This document shows, piece by piece, positions 1 to 64,000 of a stretch of 64,000 nt of DNA. Position 1 is the stretch's first letter, and each line of letters opens with the position of its first letter. Source of the stretch: Actinoallomurus bryophytorum (lineage in GTDB: Bacteria; Actinomycetota; Actinomycetes; Streptosporangiales; Streptosporangiaceae); NCBI RefSeq assembly GCF_006716425.1, contig NZ_VFOZ01000002.1, positions 124,001-188,000 of the forward strand, in the 5' to 3' direction. The translations under genes were made by a program, and so were the position numbers. The notes beneath the pieces are model-generated. The model saw only the letters and a list, made by a program, of their open reading frames with translations. It searched no databases and was not told the origin of the DNA.

Positions 1-1
1 C

Positions 2-988
2 ATGCGTGACTGCGACACGCTCCTGATCGCCGGCTCCAACTTCCCCTACTCCCAGTTCCTGCCGCCGTTCGGCCAGGCCCGCGGAGTGCAGATCGACATC
101 GACGGCCGCATGATCGGTATGCGCTACCCCACCGAGGTCAACCTCGTCGGCGACGCGGGCGAGACCCTGCGGGCGCTCATCCCCCGCCTGCGCCGCGCCG
201 AGGACCGTTCCTGGCGCCGGACCGTCGAGGAGAACGTCACCCGCTGGTGGGACACGGTCGAACGCCAGGCGATGGTGGAGGCCGACCCGATCAATCCGAT
301 GCTGCTGTTCTGGGAGCTGAACTCACGGCTCCCGGGCAACGCCATCCTCGCCGCCGACTCCGGCTCGGCCGCGAACTGGTACGCCCGCGACCTGAAGATC
401 CGAGCCGGGGTCCGCGGCTCGCTCTCGGGCACCCTGGCGACCATGGGATCCGGAGTGCCGTACGCGATCGGCGCGAAGTTCGCCCACCCGGACCGGCCCG
501 CCATCGCGTTCGTCGGCGACGGCGCCATGCAGATGAACGGCCTCGCCGAGCTCATCACGATCAAGCGCTACCACTCCCGGTGGAGCGACCCGCGGCTGAT
601 CGTGGCGGTGCTGCACAACAACGACCTGAACCAGGTCACCTGGGAACTCCGGGCCATGGGCGGCGCGCCGAAGTTCGAGGAGTCCCAGACCCTGCCCGAC
701 ATCTCCTACGCCGCCTTCGCCCGCTCGATCGGCCTGGAGGGCATCGAGGTCGACAAGCCCGAGGCGGTCGGACCGGCCTGGGACCGGGCTCTGGCCGCCG
801 ACCGGCCGGTCGTCCTCGACGTGCGCTGCGACCCCGATATCCCGCCCATCCCGCCACACGCGGACTTCGAACAGATCAAGGACGCCGCCGAAGCCATCAT
901 CAAGGGCGACCCGGACGCCACCGGCATGGTCAAGAAGGGTCTCAAGACCAAGGCCCAGGAGCTGTTCGGCCGCGGAGGAGACAAATGA
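2..988 (+). CDS. Thiamine-diphosphate-dependent enzyme (acetolactate synthase/pyruvate oxidase-like), 5' truncated
   Basis: This is the C-terminal half of a ThDP-dependent decarboxylase/synthase of the acetolactate synthase, pyruvate oxidase and glyoxylate carboligase superfamily. The ThDP/Mg motif is visible as GDGAMQMNG followed about 30 residues later by NNDLNQV. The middle FAD/regulatory-type domain is only partly present and the N-terminal PYR domain lies outside the window, so the first ATG here is probably internal. The exact substrate cannot be read from the sequence. The stop codon overlaps the start of the next gene, an F420-dependent oxidoreductase (ATGA), so the two are translationally coupled and probably act in one pathway. 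Confidence 0.85.
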   Translation: MRDCDTLLIAGSNFPYSQFLPPFGQARGVQIDIDGRMIGMRYPTEVNLVGDAGETLRALIPRLRRAEDRSWRRTVEENVTRWWDTVERQAMVEADPINPMLLFWELNSRLPGNAILAADSGSAANWYARDLKIRAGVRGSLSGTLATMGSGVPYAIGAKFAHPDRPAIAFVGDGAMQMNGLAELITIKRYHSRWSDPRLIVAVLHNNDLNQVTWELRAMGGAPKFEESQTLPDISYAAFARSIGLEGIEVDKPEAVGPAWDRALAADRPVVLDVRCDPDIPPIPPHADFEQIKDAAEAIIKGDPDATGMVKKGLKTKAQELFGRGGDK

Positions 989-1941
989 CCAAGGTCGGAT
1001 ACTTCCTGTCCAGCGAGGAACACGCGCCGCGAGAGCTGATCCGGCAGGCGCGACTCGCCGAACAGGCCGGTTTCGAGGCGTTGTGGATCTCTGACCACTT
1101 CCATCCCTGGCTCGACGAGCAAGGACAGAGCTCGTTCGTGTGGTCGGTCATCGGCGCGATCTCCCAGGCGACCTCTCTGCCCATCACCACCGCCGTGACC
1201 TGCCCGCTCGTCCGTACCCATCCGGTGGTCATCGCCCAGGCCGCGGCCACGAGCGCCACTCTGACGGACTTCACGCTCGGCGTCGGTACCGGCGAGGCGC
1301 TCAACGAGCACATCGTCGGATCCTCGTGGCCGCCGGCGGAGGAACGCCTCGAGATGCTCGAGGAGGCGGTCGGGATCATCCGCCGCCTGTTCACCGGCGA
1401 GCTCGTCACCCATCACGGCAAGCACTACGACGTCGACACGGCCCGGCTCTACACCCTGCCGGACCGCCTCCCGCCGATCTACATGTCCGGCTTCGGCGAG
1501 AAGGCGGCGACGCTGGCCGGGCGCATCGCCGACGGCTTCATCTGCGTCGAGCCCGACCCCGGCCTGCTGGCCGCCTTCCATTCCGGTGGAGGCTCGGGCA
1601 AGCCGGCGCAGGGCGGCCTCAAGGTGTGCTGGGCCCCGGACGCCGCGCAGGCACGCGGCACCGCGTACCGGCTGTGGCCCAACGACCAGCTGCCGGGCGA
1701 GGCCGCCCAGCTCCTCCCCCTGCCCCGGCATTTCGGTCAGCTCGCCGAGCTGGTCACCGAGGAGGCGGTCGGCCGCAACGTCCCCTGCGGCCCGGATCCG
1801 CAGACGCACCTCGAAGCGCTCCAGGCCTACCTGGACGCGGGCTACGACGAGGTGTACGTGAACCAGATCGGCCCCGAGCAGGACGGCTTCTTCGCGCTCT
1901 ACGCCGAGCAGGTCCTTCCCGAACTGAAGAACCACGAATAG
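985..1941 (+). CDS. LLM-class F420-dependent oxidoreductase (G6PDH-like family)
   Basis: A 318-residue luciferase-like TIM-barrel enzyme expected to transfer hydride with coenzyme F420. The N-terminus (VGYFLSSEE, then WISDHFHPW) and the segment FTLGVGTGEALNEH match the family that includes F420-dependent glucose-6-phosphate dehydrogenase and related alcohol/hydroxy dehydrogenases; the substrate is unknown. The ATG at 985 is chosen because a strong GGAGGAG site lies 4 bases upstream and the ATG overlaps the TGA of the preceding ThDP enzyme. The longer open frame upstream is the shadow of that gene. Confidence 0.85.
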   Translation: MTKVGYFLSSEEHAPRELIRQARLAEQAGFEALWISDHFHPWLDEQGQSSFVWSVIGAISQATSLPITTAVTCPLVRTHPVVIAQAAATSATLTDFTLGVGTGEALNEHIVGSSWPPAEERLEMLEEAVGIIRRLFTGELVTHHGKHYDVDTARLYTLPDRLPPIYMSGFGEKAATLAGRIADGFICVEPDPGLLAAFHSGGGSGKPAQGGLKVCWAPDAAQARGTAYRLWPNDQLPGEAAQLLPLPRHFGQLAELVTEEAVGRNVPCGPDPQTHLEALQAYLDAGYDEVYVNQIGPEQDGFFALYAEQVLPELKNHE

Positions 1942-2068
1942 GGCACCGGCGTGCGCCCACGGACCGGCGACCGCCCCGCAGCCGGTGTCCGGCACGGACA
2001 TACGGGGCGGCATGCCGCGGATTCGCCTTCCCGGGCGCCGGCCGGACCGGGAGGCACTCCGCCGGGAG

Positions 2069-2296
2069 TCAGCTGGTGTCCATGGAACGCTGCTGGCCGG
2101 GGTAGCCGGGGATCTGCTCCGGCAGCCCGACCATCTCGTCCGGACGCGCCTCGTTCAGCTCCCGTGTCGTCGGCGGCACGGGACCTTTCTCCGGCGGATC
2201 CTCGTGGGACGTCTCCGCGTCGACGGCGGCTCCCGCGTTCACTCCCTGCGGCTCGATGAGGGAGTCCTGAAAGTCCGCTTGACCGTTTTGACTCAT
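2069..2296 (-). CDS. Hypothetical small hydrophilic protein
   Basis: A 75-residue acidic, proline-rich ORF (MSQNGQADFQ..., PPEKGPVPPT) with no domain I recognise and no membrane segment. The ribosome site is weak. It lies just downstream of, and on the same strand as, the small membrane protein at 2357-2641, which modestly supports it being real. It could be a spurious ORF in GC-rich sequence. Confidence 0.4.
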   Translation of the reverse strand: MSQNGQADFQDSLIEPQGVNAGAAVDAETSHEDPPEKGPVPPTTRELNEARPDEMVGLPEQIPGYPGQQRSMDTS

Positions 2297-2356
2297 ACGT
2301 CCCGCTTACCCGGTACGAGAAAAACAATCATGAAGGCAGGGCCGTAGAGGCGCAGG

Positions 2357-2641
2357 TCAGGTGACCGGCATCTTCTCTCGCATGCTGGCCTTCATGTGCT
2401 CGACCTTCTCCGAGGGGCGGGTCTCGCCCATCTCCTCCTCCATGCGCATCGCGTTGCCCAGCGCGAAGAAGGTCGGTGCCCACTGCCCGACGAAGATCCC
2501 CCAGCGGTCGGCCCGCGCGATGCCCTTCGACTCGAGGTTGCGTGAGGTGACCCACGACGCGATCGACAGACCGATCGACGCGAGACCGGCCGTGTAGAGC
2601 ATCGACGAGCTGATACCGGCCTTCCGCATAATCTTGATCAT
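2357..2641 (-). CDS. Small membrane-associated hypothetical protein
   Basis: A 94-residue protein with a hydrophobic stretch at about residues 13-30 and a second around residues 48-63 (WGIFVGQWAPTFFALGNAM), then a charged C-terminus. A G-rich ribosome site precedes the ATG. It resembles small conserved actinobacterial proteins without known function. The coding signal is better than for its downstream neighbour. Confidence 0.6.
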   Translation of the reverse strand: MIKIMRKAGISSSMLYTAGLASIGLSIASWVTSRNLESKGIARADRWGIFVGQWAPTFFALGNAMRMEEEMGETRPSEKVEHMKASMREKMPVT

Positions 2642-2841
2642 GACATCCCCCCTGAGCTGCCTGTTTGCTTGTCGTCTTGCCTACCCCGATCGCGAGAGGC
2701 CACCCTGACGAGGAGCTTCCCCGCTGCGGTGGCCGGCCCGCGAGGGTCCGCCCATGGCGCCGGCGCACCGTCGGAGCGCGGACACGATCCGCCCGGCGCC
2801 GACGAGAAGGCCGCCGCCGACCGCCCGGCTTTCCGGGCGGT

Positions 2842-3267
2842 TCAACTCTCCGGCCCGTACGAGCCCGGTGACGTGCTCATGGATCCGTGCGCATCGCGGA
2901 CGGGCTGTGCGAGAGCGTTCTGGCGCCGCGTCAGTGCGTCGAGTCGTTCGCCTGACATGTTCAGGGCCTGGAGTACGGCTCCCAGGAGCTCGTGTTCCTG
3001 GTCGCTGAGCACCTCACCACTCGCCCGTAGGGCGGTGACCAGCCTGTCAACGGCCTGCTCCCACCGTCCGGCCGCCGCGGCGGCGTTGACCTGCTCTCGA
3101 ACCTGCGCCGAGACCCGGCCGGCAAAGCGGCCGGGCAGCCGGCGCATCGCCTCGGCCAGCTCCCGTTGCTCTGTACGTGTCCCCGGCATGGCCAGCTCAT
3201 AGGGATCATGCGTGTTCGACCTCGCGGACAGACCGAGGAACTCCAACGCCTCATCCAGCACACTCAT
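2842..3267 (-). CDS. Hypothetical protein, alpha-helical
   Basis: A 141-residue, mostly alpha-helical protein rich in Ala, Arg, Glu and Leu. It opens with MSVLDEALEFLGL and carries a conserved-looking stretch (AMRRLPGRFAGRVSAQVREQ). There is no signal peptide or membrane segment. I do not recognise the family. It lies between the small-protein pair and the FHA protein, with gaps that argue for its own transcript. Confidence 0.55.
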   Translation of the reverse strand: MSVLDEALEFLGLSARSNTHDPYELAMPGTRTEQRELAEAMRRLPGRFAGRVSAQVREQVNAAAAAGRWEQAVDRLVTALRASGEVLSDQEHELLGAVLQALNMSGERLDALTRRQNALAQPVRDAHGSMSTSPGSYGPES

Positions 3268-3574
3268 CCATCCCCCTAGACGGTGTCCCCAGGCCGGACC
3301 GGCCGGTCATCCCCTTCGCCGCGCTACATCCGCACGGATCGCGGCCGGCTCGGCACGATCTTCCGGCATCCGTGAGGAATCCCCTTGCGGAGCGGTCGAC
3401 AAACGCCGGGTGCGGGCGGGGCCCCCGGCGATCCCACCCGCGCGGATACGCGGCGCGCACCGTGCCCCGGCCGCGACAGGACGGTGCCGCGCGATCCAGA
3501 CCGGCCGCTGGCCCCGGCTCGATCTCACCGGGCCCCGGCCGGCCGCCTGACCGCGCGGCACGACGCTGAGACGC

Positions 3575-4165
3575 TTACGGCAGCCAACGCCTCCACCAGC
3601 CACGCCGCGAACGGCGCACCGGCTCAGCCGGGTCGGCGGGTACGTCTTCGAGCGCGTTGCTGAGGTACACCAGGCGGAACTTGCCGATCTGGACCTCATC
3701 GCCGTTGGACAGTACTGCCTCGTCGATCCGCTGACGGTTGACGTAGGTGCCGTTGAGGCTGCCGGCGTCGCGTACCGAGAAGTGCGCGCCGTGCCGGTAG
3801 AACTCGCCATGGCTGCGGGACACGGTCACGTCGTCAAGGAAGATGTCGCTTTCCGGATGGCGGCCCGCGGTCGTGGTCCTACGGTCCAGGAGAAACCTGC
3901 TTCCGGCGTTCGGTCCTCGTCTGACGAGGAGGAGGGCGGTGTTCGCGGGGAGTGACTCGACTCCGAGCTGTTCGGCCGCCGGCTCCTCGGCCTGCTCGGC
4001 TTCGACGGCCGCTTCGATCGCGCTCAGCGACATCGTCGACGTCGAATCGCCGGACTCGCCCATCACCGGCGGAACGCCCCGGGTGAGCGGAGTGCCGCAA
4101 TTCGAGCAAAAGTGGGCACCCTCTGCATTGGCGTGACCGCACTGCGTGCAATAGACGCTCGGCAT
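3575..4165 (-). CDS. Zinc-ribbon and FHA domain protein (GarA-like)
   Basis: A 196-residue protein with an N-terminal zinc ribbon (C6, C9, C20, C23 in CTQCG...CSNCG) and a C-terminal forkhead-associated domain at about residues 95-165, with the characteristic GRHPESDIFLDD, SRSHGEF and SLNGTYVN motifs. FHA domains bind phosphothreonine peptides. Mycobacterial GarA uses the same fold to regulate TCA-cycle enzymes under Ser/Thr kinase control, and has an N-terminal TxET phosphosite. Here a TSTMS segment at about residues 41-45 is a possible phosphosite, but this is not certain. Confidence 0.85.
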   Translation of the reverse strand: MPSVYCTQCGHANAEGAHFCSNCGTPLTRGVPPVMGESGDSTSTMSLSAIEAAVEAEQAEEPAAEQLGVESLPANTALLLVRRGPNAGSRFLLDRRTTTAGRHPESDIFLDDVTVSRSHGEFYRHGAHFSVRDAGSLNGTYVNRQRIDEAVLSNGDEVQIGKFRLVYLSNALEDVPADPAEPVRRSRRGWWRRWLP

Positions 4166-4361
4166 ATTCGGCTCGGCCTCCTTTCTTTGGCCTCAGGGGG
4201 CTCGTGGCACCGTACGGCACGGACGACGAACACTCACCACCGGATCGTCCGCCCCCTCCACGGCACACTCCCGAAGCCTCTCGCGTACGCGGCGACTCAG
4301 CGTCACACCTATGGTTGATCTTTCCCGAAGTTCGGTGCCGTCGAATGTGGAAGGAGCACGT

Positions 4362-4691
4362 GTGAGGATCCCGAGGCGTCTCAACGCCGCGCTGGACGGG
4401 GCCGCCCGAAATGCCCGAGTCATCCTGGTCGTCCTGCCTCTGGTGGTCGCCGCGGTCGTCGTGCTGTGGATGCCCGCACTGGCAGCGTTCGCGGTTGGCG
4501 TCGGTGTCGGCGGTGTGGTGGTCCACGTCCGGATGAGTGCGAGGGTGGCCCGGCTGCGGGCCGAAGCCGACGACCTGCTGCGGGAGAACGGTGCGCTGCG
4601 ACACGAGAAGACCGTGATCGCCAAGGCGACCGTCACGTCCGGGAGCGTGCTCACGCAGAAGTTGCCGAGCATCCCCGAAGAGGACGGATAG
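4362..4691 (+). CDS. Small membrane protein with C-terminal coiled coil
   Basis: A 109-residue protein with one or two hydrophobic segments at about residues 18-55 (a long run of Val, Ala and Leu), followed by a predicted coiled coil (ARLRAEADDLLRENGALRHE). The GTG start at 4362 is chosen over the upstream ATG at 4311 because an AAGGAG site lies 5 bases before it. It is divergent from the FHA gene. Function unknown; the layout resembles small membrane-anchored scaffold proteins. Confidence 0.6.
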   Translation: MRIPRRLNAALDGAARNARVILVVLPLVVAAVVVLWMPALAAFAVGVGVGGVVVHVRMSARVARLRAEADDLLRENGALRHEKTVIAKATVTSGSVLTQKLPSIPEEDG

Positions 4692-4724
4692 CGGCGGCCG
4701 CCTCCCGGCCGTGGTGCGCGTTCC

Positions 4725-5705
4725 TCAGGGAAGCCGTGATCGGCCGGTGAGGACGGCCTGACCGAGCGGCGTGAGCGTATGCCGCACGGCGCCGCCGTCC
4801 CGGCGGGTACTGATCAGGCCCGCTTCACGCAGGACCGTCGCGTGCTGGCTGGCGGATGCCACCGAGGTGTCGGTTCTGCGGCTGATGTCCGTGGTGGTGC
4901 CGCCGCTCTCCACGGCGCGGAGAACGGCGGCGCGTGTACGGCCCAGCAGCTTGACCAGGGACCGGTCGTCCGCGTGCGCGGGCGCTTCGGAGGCGAGGCG
5001 GGCCTCGGTCGCGATCGGGTACACCAGTACGGGCGGCAGCTCCGGGTCGACCAGCGTGACGGGAGTGCGCCAGCAGAAGTACCCCGGCACCAGGAGCAAT
5101 CCGCGGCCGTCGAGGACGAGGTCCTGCCGGACCGGGTAGTCGGCCTCCAGGACGGGCGGGTTCCATCGCATCAGCGGCTGGAAGCTGTTGAGCAGGCTTT
5201 CGCAACCGCCCACCGCGAGGGAGCGTACGCGCCGCTCCCGGTCCGCCTCGACGGACGCCTGGACCAACGCCCAGTCGGGAGCGATGACGGATCCGTGGTA
5301 CGCGCGGAACGCGCTGTCGAGAACGTCGACGGTCTCGATGTCGCCGGCCGCCAGCCGGCCGGTCCAGCTCGGCAGCCGGCGGAGAGAGGCGAGGATCCCG
5401 AGGTCCTCCCGCAGCCGGGTACGGGGGGTGGAAAGGACCTTGTCCAGGCCGTGCTCCAGGCTCGGGCTGCCCTCGGGCGGGGTCAGGAAGTCCGGGAAGT
5501 ACGCCGCGTGCGGCGCGAGAGTGATCAGCGGGCGGACCCATCGGCCGAGCCGGCCGCGGACCTGGCGTCGCCAGCGGTCGAAGACGACCGCGCCTTCGCG
5601 GTTCTGCAGGAGTTGCAGGCTGGAGACGATCTCCCACATGACGTCCGCACCACGCATGATGCGCGTCCGTGCCAGGTCATCGGCCGTGAAATGGATCCGC
5701 AGCAT
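4725..5705 (-). CDS. ArsR-type winged-helix transcriptional regulator with DUF5937-like N-terminus
   Basis: A 326-residue regulator. The N-terminal about 230 residues (starting MLRIHFTADDLARTRI) match the DUF5937 region typical of actinobacterial ArsR-like regulators. The C-terminal about 70 residues form a winged helix with the recognition segment RRTDTSVASASQHATVLREAGLI. There is no cysteine metal-binding motif, so metal sensing is unlikely. No adjacent target is obvious: it ends close to the convergent membrane protein gene and its promoter faces the CocE terminator. Confidence 0.8.
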   Translation of the reverse strand: MLRIHFTADDLARTRIMRGADVMWEIVSSLQLLQNREGAVVFDRWRRQVRGRLGRWVRPLITLAPHAAYFPDFLTPPEGSPSLEHGLDKVLSTPRTRLREDLGILASLRRLPSWTGRLAAGDIETVDVLDSAFRAYHGSVIAPDWALVQASVEADRERRVRSLAVGGCESLLNSFQPLMRWNPPVLEADYPVRQDLVLDGRGLLLVPGYFCWRTPVTLVDPELPPVLVYPIATEARLASEAPAHADDRSLVKLLGRTRAAVLRAVESGGTTTDISRRTDTSVASASQHATVLREAGLISTRRDGGAVRHTLTPLGQAVLTGRSRLP

Positions 5706-5850
5706 ACGCCCTCCGGCGATCCACCGTCGCCAGCGGTGAGACCACTGTCGCCGAACCCACTTTCACGGACCGTTCGCGCCGCCGCCATCGGGGAAAACAC
5801 TGACATTGCCAACGAACCGGCGGCGACGCCGTTCAGGCGGTGACCACTGA

Positions 5851-5899
5851 CGTCCCGCCGTGACCACGCGACGGCCGGTCGCGTGATCACGGCGGGACG
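5851..5899 (-). terminator. Long hairpin, likely terminator of the CocE-family gene
   Basis: Positions 5851-5872 and 5878-5899 pair over 22 base pairs with one mismatch around a 5-base GGCCG loop. It lies immediately downstream of the peptidase stop codon. There is no T-tract, which is common for actinobacterial terminators. Confidence 0.7.
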
Positions 5900-5905
5900 A
5901 GATCG

Positions 5906-7774
5906 TCAGCGGGGGGCGACGGGCAGATGAAGGACGTTGCCTCCGGGCCGTAGCGTGACCTTCGTACCGGCCGGGTAGCGCAGCGTGTAGTCGTAGTCCG
6001 TGGAGATCACGACCACGCCCAGCCGGTGACCGGCCTTGAAGACGTAGTCGTTCGGCTGGAAGTCCCAGCGGAAGTCGTACGCCTTCCCCGCCTTGAGCGG
6101 CTCGGTGCGTGAGGGGTCGTGCCGGTTGCGCGCGTCCAGCCAGCCACGGGTCACGATCTTGAACGGCTGGGTCTCGGTCACGTGCGCCGTGCGGGTCGTG
6201 CAGCCCGAGTCGCCGGGAACGCTCTCGCCGTAACAGACCTGCTCCCCCGTGCTCGCCACGGCACCCGTCGGCCGGGTGTCGGTGCCGTAGTCGACGAGCA
6301 GCGCGGTCAGGTACGGCGAGCGGCCGTCCAGAGAGGCGCGCAGCGAGATCGTCGGCGTGCCGCCCACGCGCATGGGCTTCGTGAGCGCGGGCGTGAGGTA
6401 GACCAGCCGGTTCGGATCCGGCTGCGTCCAGTTGTCCGCGAGCTGCTCGGCGGTGCGGGTACGGCCCTCGTCGATGAGCGACTGCGGCGCGCCGTACCGC
6501 GCCTTCGTGCTCAGCTCACCCGAGGGGTTCAGATGCAGGTCGAGCGTGCGGGTCCCCGGCTCCGGCCAGTCCGAGTGCTGCTCCCACTGACCGGGAGCCC
6601 GCTCGATGTCGACGCGCGGCTCCTTCATGATTCCGTTCTGGATGCCGTACAGCCAGTAGTCGAACCAGTGGTGCGTCTGCCGCAGCCATTCCTCGACCCG
6701 CCAGCGGAACGGCGTGTTGTGGTTCGCCTGGTGCAGCCAGAGCTTGCGGGGCACGTTGTTGCGGGCAAGGGCGTTCCACCACTGCACCGACTGCTTGGTC
6801 TTGACGTTCCAGTCGTTCAGCCCGTGCACCACGAACACGGCCGCGCGGACCTTGGCTGCGTCCTGGACGTAGTTCCGCTCGTTCCAGAACCGGCTGTAGT
6901 CGCCGGTGTCGCGGTCCTGTCTCGCCTCGATGTCGTCGATGACCTTCTTGCAGATCTCGCGGTCGGCACGCGTGTAGACGTACTTCGCCAGGACGTCGAG
7001 GTCCTCGCCCTGGAATCCGCCGGGTGCGAGCACGCCGCCGTTCGCACGGTAGTAGTCGTACCAGGAGGAGATCCCCGCGATCGGCACGATCGCCTTGAGG
7101 CCCTTCACCCCGGTCGCCGCCGCCATGTTCGGCAGCGTCCCGTCATAGGACTGGCCGATCATGCCGACGTTCCCCGTGGACCAGGTCGCGGTGACCGGCG
7201 TGCCGTCCGGCGCCCAGCCGCGCGCCCGGCCGTTCAGCCAGTCGACGACGGCCTTGGCACCGGCCTGCTCGTTGCGGGCTCCGGAGGTCGGGCAGCCGGT
7301 GGAGCCGCCGGTGCCGAGGCTGTCGACGTCGGCGACGGCGTAGCCGCGCGGCAGGAAGTAGTTGTCGTAGTAGCCCGGGAAGGTGGCGGCCAGGGCGTCG
7401 TCCGGGCGGTTCTGGCGGGCGTTCCGTGCGCCCAGGGTGCTCACGTCGTCGATGTCGACGTCGTGGTTGGTGATGTCGTTGCCACCGGCCCAGTACGGGC
7501 TGGGCTCGACGATGGTGGGCACCCGGAGTCCCTGGTCGGTCTCCTTCGGGCGCATGATCCGCAGCTGCACCCGGTCCCGCGTTCCGTCCGAGTCGCTGTC
7601 GACGGGGACCTCGATGTTGACGGTCTGGGTGACCGCGTCGGCGCGGGAGAAGATCGGCTGCGTCTCGCCGCCGGTGACCTTGATCGCGGGTTTGTGATCG
7701 GCGTGGGCCGGTACGGCCGACCCGGTCACGATCGCGCCCGTGAGGGCGATCGCGCCGAGCATACGTCGTCGCAT
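5906..7774 (-). CDS. Secreted CocE/NonD-family Xaa-Pro dipeptidyl-peptidase
   Basis: A 622-residue secreted alpha/beta-hydrolase. A signal peptide (residues 1 to about 25, MRRRMLGAIALTGAIVTGSA, then VPAHA) precedes the catalytic domain. The nucleophile elbow is GQSYDG (Ser about 209), an Asp candidate is in HGLNDWNV (about 321), and a His candidate in LHQANH (349 or 352). The C-terminal third is the jelly-roll domain of the X-Pro dipeptidyl-peptidase C-terminal family. It probably trims proline-containing peptides or hydrolyses esters/amides outside the cell. Monocistronic, with an AT-richer promoter region at 7790-7860. Confidence 0.88.
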   Translation of the reverse strand: MRRRMLGAIALTGAIVTGSAVPAHADHKPAIKVTGGETQPIFSRADAVTQTVNIEVPVDSDSDGTRDRVQLRIMRPKETDQGLRVPTIVEPSPYWAGGNDITNHDVDIDDVSTLGARNARQNRPDDALAATFPGYYDNYFLPRGYAVADVDSLGTGGSTGCPTSGARNEQAGAKAVVDWLNGRARGWAPDGTPVTATWSTGNVGMIGQSYDGTLPNMAAATGVKGLKAIVPIAGISSWYDYYRANGGVLAPGGFQGEDLDVLAKYVYTRADREICKKVIDDIEARQDRDTGDYSRFWNERNYVQDAAKVRAAVFVVHGLNDWNVKTKQSVQWWNALARNNVPRKLWLHQANHNTPFRWRVEEWLRQTHHWFDYWLYGIQNGIMKEPRVDIERAPGQWEQHSDWPEPGTRTLDLHLNPSGELSTKARYGAPQSLIDEGRTRTAEQLADNWTQPDPNRLVYLTPALTKPMRVGGTPTISLRASLDGRSPYLTALLVDYGTDTRPTGAVASTGEQVCYGESVPGDSGCTTRTAHVTETQPFKIVTRGWLDARNRHDPSRTEPLKAGKAYDFRWDFQPNDYVFKAGHRLGVVVISTDYDYTLRYPAGTKVTLRPGGNVLHLPVAPR

Positions 7775-8440
7775 GGGGGGCTCCGTTGACGGGGGATTAC
7801 GGCATGTGACATTTCATGCAAAAAGGTTAGAAGTCGCAATAGCTAGCGAGCAGGCGACCGATTCCGGTCGGGCCGTCGGGTGCACCGCGGAATGCCGTAC
7901 GGCAGGGCACGCATGCGCCGGCACGACCGGCCCCCGAGACCGGCGATGGTCGCGGCCGCAGGCCGCAACGACGGCGAGCGCGGCGGGGATCCGACGGGGG
8001 CCCCGACCCCGAGAGCCCGCTTCGGACCCACCTCCCCACCGCGCGTCCGTTCTGGCGCCTATCTGCGGTGAATGCCACCTAAAGCGGCTTGAAGAGGATG
8101 CCGATTAAGAATTTTGACATGGCTGGAAAACGGGGATCGTCAACGGCGAGCCCGTGTTCTCTCGTGGCGTGACAAAGCCGCACCTGGGCCGATCCCGCTT
8201 TGTCCGGCCCTCACCGTGGGAGCGACCGAGCCGGATGGGGAGACGACCTGACCTTCTGGAGGAGAACACAGAAGGAGCGCCGGCCGCCTGGTCGCCATCA
8301 ACGACCGCTTCGCGGATCCGCCCGGTCCGGCCGGGCGGAACCGCGTGGGGCAGTGCGCTCCGGCCTGTGAACTCGGTGACCGCCTTCGCAGGCCGGAGCG
8401 TCCGCCCTGGCCTGGAGTGAGATCCCGACCGTCCCGGCGA
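7775..8440. other. Gene-poor stretch
   Basis: About 670 bases. The end near the peptidase gene (7800-7860) is AT-richer and is probably its promoter. ORFs on both strands here have no recognisable product and no good ribosome site. I see no RNA gene or repeat. Confidence 0.5.
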
Positions 8441-8677
8441 TCAGGGAATGATGACCTCGGTCGAGGAGACGACGCGCACCGACGTGACGGGGATCCCCTC
8501 ACGCTTACAGCGGTCCAGGACGTAGGCCCGTAGCGACGGGCTCAGGTCCTCCAGGTGGTTGCGGCTCTCGATGGGGCCGTTCTTAGACGTACGCGGTCTC
8601 TGAGAAGTCAACTCGATGATCGCCTCAATGGCAGAAGGGGTTGTCCGAACGCTGTCACGAATAGTATCCGTGTATGG
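8441..8677 (-). pseudogene. Open frame directly after the ArsR stop codon, possible small gene or relic
   Basis: The minus-strand frame is open for 79 codons, directly continuing the ArsR reading frame beyond its TGA at 8678-8680. Its C-terminal part reads like protein (NGPIESRNHLEDL, LRAYVLDRC, then VVSSTEVIIP before TGA). No ATG or GTG is in frame; a TTG at 8609-8611 would give 56 residues. It could be a small gene with a TTG start or the relic of a larger gene. I do not recognise the family. Confidence 0.35.
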
Positions 8678-9412
8678 TCAGCGGTCCCGTCGAGCCGGTA
8701 CGGCGGGCGGGTCGTCCCAGTCGAAGGGGACGCCGAAGGTCGCGTGCAGGCCGGTACGGCCCGCCTCGGTGAGCTGGACGACGCGCCGGGCCCGACCCCG
8801 GCGCAGCCATTCCAGCGCGAACAGCCGGGCCGCCATGGCCGCGCCGAGCGCACCGGCGAGGTGGTGGCGATTCTCGCCCCAGTCGACGCAGTACCGGATC
8901 GCCGGCCGCCGCCGGGAGAACTCCTCGACGTCGATCCCGAACTCCCCCAGCCTGCCGAGGCCGTCCGGGGTGATCCGGTAGCTGCCGGCCGTACTGGCGA
9001 GAACACCGCCGTCCACCAGCGCGGCGAGCAGTGCGACCCCGAGCCGTCCGGCGAGGTGGTCGTAGCACAGCCGGGCACGCAACAGCGCCTCTGCGCGCAG
9101 GCCGTCACGCAGCGATCGGACCGGCAGTGGCCGCGCGATCCTGGCCAGCTCCTCCAGTGCCCGTGCCACATCCGTACCGGCCAGGCGGTAGTAACGGTGC
9201 CTGCCGTCGTGCTCGACGGTGAGCAGCTTCGCCTCGCGTAGCCGGGTCAGGTGGCCGCTCATCGTGGACACGCTCACACCGGCCTCGGCCGCCAGTGCGC
9301 TGGCCGGGAGCACTCCGCCGTCGGCGAGCGCGCGCAGCACCTTGGTCCGTGACGGATCGCCGATGGCCGCCGCGACCTCGGCGATGTCGGTCTCCGTTGC
9401 CGCGTTCCACAT
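8678..9412 (-). CDS. ArsR-family transcriptional regulator
   Basis: A 244-residue regulator with an N-terminal ArsR winged helix (AAIGDPSRTKVLRAL, then SVSTMSGHLTRLREAKLL as the recognition region) and a C-terminal half resembling larger actinobacterial ArsR proteins without a metal site. The start at 9412 (MWNAAT) is chosen by family alignment; the frame stays open upstream into the promoter of the divergent gene, and there is no clear ribosome site, so the transcript may be leaderless. It is divergent from an MFS efflux gene across 64 bases holding a palindrome, and is probably its repressor. Confidence 0.85.
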   Translation of the reverse strand: MWNAATETDIAEVAAAIGDPSRTKVLRALADGGVLPASALAAEAGVSVSTMSGHLTRLREAKLLTVEHDGRHRYYRLAGTDVARALEELARIARPLPVRSLRDGLRAEALLRARLCYDHLAGRLGVALLAALVDGGVLASTAGSYRITPDGLGRLGEFGIDVEEFSRRRPAIRYCVDWGENRHHLAGALGAAMAARLFALEWLRRGRARRVVQLTEAGRTGLHATFGVPFDWDDPPAVPARRDR

Positions 9413-9442
9413 GACACCAGTGTAGGACGGCGACATTTCGGC

Positions 9443-9458
9443 GATCACCGTAGTGATC
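9443..9458. promoter_or_regulatory. Palindromic operator between arsR-type and MFS genes
   Basis: GATCAC-CGTA-GTGATC, two perfect 6-base arms around a 4-base spacer, in the 64-base divergent intergenic region. Size, position and symmetry fit an ArsR dimer site controlling both promoters. Confidence 0.6.
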
Positions 9459-9476
9459 CGGCCGGAGACTGGCGGC

Positions 9477-10850
9477 ATGACGGTCACCATGCGGGAACGG
9501 AATGCGTCCCCCACCAAGACCGGCCGGCTGCCACTGGCCGCGGTCTGCCTGGGATATTTCCTCGTCATCTTGGACGTCACCGTGGTCACGGTCGCGATCT
9601 CGGCGATCGGCACCGACCTGCGCGCGGGGCTGACCGCGTTGCAGTGGGTCGTCGACGGCTACACGCTGGCGTTCGCCGGACTGCTGCTGTTCTGCGGCGG
9701 GCTGGGCGACCGGCTCGGCGGGAAGCCGGTGTTCCTGGCCGGGCTGGTGGTGTTCACCGCCGCCTCGGCCGGCTGCGGGCTGGCGCCGTCCGCCGGTGTG
9801 CTGATCGGTGCCCGGCTGGTGCAGGGTGCCGGCGCCGCGGCGATGGTGCCGGCCTCGCTCGCGCTGCTCCGCAATGCCTATCCCGACCGCGGGTCGCGGG
9901 CACGGGCGTTCGGCGTCTGGGGCATGGTCGCCGGAATCGCCGCCGGTGCCGGTCCGGTGCTCGGCGGGGTGCTGGTGTTCACGGCCGGCTGGCGGTGGGT
10001 GTTCTTCGTCAACATCCCGTTCGGCGTGCTCGGGTTCCTGCTGACCATGAGGTACGTGCCGGCGCCGTCACCGGTCCGCGGCCGGGCGGGGCCAGACGTG
10101 CCGGCCCAGCTGACCGGCGCGCTCTGCGTCGGCGGTCTGACCTGCGCGCTGGTCGAGGCCGGGGCGCGCGGCTGGACCTCGCCGGTGGTGCTGGGTGGCC
10201 TCGGCCTGTTCGTGCTCGCGTTGCCTGCCTTCCTGCTGCTCGAAACCAGGTCGCGGGCGCCGATGCTGCCGCTGACACTGTTCGGAGGACGGCGGTTCCG
10301 CGCGTCGGCGGTCATCGGCGTACTGCTCAACCTCGGGTTCTACGGCCTGCTGTTCGTCGTGCCGCTGTACTTCCAGCGGGTACAGCACCTCAGCCCGCTG
10401 ATGACCGGACTCGCCATGCTGCCGATGGCGATGATGCCCCTGATCTCCTCGCCGCTGAGCGGCCGGATCGCCGCACGCACCGGCCCGCACCCGCCGATGG
10501 CGATCGGGCTGGTCATCGGCGGGGCCGGGCTGCTCGGCTGGCTCCTGGCCGGCCCGGACACGAGCTACTGGACGCTCGTGGCGCCGATGACCCTCAGCGG
10601 TTTCGGGACCGGTCTCACGATGCCGGCGGCGACCTCGGCGATCATGGAGGCGGCACCGGCCGAGCTCGGCGGGGCGGCGTCCGCGGTGTTCAACGCCGCC
10701 CGCCAGACCGGAAGCGCGATCGGGGTGGCCCTGGTCGGCACCCTGGTCGCGGGCGGTGGTCTCGTGGCCGGCCTGCACGCCGATGTCATCGTCGGCGGTC
10801 TCGGCTTCCTGGCCGCCGCCGCCCTCACCGTGGTCACCATCCGCCCGTGA
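9477..10850 (+). CDS. MFS drug-efflux transporter, DHA2 (EmrB/QacA) type
   Basis: A 457-residue polytopic membrane protein of the 14-helix DHA2 family. It carries the family motif C region (GPVLGGVLV) and the start-of-family pattern LDVTVVTVAIPTI-like (LDVTVVTVAISAI), then LQWVVDGYTLAFAGLLL and GDRLGGKPVF (motif A). It likely exports an amphipathic or antibiotic compound with proton antiport. The ATG at 9477 is preferred over the ATA-region upstream. Divergent control by the ArsR protein is inferred. Confidence 0.88.
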   Translation: MTVTMRERNASPTKTGRLPLAAVCLGYFLVILDVTVVTVAISAIGTDLRAGLTALQWVVDGYTLAFAGLLLFCGGLGDRLGGKPVFLAGLVVFTAASAGCGLAPSAGVLIGARLVQGAGAAAMVPASLALLRNAYPDRGSRARAFGVWGMVAGIAAGAGPVLGGVLVFTAGWRWVFFVNIPFGVLGFLLTMRYVPAPSPVRGRAGPDVPAQLTGALCVGGLTCALVEAGARGWTSPVVLGGLGLFVLALPAFLLLETRSRAPMLPLTLFGGRRFRASAVIGVLLNLGFYGLLFVVPLYFQRVQHLSPLMTGLAMLPMAMMPLISSPLSGRIAARTGPHPPMAIGLVIGGAGLLGWLLAGPDTSYWTLVAPMTLSGFGTGLTMPAATSAIMEAAPAELGGAASAVFNAARQTGSAIGVALVGTLVAGGGLVAGLHADVIVGGLGFLAAAALTVVTIRP

Positions 10851-10852
10851 GC

Positions 10853-11506
10853 TCATCCACCGCACACGGTCTGGAACTCTCCGCGCTCGATGTGCCGCCG
10901 CCACAGCACTTCGGCGATCGCGGCGGGTTCGTGCCGCAGTCCGGGACCGAGCGCACCGACGATCGCGGTGTGCGCCACGTGGATGCCCTCGTCCGCCAGG
11001 ACCTCGTGGAGCATACGGGCGTAAGCGACCTCGGCGGCGCATGAGATGGCGGAGCTCGCGCGCTCCGCGCTCGGTGCGACCGCCGCCCCGCCCGTGGTGA
11101 ACAGCAGGGTCCCGCTGCCGCGCCGCCGCATCACGGGAAGCACCGCCTGCACCGCGTCGACGGCACCGAGGACGCTCAGCTCCAGCGACGCGTGGACGTC
11201 GTCGGAGGTGGTGTCGGCGACCGGCTTGATCCAGTCCAGGCTCGGCAGCGGGCTGTACAGCAGGACGTCGACCGGGCCCAGCCGGTCGGTGAGTTCACTC
11301 AGCGCCGACGCCACGCCGGGCGGACGTCTGACGTCCGCGACCGCGCCGGCGGCCTTCACCCCGCTCGACTCCAGGCCGTGAACGAGGTCCTCCAGCCGCT
11401 CCCGGCCGCGCGCCACGAGGCCGACGTCGAACCCCTCGGACCCGAACCTGGTGGCGGTGGCCAGACCGAGGTTCGGCCCCGCTCCGATGATCGCCAGTGT
11501 GGGCAT
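10853..11506 (-). CDS. SDR-family oxidoreductase
   Basis: A 217-residue Rossmann protein with an atypical nucleotide-binding motif (GAGPNLGLATA) and an ADVRRP acidic site. The usual YxxxK catalytic pair is not obvious (the SS-A-x-x-C region takes its place), so catalysis is uncertain. Its stop lies 2 bases from the convergent MFS stop. Upstream, on the same strand, is a second SDR, separated by 20 bases; the two probably form one transcript. Confidence 0.75.
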   Translation of the reverse strand: MPTLAIIGAGPNLGLATATRFGSEGFDVGLVARGRERLEDLVHGLESSGVKAAGAVADVRRPPGVASALSELTDRLGPVDVLLYSPLPSLDWIKPVADTTSDDVHASLELSVLGAVDAVQAVLPVMRRRGSGTLLFTTGGAAVAPSAERASSAISCAAEVAYARMLHEVLADEGIHVAHTAIVGALGPGLRHEPAAIAEVLWRRHIERGEFQTVCGG

Positions 11507-11526
11507 CCATCCTCCTCAAGGTGCGG

Positions 11527-12390
11527 TCAGCCGGTGACCGTGCCGTCGTCGGGGTAGTCGGCTCCGAGGGTCACGTCACGCCACGCGTCGACGCCGCTCC
11601 TCAGGTTGTCGAGCCTGGCCGTGACCACGTCGAGCGCGGCCTTGCCCAGGAGCAGGCGCAGCGGGGGTTCGTCCGCCTGGACCGCGCCGATGATGGCCTG
11701 GGCGGCGCGTCCTGGGTCGCCGGGCTGGTTCCCGTAGGTGTCCATGGTGCTCTTCCGCCGGGCGCCCGCGGTCTCCGCGTAGTCCTCGATACGGGTCGCG
11801 GACTGGCGCATGGAAGGGCCGGACCAGTTGGTACGGAACGCCGCGGGCTCGACGATCGTCACCTTGATGCCCAGCGGCGCGACCTCCGCCGCGAGTGACT
11901 CCGACAGGCCCTCCACGGCGAACTTCGTGGCGTGGTAGTAGCCGGTGGCGCCGAAGGCGGCCAAGCCGCCGAGCGAGGAGATGTTCACGATGTGGCCGCT
12001 GCGCCTGGCGCGCATCCCCGGCAGCACGCTCCGGGTGACGTCGGCGAGGCCGAAGACGTTCGCGTCGAACAGGGCGCGGATCTCGTCGTCCTCGCCCTCT
12101 TCGACGGCGGCGAGGTATCCGTAGCCGGCGTTGTTGACCAGCACGTCGATCCGTCCGAAGGCGGCGTGGGCCGCCTTGACGGCCGCCGCGACCCGCGTGG
12201 CGTCGGTCACGTCGAGTGCGAGGGCCAGGGCGCGGTCCTCGTGACCCGCGACGATGTCGGCCACCTTCTCGGGATCGCGGGCGGTGACCACCGCTCGCCA
12301 GCCCCGTTCGAGGACCGCGGTGGCAAGGGCCCGGCCCAGTCCGGTGGAACAACCGGTGATGAACCAGACGGGTGCGTCGTTGACGGGCAT
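11527..12390 (-). CDS. SDR-family oxidoreductase
   Basis: A 287-residue classical short-chain dehydrogenase: GCSTGLGRA nucleotide site (residues about 13-21), NNAG motif, and the catalytic Ser with YYHATK (Tyr and Lys). The C-terminal length is typical of the oxidoreductase/SDR proteins commonly found next to XRE regulators in actinomycetes. It may be repressed by the XRE protein encoded upstream. Confidence 0.85.
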   Translation of the reverse strand: MPVNDAPVWFITGCSTGLGRALATAVLERGWRAVVTARDPEKVADIVAGHEDRALALALDVTDATRVAAAVKAAHAAFGRIDVLVNNAGYGYLAAVEEGEDDEIRALFDANVFGLADVTRSVLPGMRARRSGHIVNISSLGGLAAFGATGYYHATKFAVEGLSESLAAEVAPLGIKVTIVEPAAFRTNWSGPSMRQSATRIEDYAETAGARRKSTMDTYGNQPGDPGRAAQAIIGAVQADEPPLRLLLGKAALDVVTARLDNLRSGVDAWRDVTLGADYPDDGTVTG

Positions 12391-12477
12391 GGTGGAACCG
12401 CTCCTTGTCCATACGTGAGTGGCCGGGTGATGTCACCGCGGCGATGGGCCGGCGGCAGGCGCGGTCGCGGGCGTCGC

Positions 12478-13332
12478 TCAGCCGGCCGGGCGCTCCGCCG
12501 GGGAGGAGGCTTCGGTGGCGGTCAGGGTGCCCAGCAGAGCCAGCGCGTGCTCCGAGGGGCTACCGGGTTCGGCCTGGTAGATGACCAGTTGCTGGCCGGG
12601 CGCGCTGTTGACGGTCAGCGACTCGTAGTCGAGGGTGAGCTCTCCGACGACGGGATGCTGGAAGCGTTTCGTCTCATGCGTCTTCTGGCGGATGTCGTGG
12701 CGTGCCCATAGCCTGCGGAACGCCTCGCTCTTCAGCGACAGCTCGCCGACCACCTCGACCAGCTGAGGGTCGTCGTAGTCGGTTCCCGCCTGCTGGCGCA
12801 GCCCGGCGACCGTGTTGACGGCCACCCGGTCCCACTCCGGGTAGAACTCCCGTGCGTCGGGGTCGAGGAAGACCAGCCGCACCAGGTCACCGCTGTAGGT
12901 GTGGCCGGCGAACAGCGCTTCGCCCAGGGTGTTGTGGGCCAGCACGGTCATGCGCCGTCCGAGGATGACGGCAGGCGTCCGGTCCCAGTCGCCCATCATC
13001 CGGAGGAGGCCCGGGCCGACCCGCTCGCGCCGTGCGGTCCTGCGGGACCGGCCCGGCACGGGCCGCGCCAGCCGGTGCAGATGAGCGATCGCGTCGTCGT
13101 CCAGCAACAGCGCCCGCGCCAGCGCGTCGATCACCTGAACGGACGGACTCCGCTCGCGTCCCTGCTCCAGCCGTACGTAGTAGTCGGTGCTCAGCCCTGC
13201 CAGCATCGCGACCTCCTCCCGGCGCAGACCCGCCACCCGGCGGCGGGCACCGGCCGGCAGGTTCAGGTCCTCGGGAGCCACGAGCCCACGCCGGGCTCGC
13301 AGGAACCGTCCCAGGAGGTTCTCGCTGTCCAT
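12478..13332 (-). CDS. XRE-family regulator with MmyB-like ligand-binding domain
   Basis: A 284-residue regulator with an N-terminal helix-turn-helix (VAGLRREEVAMLAGLSTDYY, residues about 33-52, then VRLEQGRER) and a C-terminal MmyB-like sensor domain (PAVILGRRMTVLAHN, then the aromatic-rich FYPEWDRVAVNTV). Such regulators typically control a neighbouring SDR or oxidoreductase. It is 87 bases upstream of the SDR at 11527-12390 on the same strand. Confidence 0.85.
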   Translation of the reverse strand: MDSENLLGRFLRARRGLVAPEDLNLPAGARRRVAGLRREEVAMLAGLSTDYYVRLEQGRERSPSVQVIDALARALLLDDDAIAHLHRLARPVPGRSRRTARRERVGPGLLRMMGDWDRTPAVILGRRMTVLAHNTLGEALFAGHTYSGDLVRLVFLDPDAREFYPEWDRVAVNTVAGLRQQAGTDYDDPQLVEVVGELSLKSEAFRRLWARHDIRQKTHETKRFQHPVVGELTLDYESLTVNSAPGQQLVIYQAEPGSPSEHALALLGTLTATEASSPAERPAG

Positions 13333-13427
13333 GGCTTCGACACTAACCCCGTGGCCCGTACGGGAAGGCCCCGTAAAGGGGGTGTGGTACTCCTAGGGTC
13401 ATTCGACCGTCGTACGATCGGCTCCGA

Positions 13428-13979
13428 TCAGGCGACGGTCGAGATGTGGCCGGTCTTGACGTCGTATACGTGGCCCGAGACGTGGACCTTGCCGGACAGG
13501 TGGGGATGGTCGCGCAGCCGCTGAACATCGATCGCCACCGTGAGCTGCGGATCGAGGACCGGGAGTTCGGCGAGCGTCGCCACCTCGAGCCCGCTTCGCC
13601 GGGCGAAGTCCTGCCGGAGTTCCTCGTCGGCCAGCAGCCCCGATCCGCAGTCGGTGTGATGGATCACCGCGATCTCGAACCAAGGCCCCTGCGGAGCCTT
13701 CGTCTCGACCAGGTAGCTGATGTAGGCGACGTCGGCGAGGACCGCCGGCGTGACGCGTCCACCGACGTCACGGAGCACGATCGCGTCGCCGAGCTCGAGC
13801 CCGAGGATGTTCGCAGGGTCGACTCGCGGGTCGACGCAGGTGATGACGAACAGGCCGCGGTGGGGGATGAACGGGATCGCCGGCACCTTGTCCTTGGCGT
13901 CGGTCGCCGCGAAGGACGCGTTGCGGTAAAGGAGCGATGCGAGGTTGCCGGCCGTGCCGTCTATCGTGTCATCGGTCAT
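13428..13979 (-). CDS. Beta-class carbonic anhydrase
   Basis: A 183-residue zinc enzyme interconverting CO2 and bicarbonate in the cytoplasm. The beta-class signature is complete: C48-x-D50-x-R52 and H108-x-x-C111. The ATG at 13979 is chosen because it follows a G-rich site and gives the family length; the longer frame upstream overlaps the promoter of the divergent GlxA-type regulator. Confidence 0.85.
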   Translation of the reverse strand: MTDDTIDGTAGNLASLLYRNASFAATDAKDKVPAIPFIPHRGLFVITCVDPRVDPANILGLELGDAIVLRDVGGRVTPAVLADVAYISYLVETKAPQGPWFEIAVIHHTDCGSGLLADEELRQDFARRSGLEVATLAELPVLDPQLTVAIDVQRLRDHPHLSGKVHVSGHVYDVKTGHISTVA

Positions 13980-14139
13980 CCCCCCATGCTGGTGAGCACC
14001 AGGGGGACCGGCGAGTGGCAGGACTGCCGCGTTCGAAAAGAATCCTGCCGCGGCGCCTGATCCGCTCGGCGGTCGTCCGCCGGCCCGAGTCGCTCGGGTG
14101 GTGAGCGGCAGAAAAGTGCGACATCGGTAGAATGCTGCC

Positions 14140-15081
14140 ATGCATCGAGTGACCGTACTCGCGCTGCCGGACGTCGTCGCCTTCGACCTGTCGATTCCGG
14201 CTCAGATCTTCGGCCACCGCATCGAGAGCGGCCGCTACGCGTTCAGCGTCTGCGCCGAACGGCCCGGAGCGGTACCGACGACGACCGGTTTCTCCGTCCA
14301 GGCCGATCACGGTCTGGAGGCACTCGAAACCGCGGACACGGTCGTCGTCCCGGGTTTCCTCCCGCTGTCCGACCCGTCGCCGGCGGTCGTGGAAGCGCTG
14401 AACGGCGCGGCACGCCGGGGCGCCCGAATCGCCTCGGTGTGCATCGGCGCGTTCGCGCTCGCCGGGGCGGGCCTGCTGGACGGCCGCGAGGCCACCACCC
14501 ATTGGCAGCACGCCGACGAGTTCGCCGCTCGCTTCCCCGCGGTCCGCCTGCGCCCCGACGTCCTCTACGTCGACGAGGGCGACATCCTTACCAGCGGCGG
14601 CATCGCCGCCGGCATCGACCTGTGCCTGCACATGTTCGAACACGACCACGGCGCCGCGGCCGCCGCCGACGTCGCACGGCGCATGGTGACGGCGGTTCAC
14701 CGGCCCGGCGGTCAGGCGCAGTTCGCCCGGCGGCCCCTGCCCAAAAACGGCTCCGGGCTGGCGAGGACCTGCGAATGGGCGGTCGGTGAGATCCAGCGGC
14801 CGCTCACCGTCGCCGAACTCGCCGACCATGCCGGGCTGGCTCCGCGAACGTTCGCCAGGCGATTCGTCGCCGAGACCGGTATGACCCCGCTGCGGTGGCT
14901 CACCGCTCAGCGGCTGCTCGAAGCCCGGCGGCTGCTCGAAGCCACCGACATCACCGTCGACGAGGTCGCGCAACGGAGCGGACTCGGAACCGCGGCCAAC
15001 CTGCGGCTGCAGATGGCCCGGGACACGACGACGACTCCGTCGGCGTACCGGAGGGCGTTCCGCGCCGCGGGCCACCCGTGA
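14140..15081 (+). CDS. GlxA-type transcriptional regulator (DJ-1/PfpI plus AraC helix-turn-helix)
   Basis: A 313-residue regulator. The N-terminal domain has a DJ-1/PfpI fold with the nucleophile-elbow cysteine C101 in ASVCIGAFAL; the C-terminal about 100 residues hold two AraC-type helix-turn-helix motifs (LTVAELADHAGLAPRTFARR and ITVDEVAQRSGLGTAANLRL). The start at 14140 abuts the GlxA-family N-terminus (HRVTVLALPDV). It faces the carbonic anhydrase gene; whether it regulates it is unknown. Confidence 0.88.
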   Translation: MHRVTVLALPDVVAFDLSIPAQIFGHRIESGRYAFSVCAERPGAVPTTTGFSVQADHGLEALETADTVVVPGFLPLSDPSPAVVEALNGAARRGARIASVCIGAFALAGAGLLDGREATTHWQHADEFAARFPAVRLRPDVLYVDEGDILTSGGIAAGIDLCLHMFEHDHGAAAAADVARRMVTAVHRPGGQAQFARRPLPKNGSGLARTCEWAVGEIQRPLTVAELADHAGLAPRTFARRFVAETGMTPLRWLTAQRLLEARRLLEATDITVDEVAQRSGLGTAANLRLQMARDTTTTPSAYRRAFRAAGHP

Positions 15082-15115
15082 GGGGGATGTACGGCGCGTT
15101 CTCCGGCGGCCGGGA

Positions 15116-15835
15116 TCACCGGGACAGGGCTTGGCGGAGGTCGAGTCCGGCGCCCTCCCGGTACGCGGCGTCGAAGGACCTTCGCCCGAGTGCGCCGGCC
15201 AGCCGATCGCGGAGGGCCTCCTGCTCGATCGCGTCGTCCGGGTCCAGAACCTGCTGGAGCTCGCGAAGGGCACTGTCGGCCGCGGCGAGGAGCCGCGCCG
15301 CCCGGCGATGGTCGCCGTCGGCGGCGGCGATGACGGCGGCATCGACGGCCACGCAGGGGATCAGGTCGTCGTGACCGTGGCGGAGCGTCTGCCGGCGGGC
15401 CGCCGTGAACAGCTCCCTGGCACGGTCGGCGTCGCCTGCCCGCAGCTCGACGTAGCCGAGGTTGTGCTGTTCCGCCACGACCATGCGCGACTCACCGAGG
15501 GACTCGTTGAGTGCGATGCTCTCCCCGTACAGGGAGCGGGCGGCGGCGAGATCTCCCGTGATACGCGCGGAGGCCGCCAGTACGTGGATCGGCACTCGCT
15601 CGAGTCGCCGTTCGCCGGTGCCGCGTGCCAGGGCACGCGCCTCCGCGGCCAGCCGTACGGCCTCGCGGGCATCGTCACCGCGCAGGGCGACCCGTGCCAG
15701 CATGCAGAGCGCCTCCACCTCCGCGGCGACGTCGGCGGACGCGCGAGCGCGGTCGAGCTCCTGTCTGCTCAGCCGCTCCACGACGTCCGTGTCGCCGCGC
15801 CGGAACGCGTCCCTGGCTTCCTCGTAGTAACCCAT
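15116..15835 (-). CDS. TPR-repeat protein
   Basis: A 239-residue all-helical protein with at least four tetratricopeptide-like repeats (for example AEVEALCMLARVALRGDDAR and VVAEQHNLGYVELRAGDADR). It resembles the C-terminal sensor part of LuxR/AfsR-type regulators but has no DNA-binding or NTPase domain. It probably mediates protein-protein contact. It is divergent from the SCO6745-family gene. Confidence 0.7.
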   Translation of the reverse strand: MGYYEEARDAFRRGDTDVVERLSRQELDRARASADVAAEVEALCMLARVALRGDDAREAVRLAAEARALARGTGERRLERVPIHVLAASARITGDLAAARSLYGESIALNESLGESRMVVAEQHNLGYVELRAGDADRARELFTAARRQTLRHGHDDLIPCVAVDAAVIAAADGDHRRAARLLAAADSALRELQQVLDPDDAIEQEALRDRLAGALGRRSFDAAYREGAGLDLRQALSR

Positions 15836-16017
15836 AGGTGATCAGAGGCACGATGCCGCGGTGCGGATCGTCCCCATCCCCCTTTCGGCGGGTGGCTCGG
15901 CGTGGGGCAGCGTACGTCCCGGTCCGCCTCGGGGTGATGAACGGCCCCCGGCCTGCTACGGTGCGGCCGTCTAGAATTACTAGAACCGGATTCTGTTCCA
16001 GGACGGATGGATCTCCA

Positions 16018-16767
16018 ATGGCGATTGCGGCGGCGGCTGCGAAAAACATGATCGGCGGACTCGGCGGCGCCTTCATGATCTCGCGTGAGGCGAAGGCCTA
16101 TACCAAGGAGACGGGCTTCGCCGGCTGGGCCCCGTACATGCGCGGCCGGTGCGGCGTGCTCGGTGAGGTCGATGCCGACATCGTCGCCTCGGCGGTCGGT
16201 TTCTTCCCGGTCGAGGTCGTACGCGAGGTCTGGGAGGCGGGCCGGAGCCTGCCCGCCGAGGAGGCGGCACGCCGCTACGCCACGGTCTGCCAGGATTTCG
16301 CCCGTCGCAAGCTGGCGGGGCTCGCCGAGACCGACGCGGACCGGCTCGCCGAGCTGCTCGAGGCGGTCGCCGGGAACGCCGACGTGATCGGGGCACCGCT
16401 CGCGGCCGGCTGGCGGGCCATGCCACTGCCCGACGACGGGCGGGCACGGGTCATCCAGCTCGCGCACGTACTCCGGGAGCTGCGCGGCGGCCTGCACCTG
16501 GTGGCCGTGCTCTCCTGCGGGCTGACGCCGCTGGAGGCCATTCTCACGGGCGGCTCGCCGCTCATCCCCGCCGGCGAGGGCAACGCCCGCTACTTCGGCT
16601 GGCCGGAGCCCTACTCCCCGCCGGACGACACCCTGCGAAAGCGTCGCACCGACGCGGAGGACCTGACCGACACCCTGGTCACGCCCGCGTTCCGCGTGCT
16701 GAGCGAGGCCGAGGGCGAAGAGGTCCTCTCACTCCTCGGCAAGGCGTTCAACGTCGTCTTCGGCTGA
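16018..16767 (+). CDS. SCO6745-family protein (SalK-like, helical)
   Basis: A 249-residue protein of the actinobacterial SCO6745 family, recognisable by an N-terminal helical part with YMRGRCGVLG, an ADIVASAVGFFP segment and a C-terminal LAHVLRELRGGLHLVAV region ahead of the YFGWPEPY motif. The biochemical role is unknown in the family. The ATG at 16018 is chosen by family alignment; the open frame extends upstream to 15838. Confidence 0.75.
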   Translation: MAIAAAAAKNMIGGLGGAFMISREAKAYTKETGFAGWAPYMRGRCGVLGEVDADIVASAVGFFPVEVVREVWEAGRSLPAEEAARRYATVCQDFARRKLAGLAETDADRLAELLEAVAGNADVIGAPLAAGWRAMPLPDDGRARVIQLAHVLRELRGGLHLVAVLSCGLTPLEAILTGGSPLIPAGEGNARYFGWPEPYSPPDDTLRKRRTDAEDLTDTLVTPAFRVLSEAEGEEVLSLLGKAFNVVFG

Positions 16768-16770
16768 TCG

Positions 16771-16797
16771 GCCGTCGAGCCGGGGCGGCTCGACGGC
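16771..16797. terminator. Bidirectional terminator hairpin
   Basis: An 11-base-pair perfect stem (GCCGTCGAGCC with its complement) around a 5-base loop. It lies between two convergent genes, 3 bases after the SCO6745 stop and 24 bases from the methyltransferase stop. Confidence 0.75.
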
Positions 16798-16821
16798 ATT
16801 TCACCGCGGACCGCATGAGCG

Positions 16822-17634
16822 TCAGGGCTTACGGCCGACGGCCGCGTACTGGTCGACCTCATGCGTGACGCCGAGATCCACGTCGCCCGGGCGCCATCGC
16901 GTCGTCGTGACGACCCCCGGCTCCAGGAGTTCGAGGCCGTCGAAGAAACTCGCGATCTCCTCGACGGTACGCGGGATGAGCGGGGGTTTGCCGACCCGGT
17001 TCCACTGCCGCGCGCCTTCGTCCATGGTCTCGCTGTGCACGGCGTGGGCGATCGCCAGGTGGCTGCCCGAGGGCACCGCGTCCATCAGCCGGGCCACGAT
17101 GCTCTGGGCTTCCGCGGTGTCGGTGACGTGGTGCAGGATCGCGATGAGCATGATCGCAACCGGCCGGTCGAGGTCCAGGATCGCCGAGGCCTCGCTCAGG
17201 ATCGAGTCCGGGGCGCGCAGGTCGGCCTCGATGTAGCGGGTGGCGCCGGGCACCGTGCTGGTGAGCAGGGCCCCGGCGTGGACCAGGACCAGCGGATCAT
17301 TGTCGACGTAGACGATGCGCGACTCCGGCGCGATTCCCTGGGCGACCTCATGCGTGTTGTTGAAGGTGGGCAGTCCCGTGCCGATGTCGAGGTACTGCCG
17401 GATCCCGGCCTCGGTGGTCAGGTGGCGGACGGCACGCACGAGGAATGCCCGGGACGCCCGTGCGAGTTCGAGAATGGGCGGATTGACCTTGGCGATCCGC
17501 TCACCCGCCTCCCGGTCGGAGACGAAGTTGTCCTGGCCGCCAAGGAAGTAGTTCCAGACGCGGGCGGTGTGGGGCACGCCCGTATCGAGTGCCCACTGCG
17601 GCTTCGGATCGGAATCAGCTGACATGTCGGTCAC
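16822..17634 (-). CDS. SAM-dependent methyltransferase, DUF574 family
   Basis: A 270-residue Rossmann methyltransferase of the family that is greatly expanded in actinomycetes. Visible motifs are HTARVWNYFLGGQDNF at the N-terminus, the SAM motif YLDIGTGLPTFNNTHE, YVDNDPLVL, and ILHHVTD. The GTG at 17634 is preferred, since a GGAGGGAC site lies just upstream. Substrates are unknown in this family. Confidence 0.85.
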   Translation of the reverse strand: MTDMSADSDPKPQWALDTGVPHTARVWNYFLGGQDNFVSDREAGERIAKVNPPILELARASRAFLVRAVRHLTTEAGIRQYLDIGTGLPTFNNTHEVAQGIAPESRIVYVDNDPLVLVHAGALLTSTVPGATRYIEADLRAPDSILSEASAILDLDRPVAIMLIAILHHVTDTAEAQSIVARLMDAVPSGSHLAIAHAVHSETMDEGARQWNRVGKPPLIPRTVEEIASFFDGLELLEPGVVTTTRWRPGDVDLGVTHEVDQYAAVGRKP

Positions 17635-17798
17635 GCTCGTCCCTCCGCACTGAGACCGGTCGCGATCTCCGAGCGTAACCCCTAGAAACCCGGCATCCAC
17701 GCACGTTTCGGAGTGTCGCGGACGCTTCTTCGCACTCCGGGGCAAGACGACCTCCACGGCGCAGGCCGTACGGCACTCGTCGTACAAACCGCGAGATG

Positions 17799-17827
17799 GG
17801 GCGCCGGGCATGCGTCCGCCCGGCGCC
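17799..17827 (-). terminator. Terminator hairpin after the MetE-like gene
   Basis: An 11-base-pair perfect GC stem (GGGCGCCGGGC with its complement) around an 8-base loop, 14 bases beyond the stop codon of the minus-strand gene. Confidence 0.7.
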
Positions 17828-17841
17828 CGTGATCACGATGT

Positions 17842-18882
17842 CTAGCCGAGCTCGGCCCGCAGCAGTCGCGCGGCGTCGGCCATCGCCCGCATCTTGCCCT
17901 CGGCGGACTCGCGCGGCAGGTACTTCATCCCGCAGTCGGTGGCGATGACGAGCTGCTCGGGCCGCATCCGGTCGAACGCCCGGCGAACGCGGTCGGCCAC
18001 CAGCTCGGAGGTCTCCACCTCCGGCGTGGACAGGTCGATGACGCCCAAGATGATCGTCTTGTCGGTGAGGTCGGCCAGCACTCCGAGGTCCAGACCCGAC
18101 TGCGCGGTCTCGATGGAGATCTGGTCGGCCGGGCACCCGGCGAGCTCGGGCAGGAACGAGTAGCCCTCGGGACGCTCGTGAATGATCGCCGCGTAGCCGA
18201 AACAGATGTGCACCGCCGTCGTACCGGTCACCCCGGCGAGGGCGGCGTTCAGCGCGGCCAGGCCGTAGGCGCGGGCGGCGTCCGGGCGTGCCTGCATGTA
18301 CGGCTCGTCGATCTGGACGATGTCCGCGCCGGCCGCGAACAGGTCGCGTACCTCGGCGTTCACCGCCTCGGCGTACGCCATCGCCGCCGACTCCGCGTCC
18401 GGATAATGATCGTTCTGTGCCTGCTGGGACATCGTGAACGGACCGGGCACGGTCATCTTGATCGTCCGGTCGGTGTGCGCCCGCAGGAACCTCACATCGT
18501 CGACCTCGATGGGGTACGGCCGGTGGATGGGACCCGAGATCCTCGGCACCGGATTGGGGTGCCCGCTACGGTCCAGCGCGGTACCGGGGTTGTCGATGTC
18601 GACGCCTTCGAGCGCGGTGGCGAAGTGGTTGGAGTAGCTCTCCCGGCGGATCTCCCCGTCGGTGAGGATGTCCAGCCCGGCCTCCTCCTGCGCCCGGATC
18701 GCCAGCAGTGTGGCGTCGTCCTGCGCCGGAGCGAGGAACTCGGGCGCCACCCGCCAGAGCTCCTTCGCCCGAACCCGCGGCGGGAACCGCCCGGCCAGCT
18801 TCGAACGGTCGATCAACCAGTCGGGTTGGGCATAGCTGCCGACCAGTGAGGTCGGCAGAAGGGGCAGCGCGGCCATGAACAC
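17842..18882 (-). CDS. Cobalamin-independent methionine synthase family protein (MetE C-terminal-like)
   Basis: A 346-residue TIM-barrel protein matching the C-terminal catalytic half of MetE, with no N-terminal barrel. The LPTSLVGSYAQPDWL start, LTDGEIRRE, and the zinc-ligand segments HICFGY and DCGMKYL (His/Cys and Cys) are visible, as is VQIDEPYMQ. Stand-alone MetE-C proteins accept other methyl donors and thiols, so the acceptor is not certain. Monocistronic. Confidence 0.82.
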   Translation of the reverse strand: MFMAALPLLPTSLVGSYAQPDWLIDRSKLAGRFPPRVRAKELWRVAPEFLAPAQDDATLLAIRAQEEAGLDILTDGEIRRESYSNHFATALEGVDIDNPGTALDRSGHPNPVPRISGPIHRPYPIEVDDVRFLRAHTDRTIKMTVPGPFTMSQQAQNDHYPDAESAAMAYAEAVNAEVRDLFAAGADIVQIDEPYMQARPDAARAYGLAALNAALAGVTGTTAVHICFGYAAIIHERPEGYSFLPELAGCPADQISIETAQSGLDLGVLADLTDKTIILGVIDLSTPEVETSELVADRVRRAFDRMRPEQLVIATDCGMKYLPRESAEGKMRAMADAARLLRAELG

Positions 18883-19201
18883 TCCTCGGGAGAACGAGCA
18901 CGGTGCCGCCGCCCGCGGCTCCGCTCAGGTCACGCAGCACCGCGGCATCGTCGAGCGGCAGCATGTCACAGGCTACGACCGGCACACGCGGGCGCGTGCT
19001 CCGCGTCCGGCGGGCACCGGGTACGGACCGCTCGTTCGTTCGGCCCCGGCCGGGGGTCGAGGCCGGGTGCCCCCCGCCAGGCCTCGGGTCCTCCCGTACG
19101 GTTCGAGAGCTCCACGGCGAAGACTCCCCCGCCGCGGCTCGCCGACACCGGGCCCGTTCCGGGCACGTTGGTCAAAAAGTGGAGCCTGGCCAGTCCGTTG
19201 A

Positions 19202-19525
19202 TCGTACAAGTCGATCGGCGTCGACGACGTCGTGTGGCTGGGCGCCGCCGGAGGCTCGCTGTACGTCGCCGGTGTCACCGATCGCAAGGAGACGGTGACG
19301 GCCTACGACGCGCCCGTACGCGGCTCGCCGGCCGAGCTCGGGGGCGTACCGGTCTCCGGCTGGCCGGACGCCTGCGAGGTCGCGCCCGGCTACGCCGTGG
19401 ACCAGAACTCCTACGATCCACGAGAAGACGACGTCTACGTGGGCTCGATCCGGCTCCGGCGCCCGCACTGCGTCTACGACCGAGGTAAGCCGCTGGACGT
19501 CGCGATCGCCTGGGTGGCCGGCTGA
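19202..19525 (+). pseudogene. C-terminal relic of a PQQ-type beta-propeller protein
   Basis: The frame opens right after a TGA at 19199-19201 and runs to 19525, but lacks a convincing start. The sequence (VVWLGAAGGSLYVAGVT, VPVSGWPDACEVAPGY, then RRPHCVYDRG) resembles the C-terminus of PQQ/WD-like propeller proteins, often attached to Ser/Thr kinases in actinomycetes. The N-terminal part is missing, so this is most likely a remnant. A short stand-alone gene starting at GTG 19232 is the alternative. Confidence 0.5.
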
Positions 19526-19573
19526 CCGGTCCGGAACCGCACGGGACCATGGGCCGACGGCGCGGTGCTCACG

Positions 19574-20824
19574 TCACGCCTCGACGAGGTCGCCCGTGTC
19601 GGCGGCGTCGGCCGCGCGGGCGGTGGCGGCGGCCGTACGGCGGCGGACGACCAGCCCGGAGAGCCAGTAGCCGGCGATCATCACCGCGATGACGGCGATG
19701 GTCTCGGCGGTGCCGAGCACCCAGGTGGAGGTGCTGGCCTCCTTGGCAGGGATCTTGGGCAGACCCGCAAGGGGAACGGCGGAGTGCTCGGCCGCGTCGG
19801 CCTGGAATGCCTGGTTACGGGCGGAGCCGTGAAGGAAGGGCGCGACGAACAGCACTGTCATTCCCAGCAGCGTCTCGACGGTGACCACGGCGGGGAACCG
19901 CCGCACCAGGACGGTGTGCAGGGGGCGCTGCTCCCCCGCGGCGCGCAGCGCGTCGATCCGCGGGTGGAGCCAGAACTGGTTGAAGGCACCGAGCAGCAGC
20001 AGTGTGCCGAAGATGAGGATCTTCACCCCGAGTACGCGGCCGTACATCGTCGTGAACAGCTGCGAGGGGCCGTCGACGTGCTCCCAGTACAGGAACAGCC
20101 CCGACAGGGCGATCGACGCGACGCAGCCCATGGCGGTGGCGGAGAAGCGCCGGACCGCGGCGGACCAGAAGGCGCCACGGTCGGCCGGGGCGACCGCGCC
20201 GGGGACGGTGAGCAGCGCCAGGCCGGCCAGGCCACCCAGCCAGACCGCGCCACCGGACAGGTGCAGCATCCACATGACGGTCTCGAAGGTGGTACGGCCC
20301 CAGTCGTCGGGTACCGCGTCAGGGAACTTGGTGGTGCCCAGCGCGACCGCTCCCGCGCCGAGCCCCGCGGCGAGCAGCCACCGCCTCGCCGCGCCGGACG
20401 CCGCCCGGCGGAAGGCCAGCGGGGCGACCAGGGCGGCGCCGACCAGGATCAGCGTCACTTCCAGGCCCGACAGGCGCCCGGCATTGCTGCCGTCGTACAG
20501 AGAGTTCCAGGCCGCACCGTAGTGGTAGCCGCCGTCCTCCCCGGAGTGGGCGAGATCGGTGAGCACGGCGGGCACCGCCAGGACACCGAGGACGACGGCC
20601 GCGCGGGCGAGCCGGGCGGTCACCGCCGCGAGCGTGCCGGCACTGATCCGGCGGGCCGCGGGACCCGCTGCCACCAGGGCCAGAGTGGTCACGCCAACGA
20701 ACCCCATCATCGTCACCCAGGTCGTCCACGCCACCGCGCTGTCCTCGAACGGGCCGAGCGGGGTCGATGGGGCCGGAGCCGCGGACAGCGACAGGAAAGC
20801 GGGCAACTGGTCGGATAGAGGCAC
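19574..20824 (-). CDS. CopD-family membrane protein
   Basis: A 416-residue polytopic membrane protein of the copper-resistance D family, with an N-terminal multi-helix part and a CopD core (WMLHLSGGAVWLGGLAGLALL, then GRVLGVKILIFGTLLLLGAF and NQFWLHPR). CopD proteins are usually linked to copper import or homeostasis and may bind haem. The GTG start at 20824 is inferred. A near-perfect iron box lies 40 bases upstream, so this gene is probably repressed by a DtxR/IdeR-type regulator when iron is sufficient. Confidence 0.85.
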   Translation of the reverse strand: MPLSDQLPAFLSLSAAPAPSTPLGPFEDSAVAWTTWVTMMGFVGVTTLALVAAGPAARRISAGTLAAVTARLARAAVVLGVLAVPAVLTDLAHSGEDGGYHYGAAWNSLYDGSNAGRLSGLEVTLILVGAALVAPLAFRRAASGAARRWLLAAGLGAGAVALGTTKFPDAVPDDWGRTTFETVMWMLHLSGGAVWLGGLAGLALLTVPGAVAPADRGAFWSAAVRRFSATAMGCVASIALSGLFLYWEHVDGPSQLFTTMYGRVLGVKILIFGTLLLLGAFNQFWLHPRIDALRAAGEQRPLHTVLVRRFPAVVTVETLLGMTVLFVAPFLHGSARNQAFQADAAEHSAVPLAGLPKIPAKEASTSTWVLGTAETIAVIAVMIAGYWLSGLVVRRRTAAATARAADAADTGDLVEA

Positions 20825-20863
20825 GGGCGATCACTTTCAGGCATGAGCAGGGAGAAACTGGAG

Positions 20864-20882
20864 TTAGGTTAGGCAAACCTAA
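20864..20882 (-). promoter_or_regulatory. DtxR/IdeR/DmdR-type iron box
   Basis: TTAGGTTAGGCAAACCTAA matches the consensus iron box (TTAGGTTAGGCTAACCTAA) at 18 of 19 positions. It sits 40 bases upstream of the CopD-family gene. Confidence 0.85.
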
Positions 20883-20931
20883 GCACTCCAGTCAATCCGG
20901 CCACCTGGGAGATCACCGGCACCACAGGCAA

Positions 20932-20961
20932 CCGCCGGCCTCTCGGGGGAGAGGCCGGCGG
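20932..20961 (-). terminator. Terminator hairpin after alginate lyase
   Basis: A 13-base-pair perfect stem (CCGCCGGCCTCTC with its complement) and a GGGG loop, 8 bases past the stop codon of the PL7 gene. Confidence 0.8.
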
Positions 20962-20969
20962 GTACGCGG

Positions 20970-21800
20970 TCAGCTGTGGGCCACGGTCAGGGCGTAGAAC
21001 TTGACCTTCGCGCCGTTGCTGGTGCTGCTCGACGAGGACTGGTTGTAGTCGCCGGCCTTGAAGTACTGGTGATAGGCGTTGAAGCCCGAGGCGATCGGAT
21101 AGCTCTTCGTGCTGCCGTTGACGGTGACCTGGATCTTGCCGCCGACGATCGCGATGACGTAGCTCCACTGGGTGCCGAGCGGCACGTTGGTCAGGGTGGA
21201 GGTGTCCTGACCGCCGTCGGGTGACCTCTCGAGGCCGAGGACGACGTCGCCGTTGGAGTGGTAGTACAGCTCGAGCAGCGGCTTCGTCGACGAGCCGCCA
21301 CTGCCGAGGTGGATCTGCCCGACGCAGACGTTCTTCGTCACCGAGACGATCCGCAGGGTCGCCGACAGCTTGTGCGTGCCGGACAGGGACCAGTCCGCGG
21401 CGCTGCCGTTCGAGTTCATCTCGCGCAGTTCGGAGCGAGCGTAGCTCGAGTTCGGCGTGGTGACTCCGGCCTCGGGGTCCCAGAAGGTCATCGAGCCGTC
21501 GTTCTTGTCGGTCCAGAAGTACGCCGGGTTCGTGTACCCGCTCGCGCCCTTCAACTGCGCCGGCTGGATCGTGGTCGGCGAGCCGGGCGACCCGATCGGG
21601 AGCTGGAGGGACCACACCGACAGGTTGAAGTTGCCGCCCGGTGCGACGGTCGGATCAAGGCCGGCCGCGCTCGGGGCGGAACCGGCGGCCATGGCGTCAC
21701 CGGCGCCGATGGCGCCTGCGCCGATCATCATGACGCCGCCTGCGACCGCCGCGAGGATCTTGCGGCGGGTACGGCGCGTCCGGTCGTTCTCTGCTGTCAC
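20970..21800 (-). CDS. Secreted alginate lyase, polysaccharide lyase family 7
   Basis: A 276-residue secreted enzyme. The N-terminus carries a twin-arginine-like, Ala/Gly-rich signal (RTRRTRRKILAAVAGG) with a likely cut near residue 38. The PL7 signature motifs are intact: RSELRE (122-127), QIH (162-164) and YFKAGDYNQ (246-254). It cleaves alginate by beta-elimination. QIH rather than QVH in the second motif is commonly linked to preference for guluronate-containing blocks. A LysR-type regulator is divergent upstream and is the likely controller. Confidence 0.88.
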   Translation of the reverse strand: MTAENDRTRRTRRKILAAVAGGVMMIGAGAIGAGDAMAAGSAPSAAGLDPTVAPGGNFNLSVWSLQLPIGSPGSPTTIQPAQLKGASGYTNPAYFWTDKNDGSMTFWDPEAGVTTPNSSYARSELREMNSNGSAADWSLSGTHKLSATLRIVSVTKNVCVGQIHLGSGGSSTKPLLELYYHSNGDVVLGLERSPDGGQDTSTLTNVPLGTQWSYVIAIVGGKIQVTVNGSTKSYPIASGFNAYHQYFKAGDYNQSSSSSTSNGAKVKFYALTVAHS

Positions 21801-22105
21801 GAACGTTCTCCTTCACGTGCGGGGGGCACACGCGTCCTGGCGGGGGCGCAGGTGTGGCCGTGCGGGCACAGTTCATGAACTCCTGGGCAGAGGCGGGAGG
21901 TCTCCCCCAGGCCATGACGTAACAGTAAGTACACGACGGGCGATTGTAAAGATACTTAACCATTAATGTCGATCATGGCCGGCGGCAGAACGCGCGTGTC
22001 TCCGACGCCGGCCGGTCACGGCGTGCAGGCAGCTGCGCGATCATGCTTTCAGCCATCGTGATCACGTCCGGAACGGCGTTCGGCACGATGTGTAATCTGA
22101 TCCTT
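21801..22105. other. Divergent promoter region of alginate lyase and LysR genes
   Basis: About 300 bases separate the two genes. An AT-rich island at 21915-21970 (including TTAACCATTAA) is the likely site of both promoters and LysR binding. No coding or RNA gene is seen. Confidence 0.45.
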
Positions 22106-23047
22106 GTGCAACTTCGCCATCTGGAGTCGTTTCTCGCCGTGGTCGAGGAAGGACAGTTCGCCGCTGCCGCGCAGCGGCTGTTTCTGTCACCTCCAGCCGT
22201 CACCGCGCACGTGCGTGCTCTCGAGCGTGAGCTGAGCACAAGGCTGCTGGAGCGCCATCCCGTCTCGCTGACGCCGGCGGGTGAACGTTTTCTCCCGCAC
22301 GCGTTCGCCATGGTCACGGCGGCCGGCGCCGCCTCGGGCGTCGTCGAGGCGTGTGGCAGGAGCAAGAGCGCCCCGCTGCGCGTCGGCGTGGCGGCGCCCG
22401 GCTCAGGTGAGCTGACGCCGGCAATCTTGCGAGCGTACTGCGACGCCGACCCCCAGAACACGGTGCGGATCGAGGGTTTGAATTGTACGGACTATGTGTC
22501 ATCTCTGGTTGAGAAAAGGGTCGACGTGGCCTTTGTCAGACCATCCTTTCAGGACGAGCGCGTCAGAAACGACGTCCTCACGGTCGAACCGCGCGTCGTC
22601 ATCGCGAACATCGAGTACGAAATCGCCGACGCCGACCATCTAAGGCTGACCGATATCCTCGGCCTCCGCTTCATGGGCCTTCCCGAGAACACGCCACGGG
22701 ATTTCGCCAATTATCAGCACCTCGTCGAAGAGCGTAACGGAATGGCGCCGGAAACGGCCTTGGACAAGCCGGCGACCGCGCAGGACTTGATCATTAGCGT
22801 CGCCGCCGGCCGGGGCATCGGCACGAGCCTGCTGTCCCTCCAGCGCTACTACACGTGGCCGGGCGTCCGGTTCATCCCGATCATCGACGCGCCGTGGGTG
22901 CCGACCGTCCTGCTCACCCGCCGTGACGACCTCCGGCCGGAGATACAGGGCTTTCGTACGCTGGCGAACACCCTGGTCCGAGACCTCGGGCCGGAGCTGG
23001 CGTCGTTTTCAGGCGTGCCGCCTCAGGGCTCCGCATCAGGCGGTTGA
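22106..23047 (+). CDS. LysR-family transcriptional regulator
   Basis: A LysR-type regulator with the N-terminal winged helix (QLRHLESFLAVVEEGQFAAA, then RLFLSPPAVTAHVRALEREL) and a periplasmic-binding-type effector domain. The GTG at 22106 is chosen because LysR proteins begin just before QLRHLESF; the frame extends upstream to 22043. No ribosome site is obvious at any candidate start. It faces the alginate lyase gene and probably regulates it. Confidence 0.82.
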   Translation: MQLRHLESFLAVVEEGQFAAAAQRLFLSPPAVTAHVRALERELSTRLLERHPVSLTPAGERFLPHAFAMVTAAGAASGVVEACGRSKSAPLRVGVAAPGSGELTPAILRAYCDADPQNTVRIEGLNCTDYVSSLVEKRVDVAFVRPSFQDERVRNDVLTVEPRVVIANIEYEIADADHLRLTDILGLRFMGLPENTPRDFANYQHLVEERNGMAPETALDKPATAQDLIISVAAGRGIGTSLLSLQRYYTWPGVRFIPIIDAPWVPTVLLTRRDDLRPEIQGFRTLANTLVRDLGPELASFSGVPPQGSASGG

Positions 23048-23092
23048 CGTCGTATTTCGCGAACACCGACCGCCCCTCACGCCGGGGTCCCG

Positions 23093-23842
23093 TCACGGCG
23101 GCGTCACGGCAGGCGGCCCGTCGAGAGGGCGGCCGAGCAGGTGGGAGACCAGGGCGCGGAACTGCGGGGAGGGCCGGAGACCCAGTTCGCCGTACAGGAG
23201 CCGCCGGTACAGGTCGTACTGGCGCAGCGCTTCGGCCGGGTTGCCCTCGGCCAGGTGCACCCGGACGACCGCTCGGTGGGCGCTCTCACGCAGGGGTTCG
23301 CAGTCGAGTGCGGCCATGCCGGCTTCCAGCGCGGCGTCGTACCGGCCGTAGCGGCAGTGCCGGACGCACAGCGCCTCCAGGGCGTGCAGCCGCAGCTGGC
23401 GGAACCATTCGCGGGTCATCAGCAGCCACTCATCGGTCCAGTCCGGGAGGACATCGTGCCTGAGCTGGGCGGGATCCAGGTCGGACGCGCTGTCCGGTAC
23501 GGAGGACAGAACGGCGATCCTCGCGTGGATCGCGTGAATGTCGATCGTGGTGCGCGGGTCCAGTTCGAGGCCTTGCGGGGTCGACCGGATCGGGCCGCCC
23601 TGATGCTCGTGCCGGAGCCGCCACAGCGTCGAGCGCAGGTTCGCGGCGGCGCGCGCGTCGGAGTGGTCGGGCCACAATGAGCGTGCGGCGGCCGCCCGTG
23701 TGATCGTTTTGGTCCGGGTGGCGACGTACGCCAGGAGCCGCTGGGCCGCCGGCGTGGCGGTCACCGTCCGGTTCTCCCGGCGGAGTTCGAAGGAGCCGAG
23801 CACGTTCACGGCGAACGTTCCGGGCTGTCGCGTCGTGGTCAT
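23093..23842 (-). CDS. SARP-type regulator (OmpR-like DNA-binding plus BTAD)
   Basis: A 249-residue short SARP-like activator: an N-terminal OmpR-type winged helix (FELRRENRTVTATPAAQRLL, residues about 18-37, then ARAAANLRSTLWRL) followed by a bacterial transcriptional activation domain with TPR-like helices (ESAHRAVVRVHLAEGNPAEA). There is no NB-ARC/ATPase part. The ATG at 23842 follows a GGAAGG site. It is divergent from the manganese catalase gene. SARPs usually control secondary-metabolite clusters, but no such cluster is adjacent. Confidence 0.82.
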   Translation of the reverse strand: MTTTRQPGTFAVNVLGSFELRRENRTVTATPAAQRLLAYVATRTKTITRAAAARSLWPDHSDARAAANLRSTLWRLRHEHQGGPIRSTPQGLELDPRTTIDIHAIHARIAVLSSVPDSASDLDPAQLRHDVLPDWTDEWLLMTREWFRQLRLHALEALCVRHCRYGRYDAALEAGMAALDCEPLRESAHRAVVRVHLAEGNPAEALRQYDLYRRLLYGELGLRPSPQFRALVSHLLGRPLDGPPAVTPP

Positions 23843-24005
23843 CGCATCCTTCCGGACGTTGAGCCGGCACCTACGCGCATGCTCCGGACCTACCCTGAAC
23901 GCCGCAAATGCCCGCTTTGGCGCTGGTAACGCGATGGTGACGGACCGGAGATGAGCGCTTCCTATCGTCAGGACGGACAGGGTCACCAACGCGAAGGAGT
24001 GCGAG

Positions 24006-24905
24006 ATGTTCCGGCATACCGACCATCTACAGTTCGACGCCAAACCCGAAAAGCCCGACCCGGTCTACGCGCACAAGCTCCAGGAACTGATCGGCGGCGC
24101 GTACGGCGAGATGACCGTCACCATGCAGTACCTGTTCCAAGGATGGAACTGCCGGATGCCCGGCAAGTACAAGGACCTGATCATGGACGTCGCGACCGAG
24201 GAGATCGGCCACGTCGAGATGATCGCCATCATGGTCGCCCGCCTGCTGGAGGGGGCTCCGGCCACCGCGACGACCAAGATGGCCGCGGCCGACCCGGTGG
24301 TGGGCGCCGTACTGGGCGGGATGGACCCCCAGCAGGCCATCGTCGCCGGAGGAGGCGCGCTGCTCGCCGACAGCAACGGCTACCCGTGGAACGGCCGCTT
24401 CATCATCGCCAGCGGCAACCTGCTCGCCGACTTCCGCGCGAACGCCGCCGCCGAGGCCCAGGGCCGGGTGCAGACCGCTCGGCTCTACAACATGACCGAT
24501 GACCCCGGCGTACGGAACATGCTGAAGTTCAACCTCGCCCGGGACACGCTGCACCAGAACGTGTGGCTGAAGGCGATCGAGGAGCTCCAGGCCGACGGCC
24601 TGGAGACCACGGTGGCCCCGAACGCGCTCTTCGACGAGGAGTACGCCGAGCACGCGACCTCCGTCTGGCACCTGTCCGACGGGACCGCCGCCCAGGAGGG
24701 CGGATGGGCGTCCGGGTTGCAGCCGGACGGCCAGCACGAGTTCGGGTACCTCACCGACCCCGAGGCTCTCGGGGACGACGGGGCGCCGCCTCCCCCGGAC
24801 CCGGCGCTGTACGCGACCTACGACGGCGGTATGGGCAAGCCCAGCGGGCCCGCGCTCGGCACCGAGACCGGCATCGCCGGCAAGATCAAGGACAAGTTCA
24901 CCTGA
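24006..24905 (+). CDS. Manganese catalase
   Basis: A 299-residue ferritin-like four-helix-bundle enzyme that dismutates hydrogen peroxide with a di-manganese centre. Metal-ligand segments are visible: ELIGGAYGEMTVTMQYLFQ (first Glu), VATEEIGHVEM (Glu and His), and RDTLHQNVW (His) after an AEAQGRVQTARLY helix. Start 24006 has GAAGGAG upstream. The C-terminus is a Pro-rich tail. Divergent from the SARP gene across 163 bases. Confidence 0.88.
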   Translation: MFRHTDHLQFDAKPEKPDPVYAHKLQELIGGAYGEMTVTMQYLFQGWNCRMPGKYKDLIMDVATEEIGHVEMIAIMVARLLEGAPATATTKMAAADPVVGAVLGGMDPQQAIVAGGGALLADSNGYPWNGRFIIASGNLLADFRANAAAEAQGRVQTARLYNMTDDPGVRNMLKFNLARDTLHQNVWLKAIEELQADGLETTVAPNALFDEEYAEHATSVWHLSDGTAAQEGGWASGLQPDGQHEFGYLTDPEALGDDGAPPPPDPALYATYDGGMGKPSGPALGTETGIAGKIKDKFT

Positions 24906-24912
24906 TCGGAGC

Positions 24913-24941
24913 CCGGAGACCGGCGGCCCGCCGGTCTCCGG
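24913..24941. terminator. Bidirectional terminator hairpin
   Basis: A 13-base-pair perfect stem (CCGGAGACCGGCG with its complement) and a 3-base loop, centred between the convergent catalase and STAS genes. Confidence 0.85.
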
Positions 24942-24946
24942 ACCCC

Positions 24947-25291
24947 TCAACGCGTCGTGAGCGGGAAACCATCGTCGGCGAGGCGCGGCGCGATCGGAAT
25001 GATCCGGTGGATGCCGGTGAGCTTGAGGATCCGCAACACCCCCGGCATAGGGGCCCTTAGGCACAGCCGGGTGCCGCAGGCGCGTGCGCGCTGGTAGACG
25101 CGCTCGATCGCTCGTACGCCGGCGACGTCGCAGAAGGTCGTGGCCGACATGTCGATGGTCAGCGTACGTGGGGTGCCGTTCAGCGTCCGTAGCAGTACTT
25201 CACGCACCTCGGCGGCGTTGGTGTAGTCGACCTCGGCGGGCATCACCGCGACGACGTCCTGGGGACCGGCCTGCCGGATCTCCACGGTCAT
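24947..25291 (-). CDS. STAS-domain protein (anti-sigma-factor-antagonist-like) lacking the phosphoserine
   Basis: A 114-residue single STAS domain of the SpoIIAA/RsbV family, which binds anti-sigma kinases and is switched off by phosphorylation of a serine in the DSSG motif. In this protein the motif reads FCDVAGVRA: the phosphorylatable serine is Ala and the preceding Ser is Val. The protein should therefore not be phosphorylated there and might be constitutively active. GGAGAAC precedes the ATG. No anti-sigma or sigma gene is nearby. Confidence 0.85.
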   Translation of the reverse strand: MTVEIRQAGPQDVVAVMPAEVDYTNAAEVREVLLRTLNGTPRTLTIDMSATTFCDVAGVRAIERVYQRARACGTRLCLRAPMPGVLRILKLTGIHRIIPIAPRLADDGFPLTTR

Positions 25292-25859
25292 GACGGTTCT
25301 CCATGTGACGAATCGGCCAATGGCTCATTGCCTGGTTGCTGTGGGCGGGGTTCTCAGTCGACGCGGCCGGCGGAGTCGGCGACGGCAAGACTGGAGAGCC
25401 AAGAAAATCTCATGCGGCCACAGTAGACATTCGATGGGCACGTGGGTAGTCTTCTCAATGTAACGAAGGAAGACAACATCAAAGAGGCACGGGAGACAAG
25501 CGAACTACCCGTGAGATGTCAGCAGGACGTCAGGTGCACTGGAGCCGGTTAAGGGACGTGGTTCCAGGCGGGCAGGCGGCCGCCGGACGCATTGGGACCG
25601 GGCTCGCGGGTCCCAAGAGGTCCTCGGCCGGTACGGAAAGGTTTTGAGGAAGATCAGAGGAGAAGGGGAGGGTCATACGCCGTCGGATCGCCCGCTGCCG
25701 GTTGTGTTCCGCCGCGCGGGTACCGCAGTCCCATCGGAACGAAAGGTGGTCTTCGGTCACGCTTACGCGATCCCCGCACTCCGCGCCGTCTCAGATGGCC
25801 GGTGCGGATACGACAAGCCGACGTACTCGTCGGTAGATGGTGTTGATACCTAAAACCCT
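25292..25859. other. Long non-coding stretch with a hairpin at its right end
   Basis: About 570 bases with only short ORFs that have no homology I recognise. I could not fold a tRNA or a known small RNA by eye. Right of it lies the strong hairpin at 25860-25887 just before the MerR-type gene; the region could hold its promoter and leader, or an unannotated small RNA. Confidence 0.35.
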
Positions 25860-25887
25860 GGGCCCCGGTGCTACGGCACCGGGGCCC
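25860..25887 (+). promoter_or_regulatory. 12-base-pair UACG-loop hairpin just before the MerR-type gene
   Basis: GGGCCCCGGTGC pairs perfectly with its complement around a TACG loop. It ends 18 bases before the ATG of the MerR-type gene, outside its ribosome site (GGAGG at 25897-25901). It may terminate an upstream transcript or act as a leader structure. No T-tract follows. Confidence 0.6.
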
Positions 25888-25905
25888 TTATGACGTGGAG
25901 GTTCA

Positions 25906-26226
25906 ATGGAACCAGCCGAGCAGAGCATGGCCGACAAGTTCGACGATGACGACTACCCCGCCTACACCATGGGCCGCGCCGCGGAGATGCTCGGCACCAC
26001 CCCGGGATTCCTGCGCAGCCTGGACGAGGCGAAGCTGATCACCCCGCAACGCTCGCCGGGCGGCCACCGGCGCTACTCCCGCTACCAGCTCCGCCTGGCC
26101 GCCCGCGCCCGCGAGCTCCTCGACGATGGCACCCCGCTGGACGCCGCCTGCCGCATCATCATCCTCGAAGACCAACTCGCCGAAGCCCAACGCCTCAACG
26201 ACGCCGAGGCGCACCAGGACCGCTGA
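25906..26226 (+). CDS. MerR-type helix-turn-helix protein
   Basis: A 106-residue protein with a MerR winged helix-turn-helix (YTMGRAAEMLGTTPGFLRSL, then ITPQRSPGGHRRYSR as the wing) and a C-terminal helix that is too short to bind a ligand. GGAGG lies 4 bases before the ATG. Such short MerR-like proteins are common in actinomycetes with unknown targets. Confidence 0.8.
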   Translation: MEPAEQSMADKFDDDDYPAYTMGRAAEMLGTTPGFLRSLDEAKLITPQRSPGGHRRYSRYQLRLAARARELLDDGTPLDAACRIIILEDQLAEAQRLNDAEAHQDR

Positions 26227-26241
26227 ACACGGCGCCCGTCC

Positions 26242-26604
26242 TCAGGGCACGTCCAGCTCGACGAGCTGGACCAGTGCTTTGGCGTCCGTCCTGCTGTGCC
26301 GGGCCAGTTCGGTGAAGAAACGCGCCACATGGTCGGTGGTCAGGTGGACGCGGAACGCGTCAGTGTCGGCGTAGATCTCATAGAGGTAGAGGACTCCGGG
26401 GTCCGCGACGTCCTGGAACGCCCGGAACTCCAGGCAGCCCGGCTCCCGTCGTACGGCGGCGGTGAGCGTCGCGACGGCGGCGGCGAGCCGCCCTTCGTGG
26501 CCGGGGATCGACCGGATGGCGGCGATCATGGGCCGCTCCCCCGGCGGTAGGCCGGCGCCGATCCGTGGCATGAACTCCCGGCCGCCGGCCGGCGCGGTGC
26601 TCAT
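26242..26604 (-). CDS. Antibiotic biosynthesis monooxygenase (ABM) domain protein
   Basis: A 120-residue ferredoxin-like ABM-fold protein (YgiN/quinol monooxygenase type) with PGHEGRLAAAVATL, REPGCLEFRAF and LYEIYADTDAFRVHL segments and HVARFF at the end. It may oxidise quinone-like compounds without cofactor. Its start overlaps the stop of the metallo-hydrolase gene (ATGA), so it is the last gene of a three-gene operon facing a MarR regulator. Confidence 0.8.
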   Translation of the reverse strand: MSTAPAGGREFMPRIGAGLPPGERPMIAAIRSIPGHEGRLAAAVATLTAAVRREPGCLEFRAFQDVADPGVLYLYEIYADTDAFRVHLTTDHVARFFTELARHSRTDAKALVQLVELDVP

Positions 26605-27356
26605 GGGACCGTCACCGGGGTGCCGGGCAGGACCAGCCGTACGTCGACCTCCGGGGCGATTCTCGCGACCGCGTCGGCGTAGTGCCGCGGGTCCTGGTCG
26701 CCCTTGGTGATGATCCGGTCGCCCAGCCGGCCACTGTGGAAGGCGTAGTGGTGTGGCACGGCCAGCGTCGGGTTGAGCGCGGCCGTCAGCCCGGCCGCCT
26801 CCTCGGCGTCCATGACGACCTGCCGCAGATTCATCGGCCGGATGCACAGGCCGTTGGTCGGCAGGATGGCCAGGTCGACGTGGCCGAATCTGTCCGGGAT
26901 GGTGTCCAGCTCGGGGACGCGCAGCGAGTCGCCGCCGAAGAACACGGTGCGCCCGCCCGACTGGAGCACGAAGGTGACCTCGTGGACGCCGTGCTGGCCG
27001 GGGGTCGCGGTCACGGTGAGGTCGCCGATGGTGGTGGCCTCCCATGCCTCGATGGCGCGGACGTCGCGGAATCCCCTGTCCCGCGCGATGGCCGCGACGG
27101 TGCCGGGCCCTGCCAGCGGCACGTCGAGGTCGAAGCCCGCGGCGACGAGCGCGTCCAGGTCGCAGTGGTCGTAGTGCTCGTGACTGACGATGAGGGCGTC
27201 GATGCGGCCCAGGTCCTCGACGGTCGAGGCGACCGGCTCGCCCTGGTAGTAGGTCGCGGTCTGGGTGAACCATGGGTCGGTGAGGACACGGGTCCCGCCG
27301 ATCTCGATGAGCTGGCAGGCGTGACCGATCCGGGTCGCCTTCAGTGGGGTGGTCAT
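26601..27356 (-). CDS. MBL-fold metal-dependent hydrolase (UlaG-like)
   Basis: A 251-residue metallo-beta-lactamase-fold protein with the ligand motif SHEHYDHCDLDAL, TPGQHGVHE, FGGDSLRV and PHHYAFHSG. These fit the UlaG/RbnII-like branch hydrolysing phosphodiester or lactone bonds. The ATG at 27356 (MTTPLKATRIGHA) follows AAGGAGA; the longer open frame upstream overlaps the adjacent alpha/beta hydrolase and is rejected. It is coupled to the ABM gene. Confidence 0.85.
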   Translation of the reverse strand: MTTPLKATRIGHACQLIEIGGTRVLTDPWFTQTATYYQGEPVASTVEDLGRIDALIVSHEHYDHCDLDALVAAGFDLDVPLAGPGTVAAIARDRGFRDVRAIEAWEATTIGDLTVTATPGQHGVHEVTFVLQSGGRTVFFGGDSLRVPELDTIPDRFGHVDLAILPTNGLCIRPMNLRQVVMDAEEAAGLTAALNPTLAVPHHYAFHSGRLGDRIITKGDQDPRHYADAVARIAPEVDVRLVLPGTPVTVP

Positions 27357-27382
27357 GATGGTCTCTCCTTGCGGGTCGAAGG

Positions 27383-28189
27383 TCACCGGTCGCCGAGGTC
27401 CAAGAGCGCGCCCAGCAGTTCCTCGGGCGTCTCGACCTGGGGCATGTGGCCGGTACGGGGCAGCAGGGTGAAGGTCGACATCGGGATCGCGGCGGCGTAG
27501 GCCTTGCCGTAGTCCGGGTCGACGATGCCGTCGCTCTGGCCCCACAGCACGTGGACCGGGAGGTCGAGGCCGCCGAGCCGATCGGCCAGTGCCGGGTCGG
27601 ACATGGCGGGGCCGGCGTAGCCGATCAACGCCTGCACGTCCGGGCTCGGCCCCGTGCCTCCGGTGCTCGGCGGGCCGGGCGCCTTGCTCGGGTCGTGGAA
27701 GGAGTAGGACCGGAGCTCGGCCGGCGACATGCCGCGGACGTCGGTCATCGGGTGGCCTTCGACCTGGATGCCGACTCCGTCGATGATGACCGCGCCGCTG
27801 ACCCGCGGGCTCTCCTGCAGGGCGATCTCGGCGGCCAGCCAGCCCCCGAAGGAGTTGCCGATCACGGTCACATCGGTGAGGTCGAGTTGTTCGAGCATGG
27901 TGACGTAGGCCCGGGCCAGCTCGGGGACGCCGGTCAGCCCCTCGGCCTTCCGCGTGCCGCCGAAGCCGGGGTGGGTGGGCAGCAGCACCCGGGAGTGGGT
28001 GCGTTCGGCGAGCAGGTCGGCGAAGCCGGCCATCGTCTGCACGCCGCCGCCTCCGTGCAGGAGCAGGAACGGCCGGGTTCGGTCGCGGTCCTGGACGGTG
28101 ATCTCGACGGGGCCGACGGAGTCGGTCTGGAGCGTGCGGATCTCGGTGCGGGTGGGCCGGAGGGTACCGGCCGCGGTCAGGGTGGTCAT
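27383..28189 (-). CDS. Alpha/beta-fold hydrolase
   Basis: A 268-residue hydrolase with the oxyanion-hole pattern LLLHGGGG, the nucleophile elbow GNSFGG, an acid in WGQSDGIVD and a His in RTGHMPQ. It most resembles meta-cleavage-product or ester/lactone hydrolases. First gene of the MarR-facing operon, 26 bases upstream of the metallo-hydrolase gene. Confidence 0.85.
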   Translation of the reverse strand: MTTLTAAGTLRPTRTEIRTLQTDSVGPVEITVQDRDRTRPFLLLHGGGGVQTMAGFADLLAERTHSRVLLPTHPGFGGTRKAEGLTGVPELARAYVTMLEQLDLTDVTVIGNSFGGWLAAEIALQESPRVSGAVIIDGVGIQVEGHPMTDVRGMSPAELRSYSFHDPSKAPGPPSTGGTGPSPDVQALIGYAGPAMSDPALADRLGGLDLPVHVLWGQSDGIVDPDYGKAYAAAIPMSTFTLLPRTGHMPQVETPEELLGALLDLGDR

Positions 28190-28225
28190 CGTTCCTTCTC
28201 TCCACGGTGTCCATGACGAGCTATA

Positions 28226-28265
28226 TAAGGAACCTTACATCAGGATGCTTAGATAAGTAACCTGG
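28226..28265. promoter_or_regulatory. Repeated TAAG-type palindrome, likely MarR operator
   Basis: TAAGGAACCTTA at 28226-28237 is a palindrome (TAAGG/CCTTA arms), and a related half-match, TAAGTAACCTGG, lies at 28254-28265. Both sit in the 91-base gap between the hydrolase and MarR genes. Confidence 0.55.
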
Positions 28266-28280
28266 CTTTGCTGCGGTAAG

Positions 28281-28712
28281 GTGTCTCGGGTGAAGTACCG
28301 ACCGGCCGACGTCGCACTGGCCGTCAAACGCCTGCAGTACCGCCACCACCGCGCGCTGAGCCACGCCCTGGCGCCGCTGGGGCTCTCACTCGTGCAGTGG
28401 GACACCCTGCGTCATCTGCACCGGCAGCCGGACGCCTCGCTGCACGACCTCGCGGTGCTGACCTTCCAGACCGACCAGTCCTTCGGCTCGCTCGCCACCC
28501 GCATGGCCGACCGCGGGCTGATCGAACGCGTCCCGGGTCCGGGCCGGGCCGTCAAGCACCGGCTCACCCCGGAGGGCGCGCGGCTGCGCGCCGCCGGCCA
28601 GGACGCCGTGGACGCCGTCGTCACGTCCTCGTTCCGCACCCTGTCGACCGCCCAGCTCGACCAACTGGGCGAGCTGCTGGACACCGCCCTCGGCCCCGAC
28701 CCGACGGCGTAG
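28281..28712 (+). CDS. MarR-family transcriptional regulator
   Basis: A 143-residue winged-helix regulator (LSLVQWDTLRHLHRQPDASL, then LTFQTDQSFGSLATRMADRG and the wing RVPGPGRAVKHRLT). It is divergent from the hydrolase/metallo-hydrolase/ABM operon and is presumably its repressor through the palindromes in between. GTG start at 28281; GTG 28290 is an alternative. Confidence 0.85.
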   Translation: MSRVKYRPADVALAVKRLQYRHHRALSHALAPLGLSLVQWDTLRHLHRQPDASLHDLAVLTFQTDQSFGSLATRMADRGLIERVPGPGRAVKHRLTPEGARLRAAGQDAVDAVVTSSFRTLSTAQLDQLGELLDTALGPDPTA

Positions 28713-28731
28713 GAGCCGCGTCGCGGGCGTC

Positions 28732-30216
28732 CTACCCGGACTTCGCCGCGGCGTGCCTGCCGGCTCGCCGGCCGAAGTAGGACCCCTCGCCGAGCTGCGT
28801 TCCCGAACAGTAACCCGCGCCGTCCTGTGCGATGTTCGACGCACAGGCGCCCGCGGCGTAGAGGCCGCGGATGAGGGAGCCGTCCTCGCGCTTCACCTCG
28901 CCGTCGACCGTGGTCGCCATCCCTCCGAGCGTGAAGCCGGCGTAGAGCGCGACGCCCAGGGTGAGGTCGAGAACGGCCCATGGCGCCTCGGTCTGCGGCG
29001 CCAGCCAGTCGGGGTGCTTGTGGAAGTCGGGGTCCGCACCCTTCGCGGCGTGTTCGTTGTAGCGGCCGAGCGTCGCACGCAGGGCCTCGACCGGGATGGC
29101 GAGGCCCTCTGCCATCTCCTCGACCGTCTCGTAACCGTCCTTGAGCGGCACGAGCGGCATGCGCTGTTCGCCGTAGTGAGCGGAGTCGACGATGAGGTAC
29201 GCCGTCGCGTCCGGCTGCCGCATCACGTGGTAGGACGTCCGGGCGTGATAGCCGTCCTCCGCGACGAACCGGCGGCCGTGTTTGTTGACGATCAGCCCCT
29301 TGACCAGTTGGGACGGCGGGTAGAACGGCGCGGTGATGAACGGTTCCTCCATGTTCTCCAGCGCCGCCCCGACCGACTGGCCGAGCCGGATGCCGAGCCC
29401 GTCGTCGTACGTCGAGCCGAGGGTGAAGAGCTTGGCGCCCAGCGCCGGGGTGTACCGGGCGACCATGTCGGGGTTCATGACGAAACCACCGGCGGCGATG
29501 AGGACCGACGAGGCTCGGACGACGCCGGTCTTCTCGAAGCATCTCCAGGTCACGCCGGCGACACGGCCGCCGGCGCCCTCGCCGTCCACCACGAGGTTGG
29601 TCACGCCGGTCTCGTAGCGGACCTCGACGCCGATCTCCTCGACCCTGTCGCGCAGCAGGTCCATCACGATCCTGGTGCCCTCCGTGTCGCCGGGCACGGG
29701 CACCTTGTGGCCGCGCGGCGCGGGGGCGACCTCGTCCCGGTAGGGGTGGACCTTCTCGTTGCCGGTGAACATCAGGCCCTCCGTCCCCGGCTGGATCACG
29801 GCCTTGCCGGGAAAGTAGGACCGCTCGAACCGAAAGCCGAGCGCCTCGAGCCAGTCGAAGTGCTCGACGGAGTCCTCGCAGTAGGCGCGGATCTTCTCCT
29901 CGTCGGGGGCCTTCGTGCTCGCCGTCAGGTATCGCGCCATCGCCTCGGCCGAGTCCTCGTGACCGGTGGCCCGCTGCACCGCCGTACCGCCGCCGAGGTA
30001 GAAGTGCCCGCCGGACAGCGAGGACGTGCCGCCGTGGACGGCCGCCTTCTCCAGGAGCAGCACCCGCGCACCGGCACGAGCGGCCTCGAGTGCCGCACAG
30101 CCACCGGCGATGCCGAAGCCCACGACGACGGCGTCGTAGGTCTCGGCGTCGGAGGGCACGCTCGAGACGGGAACCGCCGCGGGTACGGCGAGGCCGGATG
30201 GCGTACGCGATGTCAT
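28732..30216 (-). CDS. FAD-dependent oxidoreductase, KstD/fumarate-reductase flavoprotein type
   Basis: A 494-residue flavoprotein with the dinucleotide motif VVVGFGIAGGCAALEAARAG (residues about 30-49), the EKAAVHGGTSSLSGG motif of the fumarate-reductase/3-ketosteroid-dehydrogenase group, and the C-terminal GLYAAGACASN substrate-side motif. Such enzymes desaturate or oxidise steroid-like or other ring substrates. It is the last gene of the leftward CYP51 operon, 67 bases after the CMD gene. Start 30216 follows GAGAGGCG. Confidence 0.82.
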   Translation of the reverse strand: MTSRTPSGLAVPAAVPVSSVPSDAETYDAVVVGFGIAGGCAALEAARAGARVLLLEKAAVHGGTSSLSGGHFYLGGGTAVQRATGHEDSAEAMARYLTASTKAPDEEKIRAYCEDSVEHFDWLEALGFRFERSYFPGKAVIQPGTEGLMFTGNEKVHPYRDEVAPAPRGHKVPVPGDTEGTRIVMDLLRDRVEEIGVEVRYETGVTNLVVDGEGAGGRVAGVTWRCFEKTGVVRASSVLIAAGGFVMNPDMVARYTPALGAKLFTLGSTYDDGLGIRLGQSVGAALENMEEPFITAPFYPPSQLVKGLIVNKHGRRFVAEDGYHARTSYHVMRQPDATAYLIVDSAHYGEQRMPLVPLKDGYETVEEMAEGLAIPVEALRATLGRYNEHAAKGADPDFHKHPDWLAPQTEAPWAVLDLTLGVALYAGFTLGGMATTVDGEVKREDGSLIRGLYAAGACASNIAQDGAGYCSGTQLGEGSYFGRRAGRHAAAKSG

Positions 30217-30283
30217 CGATCGCCTCTCAGCTCTTGCGGAATCTGGTTCACGGTGCCGCCGTCCATGATGACCTCCTGGCCGG

Positions 30284-30679
30284 TCAGTCCTGTCGCTTGG
30301 CCGCGGCACGGGCCGCCTTGGCGATCGTCTGCTCCACTATGGAGTTGATCCGGGCGCCGTTGGGCCAGCCGGCGTAGTGGCTGAGGAAGACCACGATCTC
30401 GCGCAGGGCGGCGTCGTCGAGCTCGCCCGCCGCGTGGGCGGCGGGGATCTGGATGCCCAGCACGTCGGCGGCGCCCTGCCCGGTGAGCAGGCCGATGAGC
30501 AGCAGCCGCCGGTCACGGTCGGACAGGCCGGGCCGGTTCCAGATGTCGGCGAAGAGGTGGTCGGCGGTGTAGGCGAAGAAGTCGCCCGTGCCGTCGGTCA
30601 TGTCGAAGCCGTAGACTTGCTCCATCTTCTCCAGGCCCTCCCTGCGGACCTCGGGAAGGTCATCGAACTTGCCCATCAT
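30284..30679 (-). CDS. Carboxymuconolactone decarboxylase (CMD)-family protein
   Basis: A 131-residue CMD-family helical protein (YTADHLFADIWNRPGLSDRD, then LLLIGLLTGQGAADVLGIQI and HYAGWPNG). The AhpD-type CxxC is absent, so peroxidase activity is unlikely. It matches the small CMD protein that accompanies the mycobacterial cyp51 locus (Rv0771-like). The ATGATG start overlaps the HIBADH-like stop. Confidence 0.8.
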   Translation of the reverse strand: MMGKFDDLPEVRREGLEKMEQVYGFDMTDGTGDFFAYTADHLFADIWNRPGLSDRDRRLLLIGLLTGQGAADVLGIQIPAAHAAGELDDAALREIVVFLSHYAGWPNGARINSIVEQTIAKAARAAAKRQD

Positions 30680-31551
30680 CGTGCTCCTTCCCCGGCGGGG
30701 AGGCCGAGCCCCGGGCCGAGACGGTCCAGGGCCAGCCGGGACAGGGGTACGTCGACCTCGAGCTGCTCGGCGAGGGAGATCGCGAACGCCAGGTCCTTCT
30801 CTCCCAGCGCGAGCGCGTGGGAGAGGACCCGGTGCCAGAAGTCGCCCTCCGGGATGGGTGCCGTGGTGGCGCGGTGCATGATCGCGCCCGGCCCGCCGGT
30901 GATCGCGTCGGTGTGGCGGACGACGTCGCCGAGCGCGACCAGGTCCAGGCCCGCCGCCTCGGCGAGGCGCTGCGCCTCGGTGGCCGCCGTGAAGGCGACG
31001 AAGTGCAGCAGGTTGCGCGCCAGCTTGAACTTCGTGCCGGCGCCGACCGGACCGGCGTGGACGACCTTGCCGCCCATCGGCGCCAGGATCGGGCGCACCG
31101 ACGCGAACTCCTCCTGTGAGCCGCCGACCATGATCGCCAGTGTGCCCTCCGCCGCGCCCATCGGACCGCCCGAGACCGGCGCGTCGAGGACCCGCACGCC
31201 GTGCGTACGGGCGGCCTCCGCCAGTGCGGCCGGCGTGTCGGGGGCGATCGTCGAGTGCACCACCACCGTGAGCGGCCGGTCGGGGGTGCGCCGGTCGCTC
31301 ACCTCGAGCACCTGCAGCAGCACGTCACGGACCTGGTCGTCGTCGCGGACCATCACGCAGAGCGTGTCCACCGCCACGGCGAGCTCGCCGACCGACCCGG
31401 CGGCCCTGGCCCCGGCGGCGGTCAGCTCGGCGACCGGGGCCGGCGCCACGTCGTACACCCGCAGGTCGACGGCATCGGCCGCCGCGAGCCGCTTGGCCAT
31501 CGGCTTGCCGATGCTGCCCAGTCCGACGAATCCGGCGCGGAGGGTGTTCAT
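30676..31551 (-). CDS. NAD(P)-dependent oxidoreductase, 3-hydroxyisobutyrate dehydrogenase family
   Basis: A 291-residue beta-hydroxyacid dehydrogenase with the N-terminal Rossmann motif GFVGLGSIGKPMAKRL, the substrate-binding DAPVSGGPMGAAEGTL and the conserved Lys segment GTKFKLARNLL. It resembles Rv0770-type proteins. ATGA overlap with the upstream SDR. Probably reversibly oxidises a hydroxyacid formed in the pathway. Confidence 0.85.
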   Translation of the reverse strand: MNTLRAGFVGLGSIGKPMAKRLAAADAVDLRVYDVAPAPVAELTAAGARAAGSVGELAVAVDTLCVMVRDDDQVRDVLLQVLEVSDRRTPDRPLTVVVHSTIAPDTPAALAEAARTHGVRVLDAPVSGGPMGAAEGTLAIMVGGSQEEFASVRPILAPMGGKVVHAGPVGAGTKFKLARNLLHFVAFTAATEAQRLAEAAGLDLVALGDVVRHTDAITGGPGAIMHRATTAPIPEGDFWHRVLSHALALGEKDLAFAISLAEQLEVDVPLSRLALDRLGPGLGLPAGEGAR

Positions 31552-32294
31552 GCGCGGAAGGTCTGGCCGCCGTCGACGGCGATGATCTGCCCGGTCACCC
31601 ACGCCGACTCGTCGGAGAGCAGGAACAGGCAGGCGCCCACCATGTCTTCCGGCTGCCCCATGCGCTTGAGCGCGAAGTTCTTCACCATCTCCTTCGCCGC
31701 ACCGCCGGCCTGGGTGCGGGTGGCCTGGGTGTCGGTGGGGCCGGGGGCGATCGCGTTGACCCGGATGTTCCTGCCGCCGAGCTCGTGCGCGAGCTGCTGG
31801 GTGAGCCCGTTGACGCCGACCTTGGCCAGCCCGTAGAAGCCGGAGTAGACGTACGCGGCGGTGCTGGACTGGTTGACGATCGAGCCGCCGCCGCGTTCTT
31901 GCATGGCCGGGTAGACCGCGCGGGTCATCACCAGGGCACCGTCCATGTTCACCGACATGAACTTGCGGTAGTAGTCCCAGTCGACGGTGATGAGCAGGTC
32001 GAACTCCATGTCGCCGTAGATCGCCGCGTTGTTCACCAGGCCGTCGATGCCCCCGTACGCCGCGGTGACGGTCTCGACCAGCGCGGCGGCGGACTCGGCC
32101 GAGGAGACGTCGCACGGGACGGCCATCGCGGTGCCGCCGCCGGCCTCGATCCGCTTGGCCACCTGCTCGGCGGCGCCGGCGTTCAGGTCGGCCACCACGA
32201 CGGAGGCTCCCTCCGTCGCGAGTCCCTTGGCGTAGGCCTCCCCGATGCCTCGCGCCGCCCCGGTGACGACGATGACCTTGTCTTGAAGACGCAT
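31548..32294 (-). CDS. SDR-family oxidoreductase
   Basis: A 248-residue classical short-chain dehydrogenase: TGAARGIGEAYA nucleotide motif, NNAAIYG, catalytic Ser in NQSSTAAY and YGLAK (Tyr and Lys). It matches the Rv0769-type SDR of the mycobacterial locus. GGAGGAGAGAG precedes the ATG. Coupled to the HIBADH-like gene by ATGA. Confidence 0.87.
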   Translation of the reverse strand: MRLQDKVIVVTGAARGIGEAYAKGLATEGASVVVADLNAGAAEQVAKRIEAGGGTAMAVPCDVSSAESAAALVETVTAAYGGIDGLVNNAAIYGDMEFDLLITVDWDYYRKFMSVNMDGALVMTRAVYPAMQERGGGSIVNQSSTAAYVYSGFYGLAKVGVNGLTQQLAHELGGRNIRVNAIAPGPTDTQATRTQAGGAAKEMVKNFALKRMGQPEDMVGACLFLLSDESAWVTGQIIAVDGGQTFRA

Positions 32295-32316
32295 CTCTCT
32301 CCTCCGGTGTGGCGGC

Positions 32317-33768
32317 TCAGGCCGGCTCGGCGATCGTCTTGAACTCGAGGTACTCCTCGAACCCGGCGACCCCCATCTCCCGGCCGAAGCCGGACTGCTT
32401 GTAACCGCCGAACGGCGCGTCCGGGCTGAACCAGACGCCACCGTTGACGGCGAGGGTGCCGGTGCGGATCCGCCTGGCGACCGCCTTGGCACGCTCGAGG
32501 TCGCCGGAGTCGACCGATCCGGACAGCCCGTACGCCGAATCGTTGGCGATGCGGACCGCGTCGTCGTCGCCGTCGTGGGCGATGACGACGAGCACCGGGC
32601 CGAAGATCTCCTCCTGCGCCGGCCGGGAGGAGTTGTCCAGACCGGCGACGACGGTGGGCTCGACCCAGAAGCCGGGCCGGTCGATGACGTGGCCGCCGGT
32701 GACGATCCGGCCGCCCTCCTCCTCGGCCAGCCGGAGATAGCCCTCGACCCGGTCGCGCTGCGCCCGCGAGATCACCGGGCCGCAGATGGCGCGGGGGTCG
32801 GCCGGGTCCTTGGCGCCGATCGAGTCCATGGTCGCGGCGGCGACGGCGACGGCCTCGTCGTACCTCTCGCGCGGGACGACCAGCCGGGTGGTGAGGGCAC
32901 AGCCCTGGCCTGCGTGGATGCAGGCGGCGAAGGCGGTCGCCCCCGCGGCGGCGGCGACGTCGGCGTCGTCGAGCACGATCGCCGCAGACTTTCCGCCGAG
33001 CTCGAGGAAGACCTTCTTCAGCGTGGGGGCGGCCGCGGCCATGATCGCCCGCCCGGTGTTCGTGGAGCCGGTGAAGGAGACCATGTCGACGCGCGGGTCG
33101 GTCGTCAGCAGGGCGGCGACCTCGTTGGAACGCGGCGTCACCACGTTGAGGACGCCTGCCGGGATATCGGTGTGCCCGGCGGCGAGGCGGCCGAGCTCGC
33201 AGGCCACCCACGGAGTGTCCGGGGCCGGCTTGAGGACGACGGTGCAGCCCGCGGCGAGCGCGGGGCCGATCTTGGCGAGGTTGATCTGGTTCGGGACGTT
33301 CCAGGGAGTGATGGCGGCGACGACGCCGGCGGCCTCACGCCGGATCGTCCGCCGGCTCGGGATGCCCATCGGCTTCGCGACGCCGAGATCGGTCTCCCAC
33401 TCGTAGGACTCCAGCAGGTCGGTGACCCACTTCAGGCCCTCGACCGGGACGTCGAAACCGGCGGCGCCCATCATGAATCCCGGCATGCCGACCTCGGCGG
33501 TCGTCAGGGCACGGAACTCATCGCTGTGGTCGAGCAGTGCCCGGTGGAGCTGCCGCAGGCAGCGGACCCGCAGCTCCACGTCGGTCGCCCAGCCGGTCGC
33601 GTCGAAGGCCCGGCGGGCAGCGGCGATCGCGGCGTCCACGTCGGCGGCCGTGCTGTCCGGCGCCTGGCCGATCACCTCCCCGGTGGCCGGGTTGAGGATC
33701 GGGTACGACGACCCGCCGCCCGCGCCGCCGAGCGTGCCGTCGATCAGCTGCCGGGCCGGTGGTCTCAC
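32317..33768 (-). CDS. Aldehyde dehydrogenase
   Basis: A 483-residue NAD(P)-dependent aldehyde dehydrogenase with the catalytic Cys290 in HAGQGCALTTR, Glu256 in FLELGGKSA, and the cofactor segment PWNVPNQ and FTGSTNTGR. It corresponds to the AldA-like protein (Rv0768) of the mycobacterial cyp51 locus. GTG 33768 overlaps the stop of the NTF2-like gene (GTGA), and so is chosen over the longer open frame. Confidence 0.88.
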   Translation of the reverse strand: MRPPARQLIDGTLGGAGGGSSYPILNPATGEVIGQAPDSTAADVDAAIAAARRAFDATGWATDVELRVRCLRQLHRALLDHSDEFRALTTAEVGMPGFMMGAAGFDVPVEGLKWVTDLLESYEWETDLGVAKPMGIPSRRTIRREAAGVVAAITPWNVPNQINLAKIGPALAAGCTVVLKPAPDTPWVACELGRLAAGHTDIPAGVLNVVTPRSNEVAALLTTDPRVDMVSFTGSTNTGRAIMAAAAPTLKKVFLELGGKSAAIVLDDADVAAAAGATAFAACIHAGQGCALTTRLVVPRERYDEAVAVAAATMDSIGAKDPADPRAICGPVISRAQRDRVEGYLRLAEEEGGRIVTGGHVIDRPGFWVEPTVVAGLDNSSRPAQEEIFGPVLVVIAHDGDDDAVRIANDSAYGLSGSVDSGDLERAKAVARRIRTGTLAVNGGVWFSPDAPFGGYKQSGFGREMGVAGFEEYLEFKTIAEPA

Positions 33769-34385
33769 TGGGCCGGCTCCTGGGTGATGAAGTCGCCGCG
33801 CTCGACCGGCGGCGGCCACACGGTGCTCGGAAGGTCCTTGTGGTGGTAGTGGCCGGGTACGCCGTGGCCGGCGACGGACATCCGCTTCAGCAACGTGCCG
33901 GGTGCCTTGCCGGCCTGGAGGATCTCCATGAAGGTGTGCGCGGTCGACGGCATGTCGAACCAGTCGCGCTGCCAAGCGATCTTGAGCTGGCCGGCGTCCG
34001 CGCCCTTCGTCCGGCGCTCGATGCCGAACCAGGAGCCGCCGATGCCGAGGACCTCGTACTCCTGCCCGGTGGCGTCGTCGGTGATCCCGGACCTCTGCTT
34101 CCAGAAGCCGACGACCATGCCGTTCTTCTCGTCGATGAGGGTCGCCTGGTAGTCGTAGCGCCAGCCGTCGAGGCCGTCCATCTCGATGCCGATCGCCCAG
34201 TCCCGTATCTGGTCGCGGCCTACCGCCATGAAGTGCTCGTCGGGCGCGTACATCCACCCGTACGTGGCGTCCTCTGCGTAGTGGCCGGCCAGCACGCGCC
34301 AGTCGCCGGTGCGCTCCGCCTCCCGGTTGATCGCCAGCCAGGAGTCCCAGAACCCCTCGATCTCGGCACGCGTCAGTTCCGTCAT
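33765..34385 (-). CDS. NTF2-like (SnoaL-type) protein
   Basis: A 206-residue protein of the nuclear-transport-factor-2 fold with the usual opening AEIEGFWDSWLAINREAERT, then AGHYAEDATYGWMYAPDE. Such folds act as isomerases, hydratases or dehydratases; the long C-terminal tail (WPPPVERGDF) is unusual. The ATG at 34385 is preferred over the ORF start upstream. It takes a position that in mycobacteria is occupied by ketosteroid-isomerase-like genes nearby (Rv0760c-type), which hints at a steroid-like substrate. Confidence 0.75.
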   Translation of the reverse strand: MTELTRAEIEGFWDSWLAINREAERTGDWRVLAGHYAEDATYGWMYAPDEHFMAVGRDQIRDWAIGIEMDGLDGWRYDYQATLIDEKNGMVVGFWKQRSGITDDATGQEYEVLGIGGSWFGIERRTKGADAGQLKIAWQRDWFDMPSTAHTFMEILQAGKAPGTLLKRMSVAGHGVPGHYHHKDLPSTVWPPPVERGDFITQEPAQ

Positions 34386-34455
34386 GAGACCGACTCCGTC
34401 GGCCTCATGACCAAGGTGCTGTGCTTGTTGATTCTCTCGCTCCGCTCGGTCATGT

Positions 34456-34656
34456 TCAGGCCTCTTCTTCGATCGAGAGTGCAAAGGCGGGGCAGTACTT
34501 CACGGCGGTCCCTACGTCGGCGCGCAGCGACTCGTCCGGATGCTCCTGGAGGAGGACCACCACGTCGCCGTCCTCGTCGAAGCCGAAGACCTCGGGGGCC
34601 TCGCCCTGACAGAGCTGGTGTCCCTGGCACAGGCTCGTATCGGCGACGACCTTCAT
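34456..34656 (-). CDS. Ferredoxin, 3Fe-4S type (P450 partner)
   Basis: A 66-residue single-cluster ferredoxin with the motif CQGHQLC...YCP, that is CxxHxxC(n)CP with His in place of the second Cys, typical of ferredoxins that feed P450s in actinobacteria (Rv0763c-like). AGGAGG lies 8 bases before the ATG at 34656, which overlaps the stop of the CYP51 gene (ATGA). It is the likely electron donor of CYP51. Confidence 0.9.
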   Translation of the reverse strand: MKVVADTSLCQGHQLCQGEAPEVFGFDEDGDVVVLLQEHPDESLRADVGTAVKYCPAFALSIEEEA

Positions 34657-36059
34657 CGCGCGGCCCTCCTGCGATAGCGGACGCGGCACGGCTGCTCGAG
34701 CTGGATGACCATCTTCGAGTGGTCGTCGCGGTAGGACTCCGCGGGCTGCGCCATCGCGAACTCGAAGTCACGCAGGATGACCGAGAAGATCGCCTTCAGC
34801 TGCATCATCGCGAACGCGTTGCCGACACAGCGATGCTTGCCGGCGCCGAACGGGATCCAGGTCCAGCGGTTCCGCAGGTCCTCCTGGCGCGGGTCGATGT
34901 AGCGTCCGGGGTCGAACTCGCCGGCCTTCGGAAAGTCCTGCTCGATCCGGTTGGACACCCGTGGCGAGGCGGCGATCATGGTGCCCTTCGGGATGACGTG
35001 GCCGAGCAGGTCGAAGTCCTCCTGCACCAACCGCATCAAGATGACGAGCGGCGGGTGGAGCCGCAGCGTCTCCTTCAGCGCCCCCTCCAGCACCGGGATC
35101 GACCGCAGCGCCTGGAACGACACCTCAGAACCGTCGGAGTAGAGGTCGTCGAGCTCGGCGACGACGTCGGCCATCGCGCCGGGGTGCCGCATCAGTTCGA
35201 TCATCGCCCAGGACGCCGTACCCGAGCTGGTGTGATGCCCGGCGAACATCATCGAGATGAAGATCCCGGTGATGACGTCGGCGTCGAAGTGATCGGCGCC
35301 GTCCTCCTTCTTCAGCGAGATGAGGACGTCGAGCAGGTCGCGGTCCTCCCGGGACACCGTGCCGCGCGCCTTGCGCCGGTCGATGATCCCCTGCACCAGC
35401 GCGACGAGCTTCGCCCGCGCCGTGTCGCGCATCCGGAAGCTCTCGATGTCGGCGTAGGGGTCGACGTACGCGATGGCGTCGGTGCCGCGCTCGAGCTCGT
35501 GGTAATGCCGGGCGAAGGAGGAGTCGAGCTCCTCACGGAACGGCCTGCCGACCAGGCACGACGAGGTGGTGTAGATGGTGAGTTCGGCGAAGAAGTCGAG
35601 CAGGTCGATCTCGCCCTCCTCACCCCAGCCGTCGACCATCCGGCGGATCTCCGCCTCGATGGTCCGCGCATGGCCGCGCATCATGTCGCCGCGCAGGGCC
35701 TGGTTCTTCAGCATCTGCTGCCGCTCCTCGGGCGAGGCGTCGAAGACCACGCCCTTGCCGAAGATCGGCGTCATGAAGGGGTACGCCGCCGCCTGGTCGA
35801 GCACCTCGTCGGGCGCGCGGAAGAACGCCTCATTGGCCTCCGCGCCGCTGGCCAGCACGACGTCCTTGCCCGCCAGCCGGAAACGGCCGACGTCGCCGCA
35901 TTCCTCCCTGAGCCGGGTGAAGAGCCGGATCGGGTCGACCCGCATCTCGGGCAGGTGGCCGGTACCGCGGATGATCTCGGGCACTTCGGGACTCTGGTCG
36001 TCCAGGACCATCGAGACCTCGGGAATGCCGGCGAGCGGATGGGCCGGGGTGACGGCCAT
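34653..36059 (-). CDS. cyp51: Cytochrome P450 CYP51 (sterol 14alpha-demethylase family)
   Basis: A 468-residue P450 whose sequence closely follows mycobacterial CYP51: YPFMTPIFGKGVVFDAS, IDLLDFFAELTIYTTSSCL, the I-helix FAGHHTSSGTASW (about 272-284), KETLR (329-333), and the haem loop FGAGKHRCVG with Cys411. In CYP51 the I-helix HT pair replaces the usual acid-alcohol pair, as here. Known CYP51 removes the 14alpha-methyl of sterols. This organism need not make sterols, so the natural substrate may be an imported sterol or triterpenoid. Coupled with ferredoxin downstream and SDR upstream (2-base gap). GGGGGAG before the ATG. Confidence 0.92.
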   Translation of the reverse strand: MAVTPAHPLAGIPEVSMVLDDQSPEVPEIIRGTGHLPEMRVDPIRLFTRLREECGDVGRFRLAGKDVVLASGAEANEAFFRAPDEVLDQAAAYPFMTPIFGKGVVFDASPEERQQMLKNQALRGDMMRGHARTIEAEIRRMVDGWGEEGEIDLLDFFAELTIYTTSSCLVGRPFREELDSSFARHYHELERGTDAIAYVDPYADIESFRMRDTARAKLVALVQGIIDRRKARGTVSREDRDLLDVLISLKKEDGADHFDADVITGIFISMMFAGHHTSSGTASWAMIELMRHPGAMADVVAELDDLYSDGSEVSFQALRSIPVLEGALKETLRLHPPLVILMRLVQEDFDLLGHVIPKGTMIAASPRVSNRIEQDFPKAGEFDPGRYIDPRQEDLRNRWTWIPFGAGKHRCVGNAFAMMQLKAIFSVILRDFEFAMAQPAESYRDDHSKMVIQLEQPCRVRYRRRAAR

Positions 36060-36061
36060 GG

Positions 36062-36838
36062 CTACTCCCCCACGGGTGCTTCGGGATTGACGTCGAGAAG
36101 GCTCAGATGGACACCGCGGGGTGCGCCGACGATCGTGGCGATCGCGTCGGCGTGCGCCTTGGCCTTGAGGAAGTGCGGATGCCGCGCGAGGCCGAAGCGC
36201 GTCCACTGGTCGATCACGAACGCGGCCTCGTCGGCGTCCCAGTCAGCGCCCATGCCACTCCAGGTCGGCCCCGGCCGTACGATCGAGGCCCGCACGCCGG
36301 TGCCCTCGAGTTCCATCTGGAGAGCGTTGACCAGACCCTCCAGCCCCCACTTGCCGGCCGAGTACGCCGCCATGAACGGCCGGGCGCGGACGACCACGTC
36401 GGAGGAGACGAACACGATGTCGCCGCGCCGGCGCTCGACCATCCCCGGCACGAACGTGCGGACCACCCGGTGGGTGCCGACGAGGTTGAGATCGATCTCG
36501 CGGGCGAAGCGCTCGGAACTGATCTCGATGGTGGCGCCCGGAGCGACCCGGCCGGCATTGCTGATGACGACCTCGACGTCGCCGAGGTCGGCGGTCACCT
36601 GGTGGGCGAAGCCGGCCACCGAGGCGTCATCGGTGACATCGAGCCGATGCGCGACGGCCTCACCGCCCTCGGCACGGATGGCGGTGGCGAGTTCCTCGAG
36701 TACGTCGACGCGCCGCGCGCCGAGGGCGACCGGGTGGCCCGCGGCCGCGAGGACCTTCGCGGTCTCCGCGCCGATGCCGGAGGACGCTCCGGTGATCACC
36801 GCCGGGCGACGGTCGGGGTGGCGGTACTTCTTGCCCAT
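36062..36838 (-). CDS. SDR-family oxidoreductase
   Basis: A 258-residue short-chain dehydrogenase with ITGASSGIGAET, NAGRVAPG, a VSSDVVV serine and YSAGK catalytic pair. It corresponds to the Rv0765c-type SDR adjacent to CYP51 in mycobacteria. Gaps of 2 bases on both sides show tight operon packing. Likely oxidises a hydroxylated steroid-like product. Confidence 0.87.
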   Translation of the reverse strand: MGKKYRHPDRRPAVITGASSGIGAETAKVLAAAGHPVALGARRVDVLEELATAIRAEGGEAVAHRLDVTDDASVAGFAHQVTADLGDVEVVISNAGRVAPGATIEISSERFAREIDLNLVGTHRVVRTFVPGMVERRRGDIVFVSSDVVVRARPFMAAYSAGKWGLEGLVNALQMELEGTGVRASIVRPGPTWSGMGADWDADEAAFVIDQWTRFGLARHPHFLKAKAHADAIATIVGAPRGVHLSLLDVNPEAPVGE

Positions 36839-36840
36839 GG

Positions 36841-38079
36841 TCAGGCCCTCGGAAGGGTGAAGGTCGCCGGCAGGTTCGCGAACCCGCGCACGCTGGTCGA
36901 GTGCACCCGGACGGCCCGGTCGGCGTGTACGTGGAAGTCCACGACGCGGCGCACCAGCTCGGTCAGGACCACCCGCGTCTCCAGCCGGGCGAGATTGGCG
37001 CCGAGGCAGAAGTGCCGGCCGGTGCCGAAGCTGAGGATCTTCCCCAGCTCGGCCTTGTCGCGATGGACGTCGAACCGGGCCGGCGCGGTGAACACCCGCT
37101 CGTCCCGGTTGGCCGACCCGAGCAGCACGATCAGCTTGGCGCCGGCCGGGACGGTGGTGCCGTGGAGCTCGATGTCGGTCGTGACGTAGCGCGCCAGCAT
37201 CTGGCTCGAGGTGTCGTGGCGCAGCGTCTCCTCGATCCACGGCGCCACGAGGGCCTCGCCGGACGCGGCCAGCACCTGCTCCCGCTGCCGCGGATGGGCC
37301 GAGAGATGGAACAGGGCGTTGCCCAACAGCTTGGTCGTCGTCTCGTTCCCCGCGACGACCATCAGGAAGAGGAACGCGATGATCTCGCCGTCCGTGAGCC
37401 GGTCACCGTCGACCTCGGCGGTAGTCAGCGCCGAGGTGAGGTCCTCCGTCGCCGCCCGCCTGCGCTGCTTCACCATGGCGCCGTAGTAGGTGATCAGCTC
37501 GATGGCCGCGTCCATGCCGGCCTGCGGCACGTCCCGCACGCCTTCCTCGCGGTGCACGACCAGGTCGGCGAGCCGGCGCACCTCGTCCCGGTCGGGCTCG
37601 GGCACGCCCATCATCTCGGAGATGACGTCCATGGGCAGCTTGCCGGCCAACCGGGCGATCCAGTCGGCCTCACCGTGCTCGGCGTTCGATGCGAACGTGG
37701 CGGCCAGATAGCGGTCGGTGAGCCGCTGGATCCGCGGCTCCAGCTCCTTGACCCGCCGGGGCGTGAACCCGGCGGAGACCAGCCTGCGCAGCCGGGTCTG
37801 CTCCTGTCCGTCCAGCGCCAGGAACGACATCACCCGGTGCGCGTGCGGGCTCCACGCGCTCGCGTCGAGAGACACGCCCATGCGGTTCGAGAAGGTCACG
37901 TCGTCGCGGAGCACCTCGAACACGTCGGCATGCCGCGACACCACCCACAGGTCGTCGGCCTCGGCGCGGAAGACCGGCGCCTCGTCCCGCAGCCGCGCGT
38001 ACAACGGATAGGGATCCTCGTGGAACTCGTAGTCATAGGGATCGAACACCAACGGGACGCCCGTCGTGGCGGCGGTCAC
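36841..38079 (-). CDS. Cytochrome P450 (CYP123-like position)
   Basis: A 412-residue class I P450: I-helix VVAGNETTTKLLGN (about 241-254), EETLR (283-287) and haem loop FGTGRHFCLG with Cys358. In the mycobacterial cyp51 locus the equivalent place holds CYP123 (Rv0766c); the family assignment here rests on position and general similarity. GTG start 38079 overlaps the TetR stop (GTGA). It likely takes electrons from the same ferredoxin. Confidence 0.85.
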   Translation of the reverse strand: MTAATTGVPLVFDPYDYEFHEDPYPLYARLRDEAPVFRAEADDLWVVSRHADVFEVLRDDVTFSNRMGVSLDASAWSPHAHRVMSFLALDGQEQTRLRRLVSAGFTPRRVKELEPRIQRLTDRYLAATFASNAEHGEADWIARLAGKLPMDVISEMMGVPEPDRDEVRRLADLVVHREEGVRDVPQAGMDAAIELITYYGAMVKQRRRAATEDLTSALTTAEVDGDRLTDGEIIAFLFLMVVAGNETTTKLLGNALFHLSAHPRQREQVLAASGEALVAPWIEETLRHDTSSQMLARYVTTDIELHGTTVPAGAKLIVLLGSANRDERVFTAPARFDVHRDKAELGKILSFGTGRHFCLGANLARLETRVVLTELVRRVVDFHVHADRAVRVHSTSVRGFANLPATFTLPRA

Positions 38080-38684
38080 CGGCCCACCTCGTTTCCCCGG
38101 AGGATCACGGCCACCGCGGACTCCAGGCGGCCGGCCATGGCGTCGTAGGTCAGCAGCCCCATGCCGGCCTGCAGCAAGGCACCCGAGAAGGTGAACACCA
38201 GCACCTCGAGCACCGCCGGGTCGGCAGGCTCGTCACTTCCGGGCTCCCTCAGCGCGGCCTCGAACCGGGCGAGGAACTCGCCGCCGATCCGCAACCGGAG
38301 CCGTGCGACATCGGGGTCGGCGCCCAGCAGCGCCGGCGTCACCGCGGCGGCCAGCTCGGGCTCCGCGACGATCCGCGCCACCATGCCGTGCACCGCGTTC
38401 TGGACGCGCTTGACCGCGTCCCCGTGCCCGCCCGCGCGTGCCGCGTCGTCGGCCGCCAGATGGCGCCAGAACAGCTCGGCGAAGAGGTGGTTCTTCGACG
38501 CGAGATAGGTGTACGCCGTGGCCGGCGAGACACCTGCCCGCTGGGCGACGGTGCGAATGGTCAAGGCCTCGTGACCGACCTCGCGCACCTCGGCCAGGCC
38601 GGCCGCCAGGAGCTTGTCGACGGTCTCGGCCTGACGAGCGTTCAGCCCTTGTCGCGGGGACTCGCTGGTCATCTGACTGGACAT
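38076..38684 (-). CDS. TetR-family transcriptional regulator
   Basis: A 202-residue TetR regulator with the N-terminal HTH (LTIRTVAQRAGVSPATAYTY), matching the Rv0767c-type regulator of the mycobacterial locus. It is the first gene of the leftward eleven-gene operon. The ATG at 38684 sits inside a palindrome; ATG 38672 (MTSESP) is equally plausible, and then the palindrome would be an upstream operator. Autoregulation is likely. Confidence 0.85.
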   Translation of the reverse strand: MSSQMTSESPRQGLNARQAETVDKLLAAGLAEVREVGHEALTIRTVAQRAGVSPATAYTYLASKNHLFAELFWRHLAADDAARAGGHGDAVKRVQNAVHGMVARIVAEPELAAAVTPALLGADPDVARLRLRIGGEFLARFEAALREPGSDEPADPAVLEVLVFTFSGALLQAGMGLLTYDAMAGRLESAVAVILRGNEVGR

Positions 38685-38691
38685 GTGTCCA
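38678..38691. promoter_or_regulatory. TetR operator candidate O1
   Basis: TGGACA-TG-TGTCCA, a palindrome with 6-base arms around a TG centre, overlapping the upstream start candidate of the TetR gene. The core GGACA-N2-TGTCC recurs at 38749-38760. Confidence 0.6.
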
Positions 38692-38748
38692 AGCTAATTG
38701 CCTCCCGCGGCTCTCGCAAGGTCACCTCACACCTCGAATACACGAACC

Positions 38749-38760
38749 GGACAGCTGTCC
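38749..38760. promoter_or_regulatory. TetR operator candidate O2
   Basis: GGACAGCTGTCC, a perfect 12-base palindrome with the same GGACA-N2-TGTCC core as 38679-38690, 70 bases away in the divergent intergenic region. Confidence 0.6.
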
Positions 38761-38779
38761 AGCCACTATTCCGAGATAG

Positions 38780-38793
38780 TAGAACACGTTCTA
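38780..38793. promoter_or_regulatory. KstR-type palindrome before the F420 oxidoreductase
   Basis: TAGAACACGTTCTA fully matches the KstR consensus TNNAACNNGTTNNA used in actinobacterial cholesterol catabolism. Arms extend to GTAGAAC/GTTCTAC (38779-38794). It ends 10 bases before the ATG at 38804, a spacing typical of leaderless KstR-controlled genes. Confidence 0.7.
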
Positions 38794-38803
38794 CAGTGGC
38801 GTC

Positions 38804-39658
38804 ATGCGCAACGGAATCGTGCTCTTCACCTCAGATCGCGGCATCAGACCGGCCGCCCTTGCCAAGGCGGCGGAGGAGCGCGGCTTCGACACCGTCTACG
38901 TGCCCGAGCACACCCACATTCCGGCGCGCCGTGACGCCCTGCACCCCACCGGCGGGGCGGAGCTGCCCGACGACCGTTACCTGCGGACCCTCGACCCGTG
39001 GATCTCGCTCGCCACCTGCGCCGCGGTCACGGAGCGGATCGGACTGGCCACCGCGGTGTCGCTCCCCGTGGAGTCCGATCCGATCACCCTGGCCAAGACC
39101 CTGGCCACGCTCGATCACCTGTCCGGCGGGCGAGTCACCATCGGCGCCGGCTTCGGGTGGAACACCGACGAGCTCAGCGACCACCACGTGCCCGCGGCCA
39201 AGCGCCGTACCGTCCTCAAGGAGTACCTCGAGGCGATGCGGGCGCTGTGGACCGAGGAGGAGGCGTCCTACGACGGCGAGTTCGTGTCGTTCGGACCGAG
39301 CTGGGCCTACCCCAAGCCGCCCCAGGGCCGGATTCCGGTGATCATCGGCGCTGGGGGCGGCCCGAAGACGATGAAGTGGATCGCGCGGAACGCCGACGGG
39401 TGGATGACCACGCCCATCGAGACCGATATCGCCGAGAAGGCGGCGGTCCTGCGCAAGGAGTGGGCCGACGCGGGCCGCGAGGGCGAGCCCGATGTCCGGA
39501 TCCTGGTCGCGAAGAAGCCCGCCGAGGAGGACTTCGCCGCCTGGACGGCCGCCGGCGCCTCGGAGTTGATCTGGGGCCTGCCCGACGCCGAGGAGAGCCA
39601 GGTGCTCGGCCATCTGGACAAGATGGCCGCGCGGCTCGGACTCGGCCCGGGCGCCTGA
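38804..39658 (+). CDS. LLM-class F420-dependent oxidoreductase (TIGR03619-type)
   Basis: A 284-residue luciferase-like F420 oxidoreductase: VYVPEHTHIPARR, AVTERIGLATAVSLPVE, TIGAGFGWNTDEL and GRIPVIIGAGGGPKTMKWI. Substrate unknown; members of this type are frequent in steroid and phenolic catabolic loci. It overlaps the next gene (TGATG) and lies behind a KstR-type site. Confidence 0.87.
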   Translation: MRNGIVLFTSDRGIRPAALAKAAEERGFDTVYVPEHTHIPARRDALHPTGGAELPDDRYLRTLDPWISLATCAAVTERIGLATAVSLPVESDPITLAKTLATLDHLSGGRVTIGAGFGWNTDELSDHHVPAAKRRTVLKEYLEAMRALWTEEEASYDGEFVSFGPSWAYPKPPQGRIPVIIGAGGGPKTMKWIARNADGWMTTPIETDIAEKAAVLRKEWADAGREGEPDVRILVAKKPAEEDFAAWTAAGASELIWGLPDAEESQVLGHLDKMAARLGLGPGA

Positions 39659-40908
39659 TGACACCGCCGGCCGGCCGCTACGCGGAGCTGACCCGCGCGG
39701 AGCTCGCCGTGGTCGTCCCCGAGCTTCTGCTGATCGGGCACCTGATCGACCGCGCCGGCATGGCCTGGTGCATCAGCGCGTTCGGACGCGAGGAGATGGT
39801 GCGGATCGCGATCGAGGAGTGGGCGGGCGCCAGCCCGATCTACACCCGGCGCATGCAGCGCGCCCTCCGCTTCGCCCCCGTGACCCCGGGCGAAGGCGAC
39901 GTGATCACGATCTTCAAGGGCCTGCAGCTCGACATCGGCGCACCACCGCAGTTCATGGACTTCCGCTTCACGGTGCACGACGCGCGGCACGGCGAGTTCC
40001 AGCTCGACCACTGCGGAGCCCTGATGGACGTCGAGCCGATGGGAGAGGAGTACGTCGTCGGCATGTGTCACGACATCGAGGACCCGACCTTCGACGCGAC
40101 CGCCATCGCGAGCCATCCCAGGGCCCAGGTACGCCCGGTCCACCGGCCGCCGCGCGTACCGGCCGGCCGGCGGCCACACTGCGCGTGGACCGTGGTCATC
40201 GACGACTCCCATCCCGAGGCCGTACCGGTACCCGCCTTGTCGACCAACGCGAGCTCGCGAGCGTCGACGCTCGACCTGGCTCCGATCGACCCTTCCGACG
40301 ACGGCGCGGCCGACTACGCCGGTCCCCTGCTCTCGGACCTGGACTTCTCCGCGTTCTCCCGGTCCGCGCTGATCCGTATCGCCGACGAGGTGTGCCTCCA
40401 GATGGCCTTGCTGGACAACAGCTTCGCGCTGGCCGTCGCCGCGCGCGCCGACTCCGCCGACACCGTGAGGACGATTCGCCGCAGACAGCTCGTCGGCTTC
40501 GCCGGCATCGCGGCACACCGCCTGGCTCGCGCCCTCGGCCTCCCGCACACCGAAGCGGGCGCCCTGCGGCTGCTCGCGCTCCACCCGGTCCTCAACCCGG
40601 GCGCGTACGTCCACGCGGAGATCGTCGACGGGGCGATCGTCGTACGCCGATCGCCCGCGCACGCCGACGGCGCGTGGATCTCCTTGTGCGGGCCGGACTG
40701 GGCCGCCGCGCTCCAGGCCATCGTCCGCGTTCTCGATCCGCGCCTCGACGTCGAACTGGAGCCGTCGGCCGACGCCGCCTGGCGGCTGAGGGTCGTCCGG
40801 CGAGACGTGCACACGCCGGAGGCGCAGGAGGTGACCGTGGCCAAGTTCAGCACGGGCACCGACTTCGCCTTCGAGCACCGGCGCTCGCTACCGATCACCC
40901 CCGTCTGA
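39658..40908 (+). CDS. Uncharacterised two-part protein in the steroid-like island
   Basis: A 416-residue protein I cannot assign to a family with confidence. The N-terminal about 180 residues carry a dense set of potential metal ligands: DHCG (His118, Cys119), MCHDIEDPTFD (Cys137, His138), ASHPRAQ (153) and VRPVHRPPR (162). The C-terminal part (about 215-416) is helical then beta-rich and could be a second, catalytic or binding, domain. ATG overlaps the F420 gene stop (TGATG), so the two are coupled and probably share a pathway. Confidence 0.6.
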   Translation: MTPPAGRYAELTRAELAVVVPELLLIGHLIDRAGMAWCISAFGREEMVRIAIEEWAGASPIYTRRMQRALRFAPVTPGEGDVITIFKGLQLDIGAPPQFMDFRFTVHDARHGEFQLDHCGALMDVEPMGEEYVVGMCHDIEDPTFDATAIASHPRAQVRPVHRPPRVPAGRRPHCAWTVVIDDSHPEAVPVPALSTNASSRASTLDLAPIDPSDDGAADYAGPLLSDLDFSAFSRSALIRIADEVCLQMALLDNSFALAVAARADSADTVRTIRRRQLVGFAGIAAHRLARALGLPHTEAGALRLLALHPVLNPGAYVHAEIVDGAIVVRRSPAHADGAWISLCGPDWAAALQAIVRVLDPRLDVELEPSADAAWRLRVVRRDVHTPEAQEVTVAKFSTGTDFAFEHRRSLPITPV

Positions 40909-41018
40909 AGGCGGCCGCGAACCTGCCACCCGAGAACACCAGGAGACGGCGATGACCTTCGGCTGACCGCGCGAGGAACCGCGGACGGCGCACGGCCTCC
41001 GTTACGGCGAATAGCGAC

Positions 41019-41032
41019 TAGAACCTGTTCTT
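41019..41032. promoter_or_regulatory. KstR-type palindrome before the thioesterase operon
   Basis: TAGAACCTGTTCTT matches the KstR motif TNNAACNNGTTNNA except the final base (T for A), with a perfect AGAAC/GTTCT core. It ends 21 bases before the thioesterase start. Confidence 0.6.
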
Positions 41033-41053
41033 ATTCTTAGATGGGGTGTTGGT

Positions 41054-41698
41054 ATGGCCGGTCAGGACAGTACGGACGTGTTGGAGGGCAAGGCGATTCT
41101 CGCCGCCCGGATTCGTGAACTGATCGAGCTGACGGTGCTCGTGGACGGCCCCGAGTCGATGTTCGCCGAAGCGGCCGATCGGGTCGCCGCTGTCGTCTCG
41201 ATTCTGCGCGCGGCGACCGACAGCGAGCCCGGAGTGCCGGCCGGCCGGGGGTGGCCACCCGGCGTTGACGATGCGTTGGAGGGGGTCGGCAATCCGCTCG
41301 CGCCACCGATGATCATCGGCCACCCCGGCGAGAGCGGAGCCGACGGCGAGGTCGCGGCGCTGGTGACACTGGGCAGCGCACACGAGGGCGCCCCGGGGCG
41401 GGCGCACGGCGGCTGGGTGGCCGCCATCCTCGACCACGCCGTGGGCAGGGCGGCGGCCCAGGCGGGCTCGCCGGGAATGACCGTGTCGCTGACCGTCGAC
41501 TACCACCGGGCCACCCCGTACGGCGTTCCGCTCGATGTCCGGTCGCGCCGGGTGGACCAGGCGGGCCGCAAGGTGTTCGCCAGTGCGGAGATCCTGACGG
41601 ACGGCCAGGTCACCGCGAGTGCCACGGCGACGCTGGTGACCGTCCGCGCGTTGGCGAACAAGGCCGGCGGCGAACGTCCCGGGCCGGGCTCGGACTGA
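41054..41698 (+). CDS. PaaI-type hotdog-fold thioesterase
   Basis: A 214-residue protein whose C-terminal about 130 residues match the hotdog fold of PaaI acyl-CoA thioesterases (EGAPGRAHGGWVAAILDHAV, then SLTVDYHRATPYGVPL). The N-terminal about 80 residues form a helical extension. First gene of an operon with the CYP142-like P450 (31-base gap) and FadD. Role may be release of an acyl-CoA intermediate. Confidence 0.85.
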   Translation: MAGQDSTDVLEGKAILAARIRELIELTVLVDGPESMFAEAADRVAAVVSILRAATDSEPGVPAGRGWPPGVDDALEGVGNPLAPPMIIGHPGESGADGEVAALVTLGSAHEGAPGRAHGGWVAAILDHAVGRAAAQAGSPGMTVSLTVDYHRATPYGVPLDVRSRRVDQAGRKVFASAEILTDGQVTASATATLVTVRALANKAGGERPGPGSD

Positions 41699-41728
41699 TC
41701 CGCGAACCGGAGGGCGATCGAGGAGCTC

Positions 41729-42955
41729 ATGATGCCGGGAGACGTCTCAGACCAGCCGATCAACAGTGCGATCAATCTGACGAGTGGCCGGTTCTGGGGC
41801 CGTAACCCCCACGCGGAGCTGGCCTGGATGCGGGAGAACTGCCCGGTCTACTGGGATCCGTCCGGCGCCGTATGGGGGGCGTCGACCTATTTCGAGATCA
41901 AGCAGGTCTCCCGCCGCCCCGATCTGTTCTGCAGTGGGGAGGGCATCCGGCCCGACGCCGACCGGATGCCGATGATGATCGACATGGACGACCCCGAGCA
42001 CAAACTGCGCCGCAAACTCGTCTCGGCCGGCTTCACCCCGCGCCGGGTCTCCGGCCGGCGCGCCTACCTCGAGCGGGTCTGCGACGAGATCATCGACAAG
42101 GTCTGTGAGCAGGGCGAGTGTGATCTGGTCGCCGACCTGGCCGCCCAGCTTCCACTGATCGTGATCGGGGACGCACTCGGCTTCGAACCCGAGGACCGTC
42201 AGTCGCTGCTCAAGTGGTCCGACGACATGCTGAGCGCGCTCACCGGTGGTGACGATCCGGCCCTGATCGAGGACGCCGCCGAGGCCTTCGCCAGGTTCAA
42301 CGACCACACCGCCCACGTCATCGCCGACCGTCGCCGGTGCCCCCACGACGACCTCATCAGCACGCTCATCGACTCGAGAGTGGACGGCAGTCACCTCGAC
42401 CAGGACTCACTGCTGGTGGAGTTGCTGCTGATCCTCATCGGCGGCGACGAGACCACCCGCCACGTCATCTCCGGCGGCGCGTGGCAACTGTTCCTGCACC
42501 CTGAGCAGCGGCGCAGGCTCACCGGCGATCTCGCGCTCATCCCCACGGCGGTGGAGGAGATGCTGCGCTGGGTGTCCCCGATCAAGAACATGGCCCGTAC
42601 CGCCACCCGCGACACACGGCTGAACGGCCGGACCATCCACGAGGGCGACAAGCTGCTGCTGCTCTACCCCTCCGCCAACCGCGACGCGCTCGTCTTCGCC
42701 GATCCCGGCACCTTCGACATCGGCCGTAGCCCCAACGAGCACCTGGCCTTCGGCAACGGCCCGCACTTCTGCCTCGGCAACAGCCTCGCCAGGCTGGAGA
42801 TGACCGTCATGTTCGAAAAGCTGCTGACCCGCCTGCCCGACATCGAGCCCGTCGACCGGCAGGAACCTGCCTACCGGCCGGCCAACTTCGTCTCCGGCTA
42901 CGAGACCATGCCGGTCCGCTTCACGCCCACCCGCCGCTCCGGCGCGACCGCATGA
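41729..42955 (+). CDS. Cytochrome P450, CYP142-like
   Basis: A 408-residue P450 that follows mycobacterial CYP142 (a cholesterol/cholest-4-en-3-one C26/27-hydroxylase) over long stretches: GIRPDADRMPMMIDMDDPEH, LILIGGDETTRH, SPIKNMARTATRDT and the haem loop FGNGPHFCLG (Cys348). I-helix acid-alcohol pair is DETT (240-243); EEMLR is at 276-280. It would oxidise a terminal methyl of a side chain, with the acyl-CoA ligase downstream activating the acid. Confidence 0.87.
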   Translation: MMPGDVSDQPINSAINLTSGRFWGRNPHAELAWMRENCPVYWDPSGAVWGASTYFEIKQVSRRPDLFCSGEGIRPDADRMPMMIDMDDPEHKLRRKLVSAGFTPRRVSGRRAYLERVCDEIIDKVCEQGECDLVADLAAQLPLIVIGDALGFEPEDRQSLLKWSDDMLSALTGGDDPALIEDAAEAFARFNDHTAHVIADRRRCPHDDLISTLIDSRVDGSHLDQDSLLVELLLILIGGDETTRHVISGGAWQLFLHPEQRRRLTGDLALIPTAVEEMLRWVSPIKNMARTATRDTRLNGRTIHEGDKLLLLYPSANRDALVFADPGTFDIGRSPNEHLAFGNGPHFCLGNSLARLEMTVMFEKLLTRLPDIEPVDRQEPAYRPANFVSGYETMPVRFTPTRRSGATA

Positions 42956-43028
42956 CGCGCAGGCGTCCCTCACCGCCGGGCTCCCCGCCCGCGACCACCC
43001 GCCGGCCCGCGTGAGAAGGGTGCCCACC

Positions 43029-44603
43029 GTGAGCCTCACCCCCCGTCCTCTCAACCTCGCCGTCGTCCTCGAGGCCATGGCGGACGCCGTCCCGGACCGG
43101 AACGCGCTGGTCACCATCGACCGTGAGTACACCTACGCCGAGATCGACGAACGCGCCACCCGCCTGGCCAACCACCTGGTCCGCCTCGGAGTAGCGCCGG
43201 GCGACCACGTCGCCGTCCACTCGGCCAACCGCATCGAGTGGGTCGACGCCTTCTACGGATGCATGAAGGCCGGCGCGGCGCCGATCAACATCAACTACAA
43301 GTACCTCCACGACGAGCTGGCCCACGTCTACCTGAACGCCGACTGCGTAGCCGCGATCATCGCTCCCGAGCACGTCACGGCGCTCGACGCGCTCGACCTC
43401 CCGGCACTGCGGCACCGCATCGTCATCGGCCCGGAGTACGACGCCACACTCGCGGCCGCCTCGCGGACCCGTATCGCCGGCCGCTCGGCCGACGACCGCT
43501 ACGTCCTCTACACCGGTGGCACCACGGGCTATCCCAAGGGCGTGATCTGGAGGCACGAGGACCTCATCAGGGCCGCGCTCAACGCCAGCCGGTTCGGCGC
43601 GCCGCTGGAGTCGGTCGAGCAGCTCGCCGCCGAGGCCGCGGCCAACGAGAACCCCATGGTCATGCTCGCCTGCGGGCCCCTGATGCACGGCGGCAGCCAG
43701 TGGATCCTCGGCAACGCCCATGTCTCCGGCGCCACCGTGGCGTTCTACACCGAACCGAACTTTCACGCCGACAAGATCCTTGACCTCGTCCAGAAGGCCG
43801 GCGTCGCCTCACTGACCTTCCTCGGAGACGCCATGGGACGTCCGGTCGCCGAGGCCATCCTTGCCGAACCGGACCGCTGGGACCTGTCCAGCCTGGTCGC
43901 GGTCTCCAACGGAGCGGCGCCCCTTTCCGAAGGCGTACGCGCCGAGATCCGGCGCGCGCTGCCCGGCCGCTTCATCCTCGACACCTACGGGTCCTCGGAG
44001 TCCGGGGCCGCGGCATCGAAGATCGACGACGGCACCGGCGCACCGGCCGGCGCCCCGAACTTCGGCGCCGGCCCCGACATCGAGGTCTTCGACGAGAACC
44101 TGAAGCCGTGTCCCGTCGGGGTCGAAGGGATGCTCGCACGCTCGGGCCCCATGCCGCTCGGCTACTACAAGGACCCGGTCAAGACCGCCGCCACCTTCCA
44201 GCGGATCGGCGGCATCCGGTGGACCATCCCCGGTGACTTCGCCCGCCGCGAACCGGACGGCTCCGTCACCGTCCTCGGCCGCGGATCGGTCTGCGTCAAC
44301 ACCGGCGGAGAGAAGGTGCACCCCGAGGAGGTCGAGGCCGTGCTGCTGCGCCACCACGACGTCTTCGACGCGGCGGTCGTCGGGACCCCGCACGAGCGCT
44401 GGGGCCAGCAGGTCACCGCACTGGTCCAGCTCCGTGACGGCGCCACCGCCACCGAAGACGACCTCCGCGAACACACCCGAGGTCTGATCTCCAACTACAA
44501 GGTTCCCAAGAGGTTCCTCCTCGTCACGGAGGTGCCCCGCACTCCGGTCGGCAAGATCGACTACCCGGCCAACGCCGCGCTCGCCGCGCGGCTGCTCGCC
44601 TGA
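43029..44603 (+). CDS. Acyl-CoA synthetase, FadD19-like
   Basis: A 524-residue AMP-forming ligase with YTGGTTGYPKG (P-loop), MHGGSQW, TYGSSESG, GDFARREPDGSV and the C-terminal catalytic Lys in RTPVGKIDYP. The NVNYKYxxxELxY and TGGTTGYPKGVIWRHED patterns follow FadD19, which activates C24-branched steroid side-chain acids. GTG 43029 is chosen since AGAAGGG lies 8 bases before it; GTG 43011 is the alternative. Likely acts after the CYP142-like P450. Confidence 0.87.
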   Translation: MSLTPRPLNLAVVLEAMADAVPDRNALVTIDREYTYAEIDERATRLANHLVRLGVAPGDHVAVHSANRIEWVDAFYGCMKAGAAPININYKYLHDELAHVYLNADCVAAIIAPEHVTALDALDLPALRHRIVIGPEYDATLAAASRTRIAGRSADDRYVLYTGGTTGYPKGVIWRHEDLIRAALNASRFGAPLESVEQLAAEAAANENPMVMLACGPLMHGGSQWILGNAHVSGATVAFYTEPNFHADKILDLVQKAGVASLTFLGDAMGRPVAEAILAEPDRWDLSSLVAVSNGAAPLSEGVRAEIRRALPGRFILDTYGSSESGAAASKIDDGTGAPAGAPNFGAGPDIEVFDENLKPCPVGVEGMLARSGPMPLGYYKDPVKTAATFQRIGGIRWTIPGDFARREPDGSVTVLGRGSVCVNTGGEKVHPEEVEAVLLRHHDVFDAAVVGTPHERWGQQVTALVQLRDGATATEDDLREHTRGLISNYKVPKRFLLVTEVPRTPVGKIDYPANAALAARLLA

Positions 44604-44649
44604 CCCCGCCGACGACCGGCACGGCATGGCGGGGCCGGCCGGCCACCGA

Positions 44650-45270
44650 TCAGAACCAGGGGGCGGGATCTCCAGCGCCTCTGCGGAGGATCTCCGGTTC
44701 GTCCTGGGAGAAATCGATCACCGTCGACGGCACGGCGCCGCACTCGCCGGAGTCGACGATGGCGTCCACCACATGGTCGAGCCTTTCCTTGATCTCCCAG
44801 CCTTGTGTCATGGCTTCGGTCTCGCCGGGCAGGAGCAGAGTGCTCGACAGCAGCGGCTCGCCGAGCTCGGTCAGCAACGCCTGCGTGACGACGCGGTCGG
44901 GGATCCGGACCCCGACGGTCTTCTTCCTGGGATGCAGCAGCCGCCGCGGCACTTCCTTCGTCGCCGGCAGGATGAACGTGTAGCTGCCGGGAGTCGCCGC
45001 CTTGAGCGAGCGGAACAGCGCGGTGTTGACCTGCACGAACTGGCCGAGCTGCGCGAAGTCCCTGCACACGAGGGTGAAGTGGTGGTCACGGTCGAGGCGG
45101 CGGATCTCCCTGATCCGGTCGAGGCCCTCCTTGTTCCCCAGCCGGCACCCGAGCGCGAAGCACGAGTCCGTCGGGTACACGACCAGCCCGTCCGAACGGA
45201 TGAGGTCGACCACCTGCCGGAGCGCCCGAGGTTGCGGATTATCCGGGTGCACATCGAAGTACCTGGCCAT
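44650..45270 (-). CDS. Sua5/YciO/YrdC-family L-threonylcarbamoyladenylate synthase
   Basis: A 206-residue YrdC-fold enzyme; the family forms threonylcarbamoyl-AMP for tRNA t6A modification. Visible are GLVVYPTDSCFALGC, KTVGVRIPD and the SSTLLLPGETEAMT segment. As a short YrdC/YciO-type protein it may be a paralogue of the housekeeping enzyme. Monocistronic, convergent to the FadD operon. Confidence 0.85.
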   Translation of the reverse strand: MARYFDVHPDNPQPRALRQVVDLIRSDGLVVYPTDSCFALGCRLGNKEGLDRIREIRRLDRDHHFTLVCRDFAQLGQFVQVNTALFRSLKAATPGSYTFILPATKEVPRRLLHPRKKTVGVRIPDRVVTQALLTELGEPLLSSTLLLPGETEAMTQGWEIKERLDHVVDAIVDSGECGAVPSTVIDFSQDEPEILRRGAGDPAPWF

Positions 45271-45297
45271 TCACGACAGTTTAGGGCGCGGTTCCTG

Positions 45298-46392
45298 TCA
45301 GCTCTTGCACGGATCGACTCCTCGCGTACCGGGACGGGCGATGTGGCGCTCGTCGAGAAGCCGTTCCAGCACCGCCGGCCACGCCGCCATGATCCCGTCG
45401 GCGCAGGCGTCGATGAGGGTGTTGTACGCCGCCTCGTCCTCCGGCGCCGTACCGCTGAACCACACGTGGACCGCGTATCCGTCCGCGTGTGCGCGGGCGA
45501 CGAACTCCGGGGTGGCGACCGGGATCCCGTTGAACCGTACGGGGATCTGCAGGGCCTTCGTCCCGTCGATCGGTCGCGTGCCGGAGAAGAAGTACGCCGA
45601 CAGCTCGTTCTGGCCGGGCGCCAGCGCGATCCGTGGCGCGAGGCGGTGGAAGGTGGCCAGGGCGGCGTCGTTGAACGAGGTCACGATGACGTCGGTGCGA
45701 CCGGCCCGGTTCAGGAAGCCCGCGAGCAGCCGCGCGTTGTGCTCGAACGACTCGACGTCGGTGTCGCTGGTGCCCTTGATCTCCATGTTGATCGGCACGT
45801 GCGGGAACGCGCGGAACACGTCGCGCAGCGAGGGAATGGCGAAGTCGCTCGCCCGGTACCCCCTCGGCGGCTTGCGGTGGTGGGTCCGCACACCGCGCAG
45901 CGGATACGACTCCGGCGGCAGTCCGGGTACGGCGCTGCGGCCGGGGACGAAGTTGTACGCCGCGTCCAGAGCGTTCACCTGGCGGTACGTCAGATCGCGT
46001 ACGAGGCCGGTGCCGCTGGTCGTCGCGTCCACCGACGAGTTGTGGATCACCACCAGCCGATCGTCCGCGGTCGACTCGACATCCAGCTCCACCATGTCGG
46101 CGCCGAGCGCGACCGCCCGTTTGAACGCGTACAACGTGTCGGCGGGCGCCTCGTTCTCACCGCCGGCATGCGCCATGTTCAAGAACCGCCGGTGCAGCCA
46201 CGGATTCCCGCTCGGGTGCGCGGCCGCATGGTCATCGGCTCGGGCGCCGGCCGAGGCCGGGGCGGCCGAGCCCGGACCGGCGGCGATCGCCATCAGCAGC
46301 GTGACGAACACGGCCACGCGCGCGGACGGATGGCGCGCGGTGCGGGCGTGGTCGGACCTGTGGTCGCGCTTGTACGACACGGAGGCTCCCAT
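45298..46392 (-). CDS. Secreted glycerophosphodiester phosphodiesterase
   Basis: A secreted GDPD-family TIM barrel that would hydrolyse glycerophosphodiesters of lipid or teichoic-acid origin. A signal segment (ARVAVFVTLLMAIAAGPGSA) precedes HAGGENEAPADTL (substrate/catalytic His), ELDVESTADDRLVVIHN (Glu, Asp, His) and the EIKGTSD metal-binding Glu. The ATG at 46392 is preferred for the signal peptide length; ATG 46446 is also possible. The ribosome site is weak. Confidence 0.85.
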   Translation of the reverse strand: MGASVSYKRDHRSDHARTARHPSARVAVFVTLLMAIAAGPGSAAPASAGARADDHAAAHPSGNPWLHRRFLNMAHAGGENEAPADTLYAFKRAVALGADMVELDVESTADDRLVVIHNSSVDATTSGTGLVRDLTYRQVNALDAAYNFVPGRSAVPGLPPESYPLRGVRTHHRKPPRGYRASDFAIPSLRDVFRAFPHVPINMEIKGTSDTDVESFEHNARLLAGFLNRAGRTDVIVTSFNDAALATFHRLAPRIALAPGQNELSAYFFSGTRPIDGTKALQIPVRFNGIPVATPEFVARAHADGYAVHVWFSGTAPEDEAAYNTLIDACADGIMAAWPAVLERLLDERHIARPGTRGVDPCKS

Positions 46393-46585
46393 CGGGGTAC
46401 GTCGGCCGGAGCCCCACTGTGGCCCCTTCGGGAACCCTTGCACCATCTCCAGGCCCGGCCGGAAACGGCCCCGATTGATATGACCCTTAAATTTAGTCTT
46501 GACAGAAGGGCGTCACGAGACGAATCTACGGCTGATAGAGCGCTCTCTGAGGAGCTCCCCCCGCCTCGCCACTCAGGAGACCCCT

Positions 46586-48685
46586 ATGTCACCGGCACCA
46601 TTTCCGAATCGGTTCGTGCGGTCGTGGAACAGGATGGTGATCGGGCCGATGGGGTCCGTTGCCCGGTACATCGGGGCACGGGTGATCCCATCCGTATCCC
46701 GCGGTCGCTCGCTCAGGCGCCGATCGGTCCTGGCCATGATGGCGCTCGTGGGCGCCTGCCTGAGCGGCGTCGTGACCGCGGCCGTCGTCGGCGCCCCCTC
46801 CGCGTACGCCGACCCCGTACCCCCGCCCCCGTCCGGCTGGTCGACCGTGTTCAGCGACAACTTCGCCGGGACCGCCGGGTCACCGCCCTCGTCGGCGAAC
46901 TGGTTCTACGACATCGGCACCGGCTTCGGCACGGGCGAGAAGGAGCAGACCACCAGCTCGACCGCCAACTCGTACCTGGACGGGAACGGGCACCTGGTGC
47001 TCAAGGCCATCAACAACGGCGGCACGTGGACCTCGGCCCGGCTCGAGAGCACGCGCGACGACTTCCAGGCGCCGCCCGGCGGCAAGATGGAGATGACGGC
47101 GTCGATCCAGCAGCCCAACCCGGCGAACGGCCTGGGGTACTGGCCCGCGTTCTGGGCCCTGGGTTCGCCGATGCGCGCCGGAGGCGGCTGGCCCGGCTCC
47201 GGTGAGATCGACATGATGGAGGACGTCAACGGCCTGAACCAGGCCTCGCAGACCCTGCACGACTCGGCCAACAGCCCCGGGCATGGGCTGATCTCCTGCC
47301 CGAACACCGCCTCGACCTGCCAGACCGGCTACCACACGTACTCGGTGATCATCGACCGTACGAACACCAGCGCCGAGACGCTGCAGTTCCTCATGGACGA
47401 CACGGTGGAGAGCACCATCACCGAGGCGTCGGTCGGCACCGCCGCCTGGCAGCAGGCCATCGACCACGGGTTCTTCATCATCTGGGACCTGGCGATCGGG
47501 GGCAACTACCCCGACGGGATATGCGGCTGCACGACGCCGACCTCCGCCACCACCTCCGGTGCCTCGATGAGCGTCGGCTACGTGGCGGTGTACGAGCAGG
47601 GCGGCAACTCCACCCCCACCGCCACGGCCACCGCGACGGGTGCGGTGAAGGGCATCAACGGCCTGTGCCTGACGAACCAGAACTCGCTGAACACCGAGGG
47701 GAACCCGATCGGCCTCAGCGCGTGCAACGGGAGCGCCGGCGAGGTCTGGTCGACGTACAGCGACAACACCGTACGGGTCCAGGGCGGCTGCCTCGACGTG
47801 GTCAGCGCCGGGACGACCAGCGGCACCAATGTCGACTGGTATCCCTGCAACGGCACGAACGCCCAGGTCTGGAACCATCAGGCCAACGGCACGTTCCTCA
47901 ATCCCAACTCCGGCCTGTGCCTGACCGATCCCGGCGGCAATACCGGGTCCCGGCTCGACATCGAGGCCTGTACCGGTTCCGCGCAGCAGCAGTGGACCCT
48001 GCCTTCCGGCGGCACCGGCAACACCGTGACCGTGACCAGCCCGGGCGGTCAGAGCTCGACCGCCGGCGCCGCGGTCAGCCTGCAGGTTCACGCGACCGAT
48101 TCGGCGTCCGGCCAGACGCTCACCTACAGCGCGAGCGGCCTCCCCGCGGGGCTGTCGATCAACTCCTCGACCGGCCTGATCTCCGGAACGCCGACGACGG
48201 CCGGCACCTCGAACGTCACCGTGACCGCCAAGGACGCCACCGGCGCCAGCGGCTCGGCCTCGTTCGGCTGGACGGTGACCTCCGGCGGCGCCTGTTCGAC
48301 GACGAACCTCGCCCAGGGCAGGACCGCCACCGCGTCGTCGGCGGAATCGGCGGCCTTCCCGGCGTCGAGCGCGGTGGACGGGAACCTCGGCACCCGTTGG
48401 TCGTCGGGCTTCAGTGATCCCCAGTGGCTTCAGGTCGACCTCGGCAGCACACGGTCCATCTGCGGGGTGACCCTGAACTGGGAGGCGGCGTACGCCACCG
48501 CGTTCCAGATCCAGGTCTCCGGCAACGGGACCACCTGGACCACCATCTACTCCACCACGACCGGCACCGGTGGCGTGCAGAATCTCAACGTGAGCGGATC
48601 GGGCCGCTACATCCGGATGTACGGCACCGCGCGGACGACCCAGTACGGCTACTCGCTCTGGGAGTTCCAGGCGTACGGCGCCTGA
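46586..48685 (+). CDS. Secreted GH16 glycanase with ricin-type and F5/8C carbohydrate-binding domains
   Basis: A 699-residue secreted modular enzyme. A long N-terminus with twin Arg and hydrophobic core (RRRSVLAMMALVGACLSG) forms the signal. GH16 spans about 80-330 with catalytic GEIDMMED (Glu207, Asp209, Glu212). A ricin-type beta-trefoil (CBM13, repeats with QNSLNTEGNPIGLSAC and QQWTL) spans about 345-465, a putative Ig/He-PIG domain about 480-565, and an F5/8C discoidin-like CBM32 about 570-699. Probably hydrolyses beta-1,3- or beta-1,4-glucans or galactans. AGGAGA precedes the ATG; a TTGACAG near 46498 may be its -35. Confidence 0.88.
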   Translation: MSPAPFPNRFVRSWNRMVIGPMGSVARYIGARVIPSVSRGRSLRRRSVLAMMALVGACLSGVVTAAVVGAPSAYADPVPPPPSGWSTVFSDNFAGTAGSPPSSANWFYDIGTGFGTGEKEQTTSSTANSYLDGNGHLVLKAINNGGTWTSARLESTRDDFQAPPGGKMEMTASIQQPNPANGLGYWPAFWALGSPMRAGGGWPGSGEIDMMEDVNGLNQASQTLHDSANSPGHGLISCPNTASTCQTGYHTYSVIIDRTNTSAETLQFLMDDTVESTITEASVGTAAWQQAIDHGFFIIWDLAIGGNYPDGICGCTTPTSATTSGASMSVGYVAVYEQGGNSTPTATATATGAVKGINGLCLTNQNSLNTEGNPIGLSACNGSAGEVWSTYSDNTVRVQGGCLDVVSAGTTSGTNVDWYPCNGTNAQVWNHQANGTFLNPNSGLCLTDPGGNTGSRLDIEACTGSAQQQWTLPSGGTGNTVTVTSPGGQSSTAGAAVSLQVHATDSASGQTLTYSASGLPAGLSINSSTGLISGTPTTAGTSNVTVTAKDATGASGSASFGWTVTSGGACSTTNLAQGRTATASSAESAAFPASSAVDGNLGTRWSSGFSDPQWLQVDLGSTRSICGVTLNWEAAYATAFQIQVSGNGTTWTTIYSTTTGTGGVQNLNVSGSGRYIRMYGTARTTQYGYSLWEFQAYGA

Positions 48686-48707
48686 CCACGGATCGGCCGA
48701 CGCGACC

Positions 48708-49742
48708 TCATCGGAGAGGTCGCGGTCGGCTGATCTGGGCGTTGAGCTCGGCTCCGAGCAGCACCGCCAGCGCGGTCACGTACAGGAACAGCAGGGCCGC
48801 GGCGGGCGCCGCCAGGACCCCGTACGCGGGATTGTGGGCGATGGCGGTGGTCAGGAACAGCCGCAGCAGGAGACTGCCGGCGAGCCACAACAGCATGGCG
48901 ACGACGGCGCCGGGCAGTTCACGGCTCCATCGGCCGCGCACGGGCACGGCCAGGTGGTAGAGCGTGACCAGCAGTCCGGTGCAGATCAGGATGAGGACGG
49001 GCCAGTAGCCGTAGCTCACCACCGGGGTGAGCGCGCCGTGGGCCCGTCCTGGAGTGGCCGCGATGATCCAGCCGGGCGCGGCGATGAGCAGCGGAAGGGT
49101 GATGGTCCCGGTGACCAGCGCCCCGAGGTAGAGGGTGAAGGCCAGCACGCGGGCGTGCACGGCGGAGCGGACGTCACGCATGCCGTAGGCGATGGTGATG
49201 GCGTTGACGTAAGTGTTCATCGCCGCCGATCCGGTCCACAGCGCCATGACGAATCCGAGCGAGATGATCCCGCTGCGACCGTGCCGCAGCACGTCGGTGA
49301 GCACCGGCTTGATGATCTCCTCGACGGCCGACGGCGCCAGCACGTGCCCGGCCGCGGCGAGGATCCGGGCCTCGGCTTCGGTCGCGACGTCCGCGCCGAA
49401 CAGCGGGGTCAGGTAACCGATCGTGGCGACCAGGACCAGCAGCAGCGGAGTGAGGGACAGCAGCGCCCAGAACCCGGCTTCGGCCGCCAGCCCCAGCACC
49501 CGGTCCGACCAGGACTGCGCGACGGTACGGCGGACCAACGACCAGATCCACGACAGCCGCCGCCTGAGCCTGAGCCTGGGACCGGACGGGCCAGGCTGCG
49601 GTCGCCGCGCGGTCAGGGAATCGTCCGCCACCGGGGAGGCCGGCGGCGTCTCGGCCGCGCCCTGCTCCTCCGCCGGGCGGTGATCGCTCCGGTCGGCGTC
49701 GTTCTCCTCCGCCGCCGTCGTCCGCCAGGCCCTGATGAACAC
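48708..49742 (-). CDS. YihY/BrkB-family membrane protein
   Basis: A 344-residue YihY-family inner-membrane protein with a hydrophilic Pro/Glu-rich N-terminal extension (about 60 residues) and six predicted membrane segments. The family motifs AAEAGFWALLSLTPLLLVL and YGVLAAPAAALLFLYVTAL are visible. Function unknown, despite old ribonuclease-BN annotation. GTG start 49742. Confidence 0.85.
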   Translation of the reverse strand: MFIRAWRTTAAEENDADRSDHRPAEEQGAAETPPASPVADDSLTARRPQPGPSGPRLRLRRRLSWIWSLVRRTVAQSWSDRVLGLAAEAGFWALLSLTPLLLVLVATIGYLTPLFGADVATEAEARILAAAGHVLAPSAVEEIIKPVLTDVLRHGRSGIISLGFVMALWTGSAAMNTYVNAITIAYGMRDVRSAVHARVLAFTLYLGALVTGTITLPLLIAAPGWIIAATPGRAHGALTPVVSYGYWPVLILICTGLLVTLYHLAVPVRGRWSRELPGAVVAMLLWLAGSLLLRLFLTTAIAHNPAYGVLAAPAAALLFLYVTALAVLLGAELNAQISRPRPLR

Positions 49743-49904
49743 CGGAACGATGAGCCTCCCCTGCCGGGTGACCGGCCAGCCGATCTTTCAGTCAACCTCC
49801 CGCACTTCCGGACGGAAACGGGCAACCTGAGCAAGCCTCATCACCTGCCCTGATGATCAGAGCGTCTTCCCGCCGTTGTCATGCCGGCCGTAGCGCACAG
49901 GACC

Positions 49905-49939
49905 GGCGGCCGGCCCGAGGATTCTCGGGGCCGGCCGCC
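49905..49939 (-). terminator. Terminator hairpin after the GH114 gene
   Basis: About 15 base pairs (GGCGGCCGGCCCGAG with its complement, one bulged G) around a GATT loop, 15 bases past the stop of the minus-strand gene. Confidence 0.75.
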
Positions 49940-49954
49940 GGCCGGTGTGGTGGG

Positions 49955-50803
49955 TCAGACGCCGCGGCAGGGTGTCCGGGTGGCGTCCAGGCTGAGCTTC
50001 TTCTTCAGGGAGTTGAAATTCTGGGCGTTGGCCTTGGAGCAGAACTTGGAGGTCGCGAGGGTGTACTCGACGTTGAAGACGGCCTTCCCGGCGGCCACGT
50101 ACTTGTCATAGCCATAGCCGGTGTCCGCGGTGGTGCACTCGCCGTACGTCCAGCACTCCTCGTTGAGGGCCCAGTCGAAGTACGGCTGGAGCGACTGGAG
50201 CTGGTCGATGTCGTTCTTGAGCCCGACCGACAGCCCGCGGTTGTGAGCCTCGTTCGCCAGCCAGGAGTTGAACTTCAGCTGGTCGTTCGCGGTGAGCGGG
50301 AATCCGGAGTCGTTGGTGTAGCCGTCGACGTTGTCGAACTCGACGGCGTCGAAGCCCTTGGTCTTGCACATGTCCATGCGCTTCTTCAGGACCGTGCCGA
50401 GCGTTCCGGTGTACTGCCGGACGTCCAGCCAGCGTTCGCCCGCCCAGCCGTCGACGTCGCTGCCGAGCACGCTGCTGGGGAAGTCGCCGGCGTCCGGTCG
50501 CCAGTTCTCATACGTGCCGGCGCTGATGTAGCACACGACCTTGCGACCGGACTTGGTGGAGTGCAGCTGTGACACGTTACCGGCGGTGGCGTCGAAGCCG
50601 TCGATGTCGTACATGGTGACGTCGAGATACGGCGCGGACGGCACCGCGGACAACTGCCACTGCCAGCTCGTGTTCAACGCCGGCTTCCAGCAGCCGGAAC
50701 ACGAGACGGGGGCCGGGAGACTCGCCGCCTCGGACGGCACTCCCCAGCAGAGGATCAGAGCCGCGCTGACGGCGGCGACGATGAGACGTACTGTACGGCG
50801 CAT
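49955..50803 (-). CDS. Secreted GH114 endo-alpha-1,4-polygalactosaminidase family protein
   Basis: A 282-residue secreted protein with a signal peptide (LIVAAVSAALILCWGVPSEA) and the GH114 barrel: YDIDGFDATAGNV, KVVCYISAGTYENWRPD, the catalytic-region GFDAVEFDNVDGY and VGLKNDIDQL. GH114 enzymes cleave galactosaminoglycans such as fungal GAG or Pel-type biofilm polymers. GAGGAGCG precedes the ATG at 50803. Together with PL7 and GH16 it forms a set of secreted glycanases. Confidence 0.87.
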   Translation of the reverse strand: MRRTVRLIVAAVSAALILCWGVPSEAASLPAPVSCSGCWKPALNTSWQWQLSAVPSAPYLDVTMYDIDGFDATAGNVSQLHSTKSGRKVVCYISAGTYENWRPDAGDFPSSVLGSDVDGWAGERWLDVRQYTGTLGTVLKKRMDMCKTKGFDAVEFDNVDGYTNDSGFPLTANDQLKFNSWLANEAHNRGLSVGLKNDIDQLQSLQPYFDWALNEECWTYGECTTADTGYGYDKYVAAGKAVFNVEYTLATSKFCSKANAQNFNSLKKKLSLDATRTPCRGV

Positions 50804-51143
50804 GGGCGCTCCTCGTAAGTCGAAGAAACAAGGGGCGGCATACGCGCTGTTCCACACTCCCCGCACTGGCCGGCCCCGGGATCACCGCGGCAGCCGGGGT
50901 GGCATCGCCCATCAGGATCAGCAGGACTGACGCCAGCACGCGAAAGAGCTCTCCTTCCCTCGACCAGATCGAAGGATCGCTCATTCGCGGCCACTCATCA
51001 AGCATTTCCCCAAAGATCGCCCGATTGTTTACACATCACCGGAACAGAGCCTTTTCAACATGACCCCGTCCGCGTGGAAAGACCGCCGGTCAGGAGACAT
51101 CCGTGCGGGATGCCGACGAGGCGGTCGGCGCGGTCAGGTGCGG

Positions 51144-51581
51144 TCAGGTGCGTCGGAACTCGAGCACGGGGATCGTGCGGATGCCCTCTGCGCTGCGTGC
51201 GTACTCGGCGAAGCCCGGGTAGCGGCGGGCCTGTTCGGCGTAGATCCGGTCGCGCTCCTCACCGGCCAGGTCGCGTGCCTGGACCTGGTAGGTCTCGGTG
51301 CCACGCTCGATGACGGCCGTCCCGGCCGCGACGATGTTGTAGTACCAGTCCGGGTTCGACGGCGCGCCGGCCTTGGTGGCGAACACGTAGATCACGTCGC
51401 CGTCGCCGTCACCGTCGTCCGGCAGGTACATCATCGGGTTGACGTACTCACGTCCGCTCTTACGGCCCCGGTGATGCACCAGCACCATGGGGGCGTCTTC
51501 GAAGTTGCCACTCACCTGGCCGCCGTTCGCACGGAACTCGGCGATGGTCTTCGCGTTCCAGTCGTTGGGCTCTGAGGTCAT
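51144..51581 (-). CDS. Deazaflavin (F420)-dependent nitroreductase-family protein, Ddn-like
   Basis: A 145-residue split-beta-barrel protein of the Ddn/F420H2-dependent quinone-reductase family: MVLVHHRGRKSGREYVNPMM, FATKAGAPSNPDWYYNI and EERDRIYAEQARRYPGFAEY. It would reduce quinones or related substrates with F420H2. GGAAGGAG precedes the ATG; the larger open frame upstream is spurious. Confidence 0.87.
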   Translation of the reverse strand: MTSEPNDWNAKTIAEFRANGGQVSGNFEDAPMVLVHHRGRKSGREYVNPMMYLPDDGDGDGDVIYVFATKAGAPSNPDWYYNIVAAGTAVIERGTETYQVQARDLAGEERDRIYAEQARRYPGFAEYARSAEGIRTIPVLEFRRT

Positions 51582-51622
51582 CACGCCACTCCTTCCCGGT
51601 GGATCCTCGATCCACCGCCTGC

Positions 51623-51800
51623 TCAGCCGCAGGCCTCCGAGTGTCGGCCCCATGTTTCCAGGCATACCACCCGGGTGGCGACGGCGGGCTCTCCCGCGAA
51701 GACGATGTCCGGCGGGCGTGTGCCGTCCTGCATGGGGGTTACGCCGATCGACTCGTCGGTGAGCGTCCCGTCCTCGGTGAAGGCCACCAGCCGGCCTCCG
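51623..51800 (-). pseudogene. Possible protein relic beside the MFS fragment
   Basis: The minus-strand frame ending in TGA at 51623-51625 reads like protein (GRLVAFTEDGTLTDESIGV, then PPDIVFAGEPAVATRVV) but has no start and ends at about 51800, where homology to an MFS gene begins on the other strand. It is probably a leftover of a rearrangement. The family is not recognised. Confidence 0.3.
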
Positions 51801-52338
51801 CGGTGGCGGCGCGTCGGTGGGCTTCGCGATGCTCGTCACCGCGCGGGCCTGCCAAGGCGTGTTCGGGGCGATGCTCCCCCCGGCCGCTCTCGCCCTGCTG
51901 AGCACGACGTTCAGCGACCCGAAGGAGGAGGGCAAGGCGTCCGGCGTGTTCGGGCGCCGGCGCCGGCAGCGCGGTCGGCCTGCTGCTCGGCGGGACACTG
52001 ACCGAGTACCTGTCGTGGCGCTGGTGCCTCTACATCAACCTGGTGTTCGCGGGGCTCGCCCTGGCCGGCGGCGCGGTGCTGCTCAAGCACCACCCGCGCC
52101 GGCCCGGCGCCCGCCTCGACTGGGGCGGCGTGGTCACCGTCTCCGGCGGCGTCTTCTGCCTGGTCTATGGGTTCTCCGGCGCGGCCATGAACTCATGGTC
52201 GACCGCCTCGACCTGGGGTCTCCTCGCCGCCGGGGTGGTGCTGCTGGTCATCTTCGCGGTGTGGCAGGGCCGTGCGGCCGACCCGCTGCTGCCGCGCCGA
52301 CTGCTCACCACTCAGGTCGAACCGCCTCGTCACCGCTA
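51800..52338 (+). pseudogene. Decayed MFS (DHA2-type) transporter gene, internal fragment with frameshift
   Basis: Homology begins around 51800 (VGFAMLVTARACQG, then GAMLPPAALALLST) and runs to about 51957 in one frame, then continues in the next from about 51959 (GAGSAVGLLLGGTL, WRWCLYINLVFAGL, DWGGVVTVSGG) to 52318. A one-base insertion (or two-base loss) within the GC-rich run at 51951-51966 accounts for the shift. Both the N-terminal and the C-terminal helices are missing. Confidence 0.7.
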
Positions 52339-52339
52339 G

Positions 52340-52460
52340 GGTGGCCACGAGGTCTCCGGATTACAGGTTCTTCTTGGTCGATGAACCCTCTACCGGAGAC
52401 CTCACTGCTTAGAGGCCACGACACACCGCCACACATCAGACTTCGAGACAGGCCCTAGCG
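52340..52460. mobile_element. Possible insertion-sequence remnant
   Basis: An 11-base inverted repeat, GAGGTCTCCGG (52349-52359) and its complement CCGGAGACCTC (52393-52403), is followed by CTTCGAGACAGGCCCTAG (52441-52458), which looks like the terminal repeat (GGGCCTGTCTCGAAG) of some actinobacterial IS5/IS4-type elements. GGCCACGA is directly repeated at 52342 and 52414. No transposase frame remains. Identity as an IS end is from memory and tentative. Confidence 0.4.
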
Positions 52461-52472
52461 TCTGAAATGCTT

Positions 52473-52514
52473 CGAATCACAGGTCGCGACATTGCCGTCG
52501 CGACCTGTGATTCG
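52473..52514 (-). terminator. 18-base-pair hairpin after precursor peptide A
   Basis: CGAATCACAGGTCGCGAC pairs perfectly with its complement around the loop ATTGCC (52491-52496). It follows the precursor A stop by 14 bases. A near-identical hairpin (same loop, compensated arm change) follows precursor B at 55216-55249. Confidence 0.8.
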
Positions 52515-52528
52515 CCTTACTCGTGCCC

Positions 52529-52597
52529 TTAGGCGTTGTCGCCGCAGAAACCTGTTGTTTCGAGCTTGTCCAGCTTGCGGATTTCGATTACGTCCAT
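52529..52597 (-). CDS. Putative RiPP precursor peptide A (22 residues)
   Basis: A 22-codon ORF too short for usual gene finding. The peptide opens with MDVIEIRKLDKLETTGFC and closes with GDNA. It is paralogous to precursor B: IEIRKLD, then (K/Q)(L/I)ETT(G/S)FC is shared, while the last four residues differ (GDNA against ATEM), as expected for a conserved leader and a variable core. GGAGAGG lies 10 bases before the ATG. It has its own promoter, is followed by a strong hairpin, and lies downstream of the M50/ThiF-like pair on the same strand. Function is inferred. Confidence 0.75.
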   Translation of the reverse strand: MDVIEIRKLDKLETTGFCGDNA

Positions 52598-52676
52598 TTT
52601 GACATATCCTCTCCAGGCCGGCGGGCCGCGGCGGTATTGCGAGTTTGCCATTACGTTGGCGGCCCTGGATTCAACT

Positions 52677-52722
52677 GATCATAAGTGATCGTAGATGCGC
52701 CTCAGAGTCTTGGCAATACCTT
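52677..52722 (-). promoter_or_regulatory. Promoter and palindrome of precursor A
   Basis: Read on the minus strand, TTGCCA (-35 type) and TACGAT (-10 type) are 17 bases apart. The -10 runs into GATCA-CTTA-TGATC (52677-52690), a likely operator. The same elements precede precursor B with an 18-base spacer. Confidence 0.65.
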
Positions 52723-52723
52723 C

Positions 52724-53992
52724 TCAGGAAGGACTCGTCCTGGTCATGCGGGTATGCGGTCCGGTCCGTCTAAACCATTGGCGGACGCGTTCACCGTGCC
52801 TGCGCCACCAGGCGGAAATCCAGACCACCTGGAATCCCGCCACAATGAGAATGACCACGGCCGCTTCCGCTGCCGCGCCCATGGATTCGGTGACCAGAAA
52901 AGTGTGAATGGAATCAGCGATCAACCTGATATAGGTCGGGATGGTTATGGCACTGACGACAAGCAGGCAAACGCTCGTGCCGAGGACGAGCAATACGGCA
53001 TAGCAGCGAACGGCCACTTGCTCATGCCTGGGGAGCCGCAGTATGGCGGGGCTTCCCGATTCGCCGCGTCGCCGTGTGAGGCGGGCGGCGACGTCACGAA
53101 CGTACGCGGATCCGTCCGCGTAGAGGTTCCGGCATCTCGCCAGATCCTGGAGGAGGAAGTACACGTCCGTTCGCATGAAGACGAGAAACTGCAGGGGAAG
53201 CATCGATGAGATCATCAGTACGATGATCGGCAGAGCCGATGGGGCGTCGATGCCCATGACCTGCAATGTCTTGATGGCAAGGATGGCGAGTGAGGCTATT
53301 GTGAGGTCGATCGCCATCCCCGCGCCGTAGACGGTGAATCGATGTCTCCGTGGCGCCGTCCAGATGCCGCTGACATCGGTCTGAGCGACAAGAAACTGCA
53401 GCCGAGTCCCCAGTCTGATGTGCGCCGGAACATCGGCGGCCCGTGCCGTGGCCAGGTGGCCCATCTCATGGACGAGGATGAGGGCCCATGCGACAAGGGC
53501 CTGGCTGAGCAGAATCAGACTCTCGTGGTCGGTCCAGAACATCTCTCGGTAACTCGGGAACACGCCCGGATCCCAGGCGATCACTCCGAGAGAGGCGATC
53601 ACCACCGTGGCCATCAGCGCGGCCAGGATCGGGCTGAGGGTCCAGCGGACGTGACGCGGTCGCAGCCAGGGAAGGGAGGGTTTCTGAGGAGGGGGTTGCC
53701 CGACATCATGATCGTCCACTGCGGCCACAAAGCCGAGGTCGACCAGCTGATTCACAAAAGCGACCACGTCAACGGACTGTTCGCTGCGCGACTCGATGTC
53801 CTGCCGGATGTCGTCGAGCGGTCGCCCATGCTGGATGCCCTCGATGACCTGCATGCCGATCTGCGGGATGGCGATGAAGGTCCCGGTCTCGGCCCGACCG
53901 ATGATCCACTCTTGCCCGTCCTGGCGAGAGCGGAGGGAGTGCAGGCGAACTGCCGAGTCATTCCTGGCGAGAGGCAACTCCGGCTGAGTCAT
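52724..53992 (-). CDS. PqqD-like domain / M50-type membrane metalloprotease
   Basis: A 422-residue protein. The N-terminal about 95 residues look like a PqqD/RRE winged-helix domain (TGTFIAIPQIGMQVIEGIQH, then VVAFVNQLVDLGFVA). The remainder has about six membrane segments with the zinc motif HEMGH (175-179) and a likely third ligand in RTDVYFLLQDL (Asp276), as in site-2-type M50 proteases fused to peptide-binding domains. It would cleave a modified peptide in or at the membrane, or help export it. Start 53992 is 1 base from the E1-like gene stop, without its own ribosome site, so translation is coupled. Confidence 0.85.
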   Translation of the reverse strand: MTQPELPLARNDSAVRLHSLRSRQDGQEWIIGRAETGTFIAIPQIGMQVIEGIQHGRPLDDIRQDIESRSEQSVDVVAFVNQLVDLGFVAAVDDHDVGQPPPQKPSLPWLRPRHVRWTLSPILAALMATVVIASLGVIAWDPGVFPSYREMFWTDHESLILLSQALVAWALILVHEMGHLATARAADVPAHIRLGTRLQFLVAQTDVSGIWTAPRRHRFTVYGAGMAIDLTIASLAILAIKTLQVMGIDAPSALPIIVLMISSMLPLQFLVFMRTDVYFLLQDLARCRNLYADGSAYVRDVAARLTRRRGESGSPAILRLPRHEQVAVRCYAVLLVLGTSVCLLVVSAITIPTYIRLIADSIHTFLVTESMGAAAEAAVVILIVAGFQVVWISAWWRRHGERVRQWFRRTGPHTRMTRTSPS

Positions 53993-53993
53993 T

Positions 53994-55130
53994 CTAGGTC
54001 GTCCCGCAGGCGGGACAGCCGGGTTGGCGAGGGTGAGAGACGAGTACGGGGTCGGTCAACGCGACCAGATTCATGCCGTAGACACGTCCGGCCGGCAGGG
54101 CCGGCACCCCTGTGAGCAGGGAGATGGCCGCGTGTGTCATGAGGAGGCCCGCCATCCCGGCCGAGGCCGCCGTCACCGGATGCCCGGGTGTCTGCGTGCC
54201 GAAAGACGACTCGTCTTCCGGTCTGAAGATCGACATTTCCGGTCGGCGCGCCTCTGCGAGCTTCAGACATTCCCAGCAAGCACCGTCGCCCGGCTTGAAG
54301 ACGCCCACCGTCAGTAGTGCGCCGTGATATCCACCGCCGACCCACGGAACGTTCTTGGCCAGACAGGCACGGTTGGCCCAGGTGCGAATGATCTCCGGTC
54401 GGTCGGCGGCCAGGACGAGCACGTCGCAGTCTTCCGCCAGAGCCTCCAGGTCGGCCTGGCCGCGCACGGTGCTTCGCTCGCCTGTGATCTTGATATCTGA
54501 GTTCAACCGGCCCAGTCGGGCGACCGCGACATCCACCTTCGGCTTGCCGAGGTCATCCTCGTTATAAAGAACCTGCCGGTTGAGGTTCGACAACTCCACG
54601 ATGTCGGAGTCGACGCAGTGCAGATGCCCCACTCCGGTCGCGGCCAGACCCTGAGCCGCCGCGCCCCCGGCACCACCGACACCGACCACCACCACGCGCG
54701 CGTCGCGGAGCCTCAACTGCACGTCCCAGGAGCCTTTCCGGGGCAGCGTGTCCACCCATCGGAAGTAGGCGTGACCGCGGCCGTAGCGCTCCCGTTCACG
54801 CGGGGAGAGCGTCTCGGGTTCCAGGCTGTTCGCGTCTTCGAGATGTCCCGCTTGGAACAAGGACTCGATCGTGTCCATGATCTGCGGCGCCGTGACCGGT
54901 GGCCGCTCGCCCGAGGACATCAATTCGACGATCTGCGGGATGGTGCGAGAGCCGTTCATGGCCTCAAGGAGTTCCCAGATCCGGCCTGAGGGGTCCTTGA
55001 TCTCTGCCGCTATACCGAAGAGCCCGCGTCCCAAGCGTATGTGGCCGTCAATCGTTCTGTACGGTTGATGTTCGGGCTTTACTCGAGGAAGGTGGGGCAA
55101 TGAGCGGACCCTGTCCTCGTCTGTCTGCAT
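53994..55130 (-). CDS. E1/ThiF-like adenylyltransferase with N-terminal RRE-like domain (MccB-type architecture)
   Basis: A 378-residue enzyme. Residues about 22-100 (TIDGHIRLGRGLFGIAAEI, then SRTIPQIVELM and IESLFQAGHLED) resemble the winged-helix RRE/PqqD fold that binds leader peptides. From about 118 follows the ThiF/MoeB/E1 fold: GVGGAGG (150-156), DSDIVELSNLNRQ with Arg185, GKPK (195-198), and a zinc site CWEC (285-288) with CPAC (372-375). The layout resembles MccB of microcin C, which adenylates a peptide C-terminus. ATG 55130 is used; an ATG at 55199 would add a poorly conserved 23-residue extension. No ribosome site is clear. Confidence 0.85.
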   Translation of the reverse strand: MQTDEDRVRSLPHLPRVKPEHQPYRTIDGHIRLGRGLFGIAAEIKDPSGRIWELLEAMNGSRTIPQIVELMSSGERPPVTAPQIMDTIESLFQAGHLEDANSLEPETLSPRERERYGRGHAYFRWVDTLPRKGSWDVQLRLRDARVVVVGVGGAGGAAAQGLAATGVGHLHCVDSDIVELSNLNRQVLYNEDDLGKPKVDVAVARLGRLNSDIKITGERSTVRGQADLEALAEDCDVLVLAADRPEIIRTWANRACLAKNVPWVGGGYHGALLTVGVFKPGDGACWECLKLAEARRPEMSIFRPEDESSFGTQTPGHPVTAASAGMAGLLMTHAAISLLTGVPALPAGRVYGMNLVALTDPVLVSHPRQPGCPACGTT

Positions 55131-55215
55131 CAAAGGCGCACACCAGATCTGTCGAGCGGATGACTCAATGAAAAGCCCCAGTGATTGAACATCGAGCATC
55201 CGAAGATTTTCGAAG

Positions 55216-55249
55216 TCACGGGTCGCGACATTGCCGTCGCGACCCGTGA
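55216..55249 (-). terminator. 14-base-pair hairpin after precursor peptide B
   Basis: TCACGGGTCGCGAC pairs with its complement around the same ATTGCC loop as the copy A hairpin. Relative to copy A an A:T pair is replaced by G:C in the arm, on both sides, which supports a selected structure. It lies between precursor B and the E1-like gene and may attenuate read-through. Confidence 0.78.
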
Positions 55250-55267
55250 TCTAAACCTGCTCGTGCG

Positions 55268-55333
55268 TCACATTTCGGTGGCGCAGAAACTCGTCGTCTC
55301 GATCTGGTCCAGCTTACGGATTTCGATGTCCAT
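55268..55333 (-). CDS. Putative RiPP precursor peptide B (21 residues)
   Basis: A 21-codon ORF. The peptide opens with MDIEIRKLDQIETTSFC and closes with ATEM; it aligns with precursor A after one gap and shares the IEIRKLD...ETT.FC leader-like part. The ATG at 55333 is chosen because it aligns with precursor A and follows GAGAGG by 9 bases; an upstream ATG at 55342 would add MVR. A conserved Cys18/17 and Thr-Thr-Ser/Gly offer modification sites. First gene in the cassette upstream of the E1-like gene. Confidence 0.75.
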   Translation of the reverse strand: MDIEIRKLDQIETTSFCATEM

Positions 55334-55419
55334 CCTGACCATCCTCTCTAGGCCGGCGATCCATGGCGTTTCGGCATCGTCGCAGTTGGCCGTTACGCCG
55401 GCCAGCCATCGATCTGACT

Positions 55420-55466
55420 GATCATGGGTGATCGTAGACGGGCCCCCAGAGCCTTGGCAATACCTT
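55420..55466 (-). promoter_or_regulatory. Promoter and palindrome of precursor B
   Basis: On the minus strand, TTGCCA and TACGAT are 18 bases apart, and GATCA-CCCA-TGATC (55420-55433) overlaps the -10 end. CTTGGCAATACCTT (55453-55466) is identical in copy A. Confidence 0.65.
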
Positions 55467-55657
55467 CGTCACGGAGTGCTGGGACCTTATGCCGCCGACA
55501 TTATATTTTCTGTAAGCGGCCTCCCCCGTAGGCGAATCATTGCTGGCAGTTCGCTGGAAGCCTCCGATCGGAAATTAATCCACCCCGCCGGCCGGGCGCG
55601 GGAATTCGGGGCGCCCGCGCCGCGACGACCAGGACGGCCGGACAGAACGGACGCTCG

Positions 55658-56239
55658 TCACTGGCCCATACGTCCGTCGATCCGCTCGCGCAACAGGTCG
55701 GCGTGGCCCATGTGACGGGCGTACTCCTCGATCAGTCCGACCAGCACCACGCGCAGCGACATCGGCCCTCCCCCGCTGCCATGCAGATTCAATGGATCGT
55801 CGCCGGTGATGTCGAGACTGCGCGCCTCGGCGACGAACCGTGTCGCGAAGTCCACCTCCGTACGCCACGCGTCCCAAGCCTCCGCGACCACCTGGGGATC
55901 GGCGACCGCGCCATCGAAGTCACCGTCGCGATCGGTGTCGGAGCAGAACAGCCGGGGCACGTCCTGTCCCGACATCAGCACCCGGAACGTCGCCCGCTCC
56001 ACCTCGGCCAGGTGCCGCACCAGCCCAAGGAGCGACATCGTCGACGGCTCGACGGAGCGCCGCGCCATGGCCTCCGCGTCGAGACCCGCGCATTTCATCT
56101 CCAGCGTGAGGCGCTGACAGCGCAGGGATTCGACCAGCGTGGTGCGCTCGTCCCCCAGCGTCGGTCCGTTCTCACGCGCATCGTCGTCAGACGGCGTGCC
56201 GTCCGCGGTGAACATGTCGGCTCGCCGGGTCGTGGCCAT
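55658..56239 (-). CDS. DinB/DUF664-family protein
   Basis: A 193-residue DinB-like four-helix protein of the DUF664 group, with the opening RTTLVESLRCQRLTLEMKCA, LVRHLAEVERATFRV and the C-terminal EEYARHMGHADLLRERIDG carrying the conserved His residues (metal-binding triad). Such proteins may use a low-molecular-weight thiol (bacillithiol or mycothiol). The ATG at 56239 (MATTRRAD) is preferred over 56251; no clear ribosome site. Confidence 0.82.
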   Translation of the reverse strand: MATTRRADMFTADGTPSDDDARENGPTLGDERTTLVESLRCQRLTLEMKCAGLDAEAMARRSVEPSTMSLLGLVRHLAEVERATFRVLMSGQDVPRLFCSDTDRDGDFDGAVADPQVVAEAWDAWRTEVDFATRFVAEARSLDITGDDPLNLHGSGGGPMSLRVVLVGLIEEYARHMGHADLLRERIDGRMGQ

Positions 56240-56429
56240 GGCCGCAATCATCGGCGATGCGCGTCGCGGCCGACAAACGATTAAACCGCACTCGGGATCT
56301 CAACAACGTTCGAAGGTGTGAGCAGGTGAAAGGCGAAGTATCGCGGGCGGCCACGGCGTTGTGGTTTGACGACCTGCCCATCGGGCATTGCTGCGGCACC
56401 CTGGACGAAACTATGAAGGGAGCACAGCG

Positions 56430-56615
56430 ATGGGTCTGATGTTCCGTAAGCGTAAGAGGTTCGGCCCCCTGGTTTTCAACTTCACCGAGAATGGCATGTC
56501 GTCGTGGACCATCAAGGTCGGACGATGGTCGTGGAACTCCCGGTCCCGTGCGCACCGGTACGACCTGCCCGGGCCGATGTCGTGGAAGCAGGACAAGGAC
56601 AAGTCCAAGTCCTGA
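56430..56615 (+). CDS. DUF4236 domain protein
   Basis: A 61-residue basic protein matching DUF4236: LMFRKRKRFGPLVFNFTENG, then SSWTIKVGRWSWNSRSR. Function is unknown in the family; small DUF4236 proteins are often linked to mobile regions. GAAGGGAG lies about 8 bases before the ATG at 56430. Isolated gene, upstream of the XRE regulator. Confidence 0.8.
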   Translation: MGLMFRKRKRFGPLVFNFTENGMSSWTIKVGRWSWNSRSRAHRYDLPGPMSWKQDKDKSKS

Positions 56616-56749
56616 CACGCGTGGACCTCGGGGCGGTGTCGTCGGCCCGGACGGACGCCGCCCCGCGAAGCGCGTCGAGCGCGAAGCCTTTTCACAGATG
56701 GCTCGGAGCCGGTCGCTGATCGGCGATGCCCCAGATCACGTCGTCAGCA

Positions 56750-57562
56750 TCACCGGCGGCTCGCGGCCGTCGTCCTGCCGTTTCGGTACCGCTCGGCTCG
56801 GACCCGCAGCAGTTCGGCAGTGGTCTGGTCGGCGGGCAGGAACGCCTCCAGGTGGAGTTCGGCGAGCGTGATGTCGGTCGCGGTGGCGAACGAGGTCAGC
56901 GTGGTGATCAGGCGCAGTTCTCCGTCCGCCGACGCCAGCCGCATCGGCACGGAAAAGCCGAGGTGTTCGGGGCCGACCGGGGCCTGGGGAACATATTCGG
57001 CCAGCTCGGCGACGAAATCGTCCAGGCGCGGGTCCGGGCTCCGCCGTGCCCTGGCGCGAAGGTTATCGATAACGTGTCTGCCCCACTCGTCCAGATTTCC
57101 TACTCTGGCCGCCATTCCCTGCGGGTGGAGCATGAGCCGCAGCATGTTGACCGGCGGTTCGAGCAGCTCGAGTGACGCGTCCTCGGTGAACACCTCGACG
57201 GCGTCGTTGGCCGCCACCACCCGTCCGTACGGTGCGATGACGAGGGCCGGGTACGGCAGGTGGCCGTGCAGGATCTGCTCGAGGGCGACGCGGACCGGGC
57301 GCAGTGCCGTCTCATCCAGGCCCGACTCGGTGAACACCGGCGCGTAGCCGACCGTCATGAGCAGGTCGTTGCGCTCCCGCAGCGACAGGCCGAGCGACTC
57401 GGCCAGCCGGATCACGATCGCGCGCCCCGGCCGGGAGCGGCCGCTTTCGATGAAGCTCAGATGACGTTGGGTCGTGCCCGCCAGCGCGGCCAGTTCGAGC
57501 TGGCTGAGCCGCCGAACCGCGCGCCAGCGTCTCAGCTCCGCACCAACGGTTGTGCTGCTCAC
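56750..57562 (-). CDS. XRE-family regulator with MmyB-like domain
   Basis: A 270-residue regulator: an N-terminal helix-turn-helix (LSQLELAALAGTTQRHLSFI, then SGRSRPGRAIVIRLAESLGL) and a C-terminal MmyB-like ligand-binding domain (PALVIAPYGRVVAANDAVEV). It is divergent from the MDR-type dehydrogenase gene 180 bases away and probably regulates it. Confidence 0.86.
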   Translation of the reverse strand: MSSTTVGAELRRWRAVRRLSQLELAALAGTTQRHLSFIESGRSRPGRAIVIRLAESLGLSLRERNDLLMTVGYAPVFTESGLDETALRPVRVALEQILHGHLPYPALVIAPYGRVVAANDAVEVFTEDASLELLEPPVNMLRLMLHPQGMAARVGNLDEWGRHVIDNLRARARRSPDPRLDDFVAELAEYVPQAPVGPEHLGFSVPMRLASADGELRLITTLTSFATATDITLAELHLEAFLPADQTTAELLRVRAERYRNGRTTAASRR

Positions 57563-57742
57563 CGCTCAGTTCTACCCGCCCTCCCGTGACACTGGCGATT
57601 CCCTCGGGGGAATTGCCGAATGCCCTGGCGACTCAGCACGATCGTGCCCCGAAGAACGGCCGGGCCGAAGTGGCCCGGCCGGCTCCCCGTGCTGCCGTCG
57701 CGGGGCGACCTTCGTTCAGACCACGAGTAGGAAGGCCGTTCA

Positions 57743-58756
57743 ATGAAGAGCTATCGCCTTGAGCCGGGTCGTGGCCTCGCCGGGCTGACGGTCCACGATC
57801 AGGACGAGCCCGAACCGGGGCGCGGGCAGGTCGTGGTCAAGATCCGCGCGAACTCGATCGGCTCACGTGACCTCCTGGTACTGGCCGACAACTATGTGCT
57901 GCCCATCAGGCCCAAGGTGGTGCCCGGCTGTGAAGGGGCGGGCGAGGTCGTGGCCGTCGGCGAGGACGTCAGCCGGGTCAAGACGGGTGACCGCGTGGCG
58001 GCCACCGTCTTCCCGCGCTGGCTGGACGGCCCGTTCAGGCGCGAGAACGCCGCACAACTCGGCACCATGATCGACGGAGTTCTGACCGAGTACGCGGTGC
58101 TGGACGAGGGCGGCGTCGTGCCTGTCCCTGAGCACCTGTCGTTCGAGGAGGCCGCAGCGCTGCCGTTGGCGGCGGTGACCGCCTGGAACGCGCTGACCAC
58201 CGGCAGCGCGCTACATCCCGGTGCGACCGTGCTGACACTCGGATCGGGAGCCGTGTCACTGTTCGTCCTACGGTTCGCCAAGCTGGCCGGCGCCCGGGTG
58301 CTGGTCACCACGTCCAACGCCGCCAAGGCCGAGCGACTGAGGGCGCTCGGGGCCGATGAGGTGATCAACTACCGGGAGAATCCCGGCTGGGCCGAAGAGG
58401 TACGTGCCCTGACCGATGGCCTCGGTGTCGATCGCGTCGTCGATGCGACGGGACCGCTGGAGCAGTCGCTGAAGTCCGTCGCACCAGGCGGCGAGGTGGC
58501 CTTCGCCGGCTACTGGCTGTCCGGCACCGAGGGGACCACCCCCATCGACCCCGCGACCCTGTTCATGGCGGGTGCGACGCTGCGCCGTGTCGCCACCGGC
58601 AGCCGCGCCCACTTCCTCGAGCTGAACCGCGCTGTCGAGACGCACCGGCTGCGTCCCGTGATCGACCAGGTGTTCCCGTTCGAGCAGGTACCCGACGCCT
58701 TCAAGTACTGCGAATCAGGCGGCGGCTTCGGCAAAGTGATCATCAGCCACACCTGA
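57743..58756 (+). CDS. Zinc-independent MDR-type dehydrogenase (quinone oxidoreductase-like)
   Basis: A 337-residue medium-chain dehydrogenase with the N-terminal VVVKIRANSIGSRDLLVLAD segment, PGCEGAGEVVAVGEDV and the Rossmann TLGSGAVSLFVLRFAKLAGA motif. The catalytic Cys of zinc alcohol dehydrogenases is absent; it resembles NADPH:quinone reductase or NAD(P)-dependent alcohol dehydrogenases of XRE-controlled pairs. AGGAAGG-type site upstream. Regulated by the divergent XRE protein is inferred. Confidence 0.84.
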   Translation: MKSYRLEPGRGLAGLTVHDQDEPEPGRGQVVVKIRANSIGSRDLLVLADNYVLPIRPKVVPGCEGAGEVVAVGEDVSRVKTGDRVAATVFPRWLDGPFRRENAAQLGTMIDGVLTEYAVLDEGGVVPVPEHLSFEEAAALPLAAVTAWNALTTGSALHPGATVLTLGSGAVSLFVLRFAKLAGARVLVTTSNAAKAERLRALGADEVINYRENPGWAEEVRALTDGLGVDRVVDATGPLEQSLKSVAPGGEVAFAGYWLSGTEGTTPIDPATLFMAGATLRRVATGSRAHFLELNRAVETHRLRPVIDQVFPFEQVPDAFKYCESGGGFGKVIISHT

Positions 58757-58865
58757 CGATCAGGGATCCGCGCAAGCCGGGCCGGTACGGTGCCGGCGGC
58801 GCCAGGGCGATGGTGGGCGCAGCGAACGCCCACTACAACCGCGCGTTCGCGCCGGAACTATACTG

Positions 58866-58938
58866 AATATCAAGAAGATCACTGTGCCGGTCCTGGTGAT
58901 GCACGGCGATGACGACCGACCAGATCGTCCCTTATGCC
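58866..58938 (+). pseudogene. Short alpha/beta-hydrolase (haloperoxidase) relic
   Basis: The frame NIKKITVPVLVMHGDDD is the acid-turn region of chloroperoxidase-like alpha/beta hydrolases. The sequence then shifts frame to DQIVPYA because of a 4-base tandem duplication (GACC, 58914-58921). Removing it restores the family pattern HGDDDQIVPYA. No other part of the gene is seen. Confidence 0.55.
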
Positions 58939-59054
58939 CTCCGGTCCTGACCGTACGACCGGCGATACCGCGCACTCCAGCCGATCCGGCATGCCTCGGC
59001 GAGCCCAAGTGCTGACACCGCGCATGGTGAGGCACGGCGGATAAGGAGCGCACA

Positions 59055-59903
59055 GTGACGAAAGTACTGATCACCGGATCGGGTACGGGTTTCGGGCATG
59101 AAGCGGCGATGCGTCTCGCGGAGAAGGGCTTTGACGTCATCGCGTCGGTCGAGATCTGGGCTCAGGTGCAGACGCTCAAGCGTCAGGCGGCCGAGCGGGG
59201 CGTGAACCTTCAGGTCGAGAAGCTCGACGTCACCGACGAAGGCGACCGCAGGAAAGCCCTGGCGTGGGGTGTCGAGATCCTGGTGAACAACGCCGGGGTG
59301 GGCGAGGGTGGCTCGACGGTGGACGTCCCGGCGGAGAACATGCGCCGGCAGTTCGAGGTCAACGTCATCGGCCCGCTCCTGCTGACGCAGGGCATCGCCA
59401 AGCAGATGGTCAAGCGAGGCAGCGGACGCGTCGTGTGGGTCTCCTCTCGCGAGGGTCTCAACGTCAATCCCTTCACCGGCCTCTACTCCGCCTCCAAACA
59501 CGCCATCGAGGCCATCGCCGAGACCATGGCCTACGAGTTGCAGGAGTCCGGTATCGAGGTCGCCACCGTCAATCCGGGGCCGTTCCTGACCGGTTTCAAC
59601 GACCGGATGTTCCAGACGTGGCAGAGCTGGGAGGACGACGCGTCCGAGCGGATGTTCGACTACGCGAAGCTCGCGTTCCCCCGGCCGCAGTTCGATCCCG
59701 AGCCGGTGTACGCCACGCTGACGGCGGTCGCCGCGGGCGAGGTCGACACCTTCCGCAACCTCGAACCCAAGTCGATGATCGAGGAGACCAAGAACCTCCA
59801 GCAGGTTCCCTGGGAACGAAAGGTCTCGGACGGCCTCAGGACCCGGCCCAGGCAGATTCAGGCCTCGTACGACATGGAACCTGAGACCCCGGTCTCCGAG
59901 TAA
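59055..59903 (+). CDS. SDR-family oxidoreductase
   Basis: A 282-residue short-chain dehydrogenase with ITGSGTGFGHEAAM, NNAGVGEGG, catalytic Ser in VSSREG and YSASK. The end is long and charged. ATG at 59055 follows GGAG (59044). The relic at 58866 and the MDR gene precede it on the same strand, with malic enzyme downstream. Confidence 0.86.
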   Translation: MTKVLITGSGTGFGHEAAMRLAEKGFDVIASVEIWAQVQTLKRQAAERGVNLQVEKLDVTDEGDRRKALAWGVEILVNNAGVGEGGSTVDVPAENMRRQFEVNVIGPLLLTQGIAKQMVKRGSGRVVWVSSREGLNVNPFTGLYSASKHAIEAIAETMAYELQESGIEVATVNPGPFLTGFNDRMFQTWQSWEDDASERMFDYAKLAFPRPQFDPEPVYATLTAVAAGEVDTFRNLEPKSMIEETKNLQQVPWERKVSDGLRTRPRQIQASYDMEPETPVSE

Positions 59904-59974
59904 GGCGAGCCCCGGCCGGCCCGGTACGCGGGATCGCGCCACACAACGAAAGAATCTCAGCGCCAGGGGGGACG

Positions 59975-61636
59975 ATGCCCACCAGGACCACCGTGCTACA
60001 AGATCGCTTTCGTAACCGCGGCACCGCGTTCACGCTGGACCAGCGTGCCGAACTCGGCATCACCGGCCGGCTGCCGGCCGCCGTGGAGACCCTCGACGAG
60101 CAGGCCGCCCGCGCGTACGCGCAGCTGCGTGACCAGCCGTCGGACCTGCACAAGTACATCTACCTCAACGAGCTCCACGACCAGAACCAGGTGCTCTACT
60201 ACCGGCTCCTGGTCGACCACCTCACCGAGCTGCTGCCGGTGGTGTACGACCCCACCGTGGGCGAGGCCATCCAGCAGTGGTCCACCGACTTCCGCGACTC
60301 CCGCGCCGTGTACCTGTCGATCGACCGGCCGGAGGACGTCGAGGCCTCGTTCGCGTCGCTTGGACTCGGTACCGGCGACGTCGACCTCATCGTGGTCTCC
60401 GACGCCCAGGAGATCCTCGGCATCGGAGACTGGGGCGTGAACGGCACCGACATCTCGATCGGAAAGCTGGCCGTCTACACGGCCGCAGCCGGCATCGACC
60501 CCGACCGGGTCATCGCGGTCAACCTCGATGTCGGTACGGACAACGAGCAGCTCCTCAACAGCCCGTACTATCTCGGCAACCGCCACGCGCGGGTCACCGG
60601 AGAGCGCTACGACGACTTCGTCGCGCTCTACCTGGAAACCGCGTCCCGGCTGTTCCCGGACGCTCTGCTGCACTTCGAGGACTTCGGACCGTCGAACGCG
60701 CGGCGAATCCTGGTCGGCAACGCGGCGAAGTACCGCGTCTTCAACGACGACATGCAGGGCACCGGCGCCATCGTCATGGCCGCGGTGTTCGCCGCCCTGC
60801 GGGTGACGAGAGGACGCTGGGCCGAGCAGCGGCTCGTCGTATTCGGCGCCGGCACCGCGGGCACCGGCATGGCCGACCAGATCCACGCGGCGATGCTGCG
60901 CGACGGGGCCACGGCCGGCGAGGCGAAGAGCAACATCTGGCTCGTCGACATCCACGGGCTGGTGACCGACGACATGGCCGGCCTGCCCGACTACCAGCAG
61001 GTCTACGCCCGCCCGAAGTCCGAGGTCGGTTCCTGGGCCGACGGTGAGATCGACCTGCTCACCACCATCGAGCAGGTCAGACCGACCATCCTCATCGGCA
61101 CCTCGACCGCGCACAACGCGTTCACCGAGGATGTCGTCAGGACTCTCGCGAAGGGCACGGAGCGTCCCATCCTGCTGCCATTGTCGAACCCCACCAGCCG
61201 CATCGAGGTCATGCCGTCCGACGCGGTGCCCTGGTCCGGCGGCCGGGCGTTGATCGCCGTGGGTATCCCGGTACCGCCGGTCGAGTACGACGGCGTCACC
61301 TACACCATCGGCCAGGCCAACAACGCGCTCCTCTACCCAGGCCTGGGCCTGGGCACCATCGTCTCAGGAGCCAGGCACGTCACCGACACCATGTTGCTGG
61401 CCGCGGCCGAGGCGGTGGCCGGCCAGGTCGACGTGTCCGAACCCGGCGCCGGCCTGCTGCCTCCGGTCGACGACCTGCGGGCGTCCTCGGCCACGGTCGC
61501 CGTGGCCGTGGCGAAGGCCGCCGTCGCGGACGGAGTGGCGACGAAGTCGCACGACAACCTCATCCAGGCCGTCCAGCAGGCGATGTGGCAGCCGGTGTAC
61601 ACCGGCGAACTTCCGACCGGCGAGACACAACCATGA
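59975..61636 (+). CDS. NAD-dependent malic enzyme
   Basis: A 553-residue malic enzyme of the long (MaeA/SfcA-type) class, decarboxylating malate to pyruvate with NAD. Motifs visible: the acidic ED metal site LHFEDFGPSNARRIL, FNDDMQGTGAIVMA, cofactor motif VVFGAGTAGTGMA and LLPLSNPTSRIE. Its start is preceded by AGGGGGGACG. It overlaps the fumarase start by four bases (ATGA), so the two TCA-linked enzymes are coproduced. Confidence 0.9.
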   Translation: MPTRTTVLQDRFRNRGTAFTLDQRAELGITGRLPAAVETLDEQAARAYAQLRDQPSDLHKYIYLNELHDQNQVLYYRLLVDHLTELLPVVYDPTVGEAIQQWSTDFRDSRAVYLSIDRPEDVEASFASLGLGTGDVDLIVVSDAQEILGIGDWGVNGTDISIGKLAVYTAAAGIDPDRVIAVNLDVGTDNEQLLNSPYYLGNRHARVTGERYDDFVALYLETASRLFPDALLHFEDFGPSNARRILVGNAAKYRVFNDDMQGTGAIVMAAVFAALRVTRGRWAEQRLVVFGAGTAGTGMADQIHAAMLRDGATAGEAKSNIWLVDIHGLVTDDMAGLPDYQQVYARPKSEVGSWADGEIDLLTTIEQVRPTILIGTSTAHNAFTEDVVRTLAKGTERPILLPLSNPTSRIEVMPSDAVPWSGGRALIAVGIPVPPVEYDGVTYTIGQANNALLYPGLGLGTIVSGARHVTDTMLLAAAEAVAGQVDVSEPGAGLLPPVDDLRASSATVAVAVAKAAVADGVATKSHDNLIQAVQQAMWQPVYTGELPTGETQP

Positions 61637-63081
61637 GATCGCATCCGAAAATGAGGGACGTTCCCGTCGGCATCGACGCGTCTGGGCGGCGTCAGGAGTT
61701 CGACAGCATGGGCACGGTCGACGTGCCGGCGGACCGCTACTGGGGCGCGCAGACACAACGCTCCCTGATCCACTTCTCGATCGGGGACGACCGGATGCCG
61801 AAGGAGGTCTATCACGCCTACGGCTACGTGAAGAAGGCGGCGGCACTGGTCAACGGCGCCGCCGGGCGGCTGCCCGGCTGGAAGGTCCGGGCGATCGTAC
61901 GGGCCGCCGAAGAAACGATCGACGGCGCCCTCGACGATCATTTCCCGCTGTACGTGTGGCAGACCGGGTCCGGGACCCAGAGCAACATGAACCTCAACGA
62001 GGTGATCGCCAACCGGGCGTCACAGCTCCTGGACGGCGCGCTCGGCACGCAGGAGCCGGTGGCCCCGAACGACGACGTCAACATGGGGCAGTCCAGCAAC
62101 GACAGCTTCCCCACCGCCATGCACCTCGCGTCCGTACGGATGATCGACGACCACCTGCTCCCGCAGGCCGAAGAGCTCGCGACCACGATCGAGGCCAAGG
62201 CCGACCAGTGGAAGGAGGTCGTCAAGATCGGGCGGACCCATCTCGAGGACGCCGTCCCCCTGACCGTCGGGCAGGAATGGTCCGGGTACGCCGCCCAGCT
62301 ACGCGCCTGCGTCCAGGAGATCGACCACGCCCGGCAGGGCCTCCTGGAGCTGGCACTCGGTGGCACCGCCGTCGGGACGGGGTTGAACGCCCCGAAAGGG
62401 TTCAGCCATGACGTCGCGGCGCGGATCGCCGAGCTGACCGGCATACCGTTCGTCACGGCGCCGAACAAGTTCATGGCACAGGGGTCGCTCGACCCGATGG
62501 TGCGGGCTCACGGCGCGCTTCGCGGGCTCGCCGTCGCCTTGATGAAGATCGCCAACGACATGCGATGGCTGGCCTCCGGACCACGCACCGGCTTCGCCGA
62601 ACTGCTGCTGCCGCAGAACGAGCCGGGGTCCTCGATCATGCCGGGCAAGGTCAACCCGACCCAGTGCGAGGCCATCGTGATGATCGCCATCCAGGTGCTC
62701 GGCGACGACACCGCAGTCGCCTTCGCCGGAAGCCAGGGCAACTTCGAGCTCAACGCGATGCGCCCGTTGATCATCAACAACTTCCTGCACTCCGCGCGCA
62801 TCCTCGCCGACGGAATGGAGAAGTTCCGCACCTTCTCCGTCAGCGGCACCGAGCTCAACCGGGACAAGATCACGCAGTACGTGAACGAGAGCCTGATGCT
62901 GGTCACGGCGCTGAGCCCCACCATCGGCTACCAGAACGCCGCGCACATCGCCGAGTCCGCGCTGGCCAACGGCCAGACCCTGAAAGAGGCCGCTCTGGCG
63001 AGCGGCCACGTCGACGAGAAGACCTTCGACGCGGTCGTCGACCCGCTCTCGATGGTCGGCCACGGCGTCTCCGGCGCTTGA
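61633..63081 (+). CDS. fumC: Fumarate hydratase class II
   Basis: A 482-residue homotetrameric, iron-independent fumarase that hydrates fumarate to malate. Signature GSSIMPGKVNPTQCE is present along with GSGTQSNMNLNEV, the catalytic-His region GRTHLEDAVPLTVGQE and FELNAMRPLI. ATG 61633 overlaps the malic enzyme TGA (ATGA); the earlier in-frame candidates lie inside that gene. Coupling of fumarase to malic enzyme suggests a fumarate-malate-pyruvate route. Confidence 0.92.
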   Translation: MRSHPKMRDVPVGIDASGRRQEFDSMGTVDVPADRYWGAQTQRSLIHFSIGDDRMPKEVYHAYGYVKKAAALVNGAAGRLPGWKVRAIVRAAEETIDGALDDHFPLYVWQTGSGTQSNMNLNEVIANRASQLLDGALGTQEPVAPNDDVNMGQSSNDSFPTAMHLASVRMIDDHLLPQAEELATTIEAKADQWKEVVKIGRTHLEDAVPLTVGQEWSGYAAQLRACVQEIDHARQGLLELALGGTAVGTGLNAPKGFSHDVAARIAELTGIPFVTAPNKFMAQGSLDPMVRAHGALRGLAVALMKIANDMRWLASGPRTGFAELLLPQNEPGSSIMPGKVNPTQCEAIVMIAIQVLGDDTAVAFAGSQGNFELNAMRPLIINNFLHSARILADGMEKFRTFSVSGTELNRDKITQYVNESLMLVTALSPTIGYQNAAHIAESALANGQTLKEAALASGHVDEKTFDAVVDPLSMVGHGVSGA

Positions 63082-63288
63082 TGCCCCTCACACCGTGCGG
63101 AGGTAGCGGCTCCACGATCTCCTCGCGGTCCACCGTGATCGGCCCGTCGGCCTAGAGGCGGCCAGGATTCTCAGAACGAGACGCCCACCGGGAGGATCCT
63201 GGGCTTACCTGGATCTATGGGACCTAGAACCTCACCTCCGGCGGCGCAGGCTGCCGAGCAGCTGTGCTCTTACGTACCGGACGGTCCT

Positions 63289-63879
63289 GTGAGTACGACG
63301 AGCACACCCATTCGTTGCGTCATCGTCGATGACAACCGTCACTTCCTGCACACCGTCAACGACGTGCTCAGCTATGAGGGAATCACCGTGGTCGGCCTTG
63401 CCTCGAAGAGCGACGAGGCCCTCAGCCATGCCTGCCTGCACCGGCCCGACGTCGTCCTCGTGGACGTCAACTTGGGGCCGAAGAGCGGTTTCGACCTCAC
63501 GCGGCGGCTGATGGCGGCGGCACCCGCCTGGCAGCCGACCGTGATTTTGATGTCCACCTACGCTGAAGAGGACGTCAGGCCCATGCTCGAGACCAGCCCC
63601 GCCGCCGCGTACATCCCGAAGATCGCCATCTCCGGGCCCGCCATCCGCCGGGCCCATCGCGAGTATCGGGAGCGCGGGCGGCCTTCGACGGGACGTCATC
63701 GAATGGTCGCGACGCCCGGCCATGCCGATGAGCGCGACGACAGACGGGCCCATGCCGCAGATCGGAAGGAAGGAGGGGGTGGGTGGTCGACGACATCAGG
63801 GCCGACAGTGTGGCCCGGGTCCGGGAACGTTTTCTGCAAGCGGAGGAAGTGTCACCCGACCGGCTGCGGGCCGGGATAG
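63289..63879 (+). CDS. Response regulator receiver-domain protein, C-terminal part doubtful
   Basis: An N-terminal receiver domain with CVIVDDNRHFL (acidic pocket), PDVVLVDVNLGPKSG (phospho-acceptor Asp in VDVNLG) and YIPK (conserved Lys). The GTG at 63289 is the likely start. After about residue 125 the sequence loses domain character (HRMVATPGHADERDDRR and a Gly-rich end), so the real gene may end near 63670 by frameshift, or it lacks an output domain. It lies just before the damaged GAF/Fis gene. Confidence 0.65.
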   Translation: MSTTSTPIRCVIVDDNRHFLHTVNDVLSYEGITVVGLASKSDEALSHACLHRPDVVLVDVNLGPKSGFDLTRRLMAAAPAWQPTVILMSTYAEEDVRPMLETSPAAAYIPKIAISGPAIRRAHREYRERGRPSTGRHRMVATPGHADERDDRRAHAADRKEGGGGWSTTSGPTVWPGSGNVFCKRRKCHPTGCGPG

Positions 63880-64000
63880 TCGAATCATGGCGACGCTCGC
63901 AGCTGTACGCCGTCCCTGCAGCGAACACTTCAACGAGCGGCTGCACCGGGGAGCGTGCGCCGGCGCGCCCATCCGGGACCCGCTGACCGGACGGCTGGCC
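63783..64000 (+). pseudogene. GAF/Fis-type transcriptional regulator, apparent internal deletion, cut by window end
   Basis: The first about 45 codons (RERFLQAEEVSPDRLRAGIV, then ESWRRSQLYAVPA) match the N-terminus of actinobacterial GAF plus Fis-type HTH activators. Then the frame changes at about 63915 and the sequence EHFNERLHRGACAGAPIRDP (63917 on) matches a segment that normally lies about 120 residues further on (ACAGAPIRDP-type). The intervening GAF part is missing. The gene runs off the end of the window. Confidence 0.6.

Follow-up and report, generated by a model that had tools for sequence, protein, structure and literature searches.

A gene set for short precursor peptides with a conserved leader, a fused RRE-E1 adenylyltransferase and a fused RRE-M50 membrane protease recurs in many genomes, where its members occur together and co-vary. 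The set is described here from Actinoallomurus bryophytorum (assembly GCF_006716425.1, contig NZ_VFOZ01000002.1, positions 124,001-188,000 of the forward strand), where it occupies positions 52473..55466 of the 64,000-nucleotide stretch analysed, hereafter the window (Table 1). We consider the locus to be, very probably, a RiPP pathway of one chemistry or another. The full chain that we propose, in which leader binding would be followed by activation of a glutamate, ring closure and removal of the leader by the M50 protease, is more tentative, doubt slightly outweighing confidence. The host is a soil actinobacterium, and related bacteria carry the same gene set in numbers.

Table 1. Features of the locus, in window coordinates
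Feature	Position	Strand	Details
Promoter-like site of precursor A	55431..55460	-	TTGCCA, 18 nt, TACGAT; both hexamers also in the Actinomadura sp. DC4 copy
Precursor A, MDIEIRKLDQIETTSFCATEM, 21 aa	55268..55333	-	ORF; profile match E 3.6e-8
Stem-loop 3' of precursor A	55216..55249	-	14 perfect pairs, 6-nt loop; -30.4 kcal/mol, z -6.9
RRE-E1 (ThiF/MccB/PaaA-like) adenylyltransferase, 378 aa from M24 (probable start)	53994..55130	-	Longest ORF starts at 55199
RRE (PqqD-like)-M50 membrane zinc protease, 422 aa	52724..53992	-	Sequence and fold
Promoter-like site of precursor B	52688..52716	-	TTGCCA, 17 nt, TACGAT
Precursor B, MDVIEIRKLDKLETTGFCGDNA, 22 aa	52529..52597	-	ORF; profile match E 1.1e-9
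Stem-loop 3' of precursor B	52473..52514	-	18 perfect pairs, 6-nt loop; -36.5 kcal/mol, z -10.8

The two short minus-strand ORFs of 22 and 21 codons reported by the first-pass annotation are both present (B and A, respectively) and differ, as it stated, in their last four residues (ATEM in A, GDNA in B). The two precursor units are duplicates, with matches of 78-94% in the blocks upstream, in the ORF and in a hairpin of 35 nt. Promoter-like sites are found only twice between 52400 and 55700, once ahead of each precursor (mean 0.6 in shuffled sequences), and A and B are probably carried on separate transcripts. The stem-loop between precursor A and the E1 gene, retained with wobble changes in Actinomadura sp. 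DC4, is absent from the terminator listing and is not followed by a T run; it is possibly a terminator or an attenuator. The translational coupling claimed for the two enzyme genes is borne out by the single base separating the E1 stop codon from the M50 ATG.

The E1 protein joins an RRE and a ThiF/E1 adenylation domain whose R185, K198 and D243 are invariant in 76 of 76 aligned rows. The earlier description of a ThiF-fold adenylyltransferase with an RRE-like N-terminus stands, with a correction to its start: translation probably begins at 55130 (M24) rather than at 55199, since the frame upstream is broken in the 92%-identical Actinomadura sp. DC4 copy and, for the other close homologues (L004-L008), the alignment begins no earlier than residue 28-38. 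The N-terminal domain is RRE-like by fold and by sequence to PaaA, the top match among solved sequences, which covers the RRE half; the PF21475 model for PaaA-like N-terminal domains scores 11.5 bits against a cut-off of 27, and the solved PaaA nonetheless matches. The membrane protease carries the HEMGH motif and the PqqD-like half attributed to it, HExxH being found in seven of seven aligned M50 proteins and the N-terminus adopting an RRE fold. Its Pfam scores lie under their cut-offs (PqqD, 15 against 23.4; M50, 22.1 against 27.2), and a Foldseek search with the M50 model gave nothing better than E 0.047, against a threshold of 0.001, which counts against the proposed chain.

The precursor family is genuine and beyond chance. 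A 28-row profile recovers, in the 9.47-Mb genome of the window, the two known sites and no others, and precursor A differs from its Actinomadura sp. DC4 copy by three synonymous and no amino-acid changes. Across 341 genomes of the host's family, a precursor occurs in 83 and the E1 in 98, both being present in 75, the precursor alone in 8 and the E1 alone in 23; an E1 is encoded no more than 3 kb away at 101 of 128 precursor sites. Among 43 distinct loci retrieved for their E1 or M50 homologues, most of them picked from the higher-scoring matches, a short precursor ORF was found in 32 of 35 loci with both enzymes versus three of eight with the E1 alone. Loci and precursor rows alike include relatives, L075/L076 and L007/L008 being almost identical, and the counts therefore overstate independence. 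Neither of the two refuting outcomes named in the first-pass annotation arose, the short ORFs being conserved beside homologous enzyme genes and the N-termini RRE-like, which supports the modified-peptide pathway first suggested. Precursors were not found at the E1 loci L087-L090, L109, L112, L203, L212 and L214, and such loci count against the proposed chain.

By a crude clustering of neighbours, only the E1, the M50 protein and DUF6879 recur in more than six loci, and there is therefore no constant exporter. This would suit a pathway with no secreted product, in which the peptide is an E1-modified carrier or regulatory tag and its small tail an intracellular signal, for instance with DUF6879 where present; at eight of 27 distant sites a precursor indeed accompanies DUF6879 with no E1 nearby, the E1 being encoded elsewhere in all eight genomes. 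However, a membrane protease adjoins the E1 in 35 of the 43 fetched loci, and paralogues at one locus differ in their tails, a pattern expected of products more than of carriers. We regard this reading as very unlikely.

Most of the 79 distinct precursors and tails collected for residue counts conform to [IL]x[IV]RxL[DE]xxETT followed by a short tail. The Glu is conserved in 78 of the 79 and followed by Thr in 73; Ser, Thr or Cys at position +5 from it recurs even among co-located precursors with diverged C-termini, and both precursors of the window carry Cys there (ETTSFC in A, ETTGFC in B). One E1 may be accompanied by up to four precursors, and two diverged precursor types follow the E1 tree. 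Both RREs would bind the leader strand IxIRxLD, and the E1 would adenylate the near-invariant Glu on its side-chain carboxylate, where the +5 residue would attack and close a small (thio)lactone ring, a step modelled on GrcB, reported to link Glu35 and Cys39. At the membrane, the M50 protease would then cut off the leader and perhaps contribute to export, so that one enzyme pair and two paralogous precursors would yield two products with cores near ETTSFCATEM and ETTGFCGDNA. Several observations sit poorly with this scheme. In the precursor at L005, a member of the same genus, the Glu is replaced by Gln; Arg, for which the ring model offers no explanation, occupies +5 in 11 of 78 precursors, and a further 17 of the 78 fit none of three types, many of them bearing a Ser or Cys shifted by one or two positions towards the C-terminus; the +5 Ser is in many rows part of a conserved SNSxGN block, and this block rather than a nucleophile may be the feature retained; and a review words the GrcB reaction in two ways, at the C-terminal carboxylate and at an internal Glu side chain.

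A PaaA-like reaction would also start at the Glu side chain: the next backbone amide would attack it, ETT would become a glutarimide-like or bicyclic unit, and the tail would be a follower peptide that is lost. PaaA ranks first among the solved sequences and matches the RRE half, the modified Glu16 of PaaP lies about five residues after its leader motif FxxLxxRI, a spacing similar to that seen here, and the +1 Thr is well retained. Yet PaaP presents Glu16-Glu17-Asn18, whereas Glu directly follows the conserved Glu in none of the 79 rows; EPT, in precursors of L207 and L208, places at +1 a Pro lacking an amide NH for attack, and the +5 pattern is left without explanation. We judge such a reaction improbable.

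The main rival to side-chain activation is activation of the C-terminus in the manner of MccB, EnfB and IndF: the E1 would adenylate the C-terminal carboxylate, the acyl-AMP leading to a nucleotide conjugate, amide, imide or macrocycle, and ETT would be a protease cut site as in IndA. Five characterised RRE-ThiF enzymes have been named (MccB, PaaA, GrcB, EnfB and IndF; PMC12150305, PMC12250964), and three of them act at the C-terminus; the IndA core EDTTNWYFI, freed by a peptidase homologue, resembles ETT plus tail. Two precursor types keep their last residue, the R type ending in Gly in 10 of 11 cases and the NSNSC type in Cys in six of six, which is what such activation predicts and speaks against the Glu ring; 24 of the 79 precursors end in Asn. 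Against it, a single E1 serves unrelated C-termini, as in the window, only one of 19 within-locus pairs sharing its last residue, and the +5 Ser, Thr or Cys goes unaccounted for. It is a possible but doubtful account.

RRE-ThiF fusions (PMC12150305) and fusions of an RRE to a site-2 protease, in daptides (PMC10036551), are known in RiPPs, so that the claim of an undescribed system holds for the precursor family and for the combination of RRE-E1 and RRE-M50, which appear undescribed within the literature and databases searched, and not for either enzyme taken singly. The locus shares with the RRE-ThiF pathways (microcin C, pantocin A, GRC, enterofaecin and ind) the fusion, the ATP-site Arg, Lys and Asp and a short leader-bearing precursor encoded beside the E1, the (I/V)R(K/R)LD leader recalling the (V/I)RKA of EnfA; it differs in its precursor family, actinobacterial clade, RRE-M50 partner and C-termini that vary within a locus. 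Microcin C precursors are mostly 7 aa long with a C-terminal Asn, whereas those of the window end in Met or Ala, so that the exclusion of a plain microcin C system is sound here, with the caveat of the Asn-ended relatives. The Glu-Glu-Asn core of pantocin A is absent. The GRC cluster contains radical SAM enzymes, unlike the window, where, in agreement with the first-pass annotation, no radical SAM (PF04055), YcaO (PF02624) or LanB-type (Lant_dehydr_N, PF04738) match was obtained. A role of the E1 as mere docking protein of a YcaO pathway was rejected, PF02624 having no match across the genome; a YcaO-like sequence, judged by eye, lies near the relative L106. Daptide loci, also from Actinomycetota, likewise combine an RRE-M50 fusion with several adjacent short precursors, but A and B have neither the ELExMEAP motif nor the C-terminal Thr of daptide precursors, the 10 neighbouring ORFs scanned include no aminotransferase or methyltransferase, and the daptide protease model NF041824 was rejected for the M50 protein (19.4 against a cut-off of 300). 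The M50 membrane proteases EpeP (epipeptide) and TglG/TmoG (3-thia-amino-acid pearlin) also process RiPP precursors (PMC10885120), with different modifying enzymes.

No curated family and no paper describing the precursors was found in literature and database searches. Precursors A and B match no Pfam model, they and seven relatives match no NCBIfam model, and precursors carry no gene annotation in three annotated plasmid records (from the incomplete PLSDB gene table); annotation therefore probably misses the pathway.

Graspetides are side-chain lactones made by ATP-grasp ligases. The ring proposed here from Glu to Ser or Thr would likewise be a side-chain ester, built by an E1 instead. That the family forms a separate RiPP class widespread in actinobacteria, whose E1 builds Glu-to-Ser/Thr/Cys side-chain (thio)lactones, with a single enzyme accepting several precursors whose C-termini vary freely and with Arg in place of the nucleophile in one clade, is a conjecture we consider somewhat less likely than not. 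If true, it would be the E1 counterpart of graspetides, and the exchange of nucleophile for Arg would hint at a different ring chemistry on the same fold. RRE-ThiF enzymes are chemically diverse, few having a known product, and this family is a genetically minimal case of precursor, E1 and protease. The many tails, the types that follow the E1 tree and the several precursors per enzyme make substrate rules and nucleophile choice directly testable in what seems to be a family of enzymatically modified peptides that has so far escaped notice.

The first-pass annotation had described two short ORFs flanking a translationally coupled E1/M50 gene pair. Both ORFs, with the pair between them, are present on the minus strand (table below), and the coupling is borne out by the single base separating the E1 stop from the M50 start. 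Both enzymes have the folds and catalytic residues of their types, an RRE-E1 adenylyltransferase and an RRE-M50 membrane zinc protease. The units of precursors A and B are duplicated, since their upstream blocks, ORFs and hairpins match at 78-94% when the two units are aligned. Only two promoter-like sites occur in 52400-55700 (0.6 expected), one ahead of each precursor (TTGCCA-18-TACGAT and TTGCCA-17-TACGAT), and both ORFs have a stem-loop lacking a T run downstream (-30.4 and -36.5 kcal/mol; 0/200 shuffles equally good). Because each precursor has its own promoter-like site and a very stable stem-loop, each is probably expressed as a separate short transcript, with likely partial read-through from A into E1.

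Predicted genes of the candidate RiPP system in the window
Feature	Position	Strand	Transcription order
Precursor A	55268-55333	minus	first
E1	53994-55130 (longest ORF from 55199)	minus	second
M50 protein	52724-53992	minus	third
Precursor B	52529-52597	minus	last

A plus-strand reading frame (51817-52458), whose weak match to MFS (22.8 bits) falls under the cut-off, adjoins precursor B. Two incomplete copies of the segment 52320-52450 occur at other places in the genome (85% over 67 nt; 73% over about 100 nt), and the segment is perhaps a mobile-element remnant. The window spans G000:C2:124001-188000; about 16 kb past its end and some 25 kb from E1, at G000:C2:203894-205789, a PF04738 match of 614 bits marks a lanthipeptide dehydratase domain.

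The short ORFs had been expected to persist beside homologous E1/M50 genes, and a same-type precursor was indeed found at 35 of 43 distinct loci retrieved as homologues of E1 or M50, largely from the stronger matches (45 including the window, minus two duplicates; one regex match in locus L089 was judged spurious and removed). It was present at 32/35 loci with M50 versus 3/8 without. The M50-bearing loci with no recognised precursor (L108-L110) are among those with the most distant E1s; L108 and L110 contain short ORFs loosely similar to it. Precursor A is identical in protein sequence to its copy in Actinomadura sp. DC4, with three synonymous changes in the DNA, and no second unit aligned there. 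In the annotated plasmid records L147-L149, E1 carries the label ThiF family adenylyltransferase, M50 is listed either as hypothetical or as a site-2 protease, and the precursors are missing from the gene table. Locus L004 carries a second E1 match (11531-12292, residues 150-400 only) between E1 and M50, with three precursors around them. At L106, what by eye resembles a YcaO domain about 2.3-4.1 kb downstream of the E1-match start, beyond the E1/M50 pair, perhaps denotes a hybrid pathway.

Precursor and E1 are associated across genomes. Among 394 class-level genomes, a 28-row precursor profile (E <= 1e-4) matched 13 and E1 (E <= 1e-70; an earlier scan of a group of equal size, in which the genomes listed coincide) was found in 13, with both in 12; the exceptions are G249, with E1 only, and G208, with the precursor only and no close match to E1. 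The G208 precursor (tail ETTGDSNSQGA; L142, about 5924-7253) lies directly upstream of a gene that by eye resembles an M14 zinc carboxypeptidase. Among 341 family-level genomes, the precursor occurred in 83 and E1 (E <= 1e-60; five candidates per genome scored among the matches listed) in 98, with both in 75, precursor alone in 8 and E1 alone in 23 (Fisher p 5e-45, a value that ignores the relatedness of the genomes). A more diverged E1 adjoins the precursor in seven of the eight precursor-only genomes. Of 128 precursor sites, 101 lie <=3 kb from an E1, all on its strand; outside this set, the precursor is on the opposite strand in L005, L006, L080 and L146. The other 27 comprise 16 beside diverged, contig-edge or fragmentary E1s, eight beside a DUF6879 gene, two with M50 only and one with none of these; the peptide itself was not recovered at two of them (L188, L192). 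No profile match accompanied 37 family-level E1 sites, 20 of which were inspected. A diverged precursor appeared at 13/16 of one fetched set (the weaker ones with E as high as 0.06), a precursor with QTT stands at L005, and none was found at six of the 20 (L203, L212, L214, L087, L088, L089).

We aligned the 79 distinct precursors from all loci on the Glu of ETT. The leader is strongly conserved (I/L at -9, 75/79; I/V at -7, 77/79; R/K at -6, L/V at -4 and D/E at -3, each 79/79), as is the Glu itself (77/79), the exceptions being one Gln (L005) and one Asp due to a register slip of the KLDKLDKLECT repeat. Thr follows at +1 in 73/79 and at +2 in 68/79, and 8-13 residues follow the Glu in 77/79. 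The tail is variable, with +5 the notable position: it is Ser or Cys in 50 precursors and Arg in 11. After dropping the register-slipped row, Ser/Cys stands at +5 in 27 of 47 clusters (78 rows), against 11.6 for random tail positions (0/20000 randomisations as high). At ten multi-precursor loci with one E1 each, including two near-copy pairs, 21/24 precursors have Ser, Thr or Cys there (7.6 expected), and the last residue is shared by only 1/19 within-locus pairs.

Precursor types were mapped on a tree of 76 E1 rows, some fetched through a precursor match, built by a quick method and containing several long branches. The Arg and NSNSC types each require one change (SH-aLRT 99), and therefore enzyme and peptide co-vary. 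Arg-at-+5 precursors belong to one E1 clade (L091, L092, L105, L106, L111, L150, L209, L210), with C-terminal Gly in 10/11 distinct tails. Whereas precursors elsewhere have variable tails, a near-constant one that ends in Cys and mostly reads M(T/K)IEIKKVEEVETTGNSNSC is found next to a diverged E1, in most cases together with M50, across at least five genera (L107, L175-L180, L183-L187, L189, L193, L198).

In one part of the E1 tree the precursor has a DUF6879 (PF21806) gene in its vicinity, close to E1 (L075, L076, L077, L079, L083-L086, L100-L102). Pairs of precursor and DUF6879 gene also stand away from any nearby E1, at the eight distant sites (L143-L145, L181, L182, L190, L195, L197). Its product is possibly an immunity, receptor or tailoring protein.

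Two chemistries may be considered. In the first, both RREs would bind the leader, E1 would adenylate the Glu side chain, the +5 residue would close a ring and M50 would take off the leader. The review PMC12250964 provides precedents for Glu activation, PaaA and GrcB, the latter described there both as acting on a C-terminal carboxylate and on an internal Glu side chain; given the 39-residue GrcA and its Cys39, the Glu35 side chain appears to be the consistent reading. Alternatively, E1 could activate the C-terminus, as do MccB, EnfB and IndF according to PMC12150305, which also reports that the IndA core EDTTNWYFI is released by a protease; by analogy, the protease may cut at ETT. Constant C-terminal residues in two precursor types (Gly, Cys) also count in this direction, and the Gln variant of L005 and the Arg clade stand against Glu activation. 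C-terminal activation is nonetheless the less probable of the two, and we tentatively prefer activation of the Glu side chain, at somewhat less than even confidence, because the C-termini diverge within single loci.

Global mining of RRE-ThiF fusions gave 27,400 candidates (PMC12150305); RRE-site-2-protease fusions led to daptides (PMC10036551), and M50 proteases have roles in epipeptide and pearlin pathways (PMC10885120). RRE-Finder is covered by PMC7470986 and PMC12710340. In the literature searched, no mention was found of DUF6879 or of the motif strings LDKIETT, LDKLETT, IRRLDKIE, IRKLDKIE, LLDKIETT and RLDRLETT, and NCBIfam models matched neither A, B nor seven relatives. The system is therefore best regarded as a variation on known RiPP enzyme types.
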